Part shown: piece after piece, positions 1-64,000 of the stretch
Layout of the letters: every line of letters starts with the position of its first letter
How positions within the stretch are numbered: the stretch's first letter is position 1
Translations under genes and position numbers: made by a program
DNA from: Streptomyces catenulae
GTDB lineage: Bacteria > Actinomycetota > Actinomycetes > Streptomycetales > Streptomycetaceae
Length of the DNA stretch: 64,000 nucleotides
NCBI RefSeq assembly: GCF_000718015.1
Contig: NZ_JODY01000002.1
Span: forward strand, 248,001 to 312,000
Direction: 5' to 3'
Notes under the pieces: model-generated
The model's database searches: none
What the model saw: only the letters and a program-made list of their open reading frames with translations
What the model was told of the DNA's origin: nothing

Positions 1-696
1 GATGAGGAACGGGTGGACCGCACCGCGTTCGATGAGGCCGATGATCCCGATGACGTGGTCGCCGGAAGTGATGATCATGGCGAGGTAGAGCAGCGTCGAG
101 AGCAGACCGATCACGCCGACCGTGATCAACGCCCGGCCCGTGCGGGCGGAGACGCCGATGCGCCGCCGACGGCGTCCGAGGACGATGGCCAGCACGTTGC
201 CGCCGGTGAACCCGGCGAAGGCGCCCATGCTGTGGTACTCACCGGTGCCGTCCTTGAGGGCCTCGCCCGATCCGGGATACAGCGCGAGCAGTACGCCGCC
301 GACCGCCAGCAGCGCGGCGGGGACGAGCACCGCCCACCGGCGCCCGTGTGCCAGGTCCCGCAGAGCGGCCACCCCGGCCAGGACGGTGATCCCGAAGAGG
401 AAGAACCCGGCGTTCATCACCCAGGCCAGCGGCGAGTACATGTACTGGCCGAACAGGGTCGACGGCCCGTGGACGCCCAGGTTGCTGATGAAGTTGTAGG
501 TGTAGCTGTAGGCGGGACGGGTCCACGCGGCGGCGGAGATGAACTCCCCCAGCAGGAAAATCACCGGTCCGGCGATCAGCAGCGCTCCCGCCACACGGCG
601 CTGAGGCCGGGGTCCGTCCGCGTGGCCGTTCTCCTGCTCGTTCGTCGGCGGCTTCGCGCGCCGCACGGTGGCACGCACGGTCGTGTCTTCGGTCAT
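1..696 (-). CDS. DUF998 family membrane protein (3' end outside window)
   Basis: An open frame runs on the minus strand from an ATG at 694-696 to the window edge, giving 232 residues with no stop. After a charged cytoplasmic N-terminus of about 35 residues come several hydrophobic segments. Between the first two lie an exported-looking Tyr/Asn/Gly stretch (SYTYNFISNLGV) and a conserved-looking DGTGEYHSMGAF motif. This arrangement matches the DUF998 family of multi-pass membrane proteins, whose function is unknown. A purine-rich AGAAAG lies about 9 bases upstream of the ATG. The gene is divergent from a TetR-family regulator, and the shared intergenic region carries a candidate operator inside its promoter, so it is probably the TetR target. 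The frame lacked a stop in the window, so the C-terminus is missing. Confidence 0.8.
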   Translation of the reverse strand, partial: MTEDTTVRATVRRAKPPTNEQENGHADGPRPQRRVAGALLIAGPVIFLLGEFISAAAWTRPAYSYTYNFISNLGVHGPSTLFGQYMYSPLAWVMNAGFFLFGITVLAGVAALRDLAHGRRWAVLVPAALLAVGGVLLALYPGSGEALKDGTGEYHSMGAFAGFTGGNVLAIVLGRRRRRIGVSARTGRALITVGVIGLLSTLLYLAMIITSGDHVIGIIGLIERGAVHPFLI

Positions 697-857
697 CGGC
701 GTCGTCTTTCTGGTGAAGGGCTGGGCGCGCGCTCGTACCGGCTGACGGCAACTCGTACCGACTGACGGCAGGCGGACGCTCCGCCTCGGGGATGACAGGC
801 GGCGGCACAGCGGTCTGCCGTCGGAACGCCCACTGCCGAGCGATTAACTTCACTCGG

Positions 858-887
858 ACTCTAACTAACCCAAGTATAGTTTTACAA
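858..887 (-). promoter_or_regulatory. Candidate sigma-HrdB-type promoter of the DUF998 gene
   Basis: On the minus strand a TTGTAA hexamer (882-887) and a TAGAGT hexamer (858-863) are separated by 18 bases. TAGAGT is a good Streptomyces -10 box. Transcription would start near 851 and leave a leader of about 155 bases. This is inferred from sequence only. Confidence 0.45.
863..881. promoter_or_regulatory. Candidate TetR operator
   Basis: AACTA and TAGTT form a perfect 5-bp inverted repeat with a 9-base spacer (AACTAACCCAAGTATAGTT). It sits between the -35 and -10 boxes of the DUF998 promoter and 41 bases before the TetR start codon. A second, wider inverted pair (CTTCAC at 848-853, GTGAAG at 891-896) flanks it. 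This is typical placement for a TetR repressor that controls its divergent neighbour and itself. Confidence 0.45.
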
Positions 888-922
888 CCGGTGAAGATAG
901 TGATCGAGGGTAGGGTGAGGGC

Positions 923-1531
923 ATGGTGGATTCAGTGCCCGTGGGGCGTCGTGAGCGCAAGAAAGCCGCTACGAGGGCGGCGATCCTGGATGCGGCGACG
1001 GCACTCTTCCTCGACCGCGGCTTCGATGACGTGACGGTGCGCGAGATCGCCGACAAGGCGGATGTGACACCCAAGACGGTCTTCACGCACTTCCCGCACA
1101 AGGAGGCGCTCGTCTTCAGTGACGAGGGCGAACGGCACGAGCGGCTCATCGCCGCGGTGCGGGACCGCACACCGGGGGCCTCGATCTCCGAAGCGCTGAA
1201 GGCGCATTACCTCGACGAGATCACCGCGCTGAAGACCGAGCCGCAGAGCCGGATCCTTGCGCTGATGAACCGCACACCCTCCCTGATCGACTACGCGGAG
1301 AAGATGTGGCTGCGTCACGAGGACGCGCTGATCGCCACGCTCACCGAGGAGTTCGGGCTCGACGAGCCGAGCGAGGAGATCCGCTTCTATGTACGTTTCG
1401 CGCTGCAGATCCAGCTCATCGCGGTGCGCGAGGAGGACCCGGAATCGTCCGTGACCGCCGGCTTCCGATTCCTCGACCAGGGCTGGGCGCACCACAACGA
1501 GGGCCGACACCAGGGCCCGTCGCGAAAGTGA
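923..1531 (+). CDS. TetR/AcrR family transcriptional regulator
   Basis: A 202-residue protein with the classic TetR N-terminal domain. The helix-turn-helix spans about residues 37-58 (VTVREIADKADVTPKTVFTHFP), followed by the usual start of helix 4. The remainder is the variable ligand-binding and dimerisation domain, with no recognisable ligand signature. Length is normal for the family. The ATG at 923 follows a GAGGG/GTGAGGG purine stretch. The gene is divergent from the DUF998 membrane protein, with a palindrome between them, so it most likely represses that gene in response to a small molecule. The ligand is not predictable from the sequence. Confidence 0.9.
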   Translation: MVDSVPVGRRERKKAATRAAILDAATALFLDRGFDDVTVREIADKADVTPKTVFTHFPHKEALVFSDEGERHERLIAAVRDRTPGASISEALKAHYLDEITALKTEPQSRILALMNRTPSLIDYAEKMWLRHEDALIATLTEEFGLDEPSEEIRFYVRFALQIQLIAVREEDPESSVTAGFRFLDQGWAHHNEGRHQGPSRK

Positions 1532-1599
1532 CACCGTCAGCCGCCGTTGAGGACGAGGTACCGGTGGGCCTTACGATCCCGCGTCTGCGCAGCTAAGAG

Positions 1600-2200
1600 T
1601 CACCTGCCCGCCCACCTGCATACCGGTCGAGGCCGGATCAACTTGCGGAGTCGGGAGCGGTACTCGCCCGGGGCCATGCCTCGGGTACGTCTGAAGGCAC
1701 GCCTGAAAGCGTGCGGAGAGCCGTATCCGACCGCGCCGAAGACCGACTCGCCCGGTCGTCGGTATCGCGGAGCCGGACGGACGCCAGGTCGATGCGCCAC
1801 TGCGTCACATACGCGCCCGGCGTCTGTCCGAGGGCGGACCGAACGCCTGGACAGCGTCGCCCGGGAGACGCTCGTCGCGGCGGCCAGGGTCTCCGTGGTC
1901 CATGGGTCCATGGGTGTTCCGGTCGGGCGTGGACACATACCAGGGCGTCGCGCACGACCGGATCACGCATCGCTCCCAGCCATGAGCCGGACCGCTCCTG
2001 CGGGTGGCGGGCCAGCCAGGCGCGTACGAACTGAACGAGCAGCAGGCCGACGATGCTGTTGACGGCGGCGGTACCGATCCGCGGCTGTGCGAACTCGGCA
2101 GCGAGAAGTTCGACGGCCGTTCCGGTGACGACGTGGGCGCCTTCACGCGCGAGAGGCGCCGCACGCCGAGCAGACGCCGCTGCCCGGAAGAGGAGCTCGG
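1600..2200 (-). pseudogene. AraC family regulator (cupin-type), decayed by three frameshifts
   Basis: Read 5' to 3' on the minus strand, recognisable AraC sequence jumps between frames. The first block (about 2200-1912) is the end of a cupin-type ligand domain, ending in ARPEHPW. The HTH continues in another frame as WTTETLAAATSVSRATLSRR, returns to the first frame as ALGQTPGAYVTQWRIDLASVRL, and shifts again for ESVFGAVGYGSPHAFRRAFRR and GMAPGEYRSR. The first shift is explained exactly by a tandem 8-bp duplication, GGTCCATG at 1897-1904 and 1905-1912. The second, near 1835-1846, is a net loss of two bases. The third, near 1755-1762, is a net loss of one. The 5' half of the cupin domain is missing, cut off near the end of yjbQ. 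No functional product is expected. Confidence 0.85.
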
Positions 2201-2623
2201 TCAGCCCAGGAAGCTCAAGCGCACCTCCCGCCGTGGGTTGTCGACGTTCGTGTCGACCAGGCAGACCGACTGCCATGTCCCCAGTGCCAGGCGGCCGCCG
2301 AGGACGGGGAGGGTTGCGTGGGGTGGGACGAGGGCGGGGAGGACGTGGTCGCGGCCGTGGCCGGGGGTGCCGTGGCGGTGCTGCCAGCGGTTGTCGGCCG
2401 GGAGGAGGGTGCGGAGGGCGGCGAGGAGGTCGTCGTCGCTCCCGGCGCCGGTCTCCAGGATGGCGATACCTGCGGTGGCATGCGGGACGAAGACATTGAG
2501 CAGACCGTCGCCGTCCGGGGCGACCTCCCGGAGGAAGGCGTCGCAGTCGGCGGTGAGGTCCGCGACGGTTTCGTGGGAGCCGGTGGTGACGCTCAGGGTG
2601 CGGGTGGTGAATGCGGTGCTCAT
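2201..2623 (-). CDS. yjbQ: YjbQ/UPF0047 family protein
   Basis: A 140-residue single-domain protein of the YjbQ (UPF0047) family, sometimes described as a secondary thiamine-phosphate synthase. Family features visible are the GLLNVFVPHATAGIAI block, with the conserved histidine of the usual H-T/A-S/T-A-G motif, the NRWQHR segment, and the GTWQSVCLVDTNV segment followed by PRREVRLSFLG at the C-terminus. Length matches the family. The protein is cytoplasmic, with no signal or membrane segment. The gene stands alone on the minus strand, and its stop codon abuts the remains of the AraC pseudogene. The start at 2623 has no strong ribosome site. The physiological role in actinomycetes is uncertain. 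Confidence 0.88.
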   Translation of the reverse strand: MSTAFTTRTLSVTTGSHETVADLTADCDAFLREVAPDGDGLLNVFVPHATAGIAILETGAGSDDDLLAALRTLLPADNRWQHRHGTPGHGRDHVLPALVPPHATLPVLGGRLALGTWQSVCLVDTNVDNPRREVRLSFLG

Positions 2624-2851
2624 GTAGCCATTGTGGGGCGGGGGTGGGGTGCGGTGCGGGAGGGGGCGGGCGGCTGGTCGGTAGACCCGGGCGCCTGCGC
2701 TTGCGTCAGAGCGCGTACCAGTGAGCCCCCGAGGGACACGTTCCGGCGAGCTTCCGGCAAAGCACGTTCCGGCGGCCGCAGGAAGCGCTCACCTGACATT
2801 CCGGCGCCCCGCAATGTGTCCGCAATAAATATCCATCTGCCGAGACGATGA

Positions 2852-2881
2852 TTGACCCGTTCGCGAGGGCGCGGATACGTT
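2852..2881 (+). promoter_or_regulatory. Promoter of the polycysteine leader and ssu operon
   Basis: TTGACC (2852-2857), an 18-base spacer and TACGTT (2876-2881) make a good vegetative-type promoter. Only six bases separate the -10 box from the ATG at 2888, so transcription would start at or next to the A of that ATG. This predicts a leaderless message. The promoter lies where the transcript needed by the downstream sulfonate genes should begin. Confidence 0.6.
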
Positions 2882-2887
2882 CGACGC

Positions 2888-3031
2888 ATGTGGATGCCAG
2901 CCTTGCTCACGACGCGTGGTCATATCGACCTGCTGCGAGTGACGTCTGCCGCGTGTTGTCGCGGCGGTGTGCGGGGCTGTGCGGGGCGGTGTTGCCGCGG
3001 TGGCGATTTCGAGGCCAGTTGTAGCCGCTGA
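2888..3031 (+). CDS. Polycysteine leader peptide (cysteine attenuator)
   Basis: A 47-residue short ORF in the leader of the sulfonate operon, from ATG 2888 (or the in-frame ATG 2894). Residues 7-21 (LTTRGHIDLLRVTSA) match the motif seen in actinobacterial 'putative leader peptides', which precede sulfur genes. It contains six cysteines: codons at 2954, 2957, 2978, 2990, 2993 and 3020. Five are UGU, the less favoured Cys codon in high-GC genomes, and two pairs are adjacent. The predicted start site coincides with the ATG, so it is probably leaderless. In mycobacteria, leaderless polycysteine ORFs act as cysteine-responsive attenuators: ribosomes slowed at Cys codons raise expression of the downstream genes. 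The same role is inferred here for ssuCBAD. Confidence 0.75.
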   Translation: MWMPALLTTRGHIDLLRVTSAACCRGGVRGCAGRCCRGGDFEASCSR

Positions 3032-3333
3032 CGGCCGTCGCGAAGTAGCGACGTGAACTGACCGCTGACGAGCGGTATAGCGGTATATCCCTCACCTCGC
3101 GCCTCCTCTCCCCCTCCCCCTCCCCCTCTTCCTCCCCTCCCCCCACCTCCCGTGAATCGGTGGATTCGTGGAATTCCCACCCCTGGTGGTGAGTTCGCGT
3201 CGCGTCCGAGCCGCGGTGCATGCATTCCGTACGGCGACATTTCCCTACCTCGCCACGCTTTGTCCTTCGCAGCTGGCAGCAATTTCCCCTTCAAGGCAGC
3301 CTTTCCCCCGGGCTGCCGACCCTGGAGTTTCCG
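3032..3333 (+). promoter_or_regulatory. ssu leader region between leader peptide and ssuC
   Basis: These 302 bases hold no convincing gene. They contain a perfect tandem 8-bp repeat (AGCGGTAT at 3071-3078 and 3079-3086), a 50-base pyrimidine tract (3102-3151), and an inverted repeat GAATC-ggtg-GATTC (3154-3167). The ssuC ribosome site is GGAG at 3324-3327. The repeated CUCC of the pyrimidine tract is complementary to it and could sequester it, which is inference only. An in-frame upstream ATG at 3220 would extend ssuC by 38 residues, but has no ribosome site and adds unfamily-like sequence. Confidence 0.5.
3102..3151. repeat. Polypyrimidine/polypurine tract with G-quadruplex potential
   Basis: The plus strand is C and T only except for one A at 3145, with runs such as CCCCC-T-CCCCC. 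The complementary strand carries at least six runs of three or more G within 50 bases, enough for a G-quadruplex. It lies in the transcribed leader of the ssu operon. Confidence 0.7.
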
Positions 3334-4227
3334 ATGAGTCTTGGCCTCAGCCCTAGATCAGCAGGACCGGCGCCGCCCCTCGGGTCGGCGGCGGCACCGG
3401 TCACAGGAACCGCCCCGCGGCCACCCGAGTTGGAGCCGGTCGTCGCCGTCTCCGGGCGTCGGCGCGGGGTACCCCGATGGTTGCGGCGGGTGACAGGGCC
3501 GGTCGCGCTGTTGGTCGTGTGGCAGTTGCTCAGCGCGACGGGGGTGCTCCAGGAGGATGTGCTCGCCTCGCCCGGGGCCATTGCCCGGACTGCCGCGGGG
3601 CTCGTCGCGGACGGGACGTTGCCGTCGGCGATGGTGGTGTCGTTGCAGCGGGTTGCCGTCGGGCTGGTGCTCGGCGGAGTGGTCGGCACCGTTCTGGCGT
3701 TGCTTTCCGGGCTCTCGCGGGTCGGGGAGGATCTGATCGATGCGACGGTACAGATGCTGCGGTCCATTCCGTGGGTGGGTGTCATTCCGCTCTTCATCAT
3801 CTGGCTGGGGATCGGCGAGGCGCCGAAGATCGCGCTGATTGCGCTGGGGGTCGCGTTCCATCTGTATCTGAATGTGTATGCCGGAATCCGGGGCGTGGAC
3901 GCGCAATTGGTCGAGGCGGGTACGTCGTTGGGGCTCGGGAGGTGGGGGCTTGTGCGGCATGTGGTGTTGCCGGGTGCGTTGCCCGGGGCGATGACGGGTT
4001 TGCGGTATTCGCTGGCGACCGCCTGGCTGGCACTGGTCTTCGGTGAGCAGGTGAATGCCGATGACGGTCTCGGGTTTCTGATGAATCAGGCCCGGGAGTT
4101 TTTCCGTACCGATGTGATCGTGGTGTGTCTGGTGGTCTATGCGCTGCTCGGCCTGCTTGCCGATTTTCTCGTCCGCACCCTGGAAAGGCTGTTGCTGCAA
4201 TGGCGACCGACATTCACCGGAAAGTGA
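3334..4227 (+). CDS. ssuC: Sulfonate ABC transporter permease SsuC
   Basis: A 297-residue inner-membrane permease of the BPD_transp_1 type, family SsuC/TauC/nitrate. It has about six hydrophobic segments after a 50-residue Pro/Ala-rich cytoplasmic N-terminus. The EAA loop that contacts the ATPase is clear (EAGTSLGLGRWGLVRHVVLP, followed by GALPGAMTGLR). The start at 3334 is chosen because GGAG lies six bases upstream and nothing upstream resembles the family. It is the first gene of ssuC-ssuB-ssuA-ssuD and overlaps ssuB by 28 bases. It would import alkanesulfonates as a sulfur source. The substrate is inferred from the neighbouring ssuD monooxygenase. Expression is probably controlled by the polycysteine leader upstream. 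Confidence 0.9.
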   Translation: MSLGLSPRSAGPAPPLGSAAAPVTGTAPRPPELEPVVAVSGRRRGVPRWLRRVTGPVALLVVWQLLSATGVLQEDVLASPGAIARTAAGLVADGTLPSAMVVSLQRVAVGLVLGGVVGTVLALLSGLSRVGEDLIDATVQMLRSIPWVGVIPLFIIWLGIGEAPKIALIALGVAFHLYLNVYAGIRGVDAQLVEAGTSLGLGRWGLVRHVVLPGALPGAMTGLRYSLATAWLALVFGEQVNADDGLGFLMNQAREFFRTDVIVVCLVVYALLGLLADFLVRTLERLLLQWRPTFTGK

Positions 4228-5021
4228 GCCCGGGGCCGGGAGAAACCGTCCCGGACGAGGGCCGGGCGGCGGCCGTCCGCGCCCGTGGGCTGGTGCGGGA
4301 ATTCGGCGGGCGGCGGGTGATCGACGGGCTGGAACTGACGCTGGCACCAGGTGAGTTCGTGGCATTGCTGGGGCGCAGCGGATGCGGGAAGTCCACGCTG
4401 CTGCGGGTGCTGGCGGGGCTCGACCGGGAGATCGGTGGCGAGGTGTGGGTGCCGCGCCGGAAGGCGGTGGCGTTCCAGGCGCCGCGGCTGATGCCCTGGA
4501 AGAAGGTGTGGCGCAATGTGCTGCTGGGACTGCCGGGGCGTCCCGAACGTGCCGTGGCGGAGCGGGCGTTGGCGGAGGTCGGGCTGGGGCACCGGTCCGA
4601 CGCCTGGCCGCGGACGCTCTCCGGTGGCGAGGCGCAGCGTGCCTCGCTGGCCCGGGCGCTGGTGCGGGAGCCGGATCTGCTGCTGCTCGACGAGCCGTTC
4701 GGGGCGCTGGACGCGCTGACCCGGATCACCGCGCAGCGGCTGGTCGCGGAGGTGTGGCGGCAGCGGGGCTGCGCGGTGTTGCTGGTCACCCATGACGTGG
4801 ACGAGGCGCTGCTGCTCGCGGACCGTGCGCTGGTGATGGACGAGGGCCGGATCGCGTACGAGACGCCGATCGCGCTGCCCCGACCGCGTACGCCCGCCGA
4901 TCCTGGGTTCGCGGAGCTGCGCACCCGGTTGCTGGACCGCCTCGGGGTGGCGGAGTCGGCGGGTGACGGTGGCGCCGCCTCCGGGAGTGAGCCCGTCGCG
5001 GTGGGCGGGGCGGCGCGATGA
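4200..5021 (+). CDS. ssuB: Sulfonate ABC transporter ATP-binding protein SsuB
   Basis: A 273-residue ABC ATPase with all motifs intact: Walker A GRSGCGKST at residues 58-66, signature LSGGEAQR, Walker B LLLLDEPFGALD and H-loop VTHDVDEA. Like other SsuB/TauB proteins it ends in a short Pro-rich extension. The ATG at 4200 (MATDIHRK) lies inside the end of ssuC, with GGAAAGG about 11 bases upstream. A longer reading from 4125 would add residues encoded entirely within ssuC and is unlikely. It energises the SsuC permease for alkanesulfonate uptake. Confidence 0.9.
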   Translation: MATDIHRKVSPGPGETVPDEGRAAAVRARGLVREFGGRRVIDGLELTLAPGEFVALLGRSGCGKSTLLRVLAGLDREIGGEVWVPRRKAVAFQAPRLMPWKKVWRNVLLGLPGRPERAVAERALAEVGLGHRSDAWPRTLSGGEAQRASLARALVREPDLLLLDEPFGALDALTRITAQRLVAEVWRQRGCAVLLVTHDVDEALLLADRALVMDEGRIAYETPIALPRPRTPADPGFAELRTRLLDRLGVAESAGDGGAASGSEPVAVGGAAR

Positions 5022-6103
5022 CGGTGGCAGCGGAAGGGAGCGGACAGTTGGCGGGAGTACGTGGTCGGCGGCTTGCCGGGGCGGCGTTGTTGGTGCCGCT
5101 CGTGGCATTGCTGGCCGCCTGCGGTGGCGCGTCGCGGGCGGACGGTGCGGCGGGCGGGCGCGGCGGCGATGTCGACGGGAAGGGGTCGCTGACCCTCAAC
5201 GTCGGTGATCAGAAGGGGGGTTCGGAGGCGATTCTGCGGGCCGCCGGGGAGCTGGACGGTCTGACGTACCGGATCAGGTGGTCGACGTTCACGTCCGGGC
5301 CGCCGCTGCTGGAGGCGGTGAACGCCGGTGCCGTGGACATCGGCGGGGTGGGCAACACTCCCCCGGTGTTCGCCGCGGCTGCCAGGTCGAAGATCAAGGT
5401 GGTGGCCGGTGCGCACAGCCGCGCCGAGGGCGATGCACTGCTGGTGCGGAAGGACTCCCCGCTGACGCGGACCGCGCAGCTCAAGGGCAGGTCGATCGCG
5501 GTGGCGCAGGGCAGTTCGGCGCACTACCAGCTTCTGGCACAGCTGCGGAAGGCGGGGCTCTCGCCGAAGGACGTCACGCTGAACTATCTCCAACCCGCCG
5601 ATGCGCTGGCCGCTTTCACCCTCGCCAAGGTGGACGCCTGGGCGATCTGGGACCCGTACACCTCGCAGGCGCTGGATCAGGCCGGTGCGCGGGTGCTCGC
5701 CACCGGGCAGGGCGTGGTCAACGGGCTGAGTTTCCAGGTGGCGGCGCCCGCCGCGCTCGGTGAGGCGAAGAAGGCGGCGGCGCTGAAGGACTACGTCGAG
5801 CGGCTGCGCCGGGCGCAGGACTGGGTGTACGCGCACCCGGACGCCTGGGCGAAGGTGTGGGCGCGGGAGACGGGTATGCCGCAGCGGGTGGCGTTGGACG
5901 CGGTCAGGCGGACCCGGGGCACGGCCGTGCAGGTCGCGTTGGACAAGGCTGCCGTCGCCTCCGAGCAGCGGATCGTCGACGCGTTCGCCCGTGAGGGGCT
6001 GATCCCTCGTTCCTTCGACTTCGGGGAGTTCGTCGACCCCCGTTTCAACCGCGATCTGCCGCCTTCGGGTACGGCACCGCGTTCCTACGGAAAGGCCCAC
6101 TGA
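5018..6103 (+). CDS. ssuA: Sulfonate ABC transporter substrate-binding lipoprotein SsuA
   Basis: A 361-residue periplasmic-binding-type lipoprotein. The signal peptide has Arg residues 15-18, a hydrophobic core and a lipobox LLAAC with the lipidated cysteine at residue 35. The mature part has the SsuA/NMT1-like fold signatures: YRIRWSTFTSGPPLLEAVNAGAVDIGGVGNTPPVFA, written here as two adjoining blocks (YRIRWSTFTSGPPLLEA and VNAGAVDIGGVGNTPP), then QGSSAHYQLLAQL and VDAWAIWDPYTSQAL. The ATG overlaps the ssuB stop (ATGA), so the two are translationally coupled. It delivers alkanesulfonates to SsuCB from outside the cell. Confidence 0.9.
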   Translation: MTVAAEGSGQLAGVRGRRLAGAALLVPLVALLAACGGASRADGAAGGRGGDVDGKGSLTLNVGDQKGGSEAILRAAGELDGLTYRIRWSTFTSGPPLLEAVNAGAVDIGGVGNTPPVFAAAARSKIKVVAGAHSRAEGDALLVRKDSPLTRTAQLKGRSIAVAQGSSAHYQLLAQLRKAGLSPKDVTLNYLQPADALAAFTLAKVDAWAIWDPYTSQALDQAGARVLATGQGVVNGLSFQVAAPAALGEAKKAAALKDYVERLRRAQDWVYAHPDAWAKVWARETGMPQRVALDAVRRTRGTAVQVALDKAAVASEQRIVDAFAREGLIPRSFDFGEFVDPRFNRDLPPSGTAPRSYGKAH

Positions 6104-6104
6104 C

Positions 6105-7310
6105 ATGTCCGTACATCTGCACTGGTTCCTGCCGACCGGCGGCGACGGGCGCACCCTGGTCGACCGGCACGCCTATACCGACGGCGGTATCAAGCGTGAC
6201 CGGATCACGCCGGTCAGCGGGGTGCGTGCGCCTGATGTCGAGTACCTCGCGCAGATCGCCAAGGCGGCCGAGCAGTTGGGTTTCGAGGCGGTGCTGACGC
6301 CGACCGGTACGTGGTGCGAGGACGCCTGGTTGACGACGACGGCGCTGACGCAGGTCACCGACCGGCTGAAGTTCCTGGTGGCGTTCCGGCCGGGGGTGAT
6401 CTCGCCGGTGCTGGCCGCGCAGATGGCCGCGACGTACCAGCGGCTCTCGCGCGGGCGGCTGCTGCTGAACGTGGTCACCGGCGGCGACTCCACCGAGCAG
6501 AAGCGGTTCGGCGATCATCTCGACCATGATCGGCGCTATGCCCGCACCGATGAGTTCCTCCAGGTCGTACGGGGTGTGTGGAGCGGGAAGCCGTTCGACT
6601 TCCACGGGGAGCACTACCAGGTGGAGGGCGGGCTGACGGCGCTGCCGCCGGATCCGCTGCCGCAGATCTTCTTCGGCGGTTCGTCGGCGGCGGCGGGGCC
6701 GGTGGCCGCGCGGAACGTCGATGTGTATCTGACCTGGGGTGAGCCGCCGGAGCAGGTGCGGCAGAAGATCGAGTGGATCCGGGGGCTGGCCGAGCAGGAG
6801 GGCCGTGAGGTCCGCTTCGGGATCCGGCTGCACACCATCTCCCGCGACTCGTCGAAGGAGGCGTGGGCGACCGCCGACCGGCTGCTCGGGGATCTGGATC
6901 CGGACACCGTGGCCGCGGCGCAGCAGGCTCTGGGGAAGAGCGAGTCGGTGGGTCAGCAGCGGATGCTGGCGCTGCACGGCGGCTCCCGGGACAAGCTGGA
7001 GATCGCGCCGAATCTGTGGGCCGGGGTCGGTCTGGTACGCGGTGGCGCCGGAACCGCGCTGGTCGGCAGTCATGCGGAGGTCGCCGACCGGATCGAGGAG
7101 TACCACGCGCTGGGCGTCGAGCACTTCGTTTTGTCCGGCTATCCGCATCTGGAGGAGGCGTACTGGTTCGGTGAGGGCGTCCGTCCCGAGCTGGCGGCGC
7201 GGGGGCTGCTCGCCGGGGTCCCGGCGCCGCTGGAGGGCGTCCCGGCGGCCAATGGCCGACCGGCGTCCGCGCCCGGCGGGGCGCCGCTGCTGGTCGCCGG
7301 CGGGCGCTGA
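6105..7310 (+). CDS. ssuD: FMNH2-dependent alkanesulfonate monooxygenase SsuD
   Basis: A 401-residue bacterial luciferase-like TIM-barrel enzyme, close to SsuD: N-terminal LHWFLPTGGD, LKFLVAFRPGVISP, RLLLNVVTGGDSTEQKRFGD, and IFFGGSSAAAGPVAA. It desulfonates C1-type alkanesulfonates to aldehyde and sulfite using reduced flavin. The C-terminal 40 residues are an Ala/Pro/Gly tail beyond the usual family length of about 380. It starts two bases after the ssuA stop, with GGAAAGG upstream. No ssuE-type NAD(P)H:FMN reductase is encoded nearby, so FMNH2 must come from elsewhere. Confidence 0.93.
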   Translation: MSVHLHWFLPTGGDGRTLVDRHAYTDGGIKRDRITPVSGVRAPDVEYLAQIAKAAEQLGFEAVLTPTGTWCEDAWLTTTALTQVTDRLKFLVAFRPGVISPVLAAQMAATYQRLSRGRLLLNVVTGGDSTEQKRFGDHLDHDRRYARTDEFLQVVRGVWSGKPFDFHGEHYQVEGGLTALPPDPLPQIFFGGSSAAAGPVAARNVDVYLTWGEPPEQVRQKIEWIRGLAEQEGREVRFGIRLHTISRDSSKEAWATADRLLGDLDPDTVAAAQQALGKSESVGQQRMLALHGGSRDKLEIAPNLWAGVGLVRGGAGTALVGSHAEVADRIEEYHALGVEHFVLSGYPHLEEAYWFGEGVRPELAARGLLAGVPAPLEGVPAANGRPASAPGGAPLLVAGGR

Positions 7311-7400
7311 GCCGTCGCCCGTCCCGGGGCGGTCGGGTCCGTTCCGTCACGTCGGTGGCGGTACGGGAAGATCCGGCCGCCCCGGGTGGTTGGTGCGGGC

Positions 7401-8594
7401 ATGGACGACAGCGGTGGGCCGGGCGCGGTGCGTGAGGTCGAGGTGGCGGTGATCGGTGCAGGTCAGGCGGGGTTGTCGGCCGCCTTCCACCTGGGGCGGG
7501 CGGGGTATGTGCCCGACCGTGACACCGTGCTGCTCGACCAGGCGCCGCACCCGGGCGGCGCCTGGCAGTTCCGCTGGCCGACGCTGACGTACGCGAAGGT
7601 GCACGGGATGCACGCGTTGCCGGGCATGGAGCTGACCGGCGCCGATCCGGAGCGTCCGTCGGCGGAGGTGATCGGCGGCTACTTCGCCCGCTACGAGGAG
7701 CGCTTCGGGCTGCGTCCGCACCGGCCCGTCGAGGTGTCGGCGGTGCGGCCCGGTCCCGGCGCGCGACTGCTGGTGGAGACGTCGGAGGGGACGTATGCGG
7801 CGCGGGGGCTGATCAGTGCGACGGGTACCTGGGACCGTCCGTTCGTGCCGCGTCTGCCGGGCCAGGAGGTGTTCCGGGGGCGGCAGTTGCACAGTGCGCG
7901 GTATCCGGGGCCGGAGGCGTTCCGCGGGAAGCGGGTCGTGGTGATCGGTGGTGGGACGTCGGCGGTGCAGCAGTTGCTGGAGATCGCGCCGGTGGCGGCG
8001 GCCACGGTCTGGGTGACGCGGCGGCCACCGGTCTTCCGGGACGGCCCGTTCGGTGCGGCGGAGGGCCGGGCGGCGGTCGCGGCGGTGGAGCGCCGGGTCC
8101 GTGAGGGGCTGCCGCCGCGCAGTGTGGTGAGCGTGACGGGTCTGCCGATGACGGAGGCGGTGCGCCGGGCCCGTGCGGAGGGGGTGCTGCGGCGGTTGCC
8201 GATGTTCGAGCGGATCACCGAGGACGGTGTGGTCTGGGCGGACGGCAGCGCCGTCGCCGCCGACACGCTGCTGTACGCGACGGGGTTCCGCGCGTCGATC
8301 GGCCATCTCGCGCCGCTGCGGCTGCGGGAGCCGGGCGGCGGCATCCGTCTGGCGGGGACCCGGGCGGTGCGCGATCCGCGGGTGCATCTGGTGGGGTACG
8401 GCCCGTCGGCGAGCACCATCGGGGCGAACCGCGCGGGGCGGGCGGCCGTCCACGACCTGGGGCAACTGCTCGGCGGTGCGCCGCATCCGTCAGGTGCGGG
8501 CGGGGAGGACTCGCGCGGCGCCCGTACGGAGGACGGCGCCCGCCCGGGAAGGGAACACACGAACGCGGGATCGAGTGTTCGCCAGAAGGCGTGA
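7401..8594 (+). CDS. FAD-dependent oxidoreductase (flavin monooxygenase-like)
   Basis: A 397-residue two-dinucleotide-binding flavoprotein. The FAD-binding GxGxxG is VIGAGQAGLSAA near the N-terminus, followed by the PGGAWQFRW motif typical of the class-B flavin monooxygenase/CzcO-like group. The NAD(P)H site is VVVIGGGTSAVQQ in the middle, and an ATGF motif (LLYATGFRAS) closes the fold. The ATG at 7401 is preferred over the in-frame GTG at 7386, since both are followed by the same domain. It lies 90 bases after ssuD on the same strand and may be read with the sulfonate operon. A role in organosulfur oxidation is possible but unproven. Confidence 0.8.
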   Translation: MDDSGGPGAVREVEVAVIGAGQAGLSAAFHLGRAGYVPDRDTVLLDQAPHPGGAWQFRWPTLTYAKVHGMHALPGMELTGADPERPSAEVIGGYFARYEERFGLRPHRPVEVSAVRPGPGARLLVETSEGTYAARGLISATGTWDRPFVPRLPGQEVFRGRQLHSARYPGPEAFRGKRVVVIGGGTSAVQQLLEIAPVAAATVWVTRRPPVFRDGPFGAAEGRAAVAAVERRVREGLPPRSVVSVTGLPMTEAVRRARAEGVLRRLPMFERITEDGVVWADGSAVAADTLLYATGFRASIGHLAPLRLREPGGGIRLAGTRAVRDPRVHLVGYGPSASTIGANRAGRAAVHDLGQLLGGAPHPSGAGGEDSRGARTEDGARPGREHTNAGSSVRQKA

Positions 8595-8749
8595 TCGATC
8601 CCGAAAGTGGTTACCCGGACATCTCGCGCCGGGTCATGATTACGGGGCGCAAGTGAGGGGCTGCAGACCGTCACGGCGCCTCCGGTCGACATCCCTTGCT
8701 GGACCGGAGAGTTGGTCCCACATACATACGCACAAGGAGAAACACCGCG

Positions 8750-8809
8750 ATGAACATCCTCACCAACCTGCTCGCCGGCATCGTCCACTTCGTGGGTTGG
8801 CTCGTCTGA
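8750..8809 (+). CDS. 19-residue hydrophobic peptide (unknown function)
   Basis: The sequence encodes MNILTNLLAGIVHFVGWLV, preceded by a strong Shine-Dalgarno AAGGAG (8734-8739) ten bases before the ATG and followed within 14 bases by a perfect 15-bp terminator hairpin. The peptide is one amphipathic or membrane-spanning helix with no charged residue except one His. Upstream, TCCGGTC (8681-8687) and GACCGGA (8702-8708) form a 7-bp inverted repeat with a 14-base spacer, possibly an operator or leader hairpin. A self-contained unit of this kind is unlikely by chance. It could be a membrane-active peptide, a type I toxin-like peptide or a regulator of a membrane protein. It is too short for ordinary gene finders. 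Confidence 0.6.
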   Translation: MNILTNLLAGIVHFVGWLV

Positions 8810-8822
8810 CGAATCGCACCCC

Positions 8823-8859
8823 GGCGCCGCCCCTCCCCGTCCCAGGGAGGGGCGGCGCC
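8823..8859. terminator. Bidirectional intrinsic terminator
   Basis: A perfect 15-bp GC-rich stem (8823-8837 with 8845-8859) and a 7-base loop lie between the 19-residue peptide gene and the convergent MHS transporter, so it can serve both. There is no U-tract, as is usual in Streptomyces. Confidence 0.8.
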
Positions 8860-8895
8860 TCCGTGTGTGCGGGCGACCGCGGTGCCCGGCGCCCC

Positions 8896-10239
8896 CTACG
8901 CCTGCGGGGCAGCCTGCTCCGGCGCCGGAGCGTCCGTACCGTCCAGCGGGCGCCGCGCCGTCTCCGGCAGCGTCAGATAGACGACGAAGGAGACCAGGCA
9001 GAGCGCGGCGACGTACCAGGGGAAGAGACCGCCGTGCCCGGAGGAGGCGAACCAGGTGCCGACGTACGGGGCGGTCCCGCCGAAGAGGGCGACGGTCAGG
9101 GAGTACGGGAAGCCGATCCCGGCGGCACGCACCCGGGCGGGGAAGACCTCGGCGTTCACGGCGGCGGCGACCGCGGTGTAGCCGGTCAGCAGGACCATTC
9201 CGGCGCACTGCACCAGCAGCAGCGACCAGAAGGCGTCGGTGACCAGCCCGAGCAGCGGCACCACCAGCACCGCGAAGCCGAGGGAGAAGCCCAGCAGCAG
9301 CGGTTTGCGGCCGATGCGGTCGGAGAGTATGCCGCCGAGCGGTTGCAGCAGCATGAAGAAGGCCAGCGAGAGGGTGCCGACCGTCAGCGCGTCGCCCTTG
9401 TCGAAACCGGCGTTGACCTGCGCGTAGGTCGGCAGGTACGTGGTCCAGGTGTAGTACGCGAGGGTGCCGCCCGCGGTGATGCCGCCGATGAGCAGAGAGG
9501 CGCGCGGGTGGTGGCGGAGCGCCTCGAAGAGACCGGGGCGTTCGGCGGCGCTCTGCGGCGCCCGGTGGGTCTCCTGGGCGCCGCGCCGGATCCACAGCCC
9601 GAGCAGGCTCAGCAGGGCGCCGCCGAGGAACGCCACGCGCCAGCCCCAACTGCCCATCTGGGCGTCGCTGAGCAGAGCGGCGAGGAGGGCGGCGACGCCG
9701 GAGGCGAGGAGCTGCCCGAAGGTCGTGGAGACGTACAGGAAGCTGGAGAAGAGGCCACGCCTGCCGGGGCTCGCCGATTCGACGAGGAAGGTGGAGGACG
9801 CGGCGAACTCCCCGCCCACGGAGAGGCCCTGCACCAGGCGGGCGACGACGAGGACGACGGGGGCGAGGACGCCGGTGGCCGCGTAGGTGGGGGTGAGCGC
9901 GACCAGCAGGCTGCCGCCGCCCATCAGCAGGATGGTGAGGGTGAGGGCGGCGCGGCGACCGCGGCGGTCGGCGACGGCGCCCATCAGCAGGCCGCCCACC
10001 GGGCGCATGAAGAAGCCCACGGCGAAGACCGCGAAGGTCGACAGCAGGGGGACGAGGGAGTTCCCGGCGTCCTTCGGGAAGACCTGGTCGGCGAAGTAGA
10101 CCGCAAGGAAGGAGTAGGCGTACCAGTCGTACCACTCGACGGCGTTGCCCACGGAGGCGGCGGCGAGTTGGCGTAGGGGGGACGCCGTGCGGCCGGGCGC
10201 GCCCTTCGTCAGGGGTTCGGTGTGTTCCGCGCTCGACAT
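8896..10239 (-). CDS. MHS family MFS transporter
   Basis: A 447-residue 12-helix transporter of the metabolite:H+ symporter branch of the major facilitator superfamily (KgtP/ProP/ShiA type). Diagnostic motifs are VGNAVEWYDWYAYSFLAVYF in helix 1, RPVGGLLMGAVADRRGRR in the helix 2-3 loop, RLVQGLSVGGEFAAS in helix 4, and the second-half copy LSDRIGRKP. It would import a small organic acid, osmolyte or similar compound with protons. The substrate cannot be told from sequence. The start at 10239 follows GGAGG closely, by three bases. Longer in-frame readings to 10389 have no ribosome site and a low-complexity Arg/His-rich sequence. The gene converges with the small peptide gene and stands alone. 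Confidence 0.9.
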   Translation of the reverse strand: MSSAEHTEPLTKGAPGRTASPLRQLAAASVGNAVEWYDWYAYSFLAVYFADQVFPKDAGNSLVPLLSTFAVFAVGFFMRPVGGLLMGAVADRRGRRAALTLTILLMGGGSLLVALTPTYAATGVLAPVVLVVARLVQGLSVGGEFAASSTFLVESASPGRRGLFSSFLYVSTTFGQLLASGVAALLAALLSDAQMGSWGWRVAFLGGALLSLLGLWIRRGAQETHRAPQSAAERPGLFEALRHHPRASLLIGGITAGGTLAYYTWTTYLPTYAQVNAGFDKGDALTVGTLSLAFFMLLQPLGGILSDRIGRKPLLLGFSLGFAVLVVPLLGLVTDAFWSLLLVQCAGMVLLTGYTAVAAAVNAEVFPARVRAAGIGFPYSLTVALFGGTAPYVGTWFASSGHGGLFPWYVAALCLVSFVVYLTLPETARRPLDGTDAPAPEQAAPQA

Positions 10240-10591
10240 GATCCTCCGCTCGGTCCTGCGTATGTCCTGTGGCGTCGCCGTCCCGCTCGTCTTCCGCCGG
10301 TGCTTCCGGTGGGGCCGGTCCGCCCCGTGATCATGTACCGGCCGGACGGCTGTCCGCCAGGGTCTGCGGAGGACGAAAGGAAACGGCAATGAACTCCTGC
10401 GGCGGCGGGCGGTCCACGCTCGTCGTCGTGTCGTTCATCGAAGGAAACACCGGTCGGGGCGGGAGAGTTGCGGCGGGGTGCGCGCCCCGGGGAGAGCGGC
10501 AGGGCGCGTACGGGGGCGGCGTCGGGCGACGGTGCGGGGAAGGGGTGCGGCGGCCGCCCCGACCGTTGAACCGGCCGCCGCGCGCCTGACC
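10240..10591. other. Intergenic region, no firm gene
   Basis: It should contain the promoter of the MHS transporter and the terminator of the ABC exporter. A plus-strand frame of 66 residues beginning at ATG 10389 has AAAGGAAA seven bases upstream, but the protein is Gly/Arg-rich low-complexity sequence ending inside the terminator region, so I do not call it a gene. Confidence 0.5.
10547..10581 (-). terminator. Terminator of the ABC exporter gene
   Basis: GCGGCGGCCG (10547-10556) pairs perfectly with CGGCCGCCGC (10572-10581) across a 15-base loop, just downstream of the minus-strand ABC exporter stop at 10592. Confidence 0.65.
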
Positions 10592-12466
10592 CTACCCGCG
10601 AGTCACTTGTTGCGGCACCGGTAGATCGCCGCTGGTGGTGAGGGATGGGTCACCCGGATCGGCGTCGGGTGCGCGGTGGGCGTCGCGGCGGAGCAGGGCG
10701 GCGTAGCGGCCGTCGGCGGCGAGGAGTTCGGCGTGGGTGCCGCGTTCGGCGATCCGGCCGCGGTCGAGGACGACGATCTGGTCGGCGTCGCGGACGGTGG
10801 AGAGCCGGTGGGCGATGGTGACGGTGGTGCGGCCCGCGCTGAGTGCGTCGATGGCCTGCTGGACGGCGTGTTCGGTGCGGGTGTCGAGTGCGCTGGTCGC
10901 CTCGTCGAGGACGAGGACCGGCGGATCGCGCAGGATGGTGCGGGCCAGCGCCAGGCGCTGTTTCTCGCCGCCGGAGAAGCGGTAGCCGCGCTCGCCGACG
11001 AGGGTGTCGTAGCCGTCGGGGAGGGTGGCGATGTGGTCGTGTATCTGGGCGGCGCGGGCGGCGCGTTCGATCTCCTCGTCGCTCGCGTCGGGCTTGGCGA
11101 ACCGCAGGTTCTCGGCGACCGAGGCGTGGAAGAGGTAGGTCTCCTGGGAGACGACGCCGATCGCGCGGGCGAGGGTGTCGAAGCCGAGGTCGCGGACGTC
11201 GGTGCCGTCGAGGGTGACCCGGCCGTCGCTCACGTCGTACAGCCGGGGGACGAGGTAGCTCAGGGTGCTCTTGCCGCTGCCGGTGGCGCCGACGACGGCG
11301 AGGCTGCTGCCCGCCGGGACGGTGAGGTCGATGTCGCTCAGGGTGGGCGCGGCGGCGGTGTCGTAGGCGAAGGAGACGTTCTCGAAGCGGAGGTCGCCGC
11401 GGAGTGCGGCGAGGTGGACGGGGCGCTCCGGTTCGGCCAGCGGGACCGGCAGGTCGAGGTATTCGAAGATCCGCTGGAAGAGCGCGAGGGAGGTCTGCAT
11501 CTGCACGCCGGTGGAGAGCAGCGAGACGGTGGGGCGCAGCAGACCCTGTTGGAGGGTGACGAAGGCGACGAGGGTGCCGAGCGAGAAGACGGGGCCGCCC
11601 AGTTGGAGGACGATTCCGGCGGCCCAGTAGATGAGCGCGGGCATGGCGGCCATGACGATGCCGATGGTGGCCATCCGCCAGCGTCCGGCCATGCTGGAGC
11701 GGACCTCCAGGTCGACCAGGCGCTCGGACTCGTCGGCGAAGTCGCGGGTGAGGGAGTCGGCGCGGCCCATGGTGCGGCCCAGCAGGATGCCGCTGACCGA
11801 GAGGGATTCGGTGACCATGGCGGACATCGCGGCCAGCTGCTTCTGGCGCTGCGAGGTGATCCGTTTGCGTTCGTTGCCGACCCGGCGGCTGACCGCGACG
11901 GAGAGCGGGAGGAGCAGCAGGGAGACGCAGGTCAGCCGCCAGTCGAGGGCGAGCATCGCGACGACGGTGGCGACCACCGAGGTGAGGTTGGAGACCAGCG
12001 AGGTGGCGGTGGAGGTGACCGTGGCCTGCATCCCGCCGATGTCGTTGGCGATCCGGGACTGCACCTCGCCGGTGCGGGTGCGGGTGAAGAACGCCAGCGG
12101 CATCTGCTGGAGCTTCGCGTAGACCGAGGTGCGCAGGTCGTGCATGACGCGCTGGCCGACGGTGGTGGACAGCAGGGTCTGCAGGACGCCGAAGACGCTG
12201 GTGGTCACGGCGGCGAGGATCATGCCGAGGGCGAGCAGGGTGAGCAGGCCGGTGCGGCGCCCGGGGATCGCCACGTCGAGGATCTCGCGCAGCAGGAACG
12301 GTCCGGCGACCGAGACCAGCGAGGAGGCGGCGACCAGCAGGCCGACGGTGGCCAGCCGGGTGCGGTAGGGGCGGAAGAGGGCGAGGATCCGCCGGAGCTG
12401 GACCGGCTGGTCCGGGGCGTCCGGGTCCTTGGGCGGCGGGGTCCACTCGGGTTCGTCGCGGCGCAT
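10592..12466 (-). CDS. ABC exporter, fused permease and ATP-binding protein
   Basis: A 624-residue half-transporter: about six membrane helices in residues 40-330 (ABC_membrane), then an ATPase domain with Walker A GATGSGKST, Q-loop GVVSQETYLFHASVAENL, signature FSGGEKQRLALAR, Walker B VLVLDEATSALD and switch histidine IAHRLSTV. All catalytic motifs are intact, so a homodimer would be active. Likely role: efflux of drugs, lipids or peptides. It is divergent from a MarR-family gene, with a 15-bp palindrome overlapping its putative -35 box, so it is probably MarR-repressed. A ribosome site AAGGAG lies just before the ATG at 12466. Confidence 0.92.
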   Translation of the reverse strand: MRRDEPEWTPPPKDPDAPDQPVQLRRILALFRPYRTRLATVGLLVAASSLVSVAGPFLLREILDVAIPGRRTGLLTLLALGMILAAVTTSVFGVLQTLLSTTVGQRVMHDLRTSVYAKLQQMPLAFFTRTRTGEVQSRIANDIGGMQATVTSTATSLVSNLTSVVATVVAMLALDWRLTCVSLLLLPLSVAVSRRVGNERKRITSQRQKQLAAMSAMVTESLSVSGILLGRTMGRADSLTRDFADESERLVDLEVRSSMAGRWRMATIGIVMAAMPALIYWAAGIVLQLGGPVFSLGTLVAFVTLQQGLLRPTVSLLSTGVQMQTSLALFQRIFEYLDLPVPLAEPERPVHLAALRGDLRFENVSFAYDTAAAPTLSDIDLTVPAGSSLAVVGATGSGKSTLSYLVPRLYDVSDGRVTLDGTDVRDLGFDTLARAIGVVSQETYLFHASVAENLRFAKPDASDEEIERAARAAQIHDHIATLPDGYDTLVGERGYRFSGGEKQRLALARTILRDPPVLVLDEATSALDTRTEHAVQQAIDALSAGRTTVTIAHRLSTVRDADQIVVLDRGRIAERGTHAELLAADGRYAALLRRDAHRAPDADPGDPSLTTSGDLPVPQQVTRG

Positions 12467-12512
12467 GGGCTCCTTCGAGGGTGTGGGTGCACATTCCGTG
12501 GATTTTTTCCGG

Positions 12513-12548
12513 AGCCTAGCCGATTGTTACCTAAGCTCATAATGAACT
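12513..12548. promoter_or_regulatory. Divergent promoter region with candidate MarR operator
   Basis: AGCTCAT-A-ATGAACT (12534-12548) is a 15-bp palindrome with one mismatched pair, the size and symmetry of a MarR site. On the minus strand TTATGA (12537-12542), 18 bases and TAGGCT (12513-12518) form a plausible promoter for the ABC exporter. The palindrome covers its -35 box. The operator also lies 22 bases before the MarR ATG, consistent with autoregulation. Confidence 0.5.
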
Positions 12549-12569
12549 CTGTCCTGATAGCCTCCGACC

Positions 12570-13076
12570 ATGCCCTCTTCCGACCCGATGCCCACGCCGG
12601 ACCCGGCCCGGGCGACCGATCCGGTGGCCGCGCCCGCACCCGGCGGCGCGAACGTCGCCGAGCAGCTGGTCCGGCTCACCCGCCGGATGCAGCGCGCCCA
12701 GAAGCACCGCATGGCGCAGCTCGACCTCGCCTTCACCCCCGCCCAGTCGCGGCTGCTGCGGATGGTGGCCCATTACGGCGACACCCCGCCCCGGATGGCC
12801 GACCTCGCCGCGCGCCTGGAGGTGGTGCCCCGCGCGGTGACCACACTGGTCGACGCCCTGGAGGAACAGGACGCGGTGCGCCGGGTCCCCGATCCCGCCA
12901 ACCGCCGGGTGGTCCGGGTCGAGCTGACCGGCACCGGCCGCGCCACGCTCGACGCGCTGCGCAGCGCGCGCCGCAGCGCCGCGGAGGACATCCTGGCCCC
13001 GTTGAGCACCGAGCAGCGCGACACGCTCGGCGGGCTGCTGGCCACCCTGGTCGACCGGGAGGGCCCGCACCGCTGA
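12570..13076 (+). CDS. MarR family transcriptional regulator
   Basis: A 168-residue MarR protein with a 30-residue Pro/Ala-rich N-terminal extension. The winged helix-turn-helix is seen in PRMADLAARLEVVPRAVTTL (recognition helix) followed by the wing DALEEQDAVRRVPDPANRRV, with the conserved Asp-Arg of the wing. The C-terminal helix serves dimerisation. The ligand is unknown. It is divergent from an ABC exporter with a candidate palindromic operator between them, the usual arrangement for a drug-responsive MarR switch. The ATG has no strong ribosome site, and an internal ATG at residue 7 is possible. Confidence 0.88.
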   Translation: MPSSDPMPTPDPARATDPVAAPAPGGANVAEQLVRLTRRMQRAQKHRMAQLDLAFTPAQSRLLRMVAHYGDTPPRMADLAARLEVVPRAVTTLVDALEEQDAVRRVPDPANRRVVRVELTGTGRATLDALRSARRSAAEDILAPLSTEQRDTLGGLLATLVDREGPHR

Positions 13077-13128
13077 CGGGCCCGCCGTCCGCCCGGCGGG
13101 CCGGGCACGAGCCGACCGGAGGAGTCCC

Positions 13129-16077
13129 ATGCCCCTGCTGGAGCCGAAACCGGAGGCCCTGCGGCCCGCCCCGACCGGCGGCGCCGCCCCGGACCGGGTC
13201 CCTCCGGAGCGGGCGGGCGGCACCCCGGAGCCGCTCCGCGGCGACCTGATCGCGCTCCTCGGCGCGGACAAGGTGCTGCACACCGTCTCCGACCTCGTCC
13301 GCTACGCCTCCGACGCCAGCCCCTACCGCTTCGTCCCGCAGGTCGTCGTGCTCGCCGAGGACGTCGACGACATCTCCGCCGTCTTCTCCTACGCGCACGG
13401 CAAGGGCCGCCATGTCGTACTGCGGGCGGCCGGGACGTCCCTGAACGGGCAGGCGCAGGGCGAGGACATCCTCGTCGACGTACGGCGGCACTGGCGGGGC
13501 GTGGAGGTGCTGGACGGCGGCGCCCGCGCGCGGATCCGGCCCGGGACGACGGTGGCGCGGGCCAACGCGGCGCTCGCCCGCCACGGCCGGGTGCTCGGCC
13601 CCGACCCGGCCAGCGCCGTCGCCTGCACCCTCGGCGGAGTGGTCGCCAACAACGCGTCCGGGATGACCGCCGGGACCACCCGCAACTCCTACCGGACGCT
13701 GGCGTCGGTGACCCTCGTGCTGCCGTCCGGCACGCTCGTCGACACCGGTGAGCCGGACGCCGACGACCGGCTGGCGCACGCCGAGCCGGAGCTGTGCGCC
13801 CAGCTGCTGCGGATCAGGTCGACGATCGAGGCGGACGCGGAGCTGGTGGCCCGCATCCGCGCCAAGTACACGCTGAAGAACACCAACGGCTACCGCCTCG
13901 ACGCGTTCCTGGACGGCACCACGCCCACCGAGATCCTGCGGGGTCTGGCGGTCGGTTCGGAGGGCACGCTCGCCTTCGTCGCCGAGACCGTCTTCGACAC
14001 GCTGCCGCTGGAGCGGTTCCCGGTGACCGCGCTGCTGTTCTTCCCCACCCTGCGCGCCGCGGCCGCCGCCGTGCCCGGTTTCAACGGTGCGGGGGCGCGG
14101 GCGGTGGAGCTGATGGACGGCAACACGCTGCGGGCGTCGGTGCGCGTGGCCGGGGTGCCGGCCGACTGGGCGCAGCTACCGAAGGAGACCACCGCGCTGC
14201 TGGTGGAGTTCCGGGAGTCCGACGAGGAGGCAGCCGCCGCACGGCTGGCCGCCGCCGAGGGGCTGCTGGCCGGGCTGGAGCTGGTCGCGCCGGTCGCCTC
14301 CGTCACCAACGCCTTCACCCGTGACCCGGCGGTGATCGGCGGCTACTGGAAGGCCCGTAAGGCGTTCGTGACGGCGGTCGGCGGCTCCCGGCCGTCCGGC
14401 ACCACGCTGATCACCGAGGACTTCGCGGTGCCGCCGGACCGGCTCGCCGACGCCTGTACGGCGCTGCTGGAGCTCCAGGACCGGCACGGCTTCGACGCGG
14501 CGGTCGCCGGGCACGCCGCCCACGGCAACCTCCACTTCCTGCTCGCCTTCGACGCCGCCCGCCCCGACGACGTGGCCCGCTACGCCGCGTTCATGGACGC
14601 GTTCTGCACACTGGTCACCGACCGGTTCGACGGCGCCCTCAAGGCGGAGCACGCCACCGGGCGGAACATCGCGCCGTTCCTGGAGCGCGAATGGGGGCCG
14701 CGCGCCACGGAGTTGATGTGGCGGATCAAGCGCACCCTCGACCCGCACGGCATCCTCGCCCCGCGCATCCTCCTCGACCGCGACCCCAAGGCCCATCTGC
14801 GCGGCCTCAAGACCATCCCCACCGTCGAGGCGGTCGCCGACCCGTGCATCGAGTGCGGCTTCTGCGAACCGACCTGCCCCAGCGAGGACCTGACGACCAC
14901 GCCCCGGCAACGCATCGTGCTCCGCCGCGAGATGCTGCGGCAGCCGCCCGCCTCTCGGGTCACCGACGCACTGCTCGACGCGTACGGCTACGACGCCGTC
15001 GACACCTGTGCGGGCGATTCGACCTGCAAGCTGGCCTGTCCGGTGGGGATCGACACCGGTGCGCTGATGAAGGACTTCCGCCACCGGCGGCACTCCCCGC
15101 GCGAGGAGCGGGCGGCGGCGCTGGCGGCCCGGCACTTCGGCCGCGTCGAGCGCGCCGCGCGGCTGGCCGTGGCCGCCGCCGGGCGCCTCGACGACCGGCT
15201 GCTGGAGCGGGTCACCGACGCCGCCCGCCGGGCCGTCCGCCCCGACCTCGTCCCGCGCTGGCTGCCGCAGCTCCCCGGCGCCGCGGCCCGGGAGCTGCCC
15301 GCCACCGAGCAGACGGCGGCCACCGCGGTCTACTACCCGGCGTGCGTCAACCGCATCTTCGGCGGTCCGGCGGGCGACCCGGGCCCGTCGCTGCCGGAGA
15401 CCGTGGTGGAGCTGGCGCGGCGGGCCGGTACGCCGGTGTGGATCCCGCCGGACGTCACCGGTACGTGCTGCGCCACGATCTGGCACTCCAAGGGCTACGA
15501 CCGGGGCAATGTGGTGATGGCCAACCGCATCGTCGAGGCGGCCTGGGGCTGGACCGCGGGCGGACGGCTGCCGCTGGTCGTCGACGCCTCGTCGTGCACG
15601 CTGGGCATCGCCCGGGAGGTGGTGCCGTATCTGACGCCCGCCCACCGCGCCCTGCACGCGGAGCTGACCGTCGTCGACTCGGTGGTGTGGGCCGCCCGGG
15701 AGCTGCTGCCGCGGCTGGAGGTCCGCCGCCATACCGGCTCCGCGGTGCTCCATCCCACCTGCTCCATGCAGCACCTCGGTGACGAGGCGGAGCTGCGGCA
15801 GGTGGCCGAGGCGTGTGCGGCGGAGGTGGTGGTGCCGGACGACGCGGGGTGCTGCGCGTTCGCCGGGGACCGCGGGATGCTGCACCGGGAGCTGACGGAG
15901 TCGGCGACCGCCCTGGAAGCCGCCGAGGTCGCCGCCCGGGAGTTCGACGCGTATCTGTCGGCGAACCGGATGTGCGAGGTCGGCATGGACCATGCGCTCG
16001 GCACGCCGCGCTACCGCTCGGTGCTGACCGAGCTGGAGCGGGCGACGCGGCCGGAGGACGGTCCGGACGGTGACTGA
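13129..16077 (+). CDS. FAD-binding and Fe-S oxidoreductase (D-lactate/glycolate dehydrogenase type)
   Basis: A 982-residue fusion of a GlcD/Dld-like flavin subunit and a GlcF-like iron-sulfur subunit. The N-terminal half has the VAO/FAD_binding_4 fold (VLRAAGTSLNGQAQ, GGVVANNASGMTAGT, AVGSEGTLAFVAE) and the FAD-oxidase C-terminal domain (GHAAHGNLHFLLAF, KAEHATGRNIAPFLE). Then come two 4Fe-4S motifs, CIECGFCEPTCP and CAGDSTCKLACP, and two cysteine-rich CCG domains (TCCATIWHSKG and CCAFAGDRG). It oxidises a 2-hydroxy acid such as D-lactate or glycolate and passes electrons to the membrane quinone pool. The exact substrate is not settled. The ATG at 13129 follows GGAGG. The gene begins 52 bases after marR on the same strand. 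Confidence 0.9.
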   Translation: MPLLEPKPEALRPAPTGGAAPDRVPPERAGGTPEPLRGDLIALLGADKVLHTVSDLVRYASDASPYRFVPQVVVLAEDVDDISAVFSYAHGKGRHVVLRAAGTSLNGQAQGEDILVDVRRHWRGVEVLDGGARARIRPGTTVARANAALARHGRVLGPDPASAVACTLGGVVANNASGMTAGTTRNSYRTLASVTLVLPSGTLVDTGEPDADDRLAHAEPELCAQLLRIRSTIEADAELVARIRAKYTLKNTNGYRLDAFLDGTTPTEILRGLAVGSEGTLAFVAETVFDTLPLERFPVTALLFFPTLRAAAAAVPGFNGAGARAVELMDGNTLRASVRVAGVPADWAQLPKETTALLVEFRESDEEAAAARLAAAEGLLAGLELVAPVASVTNAFTRDPAVIGGYWKARKAFVTAVGGSRPSGTTLITEDFAVPPDRLADACTALLELQDRHGFDAAVAGHAAHGNLHFLLAFDAARPDDVARYAAFMDAFCTLVTDRFDGALKAEHATGRNIAPFLEREWGPRATELMWRIKRTLDPHGILAPRILLDRDPKAHLRGLKTIPTVEAVADPCIECGFCEPTCPSEDLTTTPRQRIVLRREMLRQPPASRVTDALLDAYGYDAVDTCAGDSTCKLACPVGIDTGALMKDFRHRRHSPREERAAALAARHFGRVERAARLAVAAAGRLDDRLLERVTDAARRAVRPDLVPRWLPQLPGAAARELPATEQTAATAVYYPACVNRIFGGPAGDPGPSLPETVVELARRAGTPVWIPPDVTGTCCATIWHSKGYDRGNVVMANRIVEAAWGWTAGGRLPLVVDASSCTLGIAREVVPYLTPAHRALHAELTVVDSVVWAARELLPRLEVRRHTGSAVLHPTCSMQHLGDEAELRQVAEACAAEVVVPDDAGCCAFAGDRGMLHRELTESATALEAAEVAAREFDAYLSANRMCEVGMDHALGTPRYRSVLTELERATRPEDGPDGD

Positions 16078-16122
16078 GGCGGGGCGCGTGCCCTGTGGGG
16101 GCGGGCGCGCACCCCGCGCACG

Positions 16123-17529
16123 TCACTCCTTGGCGCCGAGGTGCAGCGCCACCGCACTCCGTGCCGGAACCGTCAGCTCCGCGGTGCCGTCGTCGCCGAC
16201 GGTGACGGTGTTGCCCGCGCAGTCACCGGGCGCCGCCTTGACCACGTTGCAGTACGTACCCGCCGCCAGGCCGGTGGTGAAGGTGCGGGAGAGGTCGCCG
16301 TCGCCGTCGTTGACGGCCACGAAGCCGGAGTCGCCGCGGCTGAAGGAGAGCGCGTCGCCGCCGTTGTCCCACCAGTTGGCGAGGTCGGCCGGACCGACCT
16401 CGTTGTGGAAGCCGACCATCCCGGTGACGGCGGTCGCGGCGTGCTCGTTCGTCCAGCCGTCGCCGCCGGAGGGCGGGCCCGCGTCCTTGTCGTCCCAGGT
16501 GTAGCCGGAGTAGACGTTGGGCGAGCCGTAGGGCGAGGCGAGCAGGAAGACGTTGGCGAGGGTGTAGCGGTCGCCGTCCTTGTAGGTGAGCGTGGAGCCG
16601 TTGCGCTCGGTGTCCCAGTTGTCGACAAAGGTACGGGCCTTGTCGCCGGGGAGCTTGCCGTCGGCGACGGACTTCAGCTGCGCGATGGTGCCCGCCTGGA
16701 AGGCGCTCTTGAGGTGGGTGCCGTAGCGAAACTCGTCGACGTCCCCGATGCCGGTGTACTCCTCCGGCTTGACGGCCTCGCCGTCACCGGCGATGACCTC
16801 GCTGACCCAGTAGCCGGGGTCCTGGCTCATCTTGCCCTTGATGGCGGCGATGTCGTCGGCGGCCATGTGCTTGGCGGCGTCGATCCGGAAGCCGTCGGCG
16901 CCGAGGGTGCGCAGGTCGTCGAGGTATCCGGCGATCTTGCCGCGGACCGCGTCGCTGCCGGTGTCGAGGTCGGCGAGGCCCACCAGTTCGCAGTTCTGGA
17001 CGTCGTCGCGGTTGCCGTAGTCGGAGATGTCCTTGCGGCAGCCGTGGAAGTCCTGGTCCTGGTAGGTGCCGGGGTAGTCGTACTTGGTGTACGCCGAGCC
17101 GCCGGTGCCGGTGCCGGAGCCCGCGGACATGTGGTTGATGACGGCGTCCGCGATGACCTTGACCCCGGCGGCATGGCACGCCTTGGTCATCGCCGCGAAG
17201 GCGTCGCGGTCACCGAGCCGCCCGGCGATCTTGTAGCTGACGGGCTGGTAGGAGGTCCACCACTGATCGCCCTGGATGTGCTCGGAGGCGGGTGACACCT
17301 CGACGTAGCCGTAGCCCGCCGGGCCGAGTTGGTCGGTGCACGCCTTGGCGACCTCGGTGAACGGCCGCTCGAAGAGGGTGGCGGTGACCGTCTTCTCCCC
17401 GGCGGGGGCGGCGGCCGGGCGCCCTTGGCCCGGGGTGGCCTGGGACGGCCAGGGCATGAACGCGGCGAGACCGGCGGCGGCCAGCACACCGGCCAGCGTC
17501 CCGCCCAGCACTCGGGAACGTTGCTCCAT
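16123..17529 (-). CDS. Secreted alpha-amylase (GH13)
   Basis: A 468-residue secreted endo-alpha-1,4-glucanase. The start at 17529 ([10 protein letters not shown]) has AAGGAG eight bases upstream; the longer frame is noncoding. The signal peptide ends near the first 30 residues. GH13 regions are clear: region I DAVINH, region [11 protein letters not shown] with nucleophile Asp217, region III WVSEVI with acid/base Glu244, region [11 protein letters not shown] with Asp306. Region IV carries Trp305 where most alpha-amylases have His. The C-terminal beta domain is present. A starch-binding domain is absent, so the protein is compact. A palindrome overlaps the probable promoter. It degrades starch outside the cell. 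Confidence 0.9.
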
Positions 17530-17654
17530 CTTGCGGCTCCTTCGACGAACGGGCGCGGACGTGCCGGGCCCGGGAACTGACAGCCACGCGCCAGGCCGCC
17601 ATGGGGGGATTCCGCGTCGGAGCCTGCCGCCCTTCCGTGGACACGTCAAGGCTC

Positions 17655-17692
17655 GTCGTAAGATTTTTCAGGTATTTACGCAAGGAATTGCG
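17655..17692 (-). promoter_or_regulatory. Candidate amylase promoter with LacI-type operator
   Basis: On the minus strand TTGCGT (17678-17683), 17 bases and TACGAC (17655-17660) resemble a vegetative promoter. The -35 box lies inside CGCAA-ggaa-TTGCG (17679-17692), a perfect 5-bp inverted repeat of the kind bound by LacI-family regulators such as the Streptomyces maltose regulator. The remaining intergenic sequence to 17902 holds no gene. Confidence 0.45.
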
Positions 17693-17902
17693 GGTCGTAC
17701 GGGACGGATGAGGCGCGCCGCCGGGCCCGCCCACCCCGCTCCGGACCGGGCTCCGGAGCGCCCTCCCGGGGCGGCCGACGAGAAGTCCAAGTGCCCGAAC
17801 GCTCCGTCCAACCGGCCCTCTTGTGCCGTCGGCCGCCCAACCGCCAGGGTCCTGGGCGAGGTTCACGCTAGGCACCCCGCCATCCGCTCCCCTGGAGGAC
17901 CG

Positions 17903-19372
17903 ATGAACGAGGCCCATCCGCAGAACCAGGCATCCCCGTCCGACGGCCACCCGACCGCGGACTCCCCCGCCGACGACCCGGGCCCCAGCCGCCGTTCGGT
18001 CCTGTGGACCGCGGGCGCGGCGGGCGCCGGTCTCGGCCTCGGCGGCCTCACGGCGGGCCAGGCCACGGCCGCTTCCCCCATGCGCGCTCCCGCCGCGGCG
18101 CCCGGGGCGGCGGCTCCGGCGGCCCGGGGAAAGACCATGATCGGGGTGCCGTTCGAGCCGCGCAGCACCGTACGCGTCGGCATCATCGGTCTGGGCAACC
18201 GCGGCGGCAGCATGATCGACCTCTTTCTGGCGGTCCCCGGCGTCCGCGTCGTCGCGGTCTGCGACCCGGTGAAGGAGAAGACCGCGCAAGCCGCGAAGAA
18301 GGTCACCGACGCCGGACAGCCCGCGCCCGCCGTCTACGCCAACGGCGAGGAGGACTTCGTCCACCTCTGCGCCCGCGGCGACATCGACTTCGTCTACGCG
18401 GCCACACCCTGGGACCGCCACTTCGACATGGCCGCGACCGCGCTGCGCCACGGCAAACACGTCGGCGTGGAGTGCCCGCTCGCCCTCCGCCTCGACCAGC
18501 TGTGGGAGCTGGTCGACCTCTCCGAGCGCACCCGCAGACACTGCTTCCAGATGGAGAACTGCTGCTACGGCAGGAACGAGATGCGGGTGCTGCGCATGGC
18601 GCACGCCGGGCTCTTCGGCGATCTGCTGCACGGCGCCGGTGCCTACAACCACGATCTGCGCGGCCTGATGTTCGACCCGGAGTACTACGAAGGACCCTGG
18701 CGCCGCCTGTGGCACACCCGGCTCCGCGGCGACCTCTACCCCAACCACGGCTTCGGCCCCGTCGCCAACTACATGGACGTCAACCGCGGCGACCGCGCGG
18801 TCCGCATCGCCAGCTTCGGCACCCCCGCCCTGGGCCTGGCCGCCTACCGCAAGGAGCACATGCCGCCCGGCGACCCGAGCTGGAAGGAGTCGTACATCGA
18901 GAGCGACCGGACGATCAGCCTCGTGCAGACCGCCAAGGGCCGCGTCATCCGCCTCGAACACGACGTCTCCACACCGCACCCCTACAGCCGGATCAACAGC
19001 CTCGGCGGCACCAAGGGCGTCTTCGAGGACTACCCGGAGCGCATCTACCTGGAGCCCGACCACAGCGACGACGAGTGGGGCGACTTCGGGAAGTACGCGG
19101 AGTGGGACCACTGGCTGTGGAAGGAGCACGCCAACCCGCCGGGCGGCCACGGCGGCATGGACTACATGCTGGTCTTCCGCATGATGCAGTGCATGCGGCT
19201 CGGCCTCGTACCCGACTTCGACGTGTACGACGCGGCCACCTGGACCGCTCCCGTCCCGCTGAGCGACGCCTCCATCAAGGCGGGCGGCGCACCGCAGGAG
19301 ATCCCCGACTTCACCCGCGGCCACTGGAAGAAGGCCCGGCCGGGGATGGACTCGGAGAAGCCCGCGGAGTAG
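17903..19372 (+). CDS. Tat-exported Gfo/Idh/MocA oxidoreductase (GH109-like)
   Basis: A 489-residue protein with a twin-arginine signal ([20 protein letters not shown], residues about 29-48). A Rossmann domain follows ([20 protein letters not shown]) with the EC-P-L stretch VGVECPLAL, and then a C-terminal Gfo/Idh/MocA domain. Motifs [18 protein letters not shown] and [16 protein letters not shown] resemble GH109 alpha-N-acetylgalactosaminidases, which use a tightly bound NAD+ carried out through the Tat pathway. Such enzymes remove terminal GalNAc from glycans. The substrate here is inferred. The ATG at 17903 follows TGGAGGA. It is divergent from the amylase gene. Confidence 0.8.
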
Positions 19373-19380
19373 CCGCCGAC

Positions 19381-19410
19381 GGGCCCGGGCGCGGCACCCC
19401 GGGCCCGGGC
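19381..19410. terminator. Possible convergent terminator
   Basis: Two copies of the self-complementary GGGCCCGGGC (19381-19390 and 19401-19410) lie between the convergent Gfo/Idh and L,D-transpeptidase genes and can fold into a GC-rich hairpin. Confidence 0.4.
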
Positions 19411-19411
19411 G

Positions 19412-20158
19412 TCACCCTTCCAGGTGGGCCCGGTCCCCCATCACCACGACCGGACGGCGGGCCGGATCGAGGGCGCGGAGCAGATCGGCCATGCCCTCCT
19501 TCGCGATGCTGACGCAGCCCGAGGTGCCGCTGCCGTGGTCGAGATGGAGCCATATCCCGCCGCCCTTGGCCTGCCCCTCGGGCCGCTCCGGATCCAGCGG
19601 CGACCGGCCCGGCACGCGGTTGTAGTTCACGGCGACGACGTAGTCGAAGTCGTGCCGGGTGTTCTTCGACCAGTACGCGGGCGGGGTGAACGCCGCGCTG
19701 TGCGCGTACGGCAGCCGGGCGCCGGGGTCGGCGAGCACCCCACCCGCGTCGGTCAGCGTGAACACCCCCACGGGGCTGCGCCTGTCCCCCTCGCGATGGT
19801 CCGTCGTCCAGCCGTGCCGCCCGTTGTGCGCCGCCCAACTCCCCTTCTTCTCCCAGCCCTTGGCACCCTTGTCGTACAGGACGAGCGTGGCGTCCGGGGA
19901 GTCGGCACCACGGCCGTAGACCGCGACGACCTGGCGTGAGGCGGCGGGGATCCGGGCGCGCAGCGCCGGGCCGATGCCGGGGACGCGGGTGAGCGGAGCG
20001 GAGCGGGCGGCATCGCTCCCGCCGTCCGCGCCGTGCCCGCCGTGGGCCCGGGCACCGGCGTGGTCGTCGCCCGTTCCACCGCTCCGGTCGGCCGAACCGC
20101 AGCCCACCAGCAGCACCAGCCCCGCCGCGGCCCACATCACACCACCCGCATGTCGCAT
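19412..20158 (-). CDS. L,D-transpeptidase family lipoprotein
   Basis: A 248-residue lipoprotein with lipobox LLVGC (Cys20). A His/Gly-rich linker is followed by a YkuD-like catalytic domain. The active-site motif is HLDHGSGTSGCVSI, with the catalytic Cys in SGC and the His upstream. RRSPVGVFTLTDAGG is the other characteristic strand. Such enzymes form 3-3 cross-links in peptidoglycan or attach proteins to it. The variant resembles the shorter secreted forms with no Ig-like domains. It converges with the Gfo/Idh gene. Confidence 0.82.
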   Translation of the reverse strand: MRHAGGVMWAAAGLVLLVGCGSADRSGGTGDDHAGARAHGGHGADGGSDAARSAPLTRVPGIGPALRARIPAASRQVVAVYGRGADSPDATLVLYDKGAKGWEKKGSWAAHNGRHGWTTDHREGDRRSPVGVFTLTDAGGVLADPGARLPYAHSAAFTPPAYWSKNTRHDFDYVVAVNYNRVPGRSPLDPERPEGQAKGGGIWLHLDHGSGTSGCVSIAKEGMADLLRALDPARRPVVVMGDRAHLEG

Positions 20159-20649
20159 GCCCCCATGCTGCCACCCGCCACCGACAACGCCTCAGCCGCG
20201 GTCCGTCCGCCCGCCGGTCACGGTCCGTCGGCCGGACCGGGGCTGTCCGGGACGGGCCCGCACCGCGGAAAAACCGTTTGAAATCAACCGGCCACCGCGC
20301 CAGCCTGCCTGGACGTGTCCGCGACGCCGCGTCATCCGCCCTGCCCGGCGGGGCCGCGGCATCCGGTGCGCGTACCCGCACGGTGACGGCCCGGCGCCCC
20401 ATCGGCGGCGGGCGCGGGCACCGGGCACCACGGGCGCACCACACCGTCCCGGACCTCACCCGCCCCCGACGCCGACCACCTCGGGCCCACCGACCGCGCC
20501 CCTCACACCAGGTCCGCATCCGCCTCCGACCCCGACCGTACGAAGCGCGTGACCGCTCCCCCTCCGGTCCGCCCCGCGCCACCAGGGCCGCATCCGGCCC
20601 GCCACCCCGTGCGCCGCCCCGGCGCCCCACCTCAACGTCTCTGGACACC
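20159..20649. other. Divergent intergenic region, no gene recognised
   Basis: These 491 bases separate the L,D-transpeptidase from the ABC exporter pair. An open frame continuous with the exporter runs back to 20278, but its translation is Arg/Pro/His-rich with no family resemblance, so it is probably noncoding. An AT-richer patch (20269-20284) with direct AACCG repeats may hold a promoter. I could not assign one. Confidence 0.5.
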
Positions 20650-22518
20650 ATGCAGATTCGCGACCTTCCCTATGCCGACCCCGGCGAACCCGACGCCCGC
20701 AGCGGCGGCGCGCTCCTCCGCTGGCTCTACCGCAACCAACTGGGCGGCCAGCTCAAGGCCCTCTTCTGGGGGCTGGTGCACACCGGTGCGCAGGCCACGT
20801 TCCCGGTACCCGTCGGCCTCGCCGTCCAGGCGGTCGTCGACCGGTCCGGCTCCCGACTCGCCCTCGCCGGCGGACTGCTGGCCGTCCTGGGCGCGCTCGT
20901 CGCGCTCGGCGACACGATGCTGCACCGGGCGGCGGTGACCAACTGGATCACCGCGGTCGCCCGGATGCAGCAGCTCCTCGCCCGTAAGGCCACCGACATG
21001 GGCTCCGCCCTCACCCGCCGGGTCGCCTCCGGTGAGATCACCACCGTCGGCACCGGCGACCTGGAGAAGATCGGCTGGCTCGTCGAGGGCGTCTCCCGCT
21101 TCGGCGCCGCGGCCGTCACCTCGGTCGGCGTCTGTGTCGCCCTGGTGCTCTACCAACCGGCCCTCGGCACCGTCGTCGCCGTCGGCGCCCCCGTCCTGGC
21201 ACTGGCGGTCCTGCCGCTGCTGCCGCACGCGACCCGCCGCGCCGACGCCCAGCGCGAGAAGGCCGGACGCGCCACCGAACTCGCCTCCGACACCGTCGCC
21301 GGACTGCGCGTCCTGCGCGGCATCGGCGGCGAGGACCTCTTCCTCGACCGCTACCGCACCGCCTCCCAGGAACAGCGCCGGGCCGCGATCCGCAGCGCCC
21401 GCATGTGGTCGCTGATCTCCGCCGTCCAGGTCGCCCTCCCGGGGCTGCTGCTCGTCGCGGTGGTCTGGTACGGCGTCCAGCTCGCCCTCCAGGGCCGGAT
21501 CGCGGTCGGCGAACTGGTCACCGTCTACAGCGCCGTCACCTTCCTCCTCTTCCCGCTGCGTCACTTCGAGGAGACGGCCATGGCGTACGCCTTCGCCCGT
21601 CCCTCCGCCGACCGCGCCGCCCGGGTGCTGGCCCTGACCCGCCCCAGCGGCGGCGGTGTCACCCCGGACGGCCCGCTCACCGGCGATCTGCACGACCCGG
21701 TGACCGGACTGACCGCGGCCGCGGGCCGGTTGACCGCCGTGGTCTGCGGCGATCCGGATGCCGCCGGACGGCTCGCCGACCGCCTCGGCGGCCACCCACC
21801 GGACACCGAGCCCACGCCCGCCGCCTCCGACACGCCCGATGCCGCTCCCCCGGCCCCGGCCGAGGCACCGCCGTCCGTCCTGCTCGGCGGCACCCCGCTC
21901 GACGCCGTGCCCCGCGAGACGGCGCGCGCCGCCGTCCTCGTCCAGGACAAGGACCCGACGCTGCTCTCCGGCACCCTCGGGGACCTTCTCGACATCCCTG
22001 CCTCCGGCCGCGTCGAGAGCGCCGACGCCCTCGACGCCGCGCAGTGCGGCGATGTGCTGACCGCGTTGGCCCAGGCATCGGACGACCCGTCCGGCGCCCC
22101 GGACTCGGCCCGGATCGCCGAGCGCGGCCGCTCCCTCTCCGGCGGCCAGCGCCAGCGCCTGGCCCTCGCCCGCTCCCTGGTGGCCGACCCCGAGGTCCTC
22201 GTCCTCGACGAGCCGACCAGCGCCGTCGACGCGCACACCGAGGCGCGGATCGCCGACGGGCTGCGGGCGCTGCGCACCGGCCGCACCACCGTCGTCCTCA
22301 CCGCCAGCCCGCTGCTGCTCGACCGGGCGGACGAGGTGGTGTTCCTCCGCGGCGACGTTCTCGTGGCCGCCGCACCGCACCGCGACCTGCTCCGCACCTG
22401 CCCCGCGTACCGCGCCGTCGTCACCCGCGACACCGCCCCGCCCGACCCGCCCGGCGACGACCGTCCGCAGCCCGCGGGCGCCGCCGCCCGTACCGCACCG
22501 ATCGAGGAGACCGCATGA
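20650..22518 (+). CDS. ABC exporter half-transporter with degenerate Walker A
   Basis: A 622-residue membrane-plus-ATPase protein. About six helices lie in residues 25-300. In the ATPase domain the P-loop is lost: residues 367-375 read GDPDAAGRL where GxxGxGKST is expected, without the Lys and Ser/Thr that bind phosphate. The switch His is also lost (VVLTASPLLL). The signature LSGGQRQR (496-503) and Walker B LVLDEPTSAVD are intact. The domain also holds an Ala/Pro-rich insert (about residues 393-415). It overlaps the next gene by ATGA, and that partner has the opposite defects, so the two must form a heterodimer. The start at 20650 is chosen because the upstream frame looks noncoding. Export substrate unknown. 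Confidence 0.88.
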   Translation: MQIRDLPYADPGEPDARSGGALLRWLYRNQLGGQLKALFWGLVHTGAQATFPVPVGLAVQAVVDRSGSRLALAGGLLAVLGALVALGDTMLHRAAVTNWITAVARMQQLLARKATDMGSALTRRVASGEITTVGTGDLEKIGWLVEGVSRFGAAAVTSVGVCVALVLYQPALGTVVAVGAPVLALAVLPLLPHATRRADAQREKAGRATELASDTVAGLRVLRGIGGEDLFLDRYRTASQEQRRAAIRSARMWSLISAVQVALPGLLLVAVVWYGVQLALQGRIAVGELVTVYSAVTFLLFPLRHFEETAMAYAFARPSADRAARVLALTRPSGGGVTPDGPLTGDLHDPVTGLTAAAGRLTAVVCGDPDAAGRLADRLGGHPPDTEPTPAASDTPDAAPPAPAEAPPSVLLGGTPLDAVPRETARAAVLVQDKDPTLLSGTLGDLLDIPASGRVESADALDAAQCGDVLTALAQASDDPSGAPDSARIAERGRSLSGGQRQRLALARSLVADPEVLVLDEPTSAVDAHTEARIADGLRALRTGRTTVVLTASPLLLDRADEVVFLRGDVLVAAAPHRDLLRTCPAYRAVVTRDTAPPDPPGDDRPQPAGAAARTAPIEETA

Positions 22519-24296
22519 TCGGCCTGGCCCCACCGGAGCACGATCCGGACACCCCGCAGACCGCCACCACCCTGCCGGTCGGCTCCCCGGCGACGGTGCG
22601 CTCCTACGTGGCCGGGCTGCTGCGGCGCCACCGCACGGCGTTCGCGCTGCTCATCGGCGTGAACACCACGGCGGTCGTCGCCTCGATGATCGGCCCCTAC
22701 CTTCTGGGCGGGCTGGTCGAGGACCTCTCCTCCGGTGCCACCTCCCTCCCGCTGGGCACGACCGTCGCGCTCTTCCTCGCCGCGCTGCTGGTGCAGACGG
22801 TCTTCGTCCGCATCGTGCGGCTGCGCGGGGCGGTGCTCGGCGAGGAGATGCTGGCGGATCTGCGGGAGGACTTCCTCGTCCGGTCGGTGGCGCTGCCGCC
22901 GGGCGTCCTGGAGAAGGCGGGCACCGGCGATCTGCTCTCCCGGATCACCACGGACATCGACCGGCTCTCCGAGGCCATGCGGGAGGCCGTGCCGCAGTTG
23001 GCCATCGGGGTGGTCTGGATCGCCCTGCTGCTGGGCGGGCTGGTGGTCACCGCGCCCCCGCTCGCCGTGGCCGTCGTCATCGCGCTCCCGCTGCTGATCA
23101 TCGGCTGCCGCTGGTACTACGCCCGTGCCCCGCGCGCCTACCGCTCCGAGGCCGCCGGGTACGCCGCAGTGGCCGCCGCCCTCACCGAGACCGTCGACGC
23201 GGGCCGCACCATCGAGGCGCACCGCCTGGGCCGACGGCGGGTGGCCCTCTCCGAGCAGCGGGTGCACTCCTGGACCCGCTGGGAGCGGTACACCCTCTAT
23301 CTGCGGTCGGTGTTCTTCCCGGTGATCAACGTGACGTATGTGCTGCTCCACGGCACGGTCCTGATCCTCGGCGGCGTCTTCGTGCTGCGGGGTTGGATCA
23401 CCCCCGGGCAGCTGACGACCGGTGCGCTGCTGGCGCAGATGATGACCGAGCCGGTCGACATGGTGCTGCGCTGGTACGACGAGTTGCAGGTGGCGCAGGT
23501 CTCCATCGCCCGGCTCGTCGGCGTACGGGAGATCGAGCCGGACGCCACCGACGCGGCGCTCGCCCCCGAGGGCCGGGACGTCCACGCCGACGAGGTCCGC
23601 TTCGGCTACCGCCCGGGCGTGGACGTGCTGCACGAGGTGTCGCTGCGGGTGCGGCCCGGCAGCAGGCTCGCACTCGTGGGCCCGTCCGGGGCCGGGAAGT
23701 CGACGCTCGGCCGTCTGCTCGCGGGGATCTACGGGCCCCGGACCGGTTCGGTGACGCTGGGCGGCGCGGAGCTGTCCGCCATGCCCGCCGAGCGGGTCCG
23801 CTCCCATGTGGCGCTGGTCAACCAGGAGCACCACGTCTTCGTGGGGTCGCTCCGCGACAATCTGCGGCTGGCCCGCGCCGACGCCGCCGAGGACGAGCTG
23901 TGGGCGTCGCTGACCGCGGTCGACGCCGAGGGCTGGGCGCGGGCGCTGCCGGACGGGCTGGACACCGAGGTCGGCTCCGGCGGCCATGCGCTGCCCCCGG
24001 CGCAGGCGCAGCAGATCGCCCTGGCCCGGCTGGTGCTGGCCGATCCGCACACGCTCGTGCTCGACGAGGCGACCTCGCTGCTCGACCCGCGGGCGGCCCG
24101 CAGTCTGGAGCGGTCGCTCGGGCAGGTCCTGGACGGCCGTACGGTCGTGGCCATCGCCCACCGGCTGCACACCGCGCACGACGCGGATCTGATCGCGGTG
24201 GTCGAGGCCGGTCGGATCAGCGAACTGGGCAGCCATCAGGAGTTGGTCGCCGCCGACGGTGCGTACGCGGCGCTGTGGCGCTCCTGGCACGGCTGA
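22515..24296 (+). CDS. ABC exporter half-transporter with degenerate signature motif
   Basis: A 593-residue membrane-plus-ATPase protein. Six helices lie in residues 40-310. Walker A GPSGAGKST (389-397), Walker B LVLDEATSLLD and switch His (VAIAHRL) are intact, but the signature LSGGQ is replaced by LPPAQ (493-497). Its Walker A would pair with the intact signature of the upstream protein, giving one complete ATP site; the other site would be dead on both sides. The ATG overlaps the upstream stop (ATGA), consistent with equimolar synthesis. Likely an exporter of a lipid, siderophore or natural product. Confidence 0.9.
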   Translation: MIGLAPPEHDPDTPQTATTLPVGSPATVRSYVAGLLRRHRTAFALLIGVNTTAVVASMIGPYLLGGLVEDLSSGATSLPLGTTVALFLAALLVQTVFVRIVRLRGAVLGEEMLADLREDFLVRSVALPPGVLEKAGTGDLLSRITTDIDRLSEAMREAVPQLAIGVVWIALLLGGLVVTAPPLAVAVVIALPLLIIGCRWYYARAPRAYRSEAAGYAAVAAALTETVDAGRTIEAHRLGRRRVALSEQRVHSWTRWERYTLYLRSVFFPVINVTYVLLHGTVLILGGVFVLRGWITPGQLTTGALLAQMMTEPVDMVLRWYDELQVAQVSIARLVGVREIEPDATDAALAPEGRDVHADEVRFGYRPGVDVLHEVSLRVRPGSRLALVGPSGAGKSTLGRLLAGIYGPRTGSVTLGGAELSAMPAERVRSHVALVNQEHHVFVGSLRDNLRLARADAAEDELWASLTAVDAEGWARALPDGLDTEVGSGGHALPPAQAQQIALARLVLADPHTLVLDEATSLLDPRAARSLERSLGQVLDGRTVVAIAHRLHTAHDADLIAVVEAGRISELGSHQELVAADGAYAALWRSWHG

Positions 24297-24410
24297 GGTG
24301 CGGGTGCGGCAGCAGCGGCGCTCCCCCTCGGGACGGCCGGGCTCCTGCGCGGCGGGCGTCGGCCCGACCGGCGCGGTGCCCCGGCCGGTCGCGGCGGCGG
24401 TGACCGGCCG

Positions 24411-24439
24411 GGGCGGCGCCGCGGTGAGCCGCGCCGCCC
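24411..24439. terminator. Convergent terminator
   Basis: GGGCGGCGC (24411-24419) pairs with GCGCCGCCC (24431-24439) across 11 bases, between the exporter pair and the convergent membrane protein gene. Confidence 0.5.
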
Positions 24440-24454
24440 GGGCCGGGTCACGGG

Positions 24455-25246
24455 TCAGACGTACCCGAGCGCTCCGAGGGCGCCGATGCCGCCGAGGAGC
24501 ATGAACGCGGGCATGAGGATCTTCAGCTCGATCCAGCTTCCGGCGCGGAACCGCATGGCCTGCGGCGGACCGACCGGGAACCAGCGCTTGCGGCCTATCG
24601 GTATGGGCCACAGGATCGGGCAGCCCGACACCGTCAGGGCGTCGCCGATGTCGTGCACCAGCGCGCCGAGGACGATCGGCAGGCCCAGCCAGAGGTACTC
24701 CTGGCCCGGGTCGGTGAAGAGCCAGCCGGCACCGTTGCCCGGCTCGTCGAGGATGCCCACCAGGATCCACGCCATGGTGGCGCCCAGGAGCCACACCAGG
24801 ATGTCGCTGGAGACCCGGGCCGCGCGCCACAGCAGCCCCTCGATGGCCAGCACCATGTGGACGAAGAGGATGCCCAGCACCGCCCACCGCCCGCCCTCGA
24901 CGGCGAGGAGCGACATGCCACCGCCGACGAGAGCGGCCCAGAGCCAGGTGTGGGTCAGTGTGCGGTGACCACCGGAACGGTTCGAGTCGCCGCGCATCTT
25001 CGTCGCCTTGTACACGGCGTGCGAGAGCTTGTCGACCACATCGCAGACCATGCGCGACAGCGGTCCGAAGGAACGGGAGATGGTCGCGGACTTGTGGTCC
25101 AGGTCGGGGGCGAGTGCCGCCCCGGCGCAGATCAGGGCGCCGCAGACGAGCACGGGCCAGGGCATCGGATACCCGGCGCCTGCTGCCGCCGCACCCACCC
25201 CCAGCCAGGCCGCGGCCCCGGACAGCGAATGCGCCGGTCCCATCAT
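24455..25246 (-). CDS. YdjM/DUF457-type membrane-bound metal-dependent hydrolase
   Basis: A 263-residue protein with five or six hydrophobic segments. It carries the His/Asp motifs of the YdjM (DUF457, 'LexA-binding, inner membrane-associated') family: GPAHSLSGAAAW near the N-terminus, APDLDHKSATISR, GGHRTLTHTW, and LVHDIGDALT near the C-terminus. These are proposed metal ligands at a membrane active site. The biochemical role is not established. The start is one of two adjacent ATGs (25246 or 25243). It lies 133 bases from the divergent helicase gene. The C-terminal region ends in a hydrophobic helix. Confidence 0.85.
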   Translation of the reverse strand: MMGPAHSLSGAAAWLGVGAAAAGAGYPMPWPVLVCGALICAGAALAPDLDHKSATISRSFGPLSRMVCDVVDKLSHAVYKATKMRGDSNRSGGHRTLTHTWLWAALVGGGMSLLAVEGGRWAVLGILFVHMVLAIEGLLWRAARVSSDILVWLLGATMAWILVGILDEPGNGAGWLFTDPGQEYLWLGLPIVLGALVHDIGDALTVSGCPILWPIPIGRKRWFPVGPPQAMRFRAGSWIELKILMPAFMLLGGIGALGALGYV

Positions 25247-25379
25247 GGTCGTTCCCCACCCCTTGAATTCCGGTGTCCGGTCTCTGTGACGCCTGGTCGG
25301 CCACACAGCGTAACGCCAGATGATCTCCATATGAGCGGCCGGTTCCCGGATACGGGCCGGGGCCAGGCAGTATGGGGGC

Positions 25380-27893
25380 GTGACCCTCATCGATCATTTG
25401 CCGAACGACGCCGACCCCGATGCCCTCTTCGAAGCCTTTTCGAGTTGGGCCGAGCAGCAGGGCATCGCGCTCTACCCTGCCCAGGAGGAGGCGCTGATCG
25501 AAGTGGTCTCGGGCGCGAACCTCATCCTGTCGACCCCGACCGGTTCCGGTAAGAGTCTGGTGGCGGCTGGCGCCCACTTCACCGCGCTCGCCAACGACCA
25601 GGTCACCTTCTACACCGCGCCGATCAAGGCGCTGGTGTCGGAGAAGTTCTTCGATCTGTGCAAGCTGTTCGGCACCGAGAACGTCGGCATGCTCACGGGC
25701 GACGCGTCCGTGAACGCGGACGCCCCGGTGATCTGCTGCACCGCCGAGGTGCTCGCCTCCATCGCCCTGCGCGACGGCAAGGACGCCGACATCGGCCAGG
25801 TCGTGATGGACGAGTTCCACTTCTACGCGGAGCCGGACCGCGGCTGGGCCTGGCAGATTCCGCTGCTGGAGCTGCCGCAGGCGCAGTTCATCCTGATGTC
25901 CGCGACGCTCGGTGACATGTCGCGGTTCGAGGAGGACCTGACGCGGCGCACCGGCAAGCCGACGTCGGTGGTGCGCTCCGCGACCCGGCCCGTTCCGCTG
26001 TCGTACGAGTACCGGGCGACGCCGATGACGGAGACGCTGACCGAGCTGCTGGAGACCCACCAGTCGCCGGTCTACATCGTCCACTTCACCCAGGCGGCCG
26101 CCGTGGAGCGGGCGCAGGCGCTGATGAGCATCAACATGTGCACGCGCGCCGAGAAGGACGAGATCGCCAAGCTCATCGGGAACTTCCGGTTCACCACGAA
26201 GTTCGGGCGGAACCTGTCGCGTTACGTCCGGCACGGCATCGGTGTGCACCACGCGGGGATGCTGCCCAAGTACCGGCGGCTCGTCGAGAAGCTGGCGCAG
26301 GCCGGTCTGCTGAAGGTGATCTGCGGGACGGACACGCTCGGTGTCGGTGTCAACGTGCCCATCCGTACGGTGCTGTTCACCGCGCTGACCAAGTACGACG
26401 GCACCCGGGTGCGGACGCTGCGGGCCCGGGAGTTCCACCAGATCGCGGGGCGGGCCGGCCGGGCCGGTTTCGACACCGCGGGCTTCGTCGTGGCGCAGGC
26501 CCCCGATCACGTCGTCGAGAACGAGAAGGCGCTGGCGAAGGCGGGCGACGATCCGAAGAAGCGCCGCAAGGTCGTGCGGAAGAAGGCGCCCGAGGGGTTC
26601 GTCAACTGGGGTGAGAACACCTTCGAGAAGCTGATCGCCTCCGACCCCGAGCCGCTGACCTCGCGTTTCCGCGTGACGCACACGATGCTGCTCTCCGTCA
26701 TCGCCCGGCCGGGCAATGCGTTCGAGGCGATGCGGCGGCTGCTGGAGGACAATCACGAGCCGCGCCGCAATCAGCTGCGGCACATCCGGCGGGCCATCGC
26801 GATCTACCGGTCGCTGCTGGACGGCGGCATCGTCGAGCGGTTGGACGAGCCGGACGCGGAGGGCCGTATCGTGCGGCTGACCGTCGACCTCCAGCAGGAC
26901 TTCGCGCTGAACCAGCCGCTGTCGACGTTCGCGCTCGCGGCGTTCGACCTGCTGGATCCGGAGTCGCCGTCGTACGCGCTGGACATGGTGTCGGTCGTGG
27001 AGTCCACGCTGGACGATCCGCGGCAGATCCTCGCGGCCCAGCAGAACAAGGCGCGCGGCGAGGCGGTCGCGCAGATGAAGGCCGACGGCGTCGAGTACGA
27101 GGACCGCATGGAGCGGCTCATGGACGTCGAGTACCCCAAGCCGCTGGCGGATGTCCTCTTCCACGCCTACGGGCTGTACCGCCACAGCCACCCGTGGGTC
27201 GGCGACCATCCGCTGTCGCCGAAGTCGGTCATCCGCGACATGTACGAACGCGCCATGACCTTCACGGAGTTCACGTCGTTCTACGAGCTGGCGCGTACCG
27301 AGGGCATCGTGCTGCGGTACCTGGCGAGCGCGTACAAGGCGCTGGACCACACTGTCCCCGACGATCTCAAGTCCGAGGACTTCGAGGACATCATCGCCTG
27401 GCTGGGCGAGATGGTGCGGCAGGTCGACTCCAGTCTGCTGGACGAGTGGGAGCAGCTGGCCAATCCGGAGACGGAGACGGCGGAGGAGGCGGCGGAGCGC
27501 GCCGATCAGGTCCGTCCGGTCACGGCGAACGCGCGGGCGTTCCGGGTGCTGGTCCGCAACGCGATGTTCCGGCGGGTGGAGCTCGCGGCGCTGGACAAGG
27601 TCGAGGAGCTGGGCGAGCTGGACGCGGACTCCGGCTGGGACGTCGATGCCTGGGGCGACGCGATGGACGCCTACTGGGACGAGTACGAGGAGCTGGGCAC
27701 CGGACCGGACGCGCGTGGTCCCAAACTGCTCCAGATCGAGGAGGATGCGGAGCACGGTCTGTGGCGGGTGCGGCAGACCTTCGCCGACCCGAACGGCGAT
27801 CACGACTGGGGCATCTCCGCCGAGGTCGATCTGGCCGCCTCCGACGAGGAGGGACGTGCGGTGGTGCGGGTGACGGAGGTGGGGCAGCTGTGA
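25380..27893 (+). CDS. DEAD/DEAH-box helicase with DUF3516 domain
   Basis: An 837-residue superfamily 2 helicase of the Ski2/Mtr4-like group common in actinobacteria. Motif I is STPTGSGKS (51-59), motif II is DEFH (144-147), motif III is LMSAT, and motif VI is QIAGRAGRAG. The second RecA lobe carries HHAGMLPKYRR and GTDTLGVGVNVPIRTV. The C-terminal 400 residues correspond to DUF3516, which accompanies this lobe pair in actinobacterial proteins. The start is a GTG at 25380. It probably unwinds RNA or DNA during RNA turnover or repair, but no pathway is assigned. The thioesterase gene follows 37 bases later on the same strand. Confidence 0.9.
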   Translation: MTLIDHLPNDADPDALFEAFSSWAEQQGIALYPAQEEALIEVVSGANLILSTPTGSGKSLVAAGAHFTALANDQVTFYTAPIKALVSEKFFDLCKLFGTENVGMLTGDASVNADAPVICCTAEVLASIALRDGKDADIGQVVMDEFHFYAEPDRGWAWQIPLLELPQAQFILMSATLGDMSRFEEDLTRRTGKPTSVVRSATRPVPLSYEYRATPMTETLTELLETHQSPVYIVHFTQAAAVERAQALMSINMCTRAEKDEIAKLIGNFRFTTKFGRNLSRYVRHGIGVHHAGMLPKYRRLVEKLAQAGLLKVICGTDTLGVGVNVPIRTVLFTALTKYDGTRVRTLRAREFHQIAGRAGRAGFDTAGFVVAQAPDHVVENEKALAKAGDDPKKRRKVVRKKAPEGFVNWGENTFEKLIASDPEPLTSRFRVTHTMLLSVIARPGNAFEAMRRLLEDNHEPRRNQLRHIRRAIAIYRSLLDGGIVERLDEPDAEGRIVRLTVDLQQDFALNQPLSTFALAAFDLLDPESPSYALDMVSVVESTLDDPRQILAAQQNKARGEAVAQMKADGVEYEDRMERLMDVEYPKPLADVLFHAYGLYRHSHPWVGDHPLSPKSVIRDMYERAMTFTEFTSFYELARTEGIVLRYLASAYKALDHTVPDDLKSEDFEDIIAWLGEMVRQVDSSLLDEWEQLANPETETAEEAAERADQVRPVTANARAFRVLVRNAMFRRVELAALDKVEELGELDADSGWDVDAWGDAMDAYWDEYEELGTGPDARGPKLLQIEEDAEHGLWRVRQTFADPNGDHDWGISAEVDLAASDEEGRAVVRVTEVGQL

Positions 27894-27930
27894 GTGAGAT
27901 GTGGCGGGCCGCGGCGGAGAGCTACCGGCC

Positions 27931-28791
27931 ATGACGAATCCGGCGGAGAAGCTGGTCGATCTGCTCGATCTGGAGCAGATCGAGGTGAACATCTTCCGTG
28001 GCCGCAGCCCGCAGGAGTCCCTCCAGCGGGTCTTCGGCGGGCAGGTCGCGGGCCAGGCGCTGGTGGCGGCGGGGCGGACCGTGGCGGACGACCGGCCGGT
28101 CCACTCCCTCCATGCGTACTTTCTGCGCCCGGGCCGCCCCGGGGTGCCGATCGTGTACCAGGTCGAGCGGGTGCGTGACGGGCGGTCCTTCACCACCCGC
28201 CGGGTCGTCGCCGTCCAGCAGGGACGCACGATCTTCAATCTGACCGCCTCCTTTCACAAGCCGGAGCCCGGCTTCACCCATCAGTTGCCGATCCGTCAGG
28301 TGCCCGGGCCGGAGAATCTGCCGACGATCGCGGAGGAGGCCCGCGCGCATCTGGGCGCGGTGCCCGAGGCGCTGGAGCGCATGGCCCGGCGGCAGCCCTT
28401 CGACATCCGGTACGTCGACCGGCTGCGGTGGACGCCGGAGCAGCTCGAGGGCGCCGAGCCGCGCAGCGCGGTGTGGATGCGCGCGGTCGGGCCGCTCGGT
28501 GACGACCCGCTGGTGCACACCTGCGCGCTGACCTACGCCAGCGACATGACGCTGCTGGACGCGGTCCGCCTCCCCGTCGAGCCGCTGTGGGGGCCACGCG
28601 GCTTCGATCTCGCCTCCCTCGATCACGCCATGTGGTTTCACCGGCCGTTCCGTGCCGATGAGTGGTTCCTGTACGACCAGGAGTCCCCCATCGCGACGGG
28701 CGGCCGGGGTCTGGCCCGCGGCTCGATCTACGACCGCGAGGGCAGGCTGCTGGTCTCCGTCGTCCAGGAGGGCCTCTTCCGGCCGGTCTGA
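27931..28791 (+). CDS. tesB: Acyl-CoA thioesterase II
   Basis: A 286-residue double-hotdog protein of the TesB family. The first hotdog has VFGGQVAGQALVAAGRTV and SLHAYFLRPG. The second has CALTYASDMTLLDAV and SLDHAMWFHRPFRADEWFLY, ending SIYDREGRLLVSVVQEGLFR. It hydrolyses medium and long-chain acyl-CoA to free acid and CoA in the cytoplasm. The ATG at 27931 starts the family's conserved N-terminus (EKLVDLLDLEQIE). Its 3' end overlaps the convergent DUF6397-like gene by 64 bases. Confidence 0.93.
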   Translation: MTNPAEKLVDLLDLEQIEVNIFRGRSPQESLQRVFGGQVAGQALVAAGRTVADDRPVHSLHAYFLRPGRPGVPIVYQVERVRDGRSFTTRRVVAVQQGRTIFNLTASFHKPEPGFTHQLPIRQVPGPENLPTIAEEARAHLGAVPEALERMARRQPFDIRYVDRLRWTPEQLEGAEPRSAVWMRAVGPLGDDPLVHTCALTYASDMTLLDAVRLPVEPLWGPRGFDLASLDHAMWFHRPFRADEWFLYDQESPIATGGRGLARGSIYDREGRLLVSVVQEGLFRPV

Positions 28792-29672
28792 GGGGCGGCC
28801 GGTCCGCGCCGGTCGGGCCTGGTCGGCCCGGTCGGTGCCGCGGGCCGTCGGCGGCGGGGGACGGAGGACGGTCCGCTGGTGACGCTCCGCGGACGGTGCG
28901 GTGCCTCGTCGCGGGCCCGTTCGACGGCTCGGTTGAGGTTGACGCGGTACCACAGCACCTCGTCGAACGCCTCGGCGACCAGGACGCTTTCGTAGGCTTC
29001 GCGGGCGGCCGGGGTGGCGGTGATCACGGAGGCGAAGTGGGGCTTGAGGTCGCGGAGCACGGCCCGTTCCGCCGTGTCCGGGACGACGGAGGCGAATTCC
29101 TCCGGGGGCAGCACCGCGGCGAGGACGGCGGCCGCTTCCCAGGCGTCGGCCGCCTGTCCCATGAGCTGGGCGACGCGTCGGCCCCGCCATTGGCGAGGGC
29201 GCCAGTCCTGGCCCTCGTCGAGCATCGTCCGTACCGCCGCCGGGGTGTTGGTGTGCAGCAGCTCGGGGGCGCGGTCGGCGAAGGCGGCGACCTCCGAGGC
29301 GAGGTAGAGCCAGACGAGGACGCCGTAGCGGTTGACGTAGAACCTGACCGGGGTGAAGCAGCCCGATTTGGTCAGGCGCAGGAAGCGGCTGGGGCCGATT
29401 CCCATGAGGGCGGCGGCTTCCGTGGTGCCGACGGTGTGGAGCCGCTCCCGGAAGACGTCCGGGTAGTCCGGCGCGGACCGCAGCCGGTGGATCTCTCCGA
29501 CGGGGACGCGGCGCCGGAGGTGCGCGACTGCGGGCCGCGGAGTCATTCCCGCCGGGACCGTGCGTACCGCGCCGAGCTGGATGGCCAGCTCCAACTCCCC
29601 CGTCCTCAGCTCCAGTTCGCGGGCGGCCTGGCCCATCGTGAGTGTCTGCTGTCCGTCGTGCATGACTGTCAT
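28728..29672 (-). CDS. DUF6397-like protein with MerR-like helix-turn-helix
   Basis: A 314-residue cytoplasmic protein. The N-terminus (LTMGQAARELELRTGELELA) looks like an excisionase/MerR-type helix-turn-helix, and a second such unit follows (GTTEAAALMGIGPSRFLRL). FYVNRYGVLVWLYLASEV and WRPRQWRGRRVAQLMGQ recur in Streptomyces proteins that I associate with DUF6397. The function of that family is unknown. DNA binding is inferred only from the helices. The last 50 residues are Arg/Pro-rich and overlap the tesB 3' end, so they may not be conserved. The likely ATG is at 29672; the next at residue 4 is also possible. Confidence 0.72.
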   Translation of the reverse strand: MTVMHDGQQTLTMGQAARELELRTGELELAIQLGAVRTVPAGMTPRPAVAHLRRRVPVGEIHRLRSAPDYPDVFRERLHTVGTTEAAALMGIGPSRFLRLTKSGCFTPVRFYVNRYGVLVWLYLASEVAAFADRAPELLHTNTPAAVRTMLDEGQDWRPRQWRGRRVAQLMGQAADAWEAAAVLAAVLPPEEFASVVPDTAERAVLRDLKPHFASVITATPAAREAYESVLVAEAFDEVLWYRVNLNRAVERARDEAPHRPRSVTSGPSSVPRRRRPAAPTGPTRPDRRGPAAPQTGRKRPSWTTETSSLPSRS

Positions 29673-29738
29673 GGAAATCCCCCGCAGTCCGATTGGTCAC
29701 TGACAGTCACGACTGTAGCGGGGGTGTGTGACAGTCGG

Positions 29739-30167
29739 TCAACCCTGCTCTCGCCCCTGTGGATAACTCTGCGGATTCTGCGGTTTGCGGGCCGCGACGC
29801 CGAGATGTTCGCCGACGCGATTGACGAGCAGCGTCATCTCGTAGGCGATCTGTCCCATGTCGGCGTTGCGGCCCGCCAGTACGCACAGGCAGCTGCCGTC
29901 CCCCGCGGCGGTCACGAAGAGGACCACGTCGTCGAATTCGACCATCGTCTGCCGCACCCGACCGGCGCGGAAGTGGTGCCCGGAGCCCTTCGCGAGGCTG
30001 TGCAGGCCCGAGGCGACCGCGGCCAGATGCTCCGCGTCCTGTCGTGCCAGGCCCTGGCTCACGCCGGTGACCAGGCCGTCGTTGGAGAGAACCAGCGCGT
30101 GCCGCACCTTCTCCACACGCTGCGTCAGATCATCCAGCAGCCAGTCGAGCCCGCTGGTCAGTGCCAT
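29739..30167 (-). CDS. Roadblock/LC7 domain protein
   Basis: A 142-residue roadblock/LC7 protein (CvnB-like). The family core is LDWLLDDLTQRVEKVRHALV, SNDGLVTGVSQGL, and the final strand FVTAAGDGSCLCVLAG. In Streptomyces conservons a roadblock protein works with a histidine-kinase-like sensor, a DUF742 protein and a small GTPase. None of these partners is adjacent, so it is an orphan copy. GGGAGGAAG precedes the ATG at 30167, and upstream in-frame codons lack family resemblance. Probably a regulatory scaffold for a small G-protein. Confidence 0.88.
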   Translation of the reverse strand: MALTSGLDWLLDDLTQRVEKVRHALVLSNDGLVTGVSQGLARQDAEHLAAVASGLHSLAKGSGHHFRAGRVRQTMVEFDDVVLFVTAAGDGSCLCVLAGRNADMGQIAYEMTLLVNRVGEHLGVAARKPQNPQSYPQGREQG

Positions 30168-30322
30168 GCTGCTTCCTCCCCGTGTCCCCGTCCCCGCCAG
30201 TGGCGCGGACGGCAGCCGGTACATGACTGCTGTGCCAGCGTGGCTCACCTCCGGCGTCTCGGCAAGCGGCCCTGCGGCGTGCCCTGCGCAGCACGATCGC
30301 TGCGGATGGGGAGTATGTGCCC

Positions 30323-30751
30323 ATGGCACGAAAAATGGCGAAAGAAGAGTGGCTGAAGTTCCTCTCCGGGGGAACCCGCACCGGCAAGTTGTCGACCGTA
30401 CAGGCCGATGGCCGTCCCCATGTGGCACCGGTCTGGTTCGTCGTGGACGGCGACGAATTGGTGTTCAACACGGGCGAGGAGACCGTCAAGGGCCGCAATC
30501 TGCTGCGGGACGGCAGGGTGGCGCTGTGTGTGGACGACGAGCGGCCACCGTTCTCGTTCGTCGTCGTCCAGGGCACCGCCGAGATCGGTGAGGACGTGGC
30601 GGACGTCCGGCACTGGGCGACCCGTATCGCGGCGCGCTACATGGGCGAGGAGCGGGCCGAGGAGTTCGGTGCGCGGAACGGGGTGCCCGGGGAGTTGGTG
30701 GTCCGGGTCCACGTCGACAAGGTGGTCGCCATGGCCGACCTCGCGGCGTGA
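30323..30751 (+). CDS. PPOX-class F420-dependent oxidoreductase
   Basis: A 142-residue flavin-reductase-like split-barrel protein of the pyridoxamine 5'-phosphate oxidase-like family. Family signature: TGKLSTVQADGRPHVAPVWFVVDGDELVFNT, read as TGKLSTVQADGRPHVAP then VWFVVDGDELVFNT, followed by KGRNLLRDGRVALCVDDE and a C-terminal strand VVRVHVDKVV. Members reduce substrates with F420H2 or FMN. The ATG at 30323 has GGGGAG nine bases upstream. It is divergent from the roadblock gene. Confidence 0.85.
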   Translation: MARKMAKEEWLKFLSGGTRTGKLSTVQADGRPHVAPVWFVVDGDELVFNTGEETVKGRNLLRDGRVALCVDDERPPFSFVVVQGTAEIGEDVADVRHWATRIAARYMGEERAEEFGARNGVPGELVVRVHVDKVVAMADLAA

Positions 30752-30917
30752 GCCCGGGGCGGTGCGGCGTCCGGTGACGGGCCGCGCCGCCCCGGGAAGC
30801 GCCGCTCGCGGCAGACTGGGCCACGACCCCGGTGCGGTGACGGCCCGTCCATCCACCGCGCCGTCCGCCCCGGCGCCGCCCTTCCCGGTGGCCGCCGCCC
30901 CGCCCCGGAGGAGCCCG

Positions 30918-31529
30918 ATGCCCGACGGAGAGATCCGACACCCGCAGAAAGTACGGGAGTTCTTCGGTCCGCGTGCGGCCGACTGGGAGGCCCGCTTCCC
31001 GGACGACGGACCGGCCTACGCAGCCGGGGTCGCCGCGCTGGAGCTGCGGCCCGGGCAGCGGGTCCTGGACGCGGGCTGCGGCACGGGCCGGGCGCTGCCC
31101 GCGCTCCGGGCTGCGGTGGGGGCGCGCGGAACCGTCCTGGGCGCCGACCTCACCCCGGAGATGCTGGATGCCGCCGTACGGGAAGGGCGGGACGCTTCGG
31201 CGTCGCTGCTGCTGGCGGACGCGTCCCGCCTTCCCGTCGGCGACGCGGTGCTCGACGCCGTCTTCGCCGCGGGGCTGATCTCCCATGTCCCGGACCCCGC
31301 GGACAGCCTCGCCGAATGGGCCAGGGCGGTCCGCCCCGGGGGACGGCTGGCGCTGTTCCATCCCGTGGGCCGGGCCGCGCTCGCCGCCCGCAAGGGCCGG
31401 GCGCTCACCCCCGACGACCTGCGGGCGGAGCCGAATCTCCGGCCCCTGCTGGCCGCCGCGGGCTGGGAGTTGGTGCGGTACGCCGACGAGGAGCACCGCT
31501 ATCTGGCGCTGGCCGTGCGCAGGGGCTGA
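30918..31529 (+). CDS. SAM-dependent class I methyltransferase
   Basis: A 203-residue methyltransferase with a Rossmann-like fold. Motif I is VLDAGCGTGRALPAL. Motif II follows as GTVLGADLTPEML, motif post-I as LLLADASRLPVGDAVLDAVFAAGLISHVPDPADSL, read in the two blocks LLLADASRLPVGDA and VLDAVFAAGLISHVPDP, and the motif III strand is RPGGRLALFHP. GAGGAG sits just before the ATG. Substrate unknown. It converges with the MpaB-like gene, ending four bases before its stop codon. Confidence 0.85.
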   Translation: MPDGEIRHPQKVREFFGPRAADWEARFPDDGPAYAAGVAALELRPGQRVLDAGCGTGRALPALRAAVGARGTVLGADLTPEMLDAAVREGRDASASLLLADASRLPVGDAVLDAVFAAGLISHVPDPADSLAEWARAVRPGGRLALFHPVGRAALAARKGRALTPDDLRAEPNLRPLLAAAGWELVRYADEEHRYLALAVRRG

Positions 31530-31532
31530 GCG

Positions 31533-32462
31533 CTACGCCGACTCCCCCGGGCCGGTCGCCCCGGGGGCCGTCGACGGAGCGGGACCTTCCGTGTGCGGCA
31601 CCGGGCAGGTCCCGGCGCGGCGCCCCGGGAAGGTGCCCAGGTCGGCGATGCGGAAGCCGTTGGGGTAGCCCTTGATCTCGGGGTTCTGCCGGGCGTAGTG
31701 CGGGCGGCGGCGCGGTGGCATCAGCCGTACCGCGCGGGCGCGCAGCCGCAGGGCGGTGCGCACCGCGGTACGGACGGCCGGGCGCGGCGGCTTGTACCGG
31801 AAGGCGGTGATCAGGGAGTCGTCCAGGAGGGCCATGCTCGCGCCGCGCACCACCGGGGCGAGCGGGCCGTACCAGCCCGCCATGAGGTCCAAGGTGGCGT
31901 CCGAAACCCGCCGGGCGCCCTCGTCCCAGCCGAAGTGGGCCTCTTCGTAGCTGTCGAGGCAGTGCGCGAACTCCTCGTAGGTGCGCGGGATGCCGGTGAT
32001 GCCCATGTGGCGGCCGAGAGTGGCGTAATACGTCACCAGGGCGCGGATCTCGTGGTCGCTGAGCCGCCGCCACCCGTACTGGTCGATCCAGCGTTTCGGC
32101 ACCACGACGAAGGTGCACAGGACGTAGCGCATGTCGTCGTTGCTGATGTCGTAGCTGCGGTGCATCTGGTTGATGCGGCGGATCGCGGTGCGGCCTTCGG
32201 CTCCGTCGAAGCCGTGCTCGACGACGGCGTCCAGGAGGAGCGCGGTGTCGTCGTAGCGCTTCTGGGTGCGGTCGGTGAGTTCGGCGGTCTCGGCCAGCAG
32301 GCGGCCGATGCTGGGCACCGCGTAGGTGCGGTAGAGGGCCAGTTCGAGGGCCCGGGTCATGTCCCAGGGGAATTCGTGGGTCGCGGTGATGCGGTAGATC
32401 CGCAGGTGATCGCGTTCCGGGTCGAGTCGCCGGATTTCCTTCAGCCAGTCGTAGCGCTGCAC
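31533..32462 (-). CDS. MpaB/DUF2236 family oxygenase
   Basis: A 309-residue protein related to the oxygenase MpaB family (DUF2236, 'ER-bound oxygenase'). Typical features include EFPWDMTRALELALYRTYAVP, the RRINQMHRSYDISNDDMRYV stretch with its conserved HR, and LVTYYATLGRHMGITGIPRTY. The C-terminal region has an Arg-rich stretch with no clear function. The likely start is GTG at 32462 (reading MQRYDWLKEIRRL), since there is no ATG nearby. A haem or metal site is expected for the family but not testable here. Substrate unknown. Confidence 0.75.
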   Translation of the reverse strand: MQRYDWLKEIRRLDPERDHLRIYRITATHEFPWDMTRALELALYRTYAVPSIGRLLAETAELTDRTQKRYDDTALLLDAVVEHGFDGAEGRTAIRRINQMHRSYDISNDDMRYVLCTFVVVPKRWIDQYGWRRLSDHEIRALVTYYATLGRHMGITGIPRTYEEFAHCLDSYEEAHFGWDEGARRVSDATLDLMAGWYGPLAPVVRGASMALLDDSLITAFRYKPPRPAVRTAVRTALRLRARAVRLMPPRRRPHYARQNPEIKGYPNGFRIADLGTFPGRRAGTCPVPHTEGPAPSTAPGATGPGESA

Positions 32463-32678
32463 CTGGTATGCCCCATCCGTTCGATTGGAAGGCTTCGACC
32501 TTAGGTGCCCGGGGACGTGCCCCGTCCGTGTGCCGGACAGCGTGGCCGGAAGACGCCGTGACGTGTTCCGGCCGCAGCACGGCGGGCTGCGGAGGGCATC
32601 AGCCTCTGGTGACAAGGCCGTACCGAGCCATTTAAGGTGCGCCGACGACTGTCGGACGGACCGGATGGGGTGGCTGGC

Positions 32679-33461
32679 GTGGCGACGAGCGAGGACGCTG
32701 GCGACGACCAGTTGTTCGTGCTGACGGCGTTGGTGTTGACTCCCGCGCAGTTCCCGAGCGTGCTGGGCGACGACTATCCCGAGGTGTGCGCGGGCCTCGG
32801 TCTCGAACCGTACGCCGAGGGGTACGGCCTGGTCCTCGGGCAGGACGGCCGGGGCGCCCGGTGGACGGTGGCCACCGAGGACGTGACCCTGGTGGCGTGT
32901 GCCGTCGCCGCCTGGGACTGCGGCATGGAGTACGACCTCTCCCCCGGGGAGGACAGCGTCGTCGCCGCGCTGCCCGGCTGGCCGCTGGCACTGGCCGTGG
33001 CCGCCCCCGGGATACCCGAACCGCACGATCCGGCCCCCGATGAGGGCGGCCGTCCGGCGCTGACCCCGCCGGACGCCTCCGCGTGGGGGCCGGCGCAGCG
33101 GCGGTTGGGGGCCGACGAGATCGCGATGCAGTGGGCGGTGTGGCGAGAACAGACCGACGGCGAGGCGACGTTCGTGGCGCCCGGTACGCAGCCGCACGCG
33201 GGGGTCCGGCGGGTCCTGGCCGAGGCACGCGGCTATGTGACGCAGCCTCCGCCGCCGGGGCGGGTCCGGTCGTCGTTCGCCGCGGGCGAGGCGCGCACCC
33301 TGCGGGTGGACGGCCCGGGGTGGAGCATGGTGGCCCGCACCGACGACATCGCGTTCGTGCTGCTGGACGAGGAGCCGGGCGAGGTGCATCCCGTCGGCCG
33401 TGGCCCGGAACTTCCCGCGTTGCTGACGTCGTTGGAGGCGCTCGCGGCCCGCCCCGTCTGA
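32679..33461 (+). CDS. Hypothetical protein
   Basis: A 260-residue protein that I do not recognise. It has two similar-looking halves with Trp-rich strands (YGLVLGQDGRGARWTVATED and GPGWSMVARTDDIAFVLLDE), an acidic Pro-rich linker, and no signal or membrane segment. Codon use has strong GC at third positions, supporting a real gene. The start is uncertain: GTG at 32679 is the choice here; GTG at 32637 would add 14 Arg/Gly-rich residues. It stands alone. Confidence 0.6.
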   Translation: MATSEDAGDDQLFVLTALVLTPAQFPSVLGDDYPEVCAGLGLEPYAEGYGLVLGQDGRGARWTVATEDVTLVACAVAAWDCGMEYDLSPGEDSVVAALPGWPLALAVAAPGIPEPHDPAPDEGGRPALTPPDASAWGPAQRRLGADEIAMQWAVWREQTDGEATFVAPGTQPHAGVRRVLAEARGYVTQPPPPGRVRSSFAAGEARTLRVDGPGWSMVARTDDIAFVLLDEEPGEVHPVGRGPELPALLTSLEALAARPV

Positions 33462-34033
33462 GGGTGGTCCGGGCATCGCCGGTGCGTCGACGTCGATTGT
33501 CAGACCCTCGTGATGGACTTGTCCTGCATCGGTCGACAAGGCTCACGGGGAGGCATTGATGCAGGTGATGAGTGGTGCGCGCGTCCGGATGACGGTGGCG
33601 GGACAGGCTCGTGGACGGACCTTCGGCACGGCGGGACGGATCGGCGGTACGGCGGACGCCGGAGTGTTCACCGGGGCGGCGGAAGCAGGGGCTTTGACGG
33701 TTCGCGGCGAGGGCCGCGGATGTGGCTCGGGGGCATCCGGCGGCGGGGGGTTCCGGGTCGGCCGCGCCTCTGTGGCGGACCGCACCGGAGCGGGCTCGCG
33801 CAGGAAGGGCGACACGATCATCGGGGCCCGTCGGCACCCTTCGGACAACCACCGGCCGGTGGCGCCGCGCCCCGCGTACCGGTGCCCTGACACGGGCGCG
33901 CAGGCCGTACGACGGGGATGAGCAGGGGCTGACCGGCACGGCGTCCGGTTCGGTCTGACACAACCAGGAGAGGAGAGGAAACGCCGTCCGGCCCGGGGCC
34001 TTGCCCGGGGCGGGCGGCTCGCCCGAAGGCCCG
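33462..34033. other. 572-base region of doubtful coding content
   Basis: No recognisable gene. The plus strand has one frame with a usable ribosome site, 33559-33921. Its third-position GC looks lower than in neighbouring genes. I saw no hairpin or repeat worth naming. Confidence 0.4.
33559..33921 (+). CDS. Doubtful hypothetical ORF
   Basis: A 120-residue frame starting ATG with GGGGAGG seven bases upstream. The product is Gly/Ala/Arg-rich (GGTADAGVFTGAAEAGALTV and similar) with no domain, signal or membrane segment that I recognise. Third positions contain A or T more often than in the neighbouring genes, which argues for decay or noncoding DNA. It is listed because of the ribosome site and because nothing else occupies this stretch. 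Confidence 0.25.
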   Translation: MQVMSGARVRMTVAGQARGRTFGTAGRIGGTADAGVFTGAAEAGALTVRGEGRGCGSGASGGGGFRVGRASVADRTGAGSRRKGDTIIGARRHPSDNHRPVAPRPAYRCPDTGAQAVRRG

Positions 34034-34438
34034 TCAGGAGTTCGACCAGCCGCGGGTGGAGAGCACGAGGCGGTAGCCGTCGGGGTCCTCGATGGTGACG
34101 CCCCATTCGTTCCAGTAGGGGTTCGGCGAGCTGACACGCGTGCCGCCGTGCGAGACGAGCCGGGACACCAGCTCGTCGGGGACGGGGCCGTCCAGATAGA
34201 TGACCAGCAGGTCCTCTTCGGTGGGGCGGGGTTCCTCGGGGTGCCGGGCGTCGTGGACGAGTTCGAGGTGCCAGGGGGCGTCCGGGTGGCCGACCATGAG
34301 CAGGTCGTGCAGCCCGGGTTCGCCGGTCGCCCGGTGGAGGACGGTGAGGTCGAGCCCCTGTACCCAGAACCGTTCGGCCCGGGCGAGATCGCGGGACGGG
34401 CGGGCGATACGGATGTGGCTGGCACCGGTGAACGGCAC
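34034..34438 (-). CDS. VOC family (glyoxalase-like) protein
   Basis: A 134-residue single VOC-fold protein. Repeated beta-alpha-beta-beta units are visible: ASHIRIARPSRDLARAERFWVQGL with the strand LHDLLMVGHPDAPWHLELVH, and the second unit ending YWNEWGVTIEDPDGYRLVLSTR. The Asp-Pro-Asp-Gly near the end is typical. Metal ligands cannot be assigned with confidence. The likely start is GTG at 34438, with GGGAG six bases upstream; the longer ATG at 34528 gives unfamiliar sequence. Confidence 0.78.
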   Translation of the reverse strand: MPFTGASHIRIARPSRDLARAERFWVQGLDLTVLHRATGEPGLHDLLMVGHPDAPWHLELVHDARHPEEPRPTEEDLLVIYLDGPVPDELVSRLVSHGGTRVSSPNPYWNEWGVTIEDPDGYRLVLSTRGWSNS

Positions 34439-34860
34439 GGTGGCTCCCTCGGGCTGCGGGCTTCGGCGGCGGACGGGCTGTCCGCCTGCGGTCGTGTCCG
34501 CGAGCGAGCGTAGGTACGGGAGGGGCATGCAGACATCGGGCCACGGTCCCGGTCCGCTCGGCAGGGGTCCGGGTCCGGAGACCTAGGGCGTGTGCGCGGC
34601 GTTCCGTCGTTGTTCCAGCGTTCGCCCGGCGGACGTGGAGCGCGGCGACGGGGCATGTCCTCATGAGGCGGAGGGGCGCCCGGACCTCGGGTGCCCGGGC
34701 CCCGGACCGTGTGTGTACGGGTGTGGTCCGACGGCGCCACGGAGCGCACCTCGGGCGGCGTGTACAGCCCCGGGCACATGGCGCCGAGCGGATTCAGGCG
34801 CTGCGAGCGACCTCCGGCGTCGGGGGGAAACGGTCACCGGCGGTTGCGGGAATGCCGAAG
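34439..34860. other. Intergenic region, no gene recognised
   Basis: Upstream of the VOC gene. Some open frames exist on both strands, but none resembles a protein family. It is followed by a strong terminator belonging to the small membrane protein gene. Confidence 0.5.
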
Positions 34861-34907
34861 GCGCCCCCGTGGGCAGCGGGTGTTCGCCCGCTGCCCACGG
34901 AGGGCGC
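34861..34907 (-). terminator. Terminator of the small membrane protein gene
   Basis: A 20-bp stem with one bulge (34861-34880 against 34887-34907) and a 6-base loop TGTTCG lies just downstream of the 60-residue protein stop at 34925. Confidence 0.75.
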
Positions 34908-34924
34908 CCCGGCTTCTGCTCGCC

Positions 34925-35107
34925 TCAGCGGCCCAGCTGCTTGCGGTTCACGTTCCGCAGGCGGCGGCGCTGGGAGGGGTCCAGCGCCAGATAGGCGACG
35001 ACCGGCACACCGACCATCACCAGGAGGGCCGCCCAGAGCGGCAGCAGCCACAGCAGGATCACTCCCGCCGCGACGCCACCCACTGCGACCTTCGCCCGTG
35101 TGGACAT
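34925..35107 (-). CDS. Small membrane protein
   Basis: A 60-residue protein with two close hydrophobic segments (AVGGVAAGVILLWLLPLWAAL then LLVMVGVPVVAYLAL, partly continuous) and an Arg/Lys-rich C-terminal tail (RRRLRNVNRKQLGR) expected in the cytoplasm. The ATG at 35107 has GGGGAG upstream; the longer in-frame reading lacks sense. No family name is known to me. It has its own strong terminator and is divergent from the SNF2-like gene, so it is a genuine small gene of unknown role. Confidence 0.75.
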   Translation of the reverse strand: MSTRAKVAVGGVAAGVILLWLLPLWAALLVMVGVPVVAYLALDPSQRRRLRNVNRKQLGR

Positions 35108-35254
35108 CGATTCACTCCCCTTCCGCGGCACGTACCGCGCTCTGTCACTTCTTGAACGCCGTCCAGGCGCCGCAGGTTCCATGAACAGCTTGCGCGTCCT
35201 GTACCCTCGGGCGCCACATCGGGCAGTAGTCAAACTTGAGGAGTCCGTGTCACC

Positions 35255-37089
35255 GTGACCCACCTCCCGCTGTCACCCGCCACCCCTCGACCAGCTCTGT
35301 CAGCCACCCTCGCCGACTGCGCGGCCACCTTCCTGCCCTCGGATCCACCGCGTGCCGGACGGATCGCCTTCTGGCGTCCGGACGGTGCGCCCCTGGACGC
35401 CGCCCCCGACTCCTCGGGCGCTCCCACCACGCCCGCACCGGCTCCGGACGGAGAGCACCCCGTGGCCCCCGAACAGCTGACGGTGGCGCTCCCCGGGGAC
35501 GGCAGCGGCATCGCGCTCCGCGACGTACCGGCTCTCCTGCTGCCCGTCGCGGAGGCGCTCCCGCTGCTCACCCGCGCCCGGGGCGGTGGCGGCGCGGATC
35601 CCTCCGTCGCCTTCTGGGGTACGGCGGGGGTGGTCGCGCTGCAACTCGTCGCCCGGGGACGGCTGCTGCCCGGACTGAGCCCCCAGGGGTACGACGCCTG
35701 GCGGCTGGGGCCGTTCGATGCGGCGGACGGGGAGCGGGTGCGTGCGCTGGCCGCCGCCCTGCCGCCGTACGCGCGCGCCGCGCCGCTCCCCGCGCCGGAC
35801 GGCACCGGTCCGGAGGGCGCCGTCCTGCTGCCGGAGGCGGAGCGGCATCTGCGGGCCTTCCTCGATGCGGTGGCCGACGGGCTGCCCCGCTCCCCCGCCG
35901 CCGAGCTCCTCACCGGCGCCCCGGCCTTCGCGGCGTCCGCCCCGCAGCACATCCCGGAGCAGCACGCCTGGGCGGCGGAGATCGCCGCCGGGCACGATGC
36001 GGGCGTACGGCTGTCGCTGCGGCTGGAGGTCCGCGGGCCCGGCGGGCTGTCCACGGCCGCCGGGGAGGGCGCGCCGGACCTCCTCGCCGCCCCGGGGAGC
36101 CTCACCTTCGCGGCCGTCCTCCAGGTGCACAGCGTGACGGACCCGGGTGTGGTGGCGGACGCGGCGGAGGTGTGGGCCGGGGGCCCGGCGGCCGGGGAGG
36201 CGTTCGGTGCGCGGGCCCGGATGGACACCCTGGTCACGCTGCGCCGGGCCGCCGCCGCGTGGGCGCCGCTCGCGCCGCTGCTCTCGGCGGCGGTACCGGA
36301 CACGCTGGAGCTGGACGACGAGGAGGTCGTCGCCCTGCTGGGCCCGGCGGGGCGGTCGCTGGCCGCCGCCGGGGTGCAGGTCCGGCTGCTGACCTCGCTC
36401 AAGCAGATCTGCAACCACCCGGCGCAGTACCTCAAGGAGCTGGACGCCGCCCCGACGACCGCCTCCGTACGGCCGGAAGAACCCGTTCCGGTGAACGAAA
36501 CCGGGGCTCCTACGGGCGCTCCGGTTTCGGAGGGCGTGGGGAACTCGCCGCGGATTGCCGGGCGTTCGGGAAAGGTGGAACTGCTCGACGAACTGCTGGA
36601 GACCCTGCTGGCCGAGGAGGCGAGTGTGCTGGTGTTCACGCAATACGTACAGATGGCGCGCCTGCTGGAGCGGCATCTGACGGGGCGCGGCATTCCCGTG
36701 CAGCTGCTGCACGGTCAGACGCCGGTGGCGCGGCGGGAGGAGATGGTGCGGCGCTTCCAGGAGGGGGCGGTGCCGGTGTTCCTGCTGTCGCTGAAGGCGG
36801 CGGGCACCGGGCTCAACCTCACCCGCGCCTCCCATGTCGTGCACTTCGACCGCTGGTGGAACCCGGCGGTCGAGGCCCAGGCCACCGACCGGGCGTACCG
36901 CATCGGGCAGACCCAGCCGGTCCAGGTGCACCGCATGATCACGGAGGGCACGGTCGAGGACCGTATCGCCGGGATGCTCGCCCGTAAGCAGAAGTTGGCC
37001 GACGCGGTGCTCGGCGCGGGCGACGCGGCGCTGACGGAGCTGACCGACGCCGAGCTAGCGGAGTTGGTCACCCTGCGGGGAGAGCACGG

Positions 37090-37093
<4 letters not shown>
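35255..37093 (+). CDS. SNF2-family helicase lacking its N-terminal ATPase lobe
   Basis: A 612-residue protein. Residues 1-374 are the N-terminal SNF2-associated region (DUF3670-like) found in front of bacterial SNF2 helicases. At residues 375-377 (VQVRLLT, about 36377-36390) it jumps directly to LKQICNHPAQYLKEL, the sequence that normally follows the first RecA lobe. The second lobe is complete: VLVFTQYVQMARLL, LSLKAAGTGLNLTRA, FDRWWNPAVEAQATDRAYRIGQ and GTVEDRI. Walker A, the DEAH box and the whole of lobe 1 are absent. Normal relatives are near 950-1000 residues, so about 350 or more residues are missing in frame. Without lobe 1, ATP hydrolysis is not possible. It overlaps the SWIM gene by ATGA, as intact homologues do in related genomes (from memory). 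Confidence 0.88.
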
Positions 37094-41647
<4,554 letters not shown>

Positions 41648-41830
41648 GGCGGCCGTGACGGGGCACCGGGCGAGCCGCCGGAGCGCCCGCACACCGCCCT
41701 GACCAGGACCGTACCGACTCCGCCGGGCCGCGGGTGGCGGTCCGCCGTCACCGGGCGGCGTTACGATCCGGACGGACGGGCCGGGTGACGCCCGGTCCTC
41801 CTGTGCCGTGTTCTTCTGGAGAGGATTCCG

Positions 41831-42751
41831 ATGGTCCGTACGTCTGTGCCGTTTGCCGAGGCGCTCGCCGCGGGGCCGGTGGTTCTCGACGGCGGGCTGT
41901 CCCACCAGTTGGAGGCCGCGGGGCACGATCTCGGCGACGCGCTCTGGTCGGCGCGGCTGCTCGCCGAGGATCCCGAGGCGGTGACCGAGGCGCACCGTGT
42001 GTACTTCGCGGCGGGGGCGCAGGTCGCCATCACCGCCAGCTATCAGGCGACGTTCGCGGGGTTCGCCCGGCGTGGGATCGGCGCCGCCGAGGCCGGGGCG
42101 CTGCTCGGCCGCTCGGTGGCGCTGGCCCGGGAGGCGGCCGGGCGGGCGCGGGCGGACGGTGTCGCCGGGCCGCTGTACGTGGCCGCGTCGGCCGGGCCGT
42201 ACGGCGCGATGCTGGCGGACGGTTCGGAGTACCGGGGGCGCTACGGCCTGACCGTGGCCGAGCTGACGCGTTTCCACCGGCCCCGGCTGGAGGTCCTGGC
42301 GGCGGCCGGTCCGGATGTGCTGGCGCTGGAGACGGTGCCGGACGCCGACGAGGCGCGGGCCCTGGTGCGGGCGGTGCGCGGGCTGGACACCCCGGCGTGG
42401 CTCTCGTACAGCGTGGCGGGGGCGTGCACCCGGGCGGGGCAGCCGCTGGAGGAGGCGTTCGCGGTGGCGGCGGATGTGGACGAGATCGTCGCCGTGGGCG
42501 TCAACTGCTGTGCGCCCGCGGACACGGACCACGCCGTCGAGGTGGCGGCCCGGGTGACCGGTAAGCCGGTGGTGGTCTACCCCAACAGCGGGGAGAGCTG
42601 GGACGCCGGGGCCCGCACCTGGTGCGGTGCGCCGGAGTTCCGGGTGGAGCAGGTGACCGGCTGGGCGGCGGCCGGGGCGCGGCTGATCGGCGGCTGCTGC
42701 CGGGTGGGCCCGGAGCAGATCCGCGCGTTGGCGGCGCAGCTGCGGGGGTGA
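41831..42751 (+). CDS. mmuM: Homocysteine S-methyltransferase
   Basis: A 306-residue zinc-dependent methyltransferase of the S-methyl-transfer family (MmuM type). The zinc ligands are visible: Cys in VGVNCCAP and the CC pair in IGGCCRVGP. VVLDGGLSHQLEAAGHDL opens the barrel and TASYQATFAGFARRGI is characteristic. It moves a methyl group from S-methylmethionine (or SAM) to homocysteine to give methionine. GGAGAGGA precedes the ATG. It is a single-gene unit between terminators. Confidence 0.92.
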   Translation: MVRTSVPFAEALAAGPVVLDGGLSHQLEAAGHDLGDALWSARLLAEDPEAVTEAHRVYFAAGAQVAITASYQATFAGFARRGIGAAEAGALLGRSVALAREAAGRARADGVAGPLYVAASAGPYGAMLADGSEYRGRYGLTVAELTRFHRPRLEVLAAAGPDVLALETVPDADEARALVRAVRGLDTPAWLSYSVAGACTRAGQPLEEAFAVAADVDEIVAVGVNCCAPADTDHAVEVAARVTGKPVVVYPNSGESWDAGARTWCGAPEFRVEQVTGWAAAGARLIGGCCRVGPEQIRALAAQLRG

Positions 42752-42850
42752 GGGGCGCGGTGCCCGCGGGCCGCCGGGTGTGGCCGCGGCGCCCGTCGGC
42801 CCGTACGGGCGTGTCCCCGCGGGGCCGCGCGGTCCCGGAGCGGCAGCCTC

Positions 42851-42888
42851 CGGGTGCGCCGTCGGGCCCGGGCCGGGCGGCGCACCCG
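42851..42888 (-). terminator. Terminator downstream of the proline-rich membrane protein gene
   Basis: A perfect 11-bp stem (CGGGTGCGCCG at 42851-42861 with CGGCGCACCCG at 42878-42888) and a 16-base loop lie next to the minus-strand stop at 42895. It also lies beyond the mmuM stop and may serve both. Confidence 0.65.
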
Positions 42889-42894
42889 TCACGC

Positions 42895-43728
42895 TCAGGA
42901 GAGCGGGGCGTGCAGCTTCTTCGTGCCGGAGCGGTTGCCCATCAGGCTGCAGCTGACGCTCTTGATGCCGAGGTTGTAGCCCTTGAGGTTGGGGAACTGC
43001 ACATAGGTCCCCTCGGCGGTGCCGGAGGGCTGGCGGGCGGCCTTGCTCTCCAGGTCGCTCTTGCAGATCTTCGCCGCCTCGTCCTTGATGTCGGAGCTGG
43101 AGGTGAAGCCGGAGCGCAGCTGGTGGATGCTCACCACCTCGGCGTCGTGGGCGTCGTTGCAGGACGCCGCCTCGTTGTTGCCGCTGCCGTCCGCCGGGAG
43201 GTCGTAGCAGTCGCCGACCTGCAGCTTGAAGAACGGGATGGTGCTCTCCGACGGCGAGGCGCTCGCGGGGTCGGACGGGAAGTCCGTGGCGGTGGCGGGG
43301 TCGTCCGGTGTGGCGCTCGGCGAGGCGTCGGTGCTGCGGGACGGCGTGGCACGGTTCTTCTTGTCGTCGTCGCCGTCACCGCTCAGCGCGATGATGCCGA
43401 AGACGACGGCGAGCACCAGCACACCGCCGCCGATGATCGCCGCGATGATCTTCCCGTTGCCGCCGCCGGACGGCGGCGGGGGCGGCGGCCAGCCCCCGGG
43501 AGCGCCGGGTCCGCCCGGGCCCGCCGGGCCGTAGCCGGGACCGGCCGGACCGAAGCCACCGGGCGGCGGACCGGCCGGCTGTCCTCCCGGCGGCGGGAAA
43601 CCGCCCTGCCCGTAACCGCCCTGCACCGGGCCCCCGGCACCGTAGCCGCCGGGCGGCGGGCCGAAGCCGCCCTGACCGTCGTTCGGGGGCTGGTTCGGCG
43701 GGGGCGGCGGAGGCGGAGGAAAGCTCAT
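42895..43728 (-). CDS. Proline-rich membrane protein, septum-formation-like extracellular domain
   Basis: A 277-residue protein. The N-terminal 90 residues are Pro/Gly repeats (GGYGQGGFPPPGG type) in the cytoplasm. One membrane helix follows (KIIAAIIGGGVLVLAVVFGI), then a Ser/Thr/Asp-rich linker, then a small extracellular domain with four Cys (GDCYDLP, ASCNDAHDAEVV, KICKSDL, SVSCSL). The spacing resembles the DUF4190/septum-formation type of actinobacterial membrane protein. Its function is unknown. The ATG at 43728 follows GGAGGAAAG, read on the minus strand. It is divergent from the CE7 esterase gene. Confidence 0.75.
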   Translation of the reverse strand: MSFPPPPPPPPNQPPNDGQGGFGPPPGGYGAGGPVQGGYGQGGFPPPGGQPAGPPPGGFGPAGPGYGPAGPGGPGAPGGWPPPPPPSGGGNGKIIAAIIGGGVLVLAVVFGIIALSGDGDDDKKNRATPSRSTDASPSATPDDPATATDFPSDPASASPSESTIPFFKLQVGDCYDLPADGSGNNEAASCNDAHDAEVVSIHQLRSGFTSSSDIKDEAAKICKSDLESKAARQPSGTAEGTYVQFPNLKGYNLGIKSVSCSLMGNRSGTKKLHAPLS

Positions 43729-43866
43729 GGCAGAGATAATCGCTTCTTTGCGGGGTCTTGGGAAACTCGGTGACAGAGCTGGGGCGAACGACGTCTGAAA
43801 TGTCCGGCAGCTGGGCACGGGTTGGTCCGCAGCCACCCGCTCCACCCTACGGCCCGGAGGTTTGAC

Positions 43867-44832
43867 GTGTTCATCGACCTGCCCCTGGACGAACTGCGCC
43901 GCTACCGCCCCTCGGTCCCCGAACCGCCCGGCTTCGACGCCTTCTGGCAGCGGACCCTGACGGAGACCCGCACCCACGACCTCGACGCGCGGTTCACCGC
44001 CACCGACGCCGGGCTGGCCCTGCTGGACACCTACGACGTGGAGTTCGCCGGGTTCGGCGGGCACCCCATCCGCGGCTGGTTCCTCGCCCCGCGCGGCGCC
44101 GCCGGGCCGCTGCCGTGCGTGGTGCAGTACCTCGGCTACGGCGGCGGGCGGGCGCACCCCCACGACTGGCTGCTGTGGCCGTGCGCCGGGCTGCCGACGC
44201 TGGTGATGGACGCGCGCGGGCAGAGCGGCCCCAACCGGCCGGGCGACACCCCCGATCCGGTCGGCGCGGCCCACCCCGGGGTGCCGGGGAAGATGACGCA
44301 GGGTCTGCTGGACCCGGAGACGTACTACTACCGGCGGCTGTTCACGGACGCGGTCCGGGCGGTGGAGGCGGCGGGTGTCCATCCGGTGGTGGATCCGGCG
44401 CGGATCGTGGTGTCCGGGCGCAGTCAGGGCGGGGCGTGCGCGCTGGCGGTGGCGGGTCTGGTGCCGGAGGTCGCCGGGGCGCTGATCGACGTCCCGTTCC
44501 TGACGGACGTCCGGCGGGCGCTGGAGATCACCAAGGAGGAGCCCTACGGGGAGTTGGTCCGGTACTTCGCGGGTGAGCGGCTGCACATCGACCGGGCGCT
44601 GGCCACCCTCGACCACGTCGACGGGCTGAACTTCGCGGTCCGCGCCCAGGCGCCCGCGCTCTTCGACACCTCGCTGCACGACCCGATCACCCCGCCGTCC
44701 ACCGGCTTCGCCGCGTACCACCACTACGCGGGCCCCAAGGAGCAGCGGGTGTGGCGGTTCAACGGGCACGAGGGCGGCGGCGGGCATCAGCGGGCGGAGC
44801 AGCTCCGGTTCGTCCGCGAGCTGTTCGGCTGA
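43867..44832 (+). CDS. Acetylxylan esterase/cephalosporin-C deacetylase (CE7)
   Basis: A 321-residue alpha/beta hydrolase of carbohydrate esterase family 7. It has the N-terminal DLPLDELRRYRPSVPEPPGFDAFW, the nucleophile motif GRSQGG, and GHEGGGGHQR with the catalytic His near the end. The conserved RGQS (MDARGQSGPN) is present. It removes acetyl groups from short xylo-oligosaccharides or cephalosporins. There is no signal peptide. The start is GTG at 43867 with CGGAGG six bases upstream. It lies directly before xylB, so the two probably serve xylan or xylose use. Confidence 0.9.
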   Translation: MFIDLPLDELRRYRPSVPEPPGFDAFWQRTLTETRTHDLDARFTATDAGLALLDTYDVEFAGFGGHPIRGWFLAPRGAAGPLPCVVQYLGYGGGRAHPHDWLLWPCAGLPTLVMDARGQSGPNRPGDTPDPVGAAHPGVPGKMTQGLLDPETYYYRRLFTDAVRAVEAAGVHPVVDPARIVVSGRSQGGACALAVAGLVPEVAGALIDVPFLTDVRRALEITKEEPYGELVRYFAGERLHIDRALATLDHVDGLNFAVRAQAPALFDTSLHDPITPPSTGFAAYHHYAGPKEQRVWRFNGHEGGGGHQRAEQLRFVRELFG

Positions 44833-44838
44833 GCCTCC

Positions 44839-44869
44839 GGGCGCCCCGGGCCGTGGATCCGGGGCGTCC
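44839..44869 (+). terminator. Probable terminator of the CE7 gene
   Basis: GCGCCCCGG pairs with CCGGGGCGT across a 9-base loop, just after the esterase stop. One position is mismatched. Confidence 0.5.
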
Positions 44870-44963
44870 GCGCCCCACTAGCATGCGGCACGCGCGGGGA
44901 GTGCCCCCGGGCATGCGGTGGCCGAACGGCCCGGTCCGCGGCCGGGCGGAGGGAGAGAGCGCG

Positions 44964-46394
44964 ATGGGCGCACAGGCAGCGGGACCGCTCGTCGTCGGTG
45001 TGGACAGTTCGACGCAGTCCACCAAGGTGCTGGTGGTGGACGCGGCGTCCGGCACGGTCGTCGCCCGGGGCCGGGCCCCGCACGCCGTCGGCGGCGGGGC
45101 GGGCAAGGAGAGCGATCCGGGGCGGTGGTGGGCAGCGCTCGGTGCGGCGCTGGGGCAGTGCGGGGAGGCGGCGCGGCAGGCGGGCGCGGTGTCCGTGGCC
45201 GGGCAGCAGCACGGGCTGGTGACGCTGGATGCGGCGGGTGCGCCGGTGCGGCCCGCGCTGTTGTGGAACGACGTACGGTCCGCGCCGCAGGCGGAGCGGC
45301 TGGTGGCGGAGTTGGGCGGGGCCGCCGCGTGGGCCGAGCGGGTCGGCAGCGTGCCGGGCGCGGCGTTCACGGTCGCCAAGTGGGCCTGGCTGCGCGAGCA
45401 CGAACCGGCCGCGGCCGCCGCCACCACCGCGGTCCGGTTGCCGCACGACCATCTCACCGAGCGGCTGACGGGTGCGGCGGTCACCGACCGGGGCGATGCG
45501 TCCGGCACCGGTTGGTGGTCCTCGGCCACCGAGGCGTACGACACCGGGATCCTCGACCACGTCGGGCTGGACCCGGCCGCGCTGCCGCGCGTCGCCCGCC
45601 CCGGGGAGGTGGTGGGCACCGTACGGACCGATGAGCTGCCGCTGCCGCGCGGGGCGTTGGTGGCGGCGGGTACCGGCGACAACATGGCGGCGGCGCTGGG
45701 GCTCGGGCTGCGGCCCGGTCGGCCGGTGCTGAGCCTGGGGACGTCCGGCACGGTCTACGCGGTCTCGCGGCGGCGCCCGGCCGACCCGTCCGGGACGGTC
45801 GCCGGTTTCGCGGACGCGCGCGGCGACTGGCTGCCGCTGGCCTGCACGCTCAACTGCACGCTGGCCGTCGACCGTATCGCCGCGCTGCTGGGCCGGGACC
45901 GGGAGGCGGTCGAGGCGGGCGGCGAGGCGGTGCTGCTGCCGTTCCTCGACGGGGAGCGGACCCCGAATCTGCCGGGGGCGTCGGGGCTGCTGCACGGGTT
46001 GCGGCACGACACGACACCCGGTCAGGTGCTGCAGGCGGCCTACGACGGCGCGGTGTTCGCGCTGCTCAAGGCGGTGGACCAGGTGCTCGACGCCGAGTCG
46101 GCGGCCGATGCGCCGCTGCTGCTGATCGGCGGCGGCGCGCGGGGCCGGGCGTGGCGGGAGACGGTGCGGCGGCTGTCGGGGCGCCCGGTGGAGGTGCCGG
46201 ACGCCCGTGAGCTGGTCGCCCTGGGCGCTGCAGCGCAGGCCGCGGGGCTGCTGCTGGGCGAGGACCCGGCGGCGGTGGCGGAGCGTTGGGGCACCGCCCG
46301 CGGCACCGCGTACCCGCCGCGGGAGCGGGACACCGCCGCCTGGGAGCGGCTGACGGCCACCCTGGCCGACGGGGAGGCGCTGCTGCGGCGGTGA
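44964..46394 (+). CDS. xylB: Xylulokinase
   Basis: A 476-residue FGGY sugar kinase. The N-terminal phosphate-1 motif is VVGVDSSTQSTKVLVVD, followed by SVAGQQHGLVTLD and RPALLWNDVRS, both typical of xylulokinases. The C-terminal lobe has LSLGTSGTVYAVS and the adenosine motif LLIGGGARGRAWRETV. It phosphorylates D-xylulose to xylulose 5-phosphate. No xylose isomerase gene is adjacent. GGAGGGAGAGAG precedes the ATG. Together with the CE7 esterase it suggests hemicellulose use. Confidence 0.92.
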   Translation: MGAQAAGPLVVGVDSSTQSTKVLVVDAASGTVVARGRAPHAVGGGAGKESDPGRWWAALGAALGQCGEAARQAGAVSVAGQQHGLVTLDAAGAPVRPALLWNDVRSAPQAERLVAELGGAAAWAERVGSVPGAAFTVAKWAWLREHEPAAAAATTAVRLPHDHLTERLTGAAVTDRGDASGTGWWSSATEAYDTGILDHVGLDPAALPRVARPGEVVGTVRTDELPLPRGALVAAGTGDNMAAALGLGLRPGRPVLSLGTSGTVYAVSRRRPADPSGTVAGFADARGDWLPLACTLNCTLAVDRIAALLGRDREAVEAGGEAVLLPFLDGERTPNLPGASGLLHGLRHDTTPGQVLQAAYDGAVFALLKAVDQVLDAESAADAPLLLIGGGARGRAWRETVRRLSGRPVEVPDARELVALGAAAQAAGLLLGEDPAAVAERWGTARGTAYPPRERDTAAWERLTATLADGEALLRR

Positions 46395-46399
46395 GGGCC

Positions 46400-46433
46400 G
46401 CGTCCGGGCCGCTCCCCGGGGCGGTCCGGACGC
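46400..46433 (+). terminator. Terminator after xylB
   Basis: A 16-bp GC-rich stem (46400-46415 with 46418-46433), including two G-U-type pairs, begins six bases after the xylB stop. Actual pairing probably opens the innermost pairs to form a loop. Confidence 0.7.
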
Positions 46434-46520
46434 CTCGCCGCCGCTCCCGGGGCGGGCCGCGCGACGCGCCCGGCCGCCCCGGGGATCACTACGGCGTCCG
46501 GGTGACGGCGTGTCACCCCC

Positions 46521-46545
46521 AACTCGCCTGTAGGACCTGCGAGTT
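46521..46545. promoter_or_regulatory. Inverted repeat upstream of the secreted amidase
   Basis: AACTCGC and GCGAGTT are a perfect 7-bp inverted repeat with an 11-base spacer, 127 bases before the amidase ATG. It may be an operator or a leader hairpin. Downstream, TTGGCAGC occurs twice. Confidence 0.4.
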
Positions 46546-46671
46546 CCGTCTTTGGTTCGCCCATTGGCAGCACCCGAAGACCCTTGGCAGCCGGGGGGCG
46601 GCTGCGCATCATGAACACACCGGCCACACGTGTCATGTACGCGTCCCCCCTCGGCCTCGTCAGGAGTACGC

Positions 46672-47289
46672 ATGGAGTCCGACCGCACCTCCCTGCCCCG
46701 CCGCCGCCTGCTCACCGGCGCCGCCGCGCTCGCCGCGGCCGCCGCGCTGGTCCCGGCGGGCAGCGCCGCCGCCCGTCCCCGCACCGCCCGCCCCCGGGCG
46801 GCCGCCTATCCGCCCGTGCACTGGGCCGCCGCCGACCCCGCCAACTTCACGGAGGCCAACCGGCCGACGGAGTACCCGGTCGAGATGGTCGTCATCCACG
46901 TGACACAGGAGACGTTCGCCGACACCCTCAAGCTCTTCAAGGACCCGAACCACAAGGCGGCCGCCCACTACGTCGTCCGCTCCTCCGACGGCTATCTCGC
47001 CCAGTGCGTCAGCGAGAAGAACGTCGCCTGGCACGCGGGCAACTGGGACTACAACACCCGCAGCATCGGCATCGAGCACGAGGGCTGGATCGACGACCCG
47101 AAGTGGTTCACCGACGCCCTCTACCAGAAGTCCGCCGCCCTGACCGCGGCCATCTGCGACCGCTACCACATCCCCAAGGACCGCGAGCACATCATCGGTC
47201 ACGTCGAGGTCCCCGGCACCGACCACACCGACCCGGGCCAGTACTGGGACTGGTCGCGCTACATGGACCTGGTCAAGGGCCGCGCCTGA
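46672..47289 (+). CDS. Secreted N-acetylmuramoyl-L-alanine amidase (Amidase_2)
   Basis: A 205-residue Tat-type exported protein. The signal has PRRRLLTGAAALAAAAALVP. The Amidase_2 domain shows VVIHVTQET (first zinc His), HYVVRSSDGYLAQCVSEKNV, WHAGNWDYNTRSIGIEHEG (second His) and IIGHVEVPGTDHTDPGQYW with the last zinc ligand. It cuts the bond between muramic acid and the stem peptide in the cell wall. The ATG at 46672 has AGGAG seven bases upstream. It is followed by a phosphodiester glycosidase gene, so both act on the envelope. Confidence 0.9.
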   Translation: MESDRTSLPRRRLLTGAAALAAAAALVPAGSAAARPRTARPRAAAYPPVHWAAADPANFTEANRPTEYPVEMVVIHVTQETFADTLKLFKDPNHKAAAHYVVRSSDGYLAQCVSEKNVAWHAGNWDYNTRSIGIEHEGWIDDPKWFTDALYQKSAALTAAICDRYHIPKDREHIIGHVEVPGTDHTDPGQYWDWSRYMDLVKGRA

Positions 47290-47397
47290 CGCTCCGCCAC
47301 CCGGGCGGCGTTCCCGAGATGTCCGCCGCGCCGACATCCCCGCGCCACGGCGACGACGCCGGACACCGCGAGGATCGGTGCGACCTCGGGAGGCACC

Positions 47398-48624
47398 GTG
47401 CGACGTCGATGGGGCGCGGTACACACGGCACTGGCGGCGCTGGCCGTCTGGAGTCTGCCGGTCGCGACCGGCAGCCCTCCGGCGAGCGCCGCCACCGCCC
47501 TGACCACCGCGCCCGGCGTCCGGCAGGCGCCCGGCGTCACCTACACGACGTTCCGGGTGACCGTGGCGCGCGGCGCCGCCCACGGCCATCTGCTGACGGT
47601 GGACCTCCGGGCGCCGCGCGTCTCGGTGGACCTGCTGTACCCCGGGGCGGTCGGCGCGCGGGCGCCGGTCTCCGCGCTCGCCGCGGCGCGCGGCGCGACC
47701 GCCGCGGTCAACGGTGACTTCTTCCATCTCCTCGAAACCCAGCACCCCGGCGTCCCGGCGACCGGCGCCCCGTCCGGCCCCGCCGTCGCCGCCGGGCACG
47801 GGCTGAAGGCCGCGGTCCCCGCCGGTCAGCGCTTCGGCCCCGCGCCGCCGCCCGGCGCGCGCCCCGAGGATGTCCTCGGCATCGGCGACGACCGGCGGGC
47901 GCGGCTGGACCGGCTCACCCTGCGCGGCGCCGCGGTGACCGGCCACGGCACGCTGCCGCTCACCGGGCTCAACCAGTACGCGCTCCCGGTGGACGGCATC
48001 GGCGCGTACACCTCCCGCTGGGGTCCGGCCGCGCGGGCGCGCGCCGTCTGCGGCACCGACACGGACCGGGCGGCGCCGTGCACCACCCGCGTACGGGAGG
48101 TGACCGTGGCGCACGGCCGGGTCACCGCGGTCGCCGACCGGCCCGGTGCCGGGGTGCCGCCCGGCGCCGAGGTGCTGCTGGGCCGCGAGGAGGGCGCGCG
48201 GCGGCTGGCGGCGCTGCGGCCGGGCGACCCGGTGCGCATCGGCCACCGTCTGACCGGCCGGAGCGGGGCGCCGCTGCGGTGCGCGGTCGGCGGGTTCGCG
48301 GTGCTGCGGGACGGGCGGACCGTACCGGGCACCGATACCGGCACCCCGGCGGTACGGACCGGCGCCGGGATCGGGGACGGCGGCCACACGCTCTATCTGC
48401 TGGCCCTGGACGGCTCCCCGGGCGAGCCGGGTCTCACCCTCGCCGAGCTGGCCACCGTCCTGCGCGGGGTCGGGGCGCGCGACGGGGTGGATCTGGACGG
48501 CGGCGGCTCCTCGACGCTGGTGACCCGGGCACCGCACGGTGGACCGGTCGTGGTGCGCAACCATCCGTCGGGCGGTGCGGAGCGTCCGGTGCCGAACGCG
48601 CTCGGGGTGTTCACGGGCGGCTGA
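47398..48624 (+). CDS. Secreted phosphodiester glycosidase family protein
   Basis: A 408-residue secreted protein. A signal peptide of about 31 residues ends at ASA-A. The NAGPA (phosphodiester glycosidase) domain has AVNGDFFHLLE near residue 103 and the diagnostic DGVDLDGGGSSTLV near the C-terminus. Such domains cleave glycosidic phosphodiesters, for example GlcNAc-1-phosphate units. In bacteria they probably act on wall polymers or teichoic acids. The start is GTG at 47398 with GGGAGG a few bases upstream. It lies 108 bases after the amidase. Confidence 0.85.
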   Translation: MRRRWGAVHTALAALAVWSLPVATGSPPASAATALTTAPGVRQAPGVTYTTFRVTVARGAAHGHLLTVDLRAPRVSVDLLYPGAVGARAPVSALAAARGATAAVNGDFFHLLETQHPGVPATGAPSGPAVAAGHGLKAAVPAGQRFGPAPPPGARPEDVLGIGDDRRARLDRLTLRGAAVTGHGTLPLTGLNQYALPVDGIGAYTSRWGPAARARAVCGTDTDRAAPCTTRVREVTVAHGRVTAVADRPGAGVPPGAEVLLGREEGARRLAALRPGDPVRIGHRLTGRSGAPLRCAVGGFAVLRDGRTVPGTDTGTPAVRTGAGIGDGGHTLYLLALDGSPGEPGLTLAELATVLRGVGARDGVDLDGGGSSTLVTRAPHGGPVVVRNHPSGGAERPVPNALGVFTGG

Positions 48625-48669
48625 CGGCCGCCCCCGGCGGAGCGTGCGGCCCGCCCCGCCGGAGCCCGG

Positions 48670-48864
48670 TCACGGGCGGACGCTGCTGATCACGTCGGCG
48701 GCGCCGGAGAGGCTGTGCCGCAGGTCCGGGGCGATGCTGCTGCTCGCCAGGTAGAAGCCGAGCAGCGCGCAGACGATCGCGTGCGAGAGCTTGAGCTTGC
48801 CACTGCGCAGGAAGATCGCTGCCAGAATGAGCAGCAACAGGACGACCGAGATCGTCAGAGCCAT
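48670..48864 (-). CDS. Small two-helix membrane protein
   Basis: A 64-residue protein with two hydrophobic segments (ISVVLLLLILAAIFL and HAIVCALLGFYLASSSIA) joined by a short charged loop (RSGKLKLS). It ends in a short polar tail. A perfect GGAGG lies seven bases before the ATG. I know similar short proteins in Streptomyces plasmid and integrative-element neighbourhoods, but I cannot confirm that. There are no mobile-element genes nearby. Function unknown. Confidence 0.8.
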   Translation of the reverse strand: MALTISVVLLLLILAAIFLRSGKLKLSHAIVCALLGFYLASSSIAPDLRHSLSGAADVISSVRP

Positions 48865-49131
48865 GGGTGCACCTCCGCGACGGCCGCCCGATCGGACGGC
48901 TAGGAGTGGCAAGTTTGGCGCATTTCCGGCAAAATCCCGCCCGCGATACGGTGCCCCATCCGGGTGATCACTGCGGGTCACACCGCTCGCGGCGCCGGAG
49001 TTCCCGGCATTCGTGTGTCGCGGATCACTTTCTCCGCGGGCAACGGGGCCTCCACCCCAGCCGTCTTAGCGACGGATACGCCCGGCGCCATCCGCGTCGG
49101 CGCACACCCCCGGCCGACGGAAGCACCGCCA

Positions 49132-49256
49132 TGATCCGACCGCGCACCCCGCGCTCCCCACGACGACCCGTGGGGCAGGCGGCCTGCCGTGCGCGGCGAC
49201 CGTGCGCTCCCGTATCGGCCGAATATCCCCTTTCCATGCTTAATGTGACGGAATGA
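49132..49256 (+). CDS. Possible upstream ORF coupled to lysX
   Basis: A 41-residue frame whose stop overlaps the lysX start by ATGA. It has GGAAG eight bases upstream. The product is Arg/Pro-rich in its first two thirds and is not recognised. The lysX ATG itself has no good ribosome site, so coupling is possible. The alternative is that lysX is leaderless. Confidence 0.3.
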
Positions 49257-52200
49257 GCACCGTGCAGGACCAGGATCAACTCACGGGGTGGCTGCGCTTC
49301 CGGCGCCGCGTCCCCAACAGCTTCGCCATCGCCTTCGGTGTGCTGGGCCTCTTCTGCGCCGTCACGGCGCTCTTCGGACCGCTGCGGCGCGGGCTCCACC
49401 CGGTGGTGTACTGGCTGGACACCCTCACCATCCCCGTGGCGCCGAACTTCGCGTACGCCGTCTTCCTGTTCCTGCTCGGCGCGGCGATGGCCGCCCGTAA
49501 ACGGGTGGCGCTGTGGTTCGTCGTCGCCTACATGCTGCTGGTCGCCCTCGCCGACGCGCTGTTCCTCGCCGCCGGGTACTGGGAGTTCGCCGTCTCGCTG
49601 GCGGTGTGCACCGCCATCCTCGTGCTGCTCGTCGTCTCGCACCGCGAGTTCTACGCCATCACCCGGCGCGGCGCCTTCGTCCGCGCCGCGGGCGTGCTGG
49701 TGGCCGGGCTGGTCGCCGCGGTGCTGCTCGGCTGGGGCCTGGTGACGCTCTTCCCCGGCTCGCTGGAGCACGGCGCCGGGAACCGGCTGCTGTGGGCGGC
49801 CAACCGCGTCTGCGGCGGGCTGGTCGGCGGTCGCCTCGTCGAGGGCCACCCGCCGCACTGGATCGTCTTCCTGCTCGGCGTCTTCGGCGCCCTCGCACTG
49901 CTCAACGCCGCCGCCACGCTCTTCCGCTCGCAGCGCCTGGAGGCCGCGCTCCACGGCGACGAGGAGCCCCGTATCCGGGCGCTGCTGGCCCGCTACGGCG
50001 GCGACGACTCGCTCGGCTACTTCGCCACCCGCCGCGACAAGGCCGTCGTCTTCTCCCCCAGCGGCAAGGCGGCCGTCACCTACCGCGTCGAGGCGGGCGT
50101 CTGCCTGGCCAGCGGTGACCCGGTCGGCGACCGCGAGGCGTGGACCCAGGCCATCGAGGCGTGGCTGGAGGTCGCCGGGCGCTACGGCTGGCAGCCGGCC
50201 GTGATGGGCGCCAGCGAGGAGGGCGCGAAGGCGTTCGCCCGCTGCGGTCTGGGCGCGCTGCAACTCGGCGACGAGGCGATCCTGCACGTCAAGGACTTCG
50301 AGCTGGACGGCCGCGACATGCGGGTCACCCGGCAGGCCGTCAACCGCGTCCAGCGCACCGGCGCCACCTGCCGGATAAGGCGTCATTCGGCGCTCACCGA
50401 CGCCGAGATGCGTGAGGTCGTCGACCGCGCCGACGCCTGGCGCGACACCGAGACCGAGCGCGGTTTCTCCATGGCGCTGGACCGCCTCGGCGACCCCGAG
50501 GACGGCGACTGCCTGCTGGCCGAGGCGTTCGACGGCGACGGCCGGATGATCGCGCTGCTGTCCTTCGTCCCCTGGGGCGACGACGGCATCTCGCTGGACG
50601 TGATGCGGCGCGACCGCAGCGCGCCCAACGGCGTCATGGAGTTCATGGTCGCGCAGCTCTGCGCCCAGGCCGGGCAGTTCGGGGTGCACCGCATCTCGCT
50701 GAACTTCGCGGTGTTCCGCTCCGCCTTCGAGGAGGGCGCGCGGATCGGCGCGGGCCCGGTGCTGAAGTTCTGGCGCCGGTTGCTGCTCTTTTTCTCCAAG
50801 TGGTGGCAGCTGGAGGCGCTCTACCGCTCCAACGCGAAGTACGCCCCCGAGTGGTACCCGCGCTTCCTGTGCTACGCCGACACCGGCGCGCTGGCCCGGA
50901 TCGGCCTCGCCTCCGGCATCGCCGAGGGCTTCGTCGCCGTACCGAGCCTCGGCAAGCTGTGGGGCAAGGGCCACAAGAAGAAGCTGCAGGCCCCGGCGAG
51001 CACCGCCGGACTGCCCTCGCTGGAGGAGCTGGGCCTGGTCAGCGAGGTGCCGTCCGCCGAGGAGCAGCGGGAGCGGGAGCTGGCCGCGCTGCCGGAGCAG
51101 GTGCGCACCCGCCATTTGAAGCTGGAGCGGCTGCGCGCCGAGGGCACCGACCCGTACCCGGTCGGGGTGCGGCGGACGCACACGCTCGGCGAGGTCCGCG
51201 CCGCGCACCCGGAGCTGACCGCCGGGACGCACACCGGGGAGACCGTACGGATCGCCGGTCGGGTGCTGCTCACCCGCGACCACGGCGGCGTGCTCTTCGC
51301 GGTGCTGCGCGACTGGTCCGGTGACCTCCAGATCGCGCTGACCCGCGACACCGCGGGCAAGGAGCTGCTGGAGCGCTTCGGCTCCGACATCGACCTGGGC
51401 GACCACATCGAGGCGGAGGGTGAGGTCGGCGCGAGCGACCGCGGTGAGCTGACCGTCTTCGTCACCGAGTGGCGGCTGACGGCGAAGTGCCTGCGACCGC
51501 TGCCGGACAAGCGCCGCGGTCTGACCGACCCGGAGGCGAAGGTCCGCCACCGCTACGTCGACCTGGTGGTCTCGCCGGACGCCCGGGACACCGTACGGGC
51601 CCGCAGCACGGCGGTGCAGGCGCTGCGGCAGGGGCTGATCGACCGGGGTTACCTGGAGGTCGAGACGCCGATGCTCCAGCAGATCCACGGCGGCGCCAAC
51701 GCCCGCCCGTTCCACACCCACATCAACGCCTACAACCTCGACCTGTACCTCCGTATCGCGCCCGAGCTGTATCTCAAGCGGCTGTGCGTGGGCGGTATGG
51801 AGAAGGTCTTCGAGATGGGGCGGACCTTCCGCAACGAGGGCATCTCGTACAAGCACAACCCCGAGTTCACGATGTTGGAGGCGTACCAGGCGTTCGCCGA
51901 CTACGACGTGATGCTCGATCTGACCCGGGAGCTGATCCAGGGTGCCGCGGTCGCCGCGTTCGGCACCGCGACCGCCCGTAAGGCGGATGCGAACGGGCGG
52001 CTGGTCGAGCACGACATCTCCGGGATGTGGCCGGTCAAGACCGTCTACGGCGCGATCTCCGAGGCGCTGGGCGAGGAGGTCGACGCGGACACCGACGCAC
52101 CGGTGCTGCGGCGGCTCTGCGACGCCGCATCGGTGCCGGTCAAGCCGGAGATGGGCCGCGGCGACATCGTGCTGGAGATGTACGAGCGGCTGGTGGAGGA

Positions 52201-52567
52201 GCGCACGACGCTGCCGACGTTCTACAAGGACTTCCCGACGGACGTCTCGCCGCTGACCCGGCAGCACCGCAAGGACCCGCGGCTGGCCGAGCGCTGGGAC
52301 CTCGTCGCGTTCGGCACGGAGCTGGGCACCGCCTACTCCGAGCTGACCGACCCGGTCGAGCAGCGGCGGCGGCTGACCGCCCAGTCGCTGCTGGCGGCGG
52401 GCGGTGACGTGGAGGCGATGGAGCTGGACGAGGACTTCCTCCAGGCGCTGGAGTACGCGATGCCGCCCACCGGTGGTCTGGGCATCGGTGTGGACCGGCT
52501 GGTCATGTTCCTCACCGGTCTGTCGATCCGCGAGACGCTGCCGTTCCCGCTGGTCCGGCGCCGCTGA
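49253..52567 (+). CDS. lysX: Bifunctional lysylphosphatidylglycerol synthetase/lysine-tRNA ligase
   Basis: A 1104-residue fusion, the actinobacterial LysX form. Residues 1-230 hold six or seven membrane helices. Residues about 240-600 are the DUF2156-type lysyltransferase ([37 protein letters not shown]). Residues about 620-1104 are a class II lysyl-tRNA synthetase: anticodon-binding OB fold, then motif 1 ([18 protein letters not shown]), motif 2 ([13 protein letters not shown]) and motif 3 ([15 protein letters not shown]). It charges tRNA-Lys and transfers lysine to phosphatidylglycerol, lowering surface charge and giving resistance to cationic peptides. It is a second LysRS beyond the housekeeping one expected elsewhere. 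Confidence 0.95.
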
Positions 52568-52583
52568 GCGGTCCGCCTCCGTA

Positions 52584-52619
52584 CGCCGCGCGCCTCTCCT
52601 CCGGGAGGGGCGCGCGGCG
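52584..52619 (+). terminator. Terminator after lysX
   Basis: A 16-bp stem (52584-52599 with 52604-52619), one G-U pair and a 4-base loop begins 17 bases after the lysX stop. Confidence 0.8.
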
Positions 52620-52672
52620 CGTTTCCGGCCTCCGTACGGGAACCCCGGCACCGGGTGGGGCGTTGGCCGCAC

Positions 52673-53473
52673 ATGACGACTCATGTGGTGCACTGCAACG
52701 GCCGGGACGCGACCGCCGAGGAGCTGGCGGCGGTCGCGTTCGGCAGCCCCTCCCATTTCACCGCCATGCAGGTACGCGGCGGTCTGATCCGCGGACTCGA
52801 CCTCCATCTGACCCGGCTGCGCAACGCCTCCCGGGAACTGTTCGGGGCGGCCACCCCGGACGACGAGATCCGCGCCCAACTGCGGGCGGCGCTGGCGGTG
52901 AGCCCCGCCGATGTGTCGCTGCGGGTGCTGGTCCATGCGCCGGGCGATCCGTTCTCGGCCGGTGCGGGCACGCCCGAGGTGCTGATCCGTACGGCGTCCG
53001 CCGGGGTGGCGCCGACGGGTCCGCTGGCGCTGACGGCGGTGGCGCACGAGCGGTTCCAACCGGCCGTGAAGCACGTCGGGGAGCCCGCGAAGCGGTTCTT
53101 CCTCCGGCAGGCGGTGGCGGCGGGGTGCGACGACGCCGCCTTCGTCGACCGGGAGGGGCGACTGAGCGAGGGCACGATCTGGAACCTCGCGTTCTGGGAC
53201 GGTTCGGCGGTGGTGTGGCCGGTCGCGGAGGTCCTGGACGGCGTCATGCAGGGCATCGTCAAACGGCAGTTGACGAAGCTCGGGGTACCGCAGCGCGACG
53301 CCGAGGTGCGGGCCGACGGCCTCGCCGGATGGGCCCGCGGGGCGGTGGTCCTCAACTCCCGGGCCCCCGCCGTCGCCGTCCACCGCATCGGCGGTGAACT
53401 CCTGCCCGAGGCACCGGACTTCGTCGCGCTGCTGCACCGCGCGCACGAGGCGGAACCGCCGGTGGCGCCGTGA
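52673..53473 (+). CDS. Class IV aminotransferase family protein
   Basis: A 266-residue fold-type IV PLP enzyme of the branched-chain aminotransferase/aminodeoxychorismate lyase group. The candidate PLP lysine is in the VKHVGEPAKRF stretch. GCDDAAFVDREGRLSEGTIWNLAF holds the family's conserved E-G-T, and FDG-like turns are present. It is shorter than typical IlvE. Substrate unknown. The ATG at 52673 has no strong ribosome site. Confidence 0.82.
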   Translation: MTTHVVHCNGRDATAEELAAVAFGSPSHFTAMQVRGGLIRGLDLHLTRLRNASRELFGAATPDDEIRAQLRAALAVSPADVSLRVLVHAPGDPFSAGAGTPEVLIRTASAGVAPTGPLALTAVAHERFQPAVKHVGEPAKRFFLRQAVAAGCDDAAFVDREGRLSEGTIWNLAFWDGSAVVWPVAEVLDGVMQGIVKRQLTKLGVPQRDAEVRADGLAGWARGAVVLNSRAPAVAVHRIGGELLPEAPDFVALLHRAHEAEPPVAP

Positions 53474-53621
53474 GGCTCCGGCGTACAGGCGCTGAGCTGC
53501 GCCGACGACCGCATACGGGGCCGGGTCCGGGTGTCCGCCGGGCCCGGCCCCGGGCCGTCGCCGGACGGCTTTCGCCCGCCGGTGGGCGGGCGTTGTCAGA
53601 CCCCTCGGTTACGTTGCCCAC

Positions 53622-54329
53622 ATGACGCACTTCGTGATGGTGGCGGGGGCCTGGCTCGGGGCCTGGGTGTGGGGCGATGTGGCGCGGCTGCTGGCCGCGG
53701 CGGGGCACGGCGCGCATCCGCTGACGCTGAGCGGTGTCGCGGAGAGGCGGGGTGTCCCGGCCGGGCAGGAGACCCATGTGCGGGACATCGTCGACGAGGT
53801 CGTCCGGCGCGATCTGCACGACGTGGTCCTGGTCGGGCACAGCTACTCGGGCATACCGGTGGGTCAGGCGGCCGAGCGGATCGGCGGGCGGCTCTCCCGG
53901 GTGGTCTTCGTCGACTCCGAGGTGCCGGTCGACGGGGAGTCGTTCGTCTCCGGCTGGTGGGAGGGGCCGGAGCGGCTGGCCGCGGTGCTCGCCGCGCACG
54001 ACGGCCGGTGGCCGCCGCCGACCGCCGCGGACCTCGCCGGTCAGGGGCTCTCCGACGCACAGATCGCCCGGCTCGTGGCGGGCGCCACACCGCATCCGGG
54101 TGCCTCGTTGGCGGAGCCCGCGACGCTGACGCGCCCGCTCGGCGCCCTGCCCGCCACCTACGTCAAGTGCCTGCTCGACGGCCCGGAGCCGAAGACCACG
54201 GTGGCCGAGCTGCTGACGTGCGGCACCTGGCGCCGCGTCGATCTCGACACGGGGCACTGGCCGATGGTCTCCCGGCCGGAGGAGCTGGCCCGCGTCCTGC
54301 TCGCCGCGGCGGCGGAGGGCCGGGGGTAG
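53622..54329 (+). CDS. Alpha/beta hydrolase
   Basis: A 235-residue alpha/beta hydrolase resembling salicylate esterase and hydroxynitrile lyase-like plant-type enzymes. The nucleophile is in VGHSYSG, the Asp follows in VVFVDSEVPVDG, and the catalytic His is in LDTGHWPM at the C-terminus. An oxyanion-type VAGAWLGAWVW begins the protein. Substrate unknown. It converges with the nik operon, with only 19 bases between their stops. Confidence 0.88.
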   Translation: MTHFVMVAGAWLGAWVWGDVARLLAAAGHGAHPLTLSGVAERRGVPAGQETHVRDIVDEVVRRDLHDVVLVGHSYSGIPVGQAAERIGGRLSRVVFVDSEVPVDGESFVSGWWEGPERLAAVLAAHDGRWPPPTAADLAGQGLSDAQIARLVAGATPHPGASLAEPATLTRPLGALPATYVKCLLDGPEPKTTVAELLTCGTWRRVDLDTGHWPMVSRPEELARVLLAAAAEGRG

Positions 54330-54348
54330 CGGTCCGGGCCCGGCGGTC

Positions 54349-55047
54349 TCACGCCGCCGCGGGCCCCTCCCCCGGTGCCGTGACCCGCTCCGTCCCCGCC
54401 AGGTCGGACCAGCGCACCGTCCGGTCGCACCAGCGCTCCAGGAGGGTGCGGTCGTGGCCGACGGCGAGGAGACCGGCGCCGGTGCGGGCGCGGTACGCCT
54501 CCACGACGGCGACCAGCGCCGCGGTGGTGGAGGCGTCCAGCATCGCGGTCATCTCGTCGCAGATCAGCCAGCGCGGCTCCAGCACCAGCGCGCGGGCGAG
54601 GCAGGCGCGTTGCAGCTGTCCGTCGCTGACCTCGTGCGGGCGGCGGGTGAGCAGATCGGCGGTGAGGCCGACGGCGGGCGCCAGCTCCGCGACGGCGGCG
54701 GACGCCTGGGCGCGGCGCCCGGTGGCGCGCAGCGGTTCGGCGATGAGGTCGGCGAGGCGTAGCCGGGGGTCGGCGGAGAGCCGGGGTTGCTGGAAGACGA
54801 CACCGAAGGAGGTCCGCAGGGCGCGGGGGGCGCGGTGGCGCCAGCCCGGGGCAGCCACCCCGTCCACGGTCACCGTTCCGGCGTCCGGCCGGTGCAGCAG
54901 CGCCGCGACCCGGGCCAGGGTCGACTTGCCGCAGCCGCTCGGGCCGAGCAGCCCGACCGACTCGCCGGGCGCCACGGTCAGGGAGACACCGGAGACGACC
55001 GGGCGCCGCCGCTCGTATCCGGCGGTGATGTCACGCAGTTCGAGCAC
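54349..55047 (-). CDS. nikE: Nickel ABC transporter ATP-binding protein NikE-like
   Basis: A 232-residue ATPase. Walker A is GPSGCGKST, the Q-loop is FGVVFQQPRL, the signature VSDGQLQRA departs slightly from LSGGQ, Walker B is LICDEMTAMLD, and the switch His is VGHDRTLL. It starts with GTG at 55047 and overlaps nikD by 17 bases. It is the last gene of nikABCDE. The nickel assignment rests on gene order and the Nur box upstream of nikA. Confidence 0.82.
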   Translation of the reverse strand: MLELRDITAGYERRRPVVSGVSLTVAPGESVGLLGPSGCGKSTLARVAALLHRPDAGTVTVDGVAAPGWRHRAPRALRTSFGVVFQQPRLSADPRLRLADLIAEPLRATGRRAQASAAVAELAPAVGLTADLLTRRPHEVSDGQLQRACLARALVLEPRWLICDEMTAMLDASTTAALVAVVEAYRARTGAGLLAVGHDRTLLERWCDRTVRWSDLAGTERVTAPGEGPAAA

Positions 55048-56140
55048 GGCGGTCGCCCTTCTCCTCGGACTTCTCGGGGGCGTCGGCCGGTGGCGGGCCG
55101 GGGTGCGGATGGTGGCAGGCGACGCCGTCGGACGGTTCCGGGCGGACGGCGCACCGGGCGTCCGCGCGGGGGCAGCGGGCGGCGAAGGCGCAGCCGTCCG
55201 GCAGGGCGCCCAGCTCGGGCGGCAGTCCGGGGATCGGGGCGAAGGCGCGGCCGGGCAGCGCGTCCAGCAGCCCGCGGGCGTAGGGGTGGCGGGGGCCGGG
55301 GGTGCCGAAGAAGGTGGCGGCGTCGGCGTGTTCGACGATCCGGCCCGCGTACATGACGGCCACGTGGTCGGCGATCCGCTCGGCGGCGGCCAGATCGTGG
55401 GTGATCATCAGCAGCGCCCGGCCGTCGTCGGCGTGCGCGCGGAGCGCGTCGACGGTGCGGGCGACGAGGTCCCGGTCGAGGCCGGTGGTGGGTTCGTCGG
55501 CGAGCAGCAGCCGGGCGTCGCCGACCAGCGCGAGGGCGCTCGCCGCGCGCTGGGCGAGGCCGCCGGAGAGCTGGTGCGGATAGCGGTCTAGGTGGTCGAG
55601 GGGGAACGCGGCGCGGTCCGCGGCCCGTTCCGCCGCCGCGCGCAGCGCCTCCCGGGCCGCGCGCCGCCCGGGTCGCCGTGCGGCGGACGTGCCGCGCGCC
55701 GCGCCCGCCGCGGGTGCGGCCGGTCCGCCGCCCAGTTCCCGCACCGTCTCCTCCAGTTGGGCGCGGATGGTGCGGACGGGCGTGAGGTGGGCGGCGGGGC
55801 TCTGCGGGACGAGGCCGATGCGGCGACCGCGGACGGTGCGGGCCAGCAGCGGTTCGTCGGCGGTGAGCAGTTCCACGGCGGGTGCGCCGTCGGCGGCGGT
55901 CAGATGGGCCGCGCCGGACGTCTCGGCGTTGCCCGGCAGCAGGCCGAGCAGTGCGGAGGCGAGGACGGACTTGCCGCAGCCGCTCTCGCCGACGAGGGCG
56001 AGGCAGCTGCCCGGCGCCAGGTCGAAGGAGGCGCCGGAGACGGCCCGGACGTGGTGGCCGCCGCGCATCCGGAAGCGGACCGACAGCTCACGCACCGACA
56101 GAACGGGGGCGGGCGGTGCGGTGGTGCGGGGCGCGGTCAC
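55031..56140 (-). CDS. nikD: Nickel ABC transporter ATP-binding protein NikD-like
   Basis: A 369-residue ATPase of the Opp/Dpp/Nik type. Walker A is GESGCGKSV, the signature is LSGGLAQRAASALAL, Walker B is LLLADEPTTGLDRD, and the switch His is ITHDLAAAERIAD. The C-terminus has the Opp/DppD-type Cys motif (CAFAARCPRADARCAV), linked to an Fe-S or metal site in some family members. An Ala/Arg-rich insert separates Walker A and signature. It starts with GTG at 56140, overlapping the nikC stop. Confidence 0.85.
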   Translation of the reverse strand: MTAPRTTAPPAPVLSVRELSVRFRMRGGHHVRAVSGASFDLAPGSCLALVGESGCGKSVLASALLGLLPGNAETSGAAHLTAADGAPAVELLTADEPLLARTVRGRRIGLVPQSPAAHLTPVRTIRAQLEETVRELGGGPAAPAAGAARGTSAARRPGRRAAREALRAAAERAADRAAFPLDHLDRYPHQLSGGLAQRAASALALVGDARLLLADEPTTGLDRDLVARTVDALRAHADDGRALLMITHDLAAAERIADHVAVMYAGRIVEHADAATFFGTPGPRHPYARGLLDALPGRAFAPIPGLPPELGALPDGCAFAARCPRADARCAVRPEPSDGVACHHPHPGPPPADAPEKSEEKGDRRARTA

Positions 56141-57093
56141 AGCATCAGCTCCGATCGGCGGCGGGGGTTGATCCGCTCCCGCCAGGCACCGGCCAGACCG
56201 GCGAGGGCGAGGGTCGGCACGATGAGGAAGAGACCGGGGAAGAGCGTCGGCCACCAGGCACCGGCCAGCAGCGAGCCGCGGGCGGCGTTGACCATGATGC
56301 CGAGGCTCGCCTCGTGCGCCGGGAGGCCCAGGCCCAGGAAGGAGAGCGCGGACTCGTGCCAGATGGCGTGCGGCACCATCAGCACCGCGGCCAGTCCGGC
56401 CTGCGGCAGCACACCGGGCAGCAGATGCCGTACGGCCACCCGCCAACGGGAGGCGCCGCCGGAGATCGCCGCGTCGATATGGGGGCGGGAGCGGAGCGAC
56501 AGCACCTCGGCGCGGACGATCCGGGCCGTGGAGAGCCAGTGGGTCAGCGCCACGGAGAGGATCACCGGCCAGACGCCGGGCCGGAACATCGCCACGATGA
56601 AGATGCCCAGCAGCAGATGGGGCACGGAGGAGAAGAGGTCGACGAGACGCATCACGGCGCGGTCCGCCCAGCCGCCGAGCGCCCCGGCGAGCGCCCCGAC
56701 CGCGGTGCCCAGCCCGACGGCGACCAGCGCGGCGACCACGCCCACCAGCAGCGAGACCCGCAGACCGTAGACGCAGCGCAGCAGCAGATCGCGGCCGACC
56801 TCGTCGGTGCCGAAGGGGTGCGACAGCGAGGGGGCCTGGAGTTTCCGGGCCAGGTCGACGGATTGGTTGTCCAGCGGGACGAGCAGCGGGACGACGAGCA
56901 CGGCGAGGACCACGGCGGCGACGAGACCGGCGCTGACCCACACCCGCACGGTGCGGGTGCGCCGCCGGTGGCCGGTGCCGGGCCGCCGGTGCCAGGTCAC
57001 GCCCGGCGCGAGCGCGGCGCCGGTCCCGGGCGCGGTGCCCGGTCCGGGTGCCGCGGTGGCTTCCTGTCGGGTGGAGGTGTGCGAGTCAGCCAT
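56137..57093 (-). CDS. nikC: Nickel ABC transporter permease NikC-like
   Basis: A 318-residue permease of the DppC/NikC type. It has a 45-residue Ala/Pro/Gly-rich cytoplasmic extension, then the conserved LQAPSLSHPFGTDEVGRDLL, then five helices with the EAA loop DAAISGGASRWRVAVRHLLP. LGLGLPAHEASLGIMV is the usual C-terminal family signature. It overlaps nikB by 8 bases and nikD by 4, so translation is coupled. Confidence 0.87.
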   Translation of the reverse strand: MADSHTSTRQEATAAPGPGTAPGTGAALAPGVTWHRRPGTGHRRRTRTVRVWVSAGLVAAVVLAVLVVPLLVPLDNQSVDLARKLQAPSLSHPFGTDEVGRDLLLRCVYGLRVSLLVGVVAALVAVGLGTAVGALAGALGGWADRAVMRLVDLFSSVPHLLLGIFIVAMFRPGVWPVILSVALTHWLSTARIVRAEVLSLRSRPHIDAAISGGASRWRVAVRHLLPGVLPQAGLAAVLMVPHAIWHESALSFLGLGLPAHEASLGIMVNAARGSLLAGAWWPTLFPGLFLIVPTLALAGLAGAWRERINPRRRSELML

Positions 57094-58081
57094 CGAAGCC
57101 CACCCTGGGATCGGCGAGACCGTACAGCAGGTCGGAGAGGAGGTTGCCGGCGAGGACGGCGGCGGTGGCGAGGACGGTGAGGGCGGCGAGCAGCGGGAAG
57201 TCCACGGCGGTCGCCGCCTCGACGGTGGCGGCGGCGATGCCCGGCCAGCTGAAGACCGTCTCGACCAGCAGCGCGCCGGTGATCAGTTCCGGCACCCGGG
57301 AGCCGATGAGGGTGAGGACCGGCAGCAGTCCGGAGCGGAGCGCGTGGTGCAGCAGCACGGTGCGTTCGCGCAGGCCACGGGCGCGGGCGCCGCGCACCGG
57401 GTCCTCCTCCAGCGCGTCCCCGACGCCCTGCCGTACGTACAGCACGAACCACGGGAGCTGGGAGACGGCGAGGACGAGGGCGGGCAGCGCCACATGGCGG
57501 GCGATCTGGCCGGGGGTGGCGAGGTCGGTGCCGGTGTCGGTGAGGCCGCCCGCCGGGAGGACGCCGAGTTTCAGGGCGAACAGCCAGACGGCGAGGAGGC
57601 CGAGCCAGAACGGCGGCGCGGCTTCCAGGGTGTAGGCGAGGGAGGTGACGGCGCGGTCGAGGAGTCCGCCGCGGCGGCGGGCGGCGGCCACCCCGAGGGC
57701 GGTGCCGACGGCGACGGCGAGGAGGAAGGCGAGCGCGCAGAGCAGGACGGACCAGCCCAGGCGTTCGCCGATGACCTGGGTGACGGGTGCCCGGAGCGTG
57801 GCGGAGTCGCCGAGGTCTCCGGTGAGCGCGGCGGTCAGCCAGTGCCACCAGCGGCCGATCAGCGGCTGGTCGACGCCGAGGTTGTGGCGCAGTTGGTCGA
57901 GGTTGGCCTGGGAGGCGGTGAGCCCGGCGTCGCCCGCGTAGGCGCGGACCGGGTCGAAGGGGGAGGCCGCGGCGACGGCGAAGACCCCGAAGGTGACGGC
58001 GAGGAGGACCGGCACGGCGAGCAGCGCCCGCCGGCCGGTCATCCGCGCCATCGCCGCCCAGGGCAGGGAGGCGCGGGGCAT
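57086..58081 (-). CDS. nikB: Nickel ABC transporter permease NikB-like
   Basis: A 331-residue permease of the DppB/NikB type with six helices. Signatures include LRHNLGVDQPLIGRWWHWL, the EAA region DPVRGARARGLRERTVLLHH, LITGALLVETVFSWPGIA and the C-terminal LLYGLADPRVGF. The start ATG at 58081 shares a base with the nikA stop (TGATG). It forms the channel with NikC. Confidence 0.87.
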   Translation of the reverse strand: MPRASLPWAAMARMTGRRALLAVPVLLAVTFGVFAVAAASPFDPVRAYAGDAGLTASQANLDQLRHNLGVDQPLIGRWWHWLTAALTGDLGDSATLRAPVTQVIGERLGWSVLLCALAFLLAVAVGTALGVAAARRRGGLLDRAVTSLAYTLEAAPPFWLGLLAVWLFALKLGVLPAGGLTDTGTDLATPGQIARHVALPALVLAVSQLPWFVLYVRQGVGDALEEDPVRGARARGLRERTVLLHHALRSGLLPVLTLIGSRVPELITGALLVETVFSWPGIAAATVEAATAVDFPLLAALTVLATAAVLAGNLLSDLLYGLADPRVGFDG

Positions 58082-59676
58082 CACGTGGCGGGCTGCCAGT
58101 CCTCGACGTTCCACCAGGGGCCGGAGGCCAGGCCGTGGTCGTGCGGTTCGGTCTGGGTGGTCAGGTTCTTCCAGCGGTCGGCGACCACATAGACGTGGTC
58201 GACGTGGGTGAGGAAGGTGTAGGCGGGGTTCTCGACGAGGCGGCGCTGGACGGCGTCGTAGGCGGCCTTGCGGGTGGCCTGGTCGTCGGTGCGGCGGGCC
58301 TCGGTGAGCTTGGCGTCGACGGTCTTGTCGGCGTAGCGCGACATGTTGTTGAAGCCGTCCCCGGCGAGCGAGGAGTGCAGCAGGAGGTACTGGTCGAAGT
58401 CGGGGTCGGCGGGGCTGCCGCCACCGGCGAGGACGGCGTCCTTGGCCATCCGCGGCTCGATCGCCTCCCAGGTGCCGGATTCGACCTTGGCCTCGATACC
58501 GGCCTTCTTCGCGTCGGAGGCGAAGGCGAGGGCGTGCTCCTGGCGGAGCTTGTCGCCGGAGAGGTACCAGAGGGTGAACGAGGCGCGCTGGTGGCCCTTG
58601 GTGCGGATGCCGTCCGGGCCCTTCTTCCACCCGGCGTCGTCGAGGATCCGCTCGGCCTTCTTCAGGTCGTGCGGGCGCTCGGTGCCCTTCGCGAACCAGG
58701 GGCTGTCGGTGGGCACCGGCCCGTAGGCGGGCTTTCCGGCGCCGTTGAGGATGCCCTTGACCATGGCCTCGCGGTCGACGGCGAGGTCGAGGGCGCGGCG
58801 GACGGCCTTGGCGCCGGTGACCGGGTTGCCGGTGGGCAGCGTGACGTTGCGGTAGTCGAAGGTGGTGGCGGTGACGGTGGTGCGGTGCTTGTCGCCCTTG
58901 AAGGTGGCGGCGAGCTCCGGCGGCAGGATGGCGCCGTCGAGGTCGCCGGAGCGCAGCCGGGTGGCGCGGATGTCGTCGTCCTTGATGATCGCCATGGTGA
59001 AGTTCTTCACCTTCGGCGCGCCGCCCCAGTAGTGCGGGTTGGCCTTGAAGGTGAGCTTCTCGCCCTTGGACCAGCGGGTGAGGACGTAGGGGCCGGTGCC
59101 TATCGGCTTGGTGGTGAAGGAGCCGTGGTTGATGTCCTGCTTGCCCGCGATGTGCTGCGGGGCGATGGGCAGGACGGCGCGCTCGGCGAACGGCGCGTAG
59201 GGGTACTTGAGGTGGAAGACGACGGTGTGGTCGTCCTTCTTCTCGACGTTCCGCAGGGCGTCCAGCTCCGCCTTGGAGGCGTTGTTGGTCTTGGAGTCGA
59301 GGATGGTGGAGTAGGTGAAGACGACGTCGTCGGCGCTGAAGGGCTTGCCGTCGCTGAAGGTCACACCCCGGCGGAGGTCGAAGGTGTAGGTCCGGCCGCC
59401 GTCGGTGACCTTGGGCAGCGCGGTGGCGAGGGCGGGCCGGAGGTGCATCCCGGCGTCGTGGGTGAGCAGCCCGTCGAAGATCTTGGAGTTGCCGTCCTTG
59501 CCGTAGCCGAGGAGCGGGCTGAGCGTCTCCGGTTCGTACGCGATGCCGACCACCGCGGAGTCCGTGCGTCCGGTGGCGGACTTGCCGTCGTCCGGTGTGG
59601 AACAGGCCGTCGCGCTCAGCGCGAGGCCGGCCGCCAGCGTCACCGCGGCGGCTCCCCGTGGGAACCGGGCCGTCAT
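58081..59676 (-). CDS. nikA: Nickel-binding ABC transporter substrate-binding lipoprotein NikA-like
   Basis: A 531-residue family 5 solute-binding lipoprotein. The lipobox is SATAC (Cys25). It has the typical ALATALPKVTDGGRTYTFDL and FSADDVVFTYSTILD, and GTGPYVLTRWSKGEKLTFKA. The family binds peptides, dipeptides or nickel complexes; nickel is favoured here because of the Nur box directly upstream. No conserved metal ligands can be named from sequence alone. GAGGAG lies eight bases before the ATG. Confidence 0.85.
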   Translation of the reverse strand: MTARFPRGAAAVTLAAGLALSATACSTPDDGKSATGRTDSAVVGIAYEPETLSPLLGYGKDGNSKIFDGLLTHDAGMHLRPALATALPKVTDGGRTYTFDLRRGVTFSDGKPFSADDVVFTYSTILDSKTNNASKAELDALRNVEKKDDHTVVFHLKYPYAPFAERAVLPIAPQHIAGKQDINHGSFTTKPIGTGPYVLTRWSKGEKLTFKANPHYWGGAPKVKNFTMAIIKDDDIRATRLRSGDLDGAILPPELAATFKGDKHRTTVTATTFDYRNVTLPTGNPVTGAKAVRRALDLAVDREAMVKGILNGAGKPAYGPVPTDSPWFAKGTERPHDLKKAERILDDAGWKKGPDGIRTKGHQRASFTLWYLSGDKLRQEHALAFASDAKKAGIEAKVESGTWEAIEPRMAKDAVLAGGGSPADPDFDQYLLLHSSLAGDGFNNMSRYADKTVDAKLTEARRTDDQATRKAAYDAVQRRLVENPAYTFLTHVDHVYVVADRWKNLTTQTEPHDHGLASGPWWNVEDWQPAT

Positions 59677-59705
59677 CCTTGTGACTCCTCTGCATAGGGA
59701 TCGTT

Positions 59706-59724
59706 ATTGCATGGTCAACGCAAT
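59706..59724. promoter_or_regulatory. Nur box (nickel-responsive regulator site)
   Basis: TTGCAT-GGTCA-ACGCAA (59707-59723) matches the Streptomyces Nur consensus tTGCaa-N5-ttGCAA, with the core TTGC and GCAA intact. ATTGC and GCAAT form a perfect 5-bp inverted repeat around it (59706-59724). It lies 30 bases before the nikA ATG, where it would block transcription when Nur is loaded with nickel. In S. coelicolor, Nur represses nikABCDE. Confidence 0.7.
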
Positions 59725-59881
59725 TAAAGCGTACGTAAAGGTGCGCCGATGAAGCGGGGCGGTTCTGGTAATGGCCGGTACCGGCCGGTGGCCCGCCATG
59801 CCCCCTGGACACCCCCGCGGCAGCCGTTCCGGAGCGTCGATCCCGGTGGCAGACTGCTGCCCCTACGGGACGGGGGCGACC

Positions 59882-60865
59882 GTGAGCGACGATCCGAGCG
59901 GGGGGACGGGGCAGGGGCGGGGCGCGCAGGCCCGGCGGCGGATCCGGAGCGGAGCACGGTTCGTCGCCGACACCGTCCGTCCGGAGTCGGCCGGGCTGAG
60001 CCGCGGGAAGCGGCTGGCCACCTATGCCGTCGCCCTTTTGACCTCGGCGTTCCTGGTGGGTCTGGGGCTGGCGCGGTCCTACTTCACGGCCGGGACGGAG
60101 GCACGGATCGGGGATGACGCACAGAGCGCCCTCGACGCGGAGAAGGGCTACCTGCACGCCGCGTTCCGGCCGCTCCCCCGCACCGCCTACGGGCCGCCGT
60201 ACTCCGCCTTCTCCCGGACGCCGCTCACCCCGCGCCAGATCGACGGCGTCCACCGCGGCGAGTACGACGCCGCCGTACTGCGGGACAGCGTGGCCGCCTC
60301 CGGCTTCGGTCTGCGGGACACCGCACCGGGCAACGGGCAGGTCAACTACGTCGACCTGGTCAGCGACAGCAGCTCGATCATCACCGTGACCGGCATCGCC
60401 CCGACGCACATCCGCTGCCGGAACTCCGCGATGGTCGCCGAGATCCACACCCCCGCCCAGGGTGATTCGCCGATCAAGGGGCTGGCGTTCGAGCTGGAGC
60501 AGCCCGCCGGAGCGCCGAACGGGTTCATCACCGACTCCGAGGATCCGCACCGGGGCGAGCCGTACTTCGCGCACCACACCGTGCCGCTCGGCGGCGCGGC
60601 GCCCCCGCAGACCCTGAGCGTGCTGGGTGTCGCCCCGCCCGGCAGGTACTGCACCTGGGACCTGGCGGCGCAGTTCACCACCGACGACGGCACGGTGCAC
60701 CACACCCGGCTCAACGCCGCGCCACTGGTCACCGAGGGCGGGCCGGGCACCGGTCCCGGCACCCAGCACCTCCAGGTGGATCTGGTCACGCAGATCCGGT
60801 GGCGGTGCGAGCACGGGCTGCGGCGGCCGGAGGACTGCGGCGGGGTGTTCCGCGCCCGGCCGTAG
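59882..60865 (+). CDS. Hypothetical membrane-anchored protein
   Basis: A 327-residue protein. After about 45 cytoplasmic residues rich in Arg and Gly comes one membrane helix (LATYAVALLTSAFLVGLGLA), then an extracellular domain of some 240 residues with several Cys (THIRCRNS, GRYCTWDL, WRCEHGL, EDCGGVF). I do not recognise the family. The likely start is GTG at 59882, with GGGGGCG upstream; the ATG at 59771 would add 37 noncoding-looking residues. It is divergent from nikA, so its promoter may overlap that region. Confidence 0.65.
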   Translation: MSDDPSGGTGQGRGAQARRRIRSGARFVADTVRPESAGLSRGKRLATYAVALLTSAFLVGLGLARSYFTAGTEARIGDDAQSALDAEKGYLHAAFRPLPRTAYGPPYSAFSRTPLTPRQIDGVHRGEYDAAVLRDSVAASGFGLRDTAPGNGQVNYVDLVSDSSSIITVTGIAPTHIRCRNSAMVAEIHTPAQGDSPIKGLAFELEQPAGAPNGFITDSEDPHRGEPYFAHHTVPLGGAAPPQTLSVLGVAPPGRYCTWDLAAQFTTDDGTVHHTRLNAAPLVTEGGPGTGPGTQHLQVDLVTQIRWRCEHGLRRPEDCGGVFRARP

Positions 60866-60956
60866 GGCGTGCCCGCCCCCGTTCCCCCGGACCGTTCCGC
60901 GGGCCGAACGCCCCTAGGGTGCACGGAAGATCACTACCGGGCGAGGGGCGAGGAGC

Positions 60957-62228
60957 GTGGCGGAGATGGCGCACGAGCGGGACGGGGCACCGACGCGCAG
61001 GCGGGTCCTGTGGAGCATGTCCGCGGCCGGGGCGCTGCTGGCCGCCGGATGTTCCACGTCCGACGGGCGCCCGGCCGGGAACGGCGGTACGCAATCCGGC
61101 TCCCCGGCCCCCGGGCACGCCCCCGCCGGGGTCCTCGCCGCGAACTTCAACGAGGATCCGCGCGGCACCACCCTCGACCGGCTGAAGGGCGTCCAGGCCG
61201 GTTGGGTCCGCGGTTTCGTGCCGATGCCCGAGGTCAGGGACGGCCACGCCGACCGGCAGCGGGGCATCGCCGCCCTGCTGGCCGCGGGGCGCGCCGGGTA
61301 CGGCACCGTGCTGTCGCTGAAGTTCCCCTTCACCCGGCGCCCGCTGCCCGCCCCCGGCAGCGCCGCCATGGACACCGAGCTGAACCGCGTCGACCAGGTC
61401 CTCGACGCCACGCTCGGCACGGTGGACATCCTCGGCATCGGCAACGAACCGTTCCTCGAATCCCGCGCCGACGACCGGCGACGCGGCCGCTTCAACGCCT
61501 TCTACGAGGCGCTCGCCCGGCACATCGTCGAGCGGCGCCGGAAGCGCTTCCCCGACGGCTGCCGCACCCGGCTCTACATGGGCGCCCTCAACGATCTGGA
61601 GAACCCGGCCACCCACGACGCCGCGCACGCCCGCTGGCTGACCTTCGTCCACGACACCCACGAGATCGAGGGCGTCGACATCCACCCCCATGTCGCCGCG
61701 ATCGAGGACACCGAGGCGTTCCTCCGGTACGTCCTCCCCCGCCTCCGCCCCGAACAGCGCTTTCTGGCCACCGAGTTCTCCCTGGTGCGGCTCTGGAAGC
61801 GGCATCTGAAGGACCGGGTCCCCGCCTCGTTCGCGCACAGCCGCGGCATACCGGCGGACACCCCGGTCTGGCGGGCGCTCCGGGACGCCGCCGCCCACCC
61901 GCTCCCGCAGGCCGACTGGCAGCGCCTTCTGCTCGACAGCGCCTGGTTCGGCCCGCACCGCAACTTCCTGACGCACCAGATGCAGCGGTTCCGGGCCACC
62001 GGGCGCCTCACGGTCGCCGCGTACGGCGTCGTGCAGGGGCCGGTGATGGTCCACGACTTCGGGCCGACGTCCCAGCCCTGGCTGCTGAACAGCGTCTACT
62101 CCAACCTGACCGCCCAGCCCTCCGCCGACGGCACGCCCGCCCCCAATCCGGCCTGGTACGACGAGTTCCGGGCGCTCCAGCGGGCGGAGGACCGCCTTCC
62201 GGTGCGTACCGGGACCGTCCCGACCTGA
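60957..62228 (+). CDS. Secreted lipoprotein, putative glycoside-hydrolase-like TIM barrel
   Basis: A 423-residue protein with a Tat-plus-lipobox signal (RRRVLWSMSAAGALLAAGC, Cys32). The mature part looks like a clan-A (beta/alpha)8 barrel: a beta-strand-4 motif ILGIGNEPFLE with the acid Glu and a strand-7 motif RFLATEFSLVRLW with a second Glu. HPHVAAIEDTEAF lies between. No exact GH family is assigned. The start is GTG at 60957; the ATG at 60966 is also possible. Confidence 0.65.
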   Translation: MAEMAHERDGAPTRRRVLWSMSAAGALLAAGCSTSDGRPAGNGGTQSGSPAPGHAPAGVLAANFNEDPRGTTLDRLKGVQAGWVRGFVPMPEVRDGHADRQRGIAALLAAGRAGYGTVLSLKFPFTRRPLPAPGSAAMDTELNRVDQVLDATLGTVDILGIGNEPFLESRADDRRRGRFNAFYEALARHIVERRRKRFPDGCRTRLYMGALNDLENPATHDAAHARWLTFVHDTHEIEGVDIHPHVAAIEDTEAFLRYVLPRLRPEQRFLATEFSLVRLWKRHLKDRVPASFAHSRGIPADTPVWRALRDAAAHPLPQADWQRLLLDSAWFGPHRNFLTHQMQRFRATGRLTVAAYGVVQGPVMVHDFGPTSQPWLLNSVYSNLTAQPSADGTPAPNPAWYDEFRALQRAEDRLPVRTGTVPT

Positions 62229-62443
62229 CCGCGCCCCGCCGTCCGGGCCGCGCCACGGCGGCGAAGGGTCAGGAATCGGTAATGCCGCCCACTTCGGACG
62301 GAACCCGCCGCGGGCTCCGGCCCTCTGGAGGGGTGCGGGACACGCCACCCACGGGCCGCTCCCGCTCGACCGTCACACCATGCGTGCACGACGAGATGCT
62401 CCGTGGCCGCCGTCCGGAGAAGGCGCCGCGGGAAGGGAAGCCC

Positions 62444-62884
62444 ATGACCAGGACGACGAAGACCGGGACACGGACGAGGCACACACCGGGCGGGCGGCGG
62501 GTGGCCGTGACCGCCGCGCTGGGGCTGGCGACGCTGGCGCTCACCGCGGTGCCCGCACACGCCAAGGGCACCGCGGAGGTGACGGCGCCCCGCACCGCGG
62601 CCGTCGGCAAGACCTTCACGGTCTCCGCGTACGGGGACGACGACGCCGCCTCCTACCTGCGGGTGTGCCTCCAGGAACGCGGCCACGGACAGCCCTGGCA
62701 CCAGGTGGCCTGCGGCGCCGTCGTCGAGCGGGGCGGCCCGGAGGCGCGGGCCGTGGCGCACCCGAGGAGCGCGCGGCGCGGCCCGGTGGAGTTCCGTGCG
62801 GTGGCGTACGGGCTGACCGGGCCGCACGACCGGCACCCGCAGCGCTGGCGGACCTCGGGCGTCGCGACGGTGCGGGTCCGCTGA
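62444..62884 (+). CDS. Small secreted protein
   Basis: A 146-residue protein with a typical Sec signal (RRVAVTAALGLATLALTA, cleavage after AHA-K). The mature 105 residues are basic with two Cys (LRVCLQE, QVACGAV) and Trp-containing strands, suggesting a small beta-rich domain. I do not recognise the family. GGAAGGGAAG precedes the ATG. Confidence 0.7.
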   Translation: MTRTTKTGTRTRHTPGGRRVAVTAALGLATLALTAVPAHAKGTAEVTAPRTAAVGKTFTVSAYGDDDAASYLRVCLQERGHGQPWHQVACGAVVERGGPEARAVAHPRSARRGPVEFRAVAYGLTGPHDRHPQRWRTSGVATVRVR

Positions 62885-62889
62885 GCCTC

Positions 62890-62925
62890 CCGGGGCCCCG
62901 GACCCGCACGGATCCGGGGCCCCGG
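62890..62925. terminator. Bidirectional terminator
   Basis: CCGGGGCCCCGGA (62890-62902) pairs perfectly with TCCGGGGCCCCGG (62913-62925) across a 10-base loop, between the convergent small secreted protein and the streptogrisin gene. Confidence 0.8.
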
Positions 62926-62953
62926 TGCCGACTGCCGTTGTTGCGGGGCCGGT

Positions 62954-64000
62954 TCAGGTGCCCGCGGTCGTCAGGGTGAGCTGCCACTTCGTCAGCGCCT
63001 CGTCGACCGGCTGGAAGACCGTCATGGTGTCGCCGCCGGTGCTGCACGTCGCGGTCCCGCCGCCGGAGTGGATGCCGACCGCCTTCGGGTCGCCGGGCTG
63101 GGTGACGTACGAGCCGCCGGAGTCACCCGCGGTGGAGCAGGCGTCGGTGAAGGACAGCCCGTCGACCACCACACCGCCGTCGTAGTCCACGGTCTGGTCG
63201 ACGGCGGTGATCTCCCCGCAGTGCCAGCCGCTGGCCTCGCCCGAGCGGCACACGGAGGTGCCGACGATGCCCTCCTGGGAGCCGGTGACGGCGACCGGGG
63301 CGCCGCTCTGACCGGCCACGTCGGGGCTGAGCTTCCAGGCCGGTTGGTCCACGTCGACGAGGCCGAAGTCGCCCTCGCGGCCGTCCACGCTGTGGGTGCC
63401 GCCGCGGTTGGAGGTGCCCATCCGGCTGCCGTCCTTGCCGTACGCCGCCTGGTCCGCGGTCTCGGTGCAGTGACCGGCCGTCAGGAAGCCGCGGCGGCCA
63501 CCGCCGGTCACCGAGAAGCCGATGGAGCAGATGCCCTCCTCGCCCGGTGACCACCTCTCGCCGCCGACGACGGTGCCGCCCTGCTGGCGCGGCGCGTCAG
63601 CGGCGCGGACGACCCGGACCGGGATGCCGGTGGGGGCGCCGAGTTGCTGGGCCTCCTCGACGAAGGAGTCGGTGGCGGCGGTCCGGGTGCGGGTGTCGAC
63701 GCGGACGGTGAGGGCGTTGGCGCGCTCGTCGACGCCCCACCCGGTCACGCCCGGCACGCCCTTGCCCGCCTTGGTGTCGATCTGCGCCAGCAACCCGGTG
63801 AGCTGGGCCCGGCTGTGGGTGACGCGCTGTGCGACGGCCCCGGCGTCCTTCACCAGCTTGGCGTCCGCGTCCCCGGTGACCGCGACGACGAGCTTGCCGC
63901 TCTTCTTGTCGAACCACATTCCGGCGGCGCGACCGGCGAGCGCCTGACGCACCGCCTTCGCCGCGCGCGCCGCCTCCGTCTCCTGCGCGAGCCGGGCCCG
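62954..64000 (-). CDS. Streptogrisin-type serine protease precursor (5' end outside window)
   Basis: An open minus-strand frame runs from a stop at 62954 to the window edge, over 348 residues, with no start yet. It opens inside an alpha-lytic protease-type propeptide (GMWFDKKSGKLVVAVTGDAD, then GWGVDERANALTVRVDTR). The S1 mature domain follows: catalytic His in FLTAGHCTE, Asp in GDFGLVDV, Ser in GDSGGSYV. Cys pairs are in the expected positions. The propeptide acts as a folding chaperone and is cut off after secretion. A large secreted protease of this kind is typical of Streptomyces. The signal peptide lies outside the window. Confidence 0.9.
   Translation of the reverse strand, partial: RARLAQETEAARAAKAVRQALAGRAAGMWFDKKSGKLVVAVTGDADAKLVKDAGAVAQRVTHSRAQLTGLLAQIDTKAGKGVPGVTGWGVDERANALTVRVDTRTRTAATDSFVEEAQQLGAPTGIPVRVVRAADAPRQQGGTVVGGERWSPGEEGICSIGFSVTGGGRRGFLTAGHCTETADQAAYGKDGSRMGTSNRGGTHSVDGREGDFGLVDVDQPAWKLSPDVAGQSGAPVAVTGSQEGIVGTSVCRSGEASGWHCGEITAVDQTVDYDGGVVVDGLSFTDACSTAGDSGGSYVTQPGDPKAVGIHSGGGTATCSTGGDTMTVFQPVDEALTKWQLTLTTAGT

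Follow-up and report, generated by a model that had tools for sequence, protein, structure and literature searches.

The window analysed here, a stretch of 64,000 nucleotides from Streptomyces catenulae, carries a short open reading frame at 2888-3031 (+), which begins with the ATG at 2888, comprises 47 codons followed by TGA and encodes the product MWMPALLTTRGHIDLLRVTSAACCRGGVRGCAGRCCRGGDFEASCSR. Six of its codons specify cysteine (TGT at codons 23, 24, 31, 35 and 45, TGC at codon 36), five of them being UGU, and they are arranged as two pairs, contiguous at codons 23-24 and 35-36, and two singles, as a sequence-only reading of this DNA had described them. Cysteine makes up 0.84% of the codons in the called genes of the same genome. 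The ATG of ssuC is found at 3334, after a gap of 302 nt from the stop of the leader ORF; the same reading had placed ssuCBAD 302 bases downstream and ended its feature at 3333, one base short. The leader feature is real and the earlier description is correct to within one base.

The genes that follow on the plus strand are those of a sulfonate operon. The first, ssuC (3334..4227, +), encodes a sulfonate ABC transporter permease (PF00528, 6e-30; best NCBIfam match SsuC, 2e-69, below its cut-off) and is followed by ssuB (4200..5021, +), encoding an ABC ATPase whose start position is tentative and whose best NCBIfam match is an aliphatic sulfonates ATP-binding protein (5.1e-71, below cut-off). 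The gene ssuA (5018..6103, +) encodes the substrate-binding protein (TIGR01728, 193.6 bits, above cut-off) and ssuD (6105..7310, +) the alkanesulfonate monooxygenase (NF001939, 2e-142, below cut-off; PF00296). Shortly 3' of ssuD, at 7386-8594, lies a gene for a flavin monooxygenase with an ArsO-type best match (4e-87, below cut-off), which may be part of the operon.

Upstream of the leader ORF a -35 hexamer TTGACC (2852..2857, +) and a -10 hexamer TACGTT, of the form TAnnnT (2876..2881, +), are separated by 18 nt, and the ATG lies 6 nt past the -10. In all 78 ssu leaders examined (77 relatives and the window) TTGACC is found at the equivalent place and TAnnnT 6 or 7 nt 5' of the ATG. This complete layout was present in none of 3574 control ATGs, these being the other plus-strand ATGs of the same ssu loci with the window's own leader left out. 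A generic sigma-70 scan of 2700-3400, which demands E. coli-like hexamers, reported no promoter. The consensus described for S. lividans from mapped starts is TAnnnT and nTGACn, and 17% of the transcripts of that species are given as leaderless (PMC8079986). From the promoter layout we infer that transcription of the window's leader probably begins on the A of ATG 2888 or close to it and yields a leaderless transcript, in agreement with the sequence-only reading, which had put the start at the ATG.

Conservation before ssuC and the NF042934 family

The comparison of ssu leaders across Streptomyces that had been proposed together with the first description was carried out on the best 80 of 117 ssuC relatives, all of which are Streptomyces and hence close relatives. 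A leader ORF precedes ssuC in 78 of these 80 loci, each with UGU at the last Cys of the motif. A regular expression recovered 77 of them; the remaining one (L093) falls outside it, having its first R changed to Cys with the UGU kept. One locus (L087) has no leader candidate within 1200 nt, and in another (L083), whose contig begins 120 bases before the match, no leader was found. The detailed ssu set consists of 78 leaders, the 77 relatives and the window, or 79 when L093 is added. When the window peptide itself was used as query, 71 of 150 Streptomyces genomes gave a match.

The leader ORF matches NCBIfam profile NF042934, "putative leader peptide" (cis_reg_atten), with 26.5 bits in hmmscan and 27.1 bits at the same locus in a whole-genome profile search, the cut-off being 27. 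It contains the motif R-x-[HA]-x-D-L-x-R with a Cys at fixed spacing, the residues being R10, D14, R17 and C23. Five further matches in the S. catenulae genome exceed the cut-off, and a sixth, which falls short of it, looks genuine. The genes after these six leaders encode a sulfite/nitrite reductase, a cysteine dioxygenase, a 3-mercaptopyruvate-type sulfurtransferase, a cysteine synthase, a flavin reductase and a sodium:dicarboxylate-type symporter; in front of the cysteine synthase gene there is a small cysO-like ORF, recognised by eye.

Matches to NF042934 are found in 41 of 41 genomes of the genus (40 and the own genome), with 4-16 in each at an E-value of up to 0.01, and, for the class, in 110 of 148 genomes at an E-value of up to 0.001. 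None of 14 control genomes gave a match at either threshold; at a loose E of 10 in a whole-genome search 10 of the 14 also match, none of them above the cut-off. According to Pfam, the downstream ORFs (n=117) are mainly sulfur genes: rhodanese 34, sulfite/nitrite reductase 24, luciferase-like monooxygenase 11, sulfatase 8, PALP 7, PAPS reductase 6 and cysteine dioxygenase 5. Those that are not obvious sulfur genes include ROK (3), POR (2) and family-5 binding proteins (2). These counts come from 58 of the 105 ORFs of the training set and from all 59 of the held-out set, with L206 and L275 yielding no downstream ORF, and the downstream gene is the best-scoring long ORF of each locus, which sometimes skips a short first gene such as cysO.

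Judged by its profile match and motif, the window ORF is best placed among the sulfur leader peptides of the actinobacterial family NF042934. The sequence-only reading had noted that putative leader peptides of actinobacteria sit before sulfur genes, and the profile match, together with the mostly sulfur-related genes that follow other members, bears this out. The window ORF resembles the rest of the family in the motif, in the Cys at the motif end and in its position 5' of sulfur genes. It differs by a Cys-rich tail of 24 codons, shared among the compared ssu leaders only with S. benahoarensis.

Several further observations were made on the family. Sulfatases recur as the downstream gene in the training set (8 of 58 ORFs), and a cysteine dioxygenase (L002 in the own genome, PF05995 5e-40; 5 of 58 training ORFs) lies under the same leader as the assimilation genes. 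A leader type VHxDLxRYAG recurs in 18 of 107 leaders and may regularly accompany cysteine dioxygenase. On contig C251 of genome G169 two leaders, at 3248-3301 (-) and 3429-3485 (+), are about 130 bases apart and apparently divergent. The metL leader of S. lividans, before metNIQ, is listed in PMC8079986 as a methionine-import attenuator, with its methionines and threonines named; it contains CMCRRMC, and given this it may be a cysteine leader.

The invariant UGU codon, the nascent chain and the cysteine tail

The last Cys of the motif (profile position 19), which in the window is the codon at 2954..2956 (+) and is proposed here as the arrest codon, is encoded by UGU in all 245 leaders compared, that is in 79 of 79 ssu leaders (L093 included), 106 of 106 non-ssu leaders and 60 of 60 held-out leaders. 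In the own genome the count is 7 of 7, window included. Apart from the ssu and held-out leaders, the material consisted of 107 leaders including the window, 7 from the own genome, 70 from the genus search and 30 from the class search (3 of these belonging to the genus again). The held-out set of 60 loci, taken from the class search, comes from 48 genomes of 22 families, none of them Streptomyces, and was picked after both of the rules described here had appeared. The 245 rows correspond to 227 distinct coding stretches, and these share descent and are not independent; moreover the loci were chosen by hand, mainly among those with high scores, and do not form a random sample. The profile and the selection act on amino acids, and as the matches reach position 19 they favour the Cys but not its codon.

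This codon is the rarer one, with 141 UGU against 848 UGC (14% UGU) in the called genes of the own genome. The other Cys codons of the leaders number 20 UGU versus 124 UGC in the non-ssu set (102 distinct stretches) and 6 versus 53 in the held-out set. A G directly after the invariant UGU is absent from all 245 leaders (0 of 79 ssu, 0 of 106 non-ssu and 0 of 60 held-out), as against 388 of 852 (46%) after Cys codons in the background. For the held-out set Fisher tests gave 2e-27 for the codon and 1e-15 for the next base, values that ignore the kinship among leaders. In the ssu leaders (65 distinct stretches) the other Cys codons are 35 UGU and 59 UGC; a Cys codon directly after the invariant one is UGU in 16 of 19 cases, and a Cys at the fourth place is UGC in 31 of 32. 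"UGC elsewhere" is therefore a better description of the other leaders than of the ssu leaders, in which UGU is also favoured beside the invariant codon. Three leaders (L214, L216 and L217) have runs such as GCCCCCCSC before the stop, with TGT still at position 19.

A single tRNA, with anticodon GCA, decodes UGC as well as UGU, the latter through a G-U wobble, and a codon followed by a pyrimidine generally stands in a weak context. The wobble together with a weak 3' context would make this a very slow Cys codon; the dependence of leuL-type leaders on rare codons is a precedent. The accessible portions of the literature found hold no statement of the UGU rule, of the not-G rule or of a Streptomyces cysteine leader. 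The NF042934 family is known already, and the UGU rule is the new part.

The residues before the UGU are also nearly fixed. Among 140 distinct 19-residue peptides the D at -9, the R at -6 and the C at 0 are invariant, and the R at -13 is present in 139. In the window the codons of this R (2915), D (2927) and R (2936) lie within 2915..2938 (+). This conservation is partly built into the profile with which the loci were found and is weaker evidence than the codon. With the UGU in the A site, the R, D and R would sit 12, 8 and 5 residues before the P-site residue.

What comes after the UGU is far more variable. The tails of the ssu leaders have a median length of 4 residues. Of their 399 residues in total 105 are Cys, but in 20 of the 78 leaders the tail lacks Cys altogether, and in 24 of 78 another Cys codon comes immediately behind the invariant UGU. 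In seven non-ssu leaders the UGU is the last codon before the stop. The 24-codon tail of the window's leader (2957..3028, +) contains five of the six Cys codons of this ORF, only the first UGU (2954-2956) being invariant, and a tail of 24 residues occurs in just one other of the 78 ssu leaders, that of S. benahoarensis (L018). An extreme Cys run in one species is the tail RRGDGCCCYCCCYC of the S. violens ssu leader (L023). The Cys run is thus favoured yet not needed, and the single UGU is the fixed feature. The idea of a polycysteine ORF acting as the sensor accordingly stands in part: the ssu tails are rich in Cys and UGU, but the run is not essential.

The spacer before ssuC and a proposed Rho-dependent output

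The region from the leader stop to ssuC (3032..3333, +) is C-rich and G-poor (C 0.41, G 0.24) and is proposed here as a Rho-loading region. The C-over-G skew is 0.227 in 68 ssu leaders versus 0.066 in 138 ordinary leaders, this control resting on crude gene calls in one genome, and the window's own skew stands at the 87th percentile of the ordinary leaders. In both sets of family leaders, ssu and non-ssu, C rises and G falls from the stop codon onward. The genome carries a rho gene (655.9 bits). An Rfam search of 2600-3500 gave no match near the gathering score. The spacer varies from 90 to 511 nt in the loci with an ssuC start found and has no conserved sequence. A hungry-codon frameshift running through the spacer was considered and rejected: counted from the UGU, the +1/-1 frames close after a median of 39/26 codons in the ssu leaders and after 33/23 in the window, before ssuC is reached, and past the stop of the other leaders none of the three frames is much more open than the remaining two.

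Because the spacer is C-rich and G-poor from the stop codon onward and rho is present, Rho-dependent attenuation is favoured as the likelier candidate for the output. From the computed features (the family, its gene setting, the promoter layout, the UGU and not-G rules, the near-invariant R/D/R, the C-rich leader and the rho gene) a reading can be built which we hold to be somewhat better than an even bet, namely that the family leader arrests the ribosome at the UGU when Cys-tRNA is scarce and that Rho-dependent attenuation is the output. RNA polymerase would start at or near the A of ATG 2888, and because it starts there a ribosome could engage the 5' end at once. After 22 residues the nascent chain LTTRGHIDLLRVTSAA would fill the upper exit tunnel with the UGU at 2954 in the A site, and this codon, wobble-read and never followed by G, would be the slowest place for Cys-tRNA. 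With Cys-tRNA scarce the ribosome would stay there; with Cys-tRNA plentiful it would move on, terminate and depart, exposing the bare C-rich leader. On the bare leader Rho would load and end transcription before ssuC, whereas a ribosome arrested at the leader edge would keep Rho off and ssuCBAD would be made, so that cysteine would be the signal and its shortage the inducing condition. We infer this polarity.

Some points speak against this model of arrest and Rho. A ribosome stalled at the UGU covers little of the spacer, and the blocking of Rho loading further on is unaccounted for. The cysteine dioxygenase found under such a leader consumes cysteine, which sits badly with a simple induction by shortage. 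Finally, the first UGU of the ssu subfamily is not alone, as the codon counts given above indicate (35 UGU versus 59 UGC, and 16 of 19 directly after it).

A wider form of the proposal is that the whole family is one codon-specific arrest machine, in which the R/D/R chain and a single wobble-read UGU would pass sulfur status to Rho. It is put forward tentatively, as a possibility that we would not bet on. In such a machine a single codon-anticodon contact would report sulfur status, and the signal could be the charging of tRNA-Cys or a sulfur-dependent modification of A37 beside the anticodon, and the "polycysteine" character would be a decoration added in some lineages.

Alternative readings and related systems

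In mycobacterial attenuation the ribosome site of the next gene is reportedly sequestered in leader RNA structure, and the mycobacterial polycysteine leaderless short ORFs are said to have been treated by Canestrari et al. in 2020. The leader of the window shares with these short ORFs adjacent Cys codons, sulfur genes downstream and, probably, a leaderless start (PMC9031893, PMC13236596, PMC9094748), an earlier proposal being that of PMC4633059, and the mycobacterial case is called translation attenuation in the literature (PMC13236596, PMC9031893). A translation attenuation as in M. smegmatis, in which leader RNA would mask the downstream gene's ribosome site until a ribosome stalled at the Cys codons opened it, is nevertheless rather unlikely here. 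The ssuC ribosome site TGGAG (3323..3327, +) is weak, a GGAG preceding the start in most loci (with the starts chosen by this same score), and in predicted folds it is mostly paired (mean unpaired 0.15), which is what such a mechanism would want. However, for the window's GGAG the folds predict an accessibility of 0.17 when the leader is free, 0.17 with a ribosome at the UGU and 0.19 with one at the stop. Over 67 loci masking a ribosome at the UGU changes the mean accessibility by -0.005, and relative to the stop-codon state the UGU-stalled state is more than 0.1 higher in 5 of 67 loci and more than 0.1 lower in 1 of 67. The 67 loci are those of the 79 ssu loci left after 12 were omitted (L093 and loci without an ssuC start, without a GGAG or with a long spacer), and their ssuC starts were chosen by ribosome-site score. 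The sequence-only reading had suggested that a CUCC tract could pair with the ssuC ribosome site, in a mechanism not obviously that of mycobacteria, and that folding with and without a stalled ribosome would bear on this; the predicted folds give no support to such a pairing under ribosome control. The variable length of the spacer and its lack of a conserved sequence also count against translation attenuation. As far as folding can, the unchanged accessibility speaks against a mycobacterial-type mechanism here. The Streptomyces ssu leaders thus differ from the mycobacterial short ORFs: they can do without the Cys run, and in their predicted folds a stalled ribosome does not release the ribosome site.

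Less probable still is a tunnel sensor of the TnaC kind, in which the nascent chain would bind cysteine or a sulfur metabolite and the arrest would depend on this ligand and not on uncharged tRNA. TnaC is described as requiring W12, D16, I19 and P24, the last of which occupies the peptidyl transfer centre, and as acting by blocking Rho at a rut that adjoins the stop codon (PMC10941005). The offsets of 12, 8 and 5 of R/D/R equal those of W12, D16 and I19 from P24 (PMC10941005), and an arrest at high cysteine would fit the cysteine dioxygenase under a leader. On the other hand, the match of offsets was noticed after the fact, TnaC having been chosen among several arrest peptides, and may be a coincidence; a ligand sensor leaves a position that is UGU and never UGC unexplained; and an arrest at high cysteine would turn on the assimilation genes at the wrong time. 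The likeness to the E. coli tna operon consists of the proposed arrest near the stop codon, the C-rich region from the stop and the equal tunnel offsets. The arrest of TnaC takes place at a stop codon when tryptophan is high (PMC10941005), whereas here the A site would contain a sense codon and a shortage is proposed as the signal. No homology is claimed.

At the nucleotide level the ssu leaders show several fixed synonymous sites: GGT (78 of 78; 11% usage), TCA (53 of 54; 2% usage), CTC and GTG (each 78 of 78). At invariant amino acids the codons are fixed beyond the level of ssuC, one of the ssuC control sequences for this comparison being only 6 codons long. A possible RNA hairpin lies within the ORF of the ssu leaders (2907..2942 in the window, +). 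Its 14 pairs have 99.3% of cells paired versus 29-48% for slid versions; 10 of the 14 pairs never vary, and only one pair is changed on both sides. Pause hairpins occur in trp leaders, and the hairpin of the ssu core might be one.

Such a pause hairpin, together with tails rich in Cys and UGU, could belong to a classical attenuator of the trp type with an intrinsic terminator and the Cys run as its sensing codons. For the trp, leu and ilv genes of S. lividans, leaderless leader peptides with proposed terminators have been described (PMC8079986). We regard this as very improbable here, given that no terminator-like site or intrinsic terminator hairpin with a T run was found at 2700-3400, and given the ssu tails that hold no further Cys and the non-ssu leaders that stop right after the UGU. 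The cysS attenuator uORFC-8-2 of the Rhodobacterales is similar in its tandem Cys codons and in being a short ORF before a cysteine gene (PMC8632094). It has an intrinsic terminator and mostly UGC, whereas the scan of 2700-3400 gave no terminator and UGU encodes the motif Cys in every leader compared.

That the nucleotide conservation merely reflects a DNA or RNA site for a binding protein, with the peptide incidental, is hardly credible: the fixed synonymous sites of the ssu leaders and the small dyad GGTC-N5-GACC would suit it, but in the other leaders the synonymous sites mostly vary while the key amino acids and the UGU stay.

The leader before ssuC links the use of sulfonates in Streptomyces to a family of leader peptides that extends through the genus and the class. 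The UGU and not-G rules reduce the question of cysteine sensing in actinobacteria to one synonymous base change. If the UGU rule holds true in the cell, readings that are centred on polycysteine runs would need revision.
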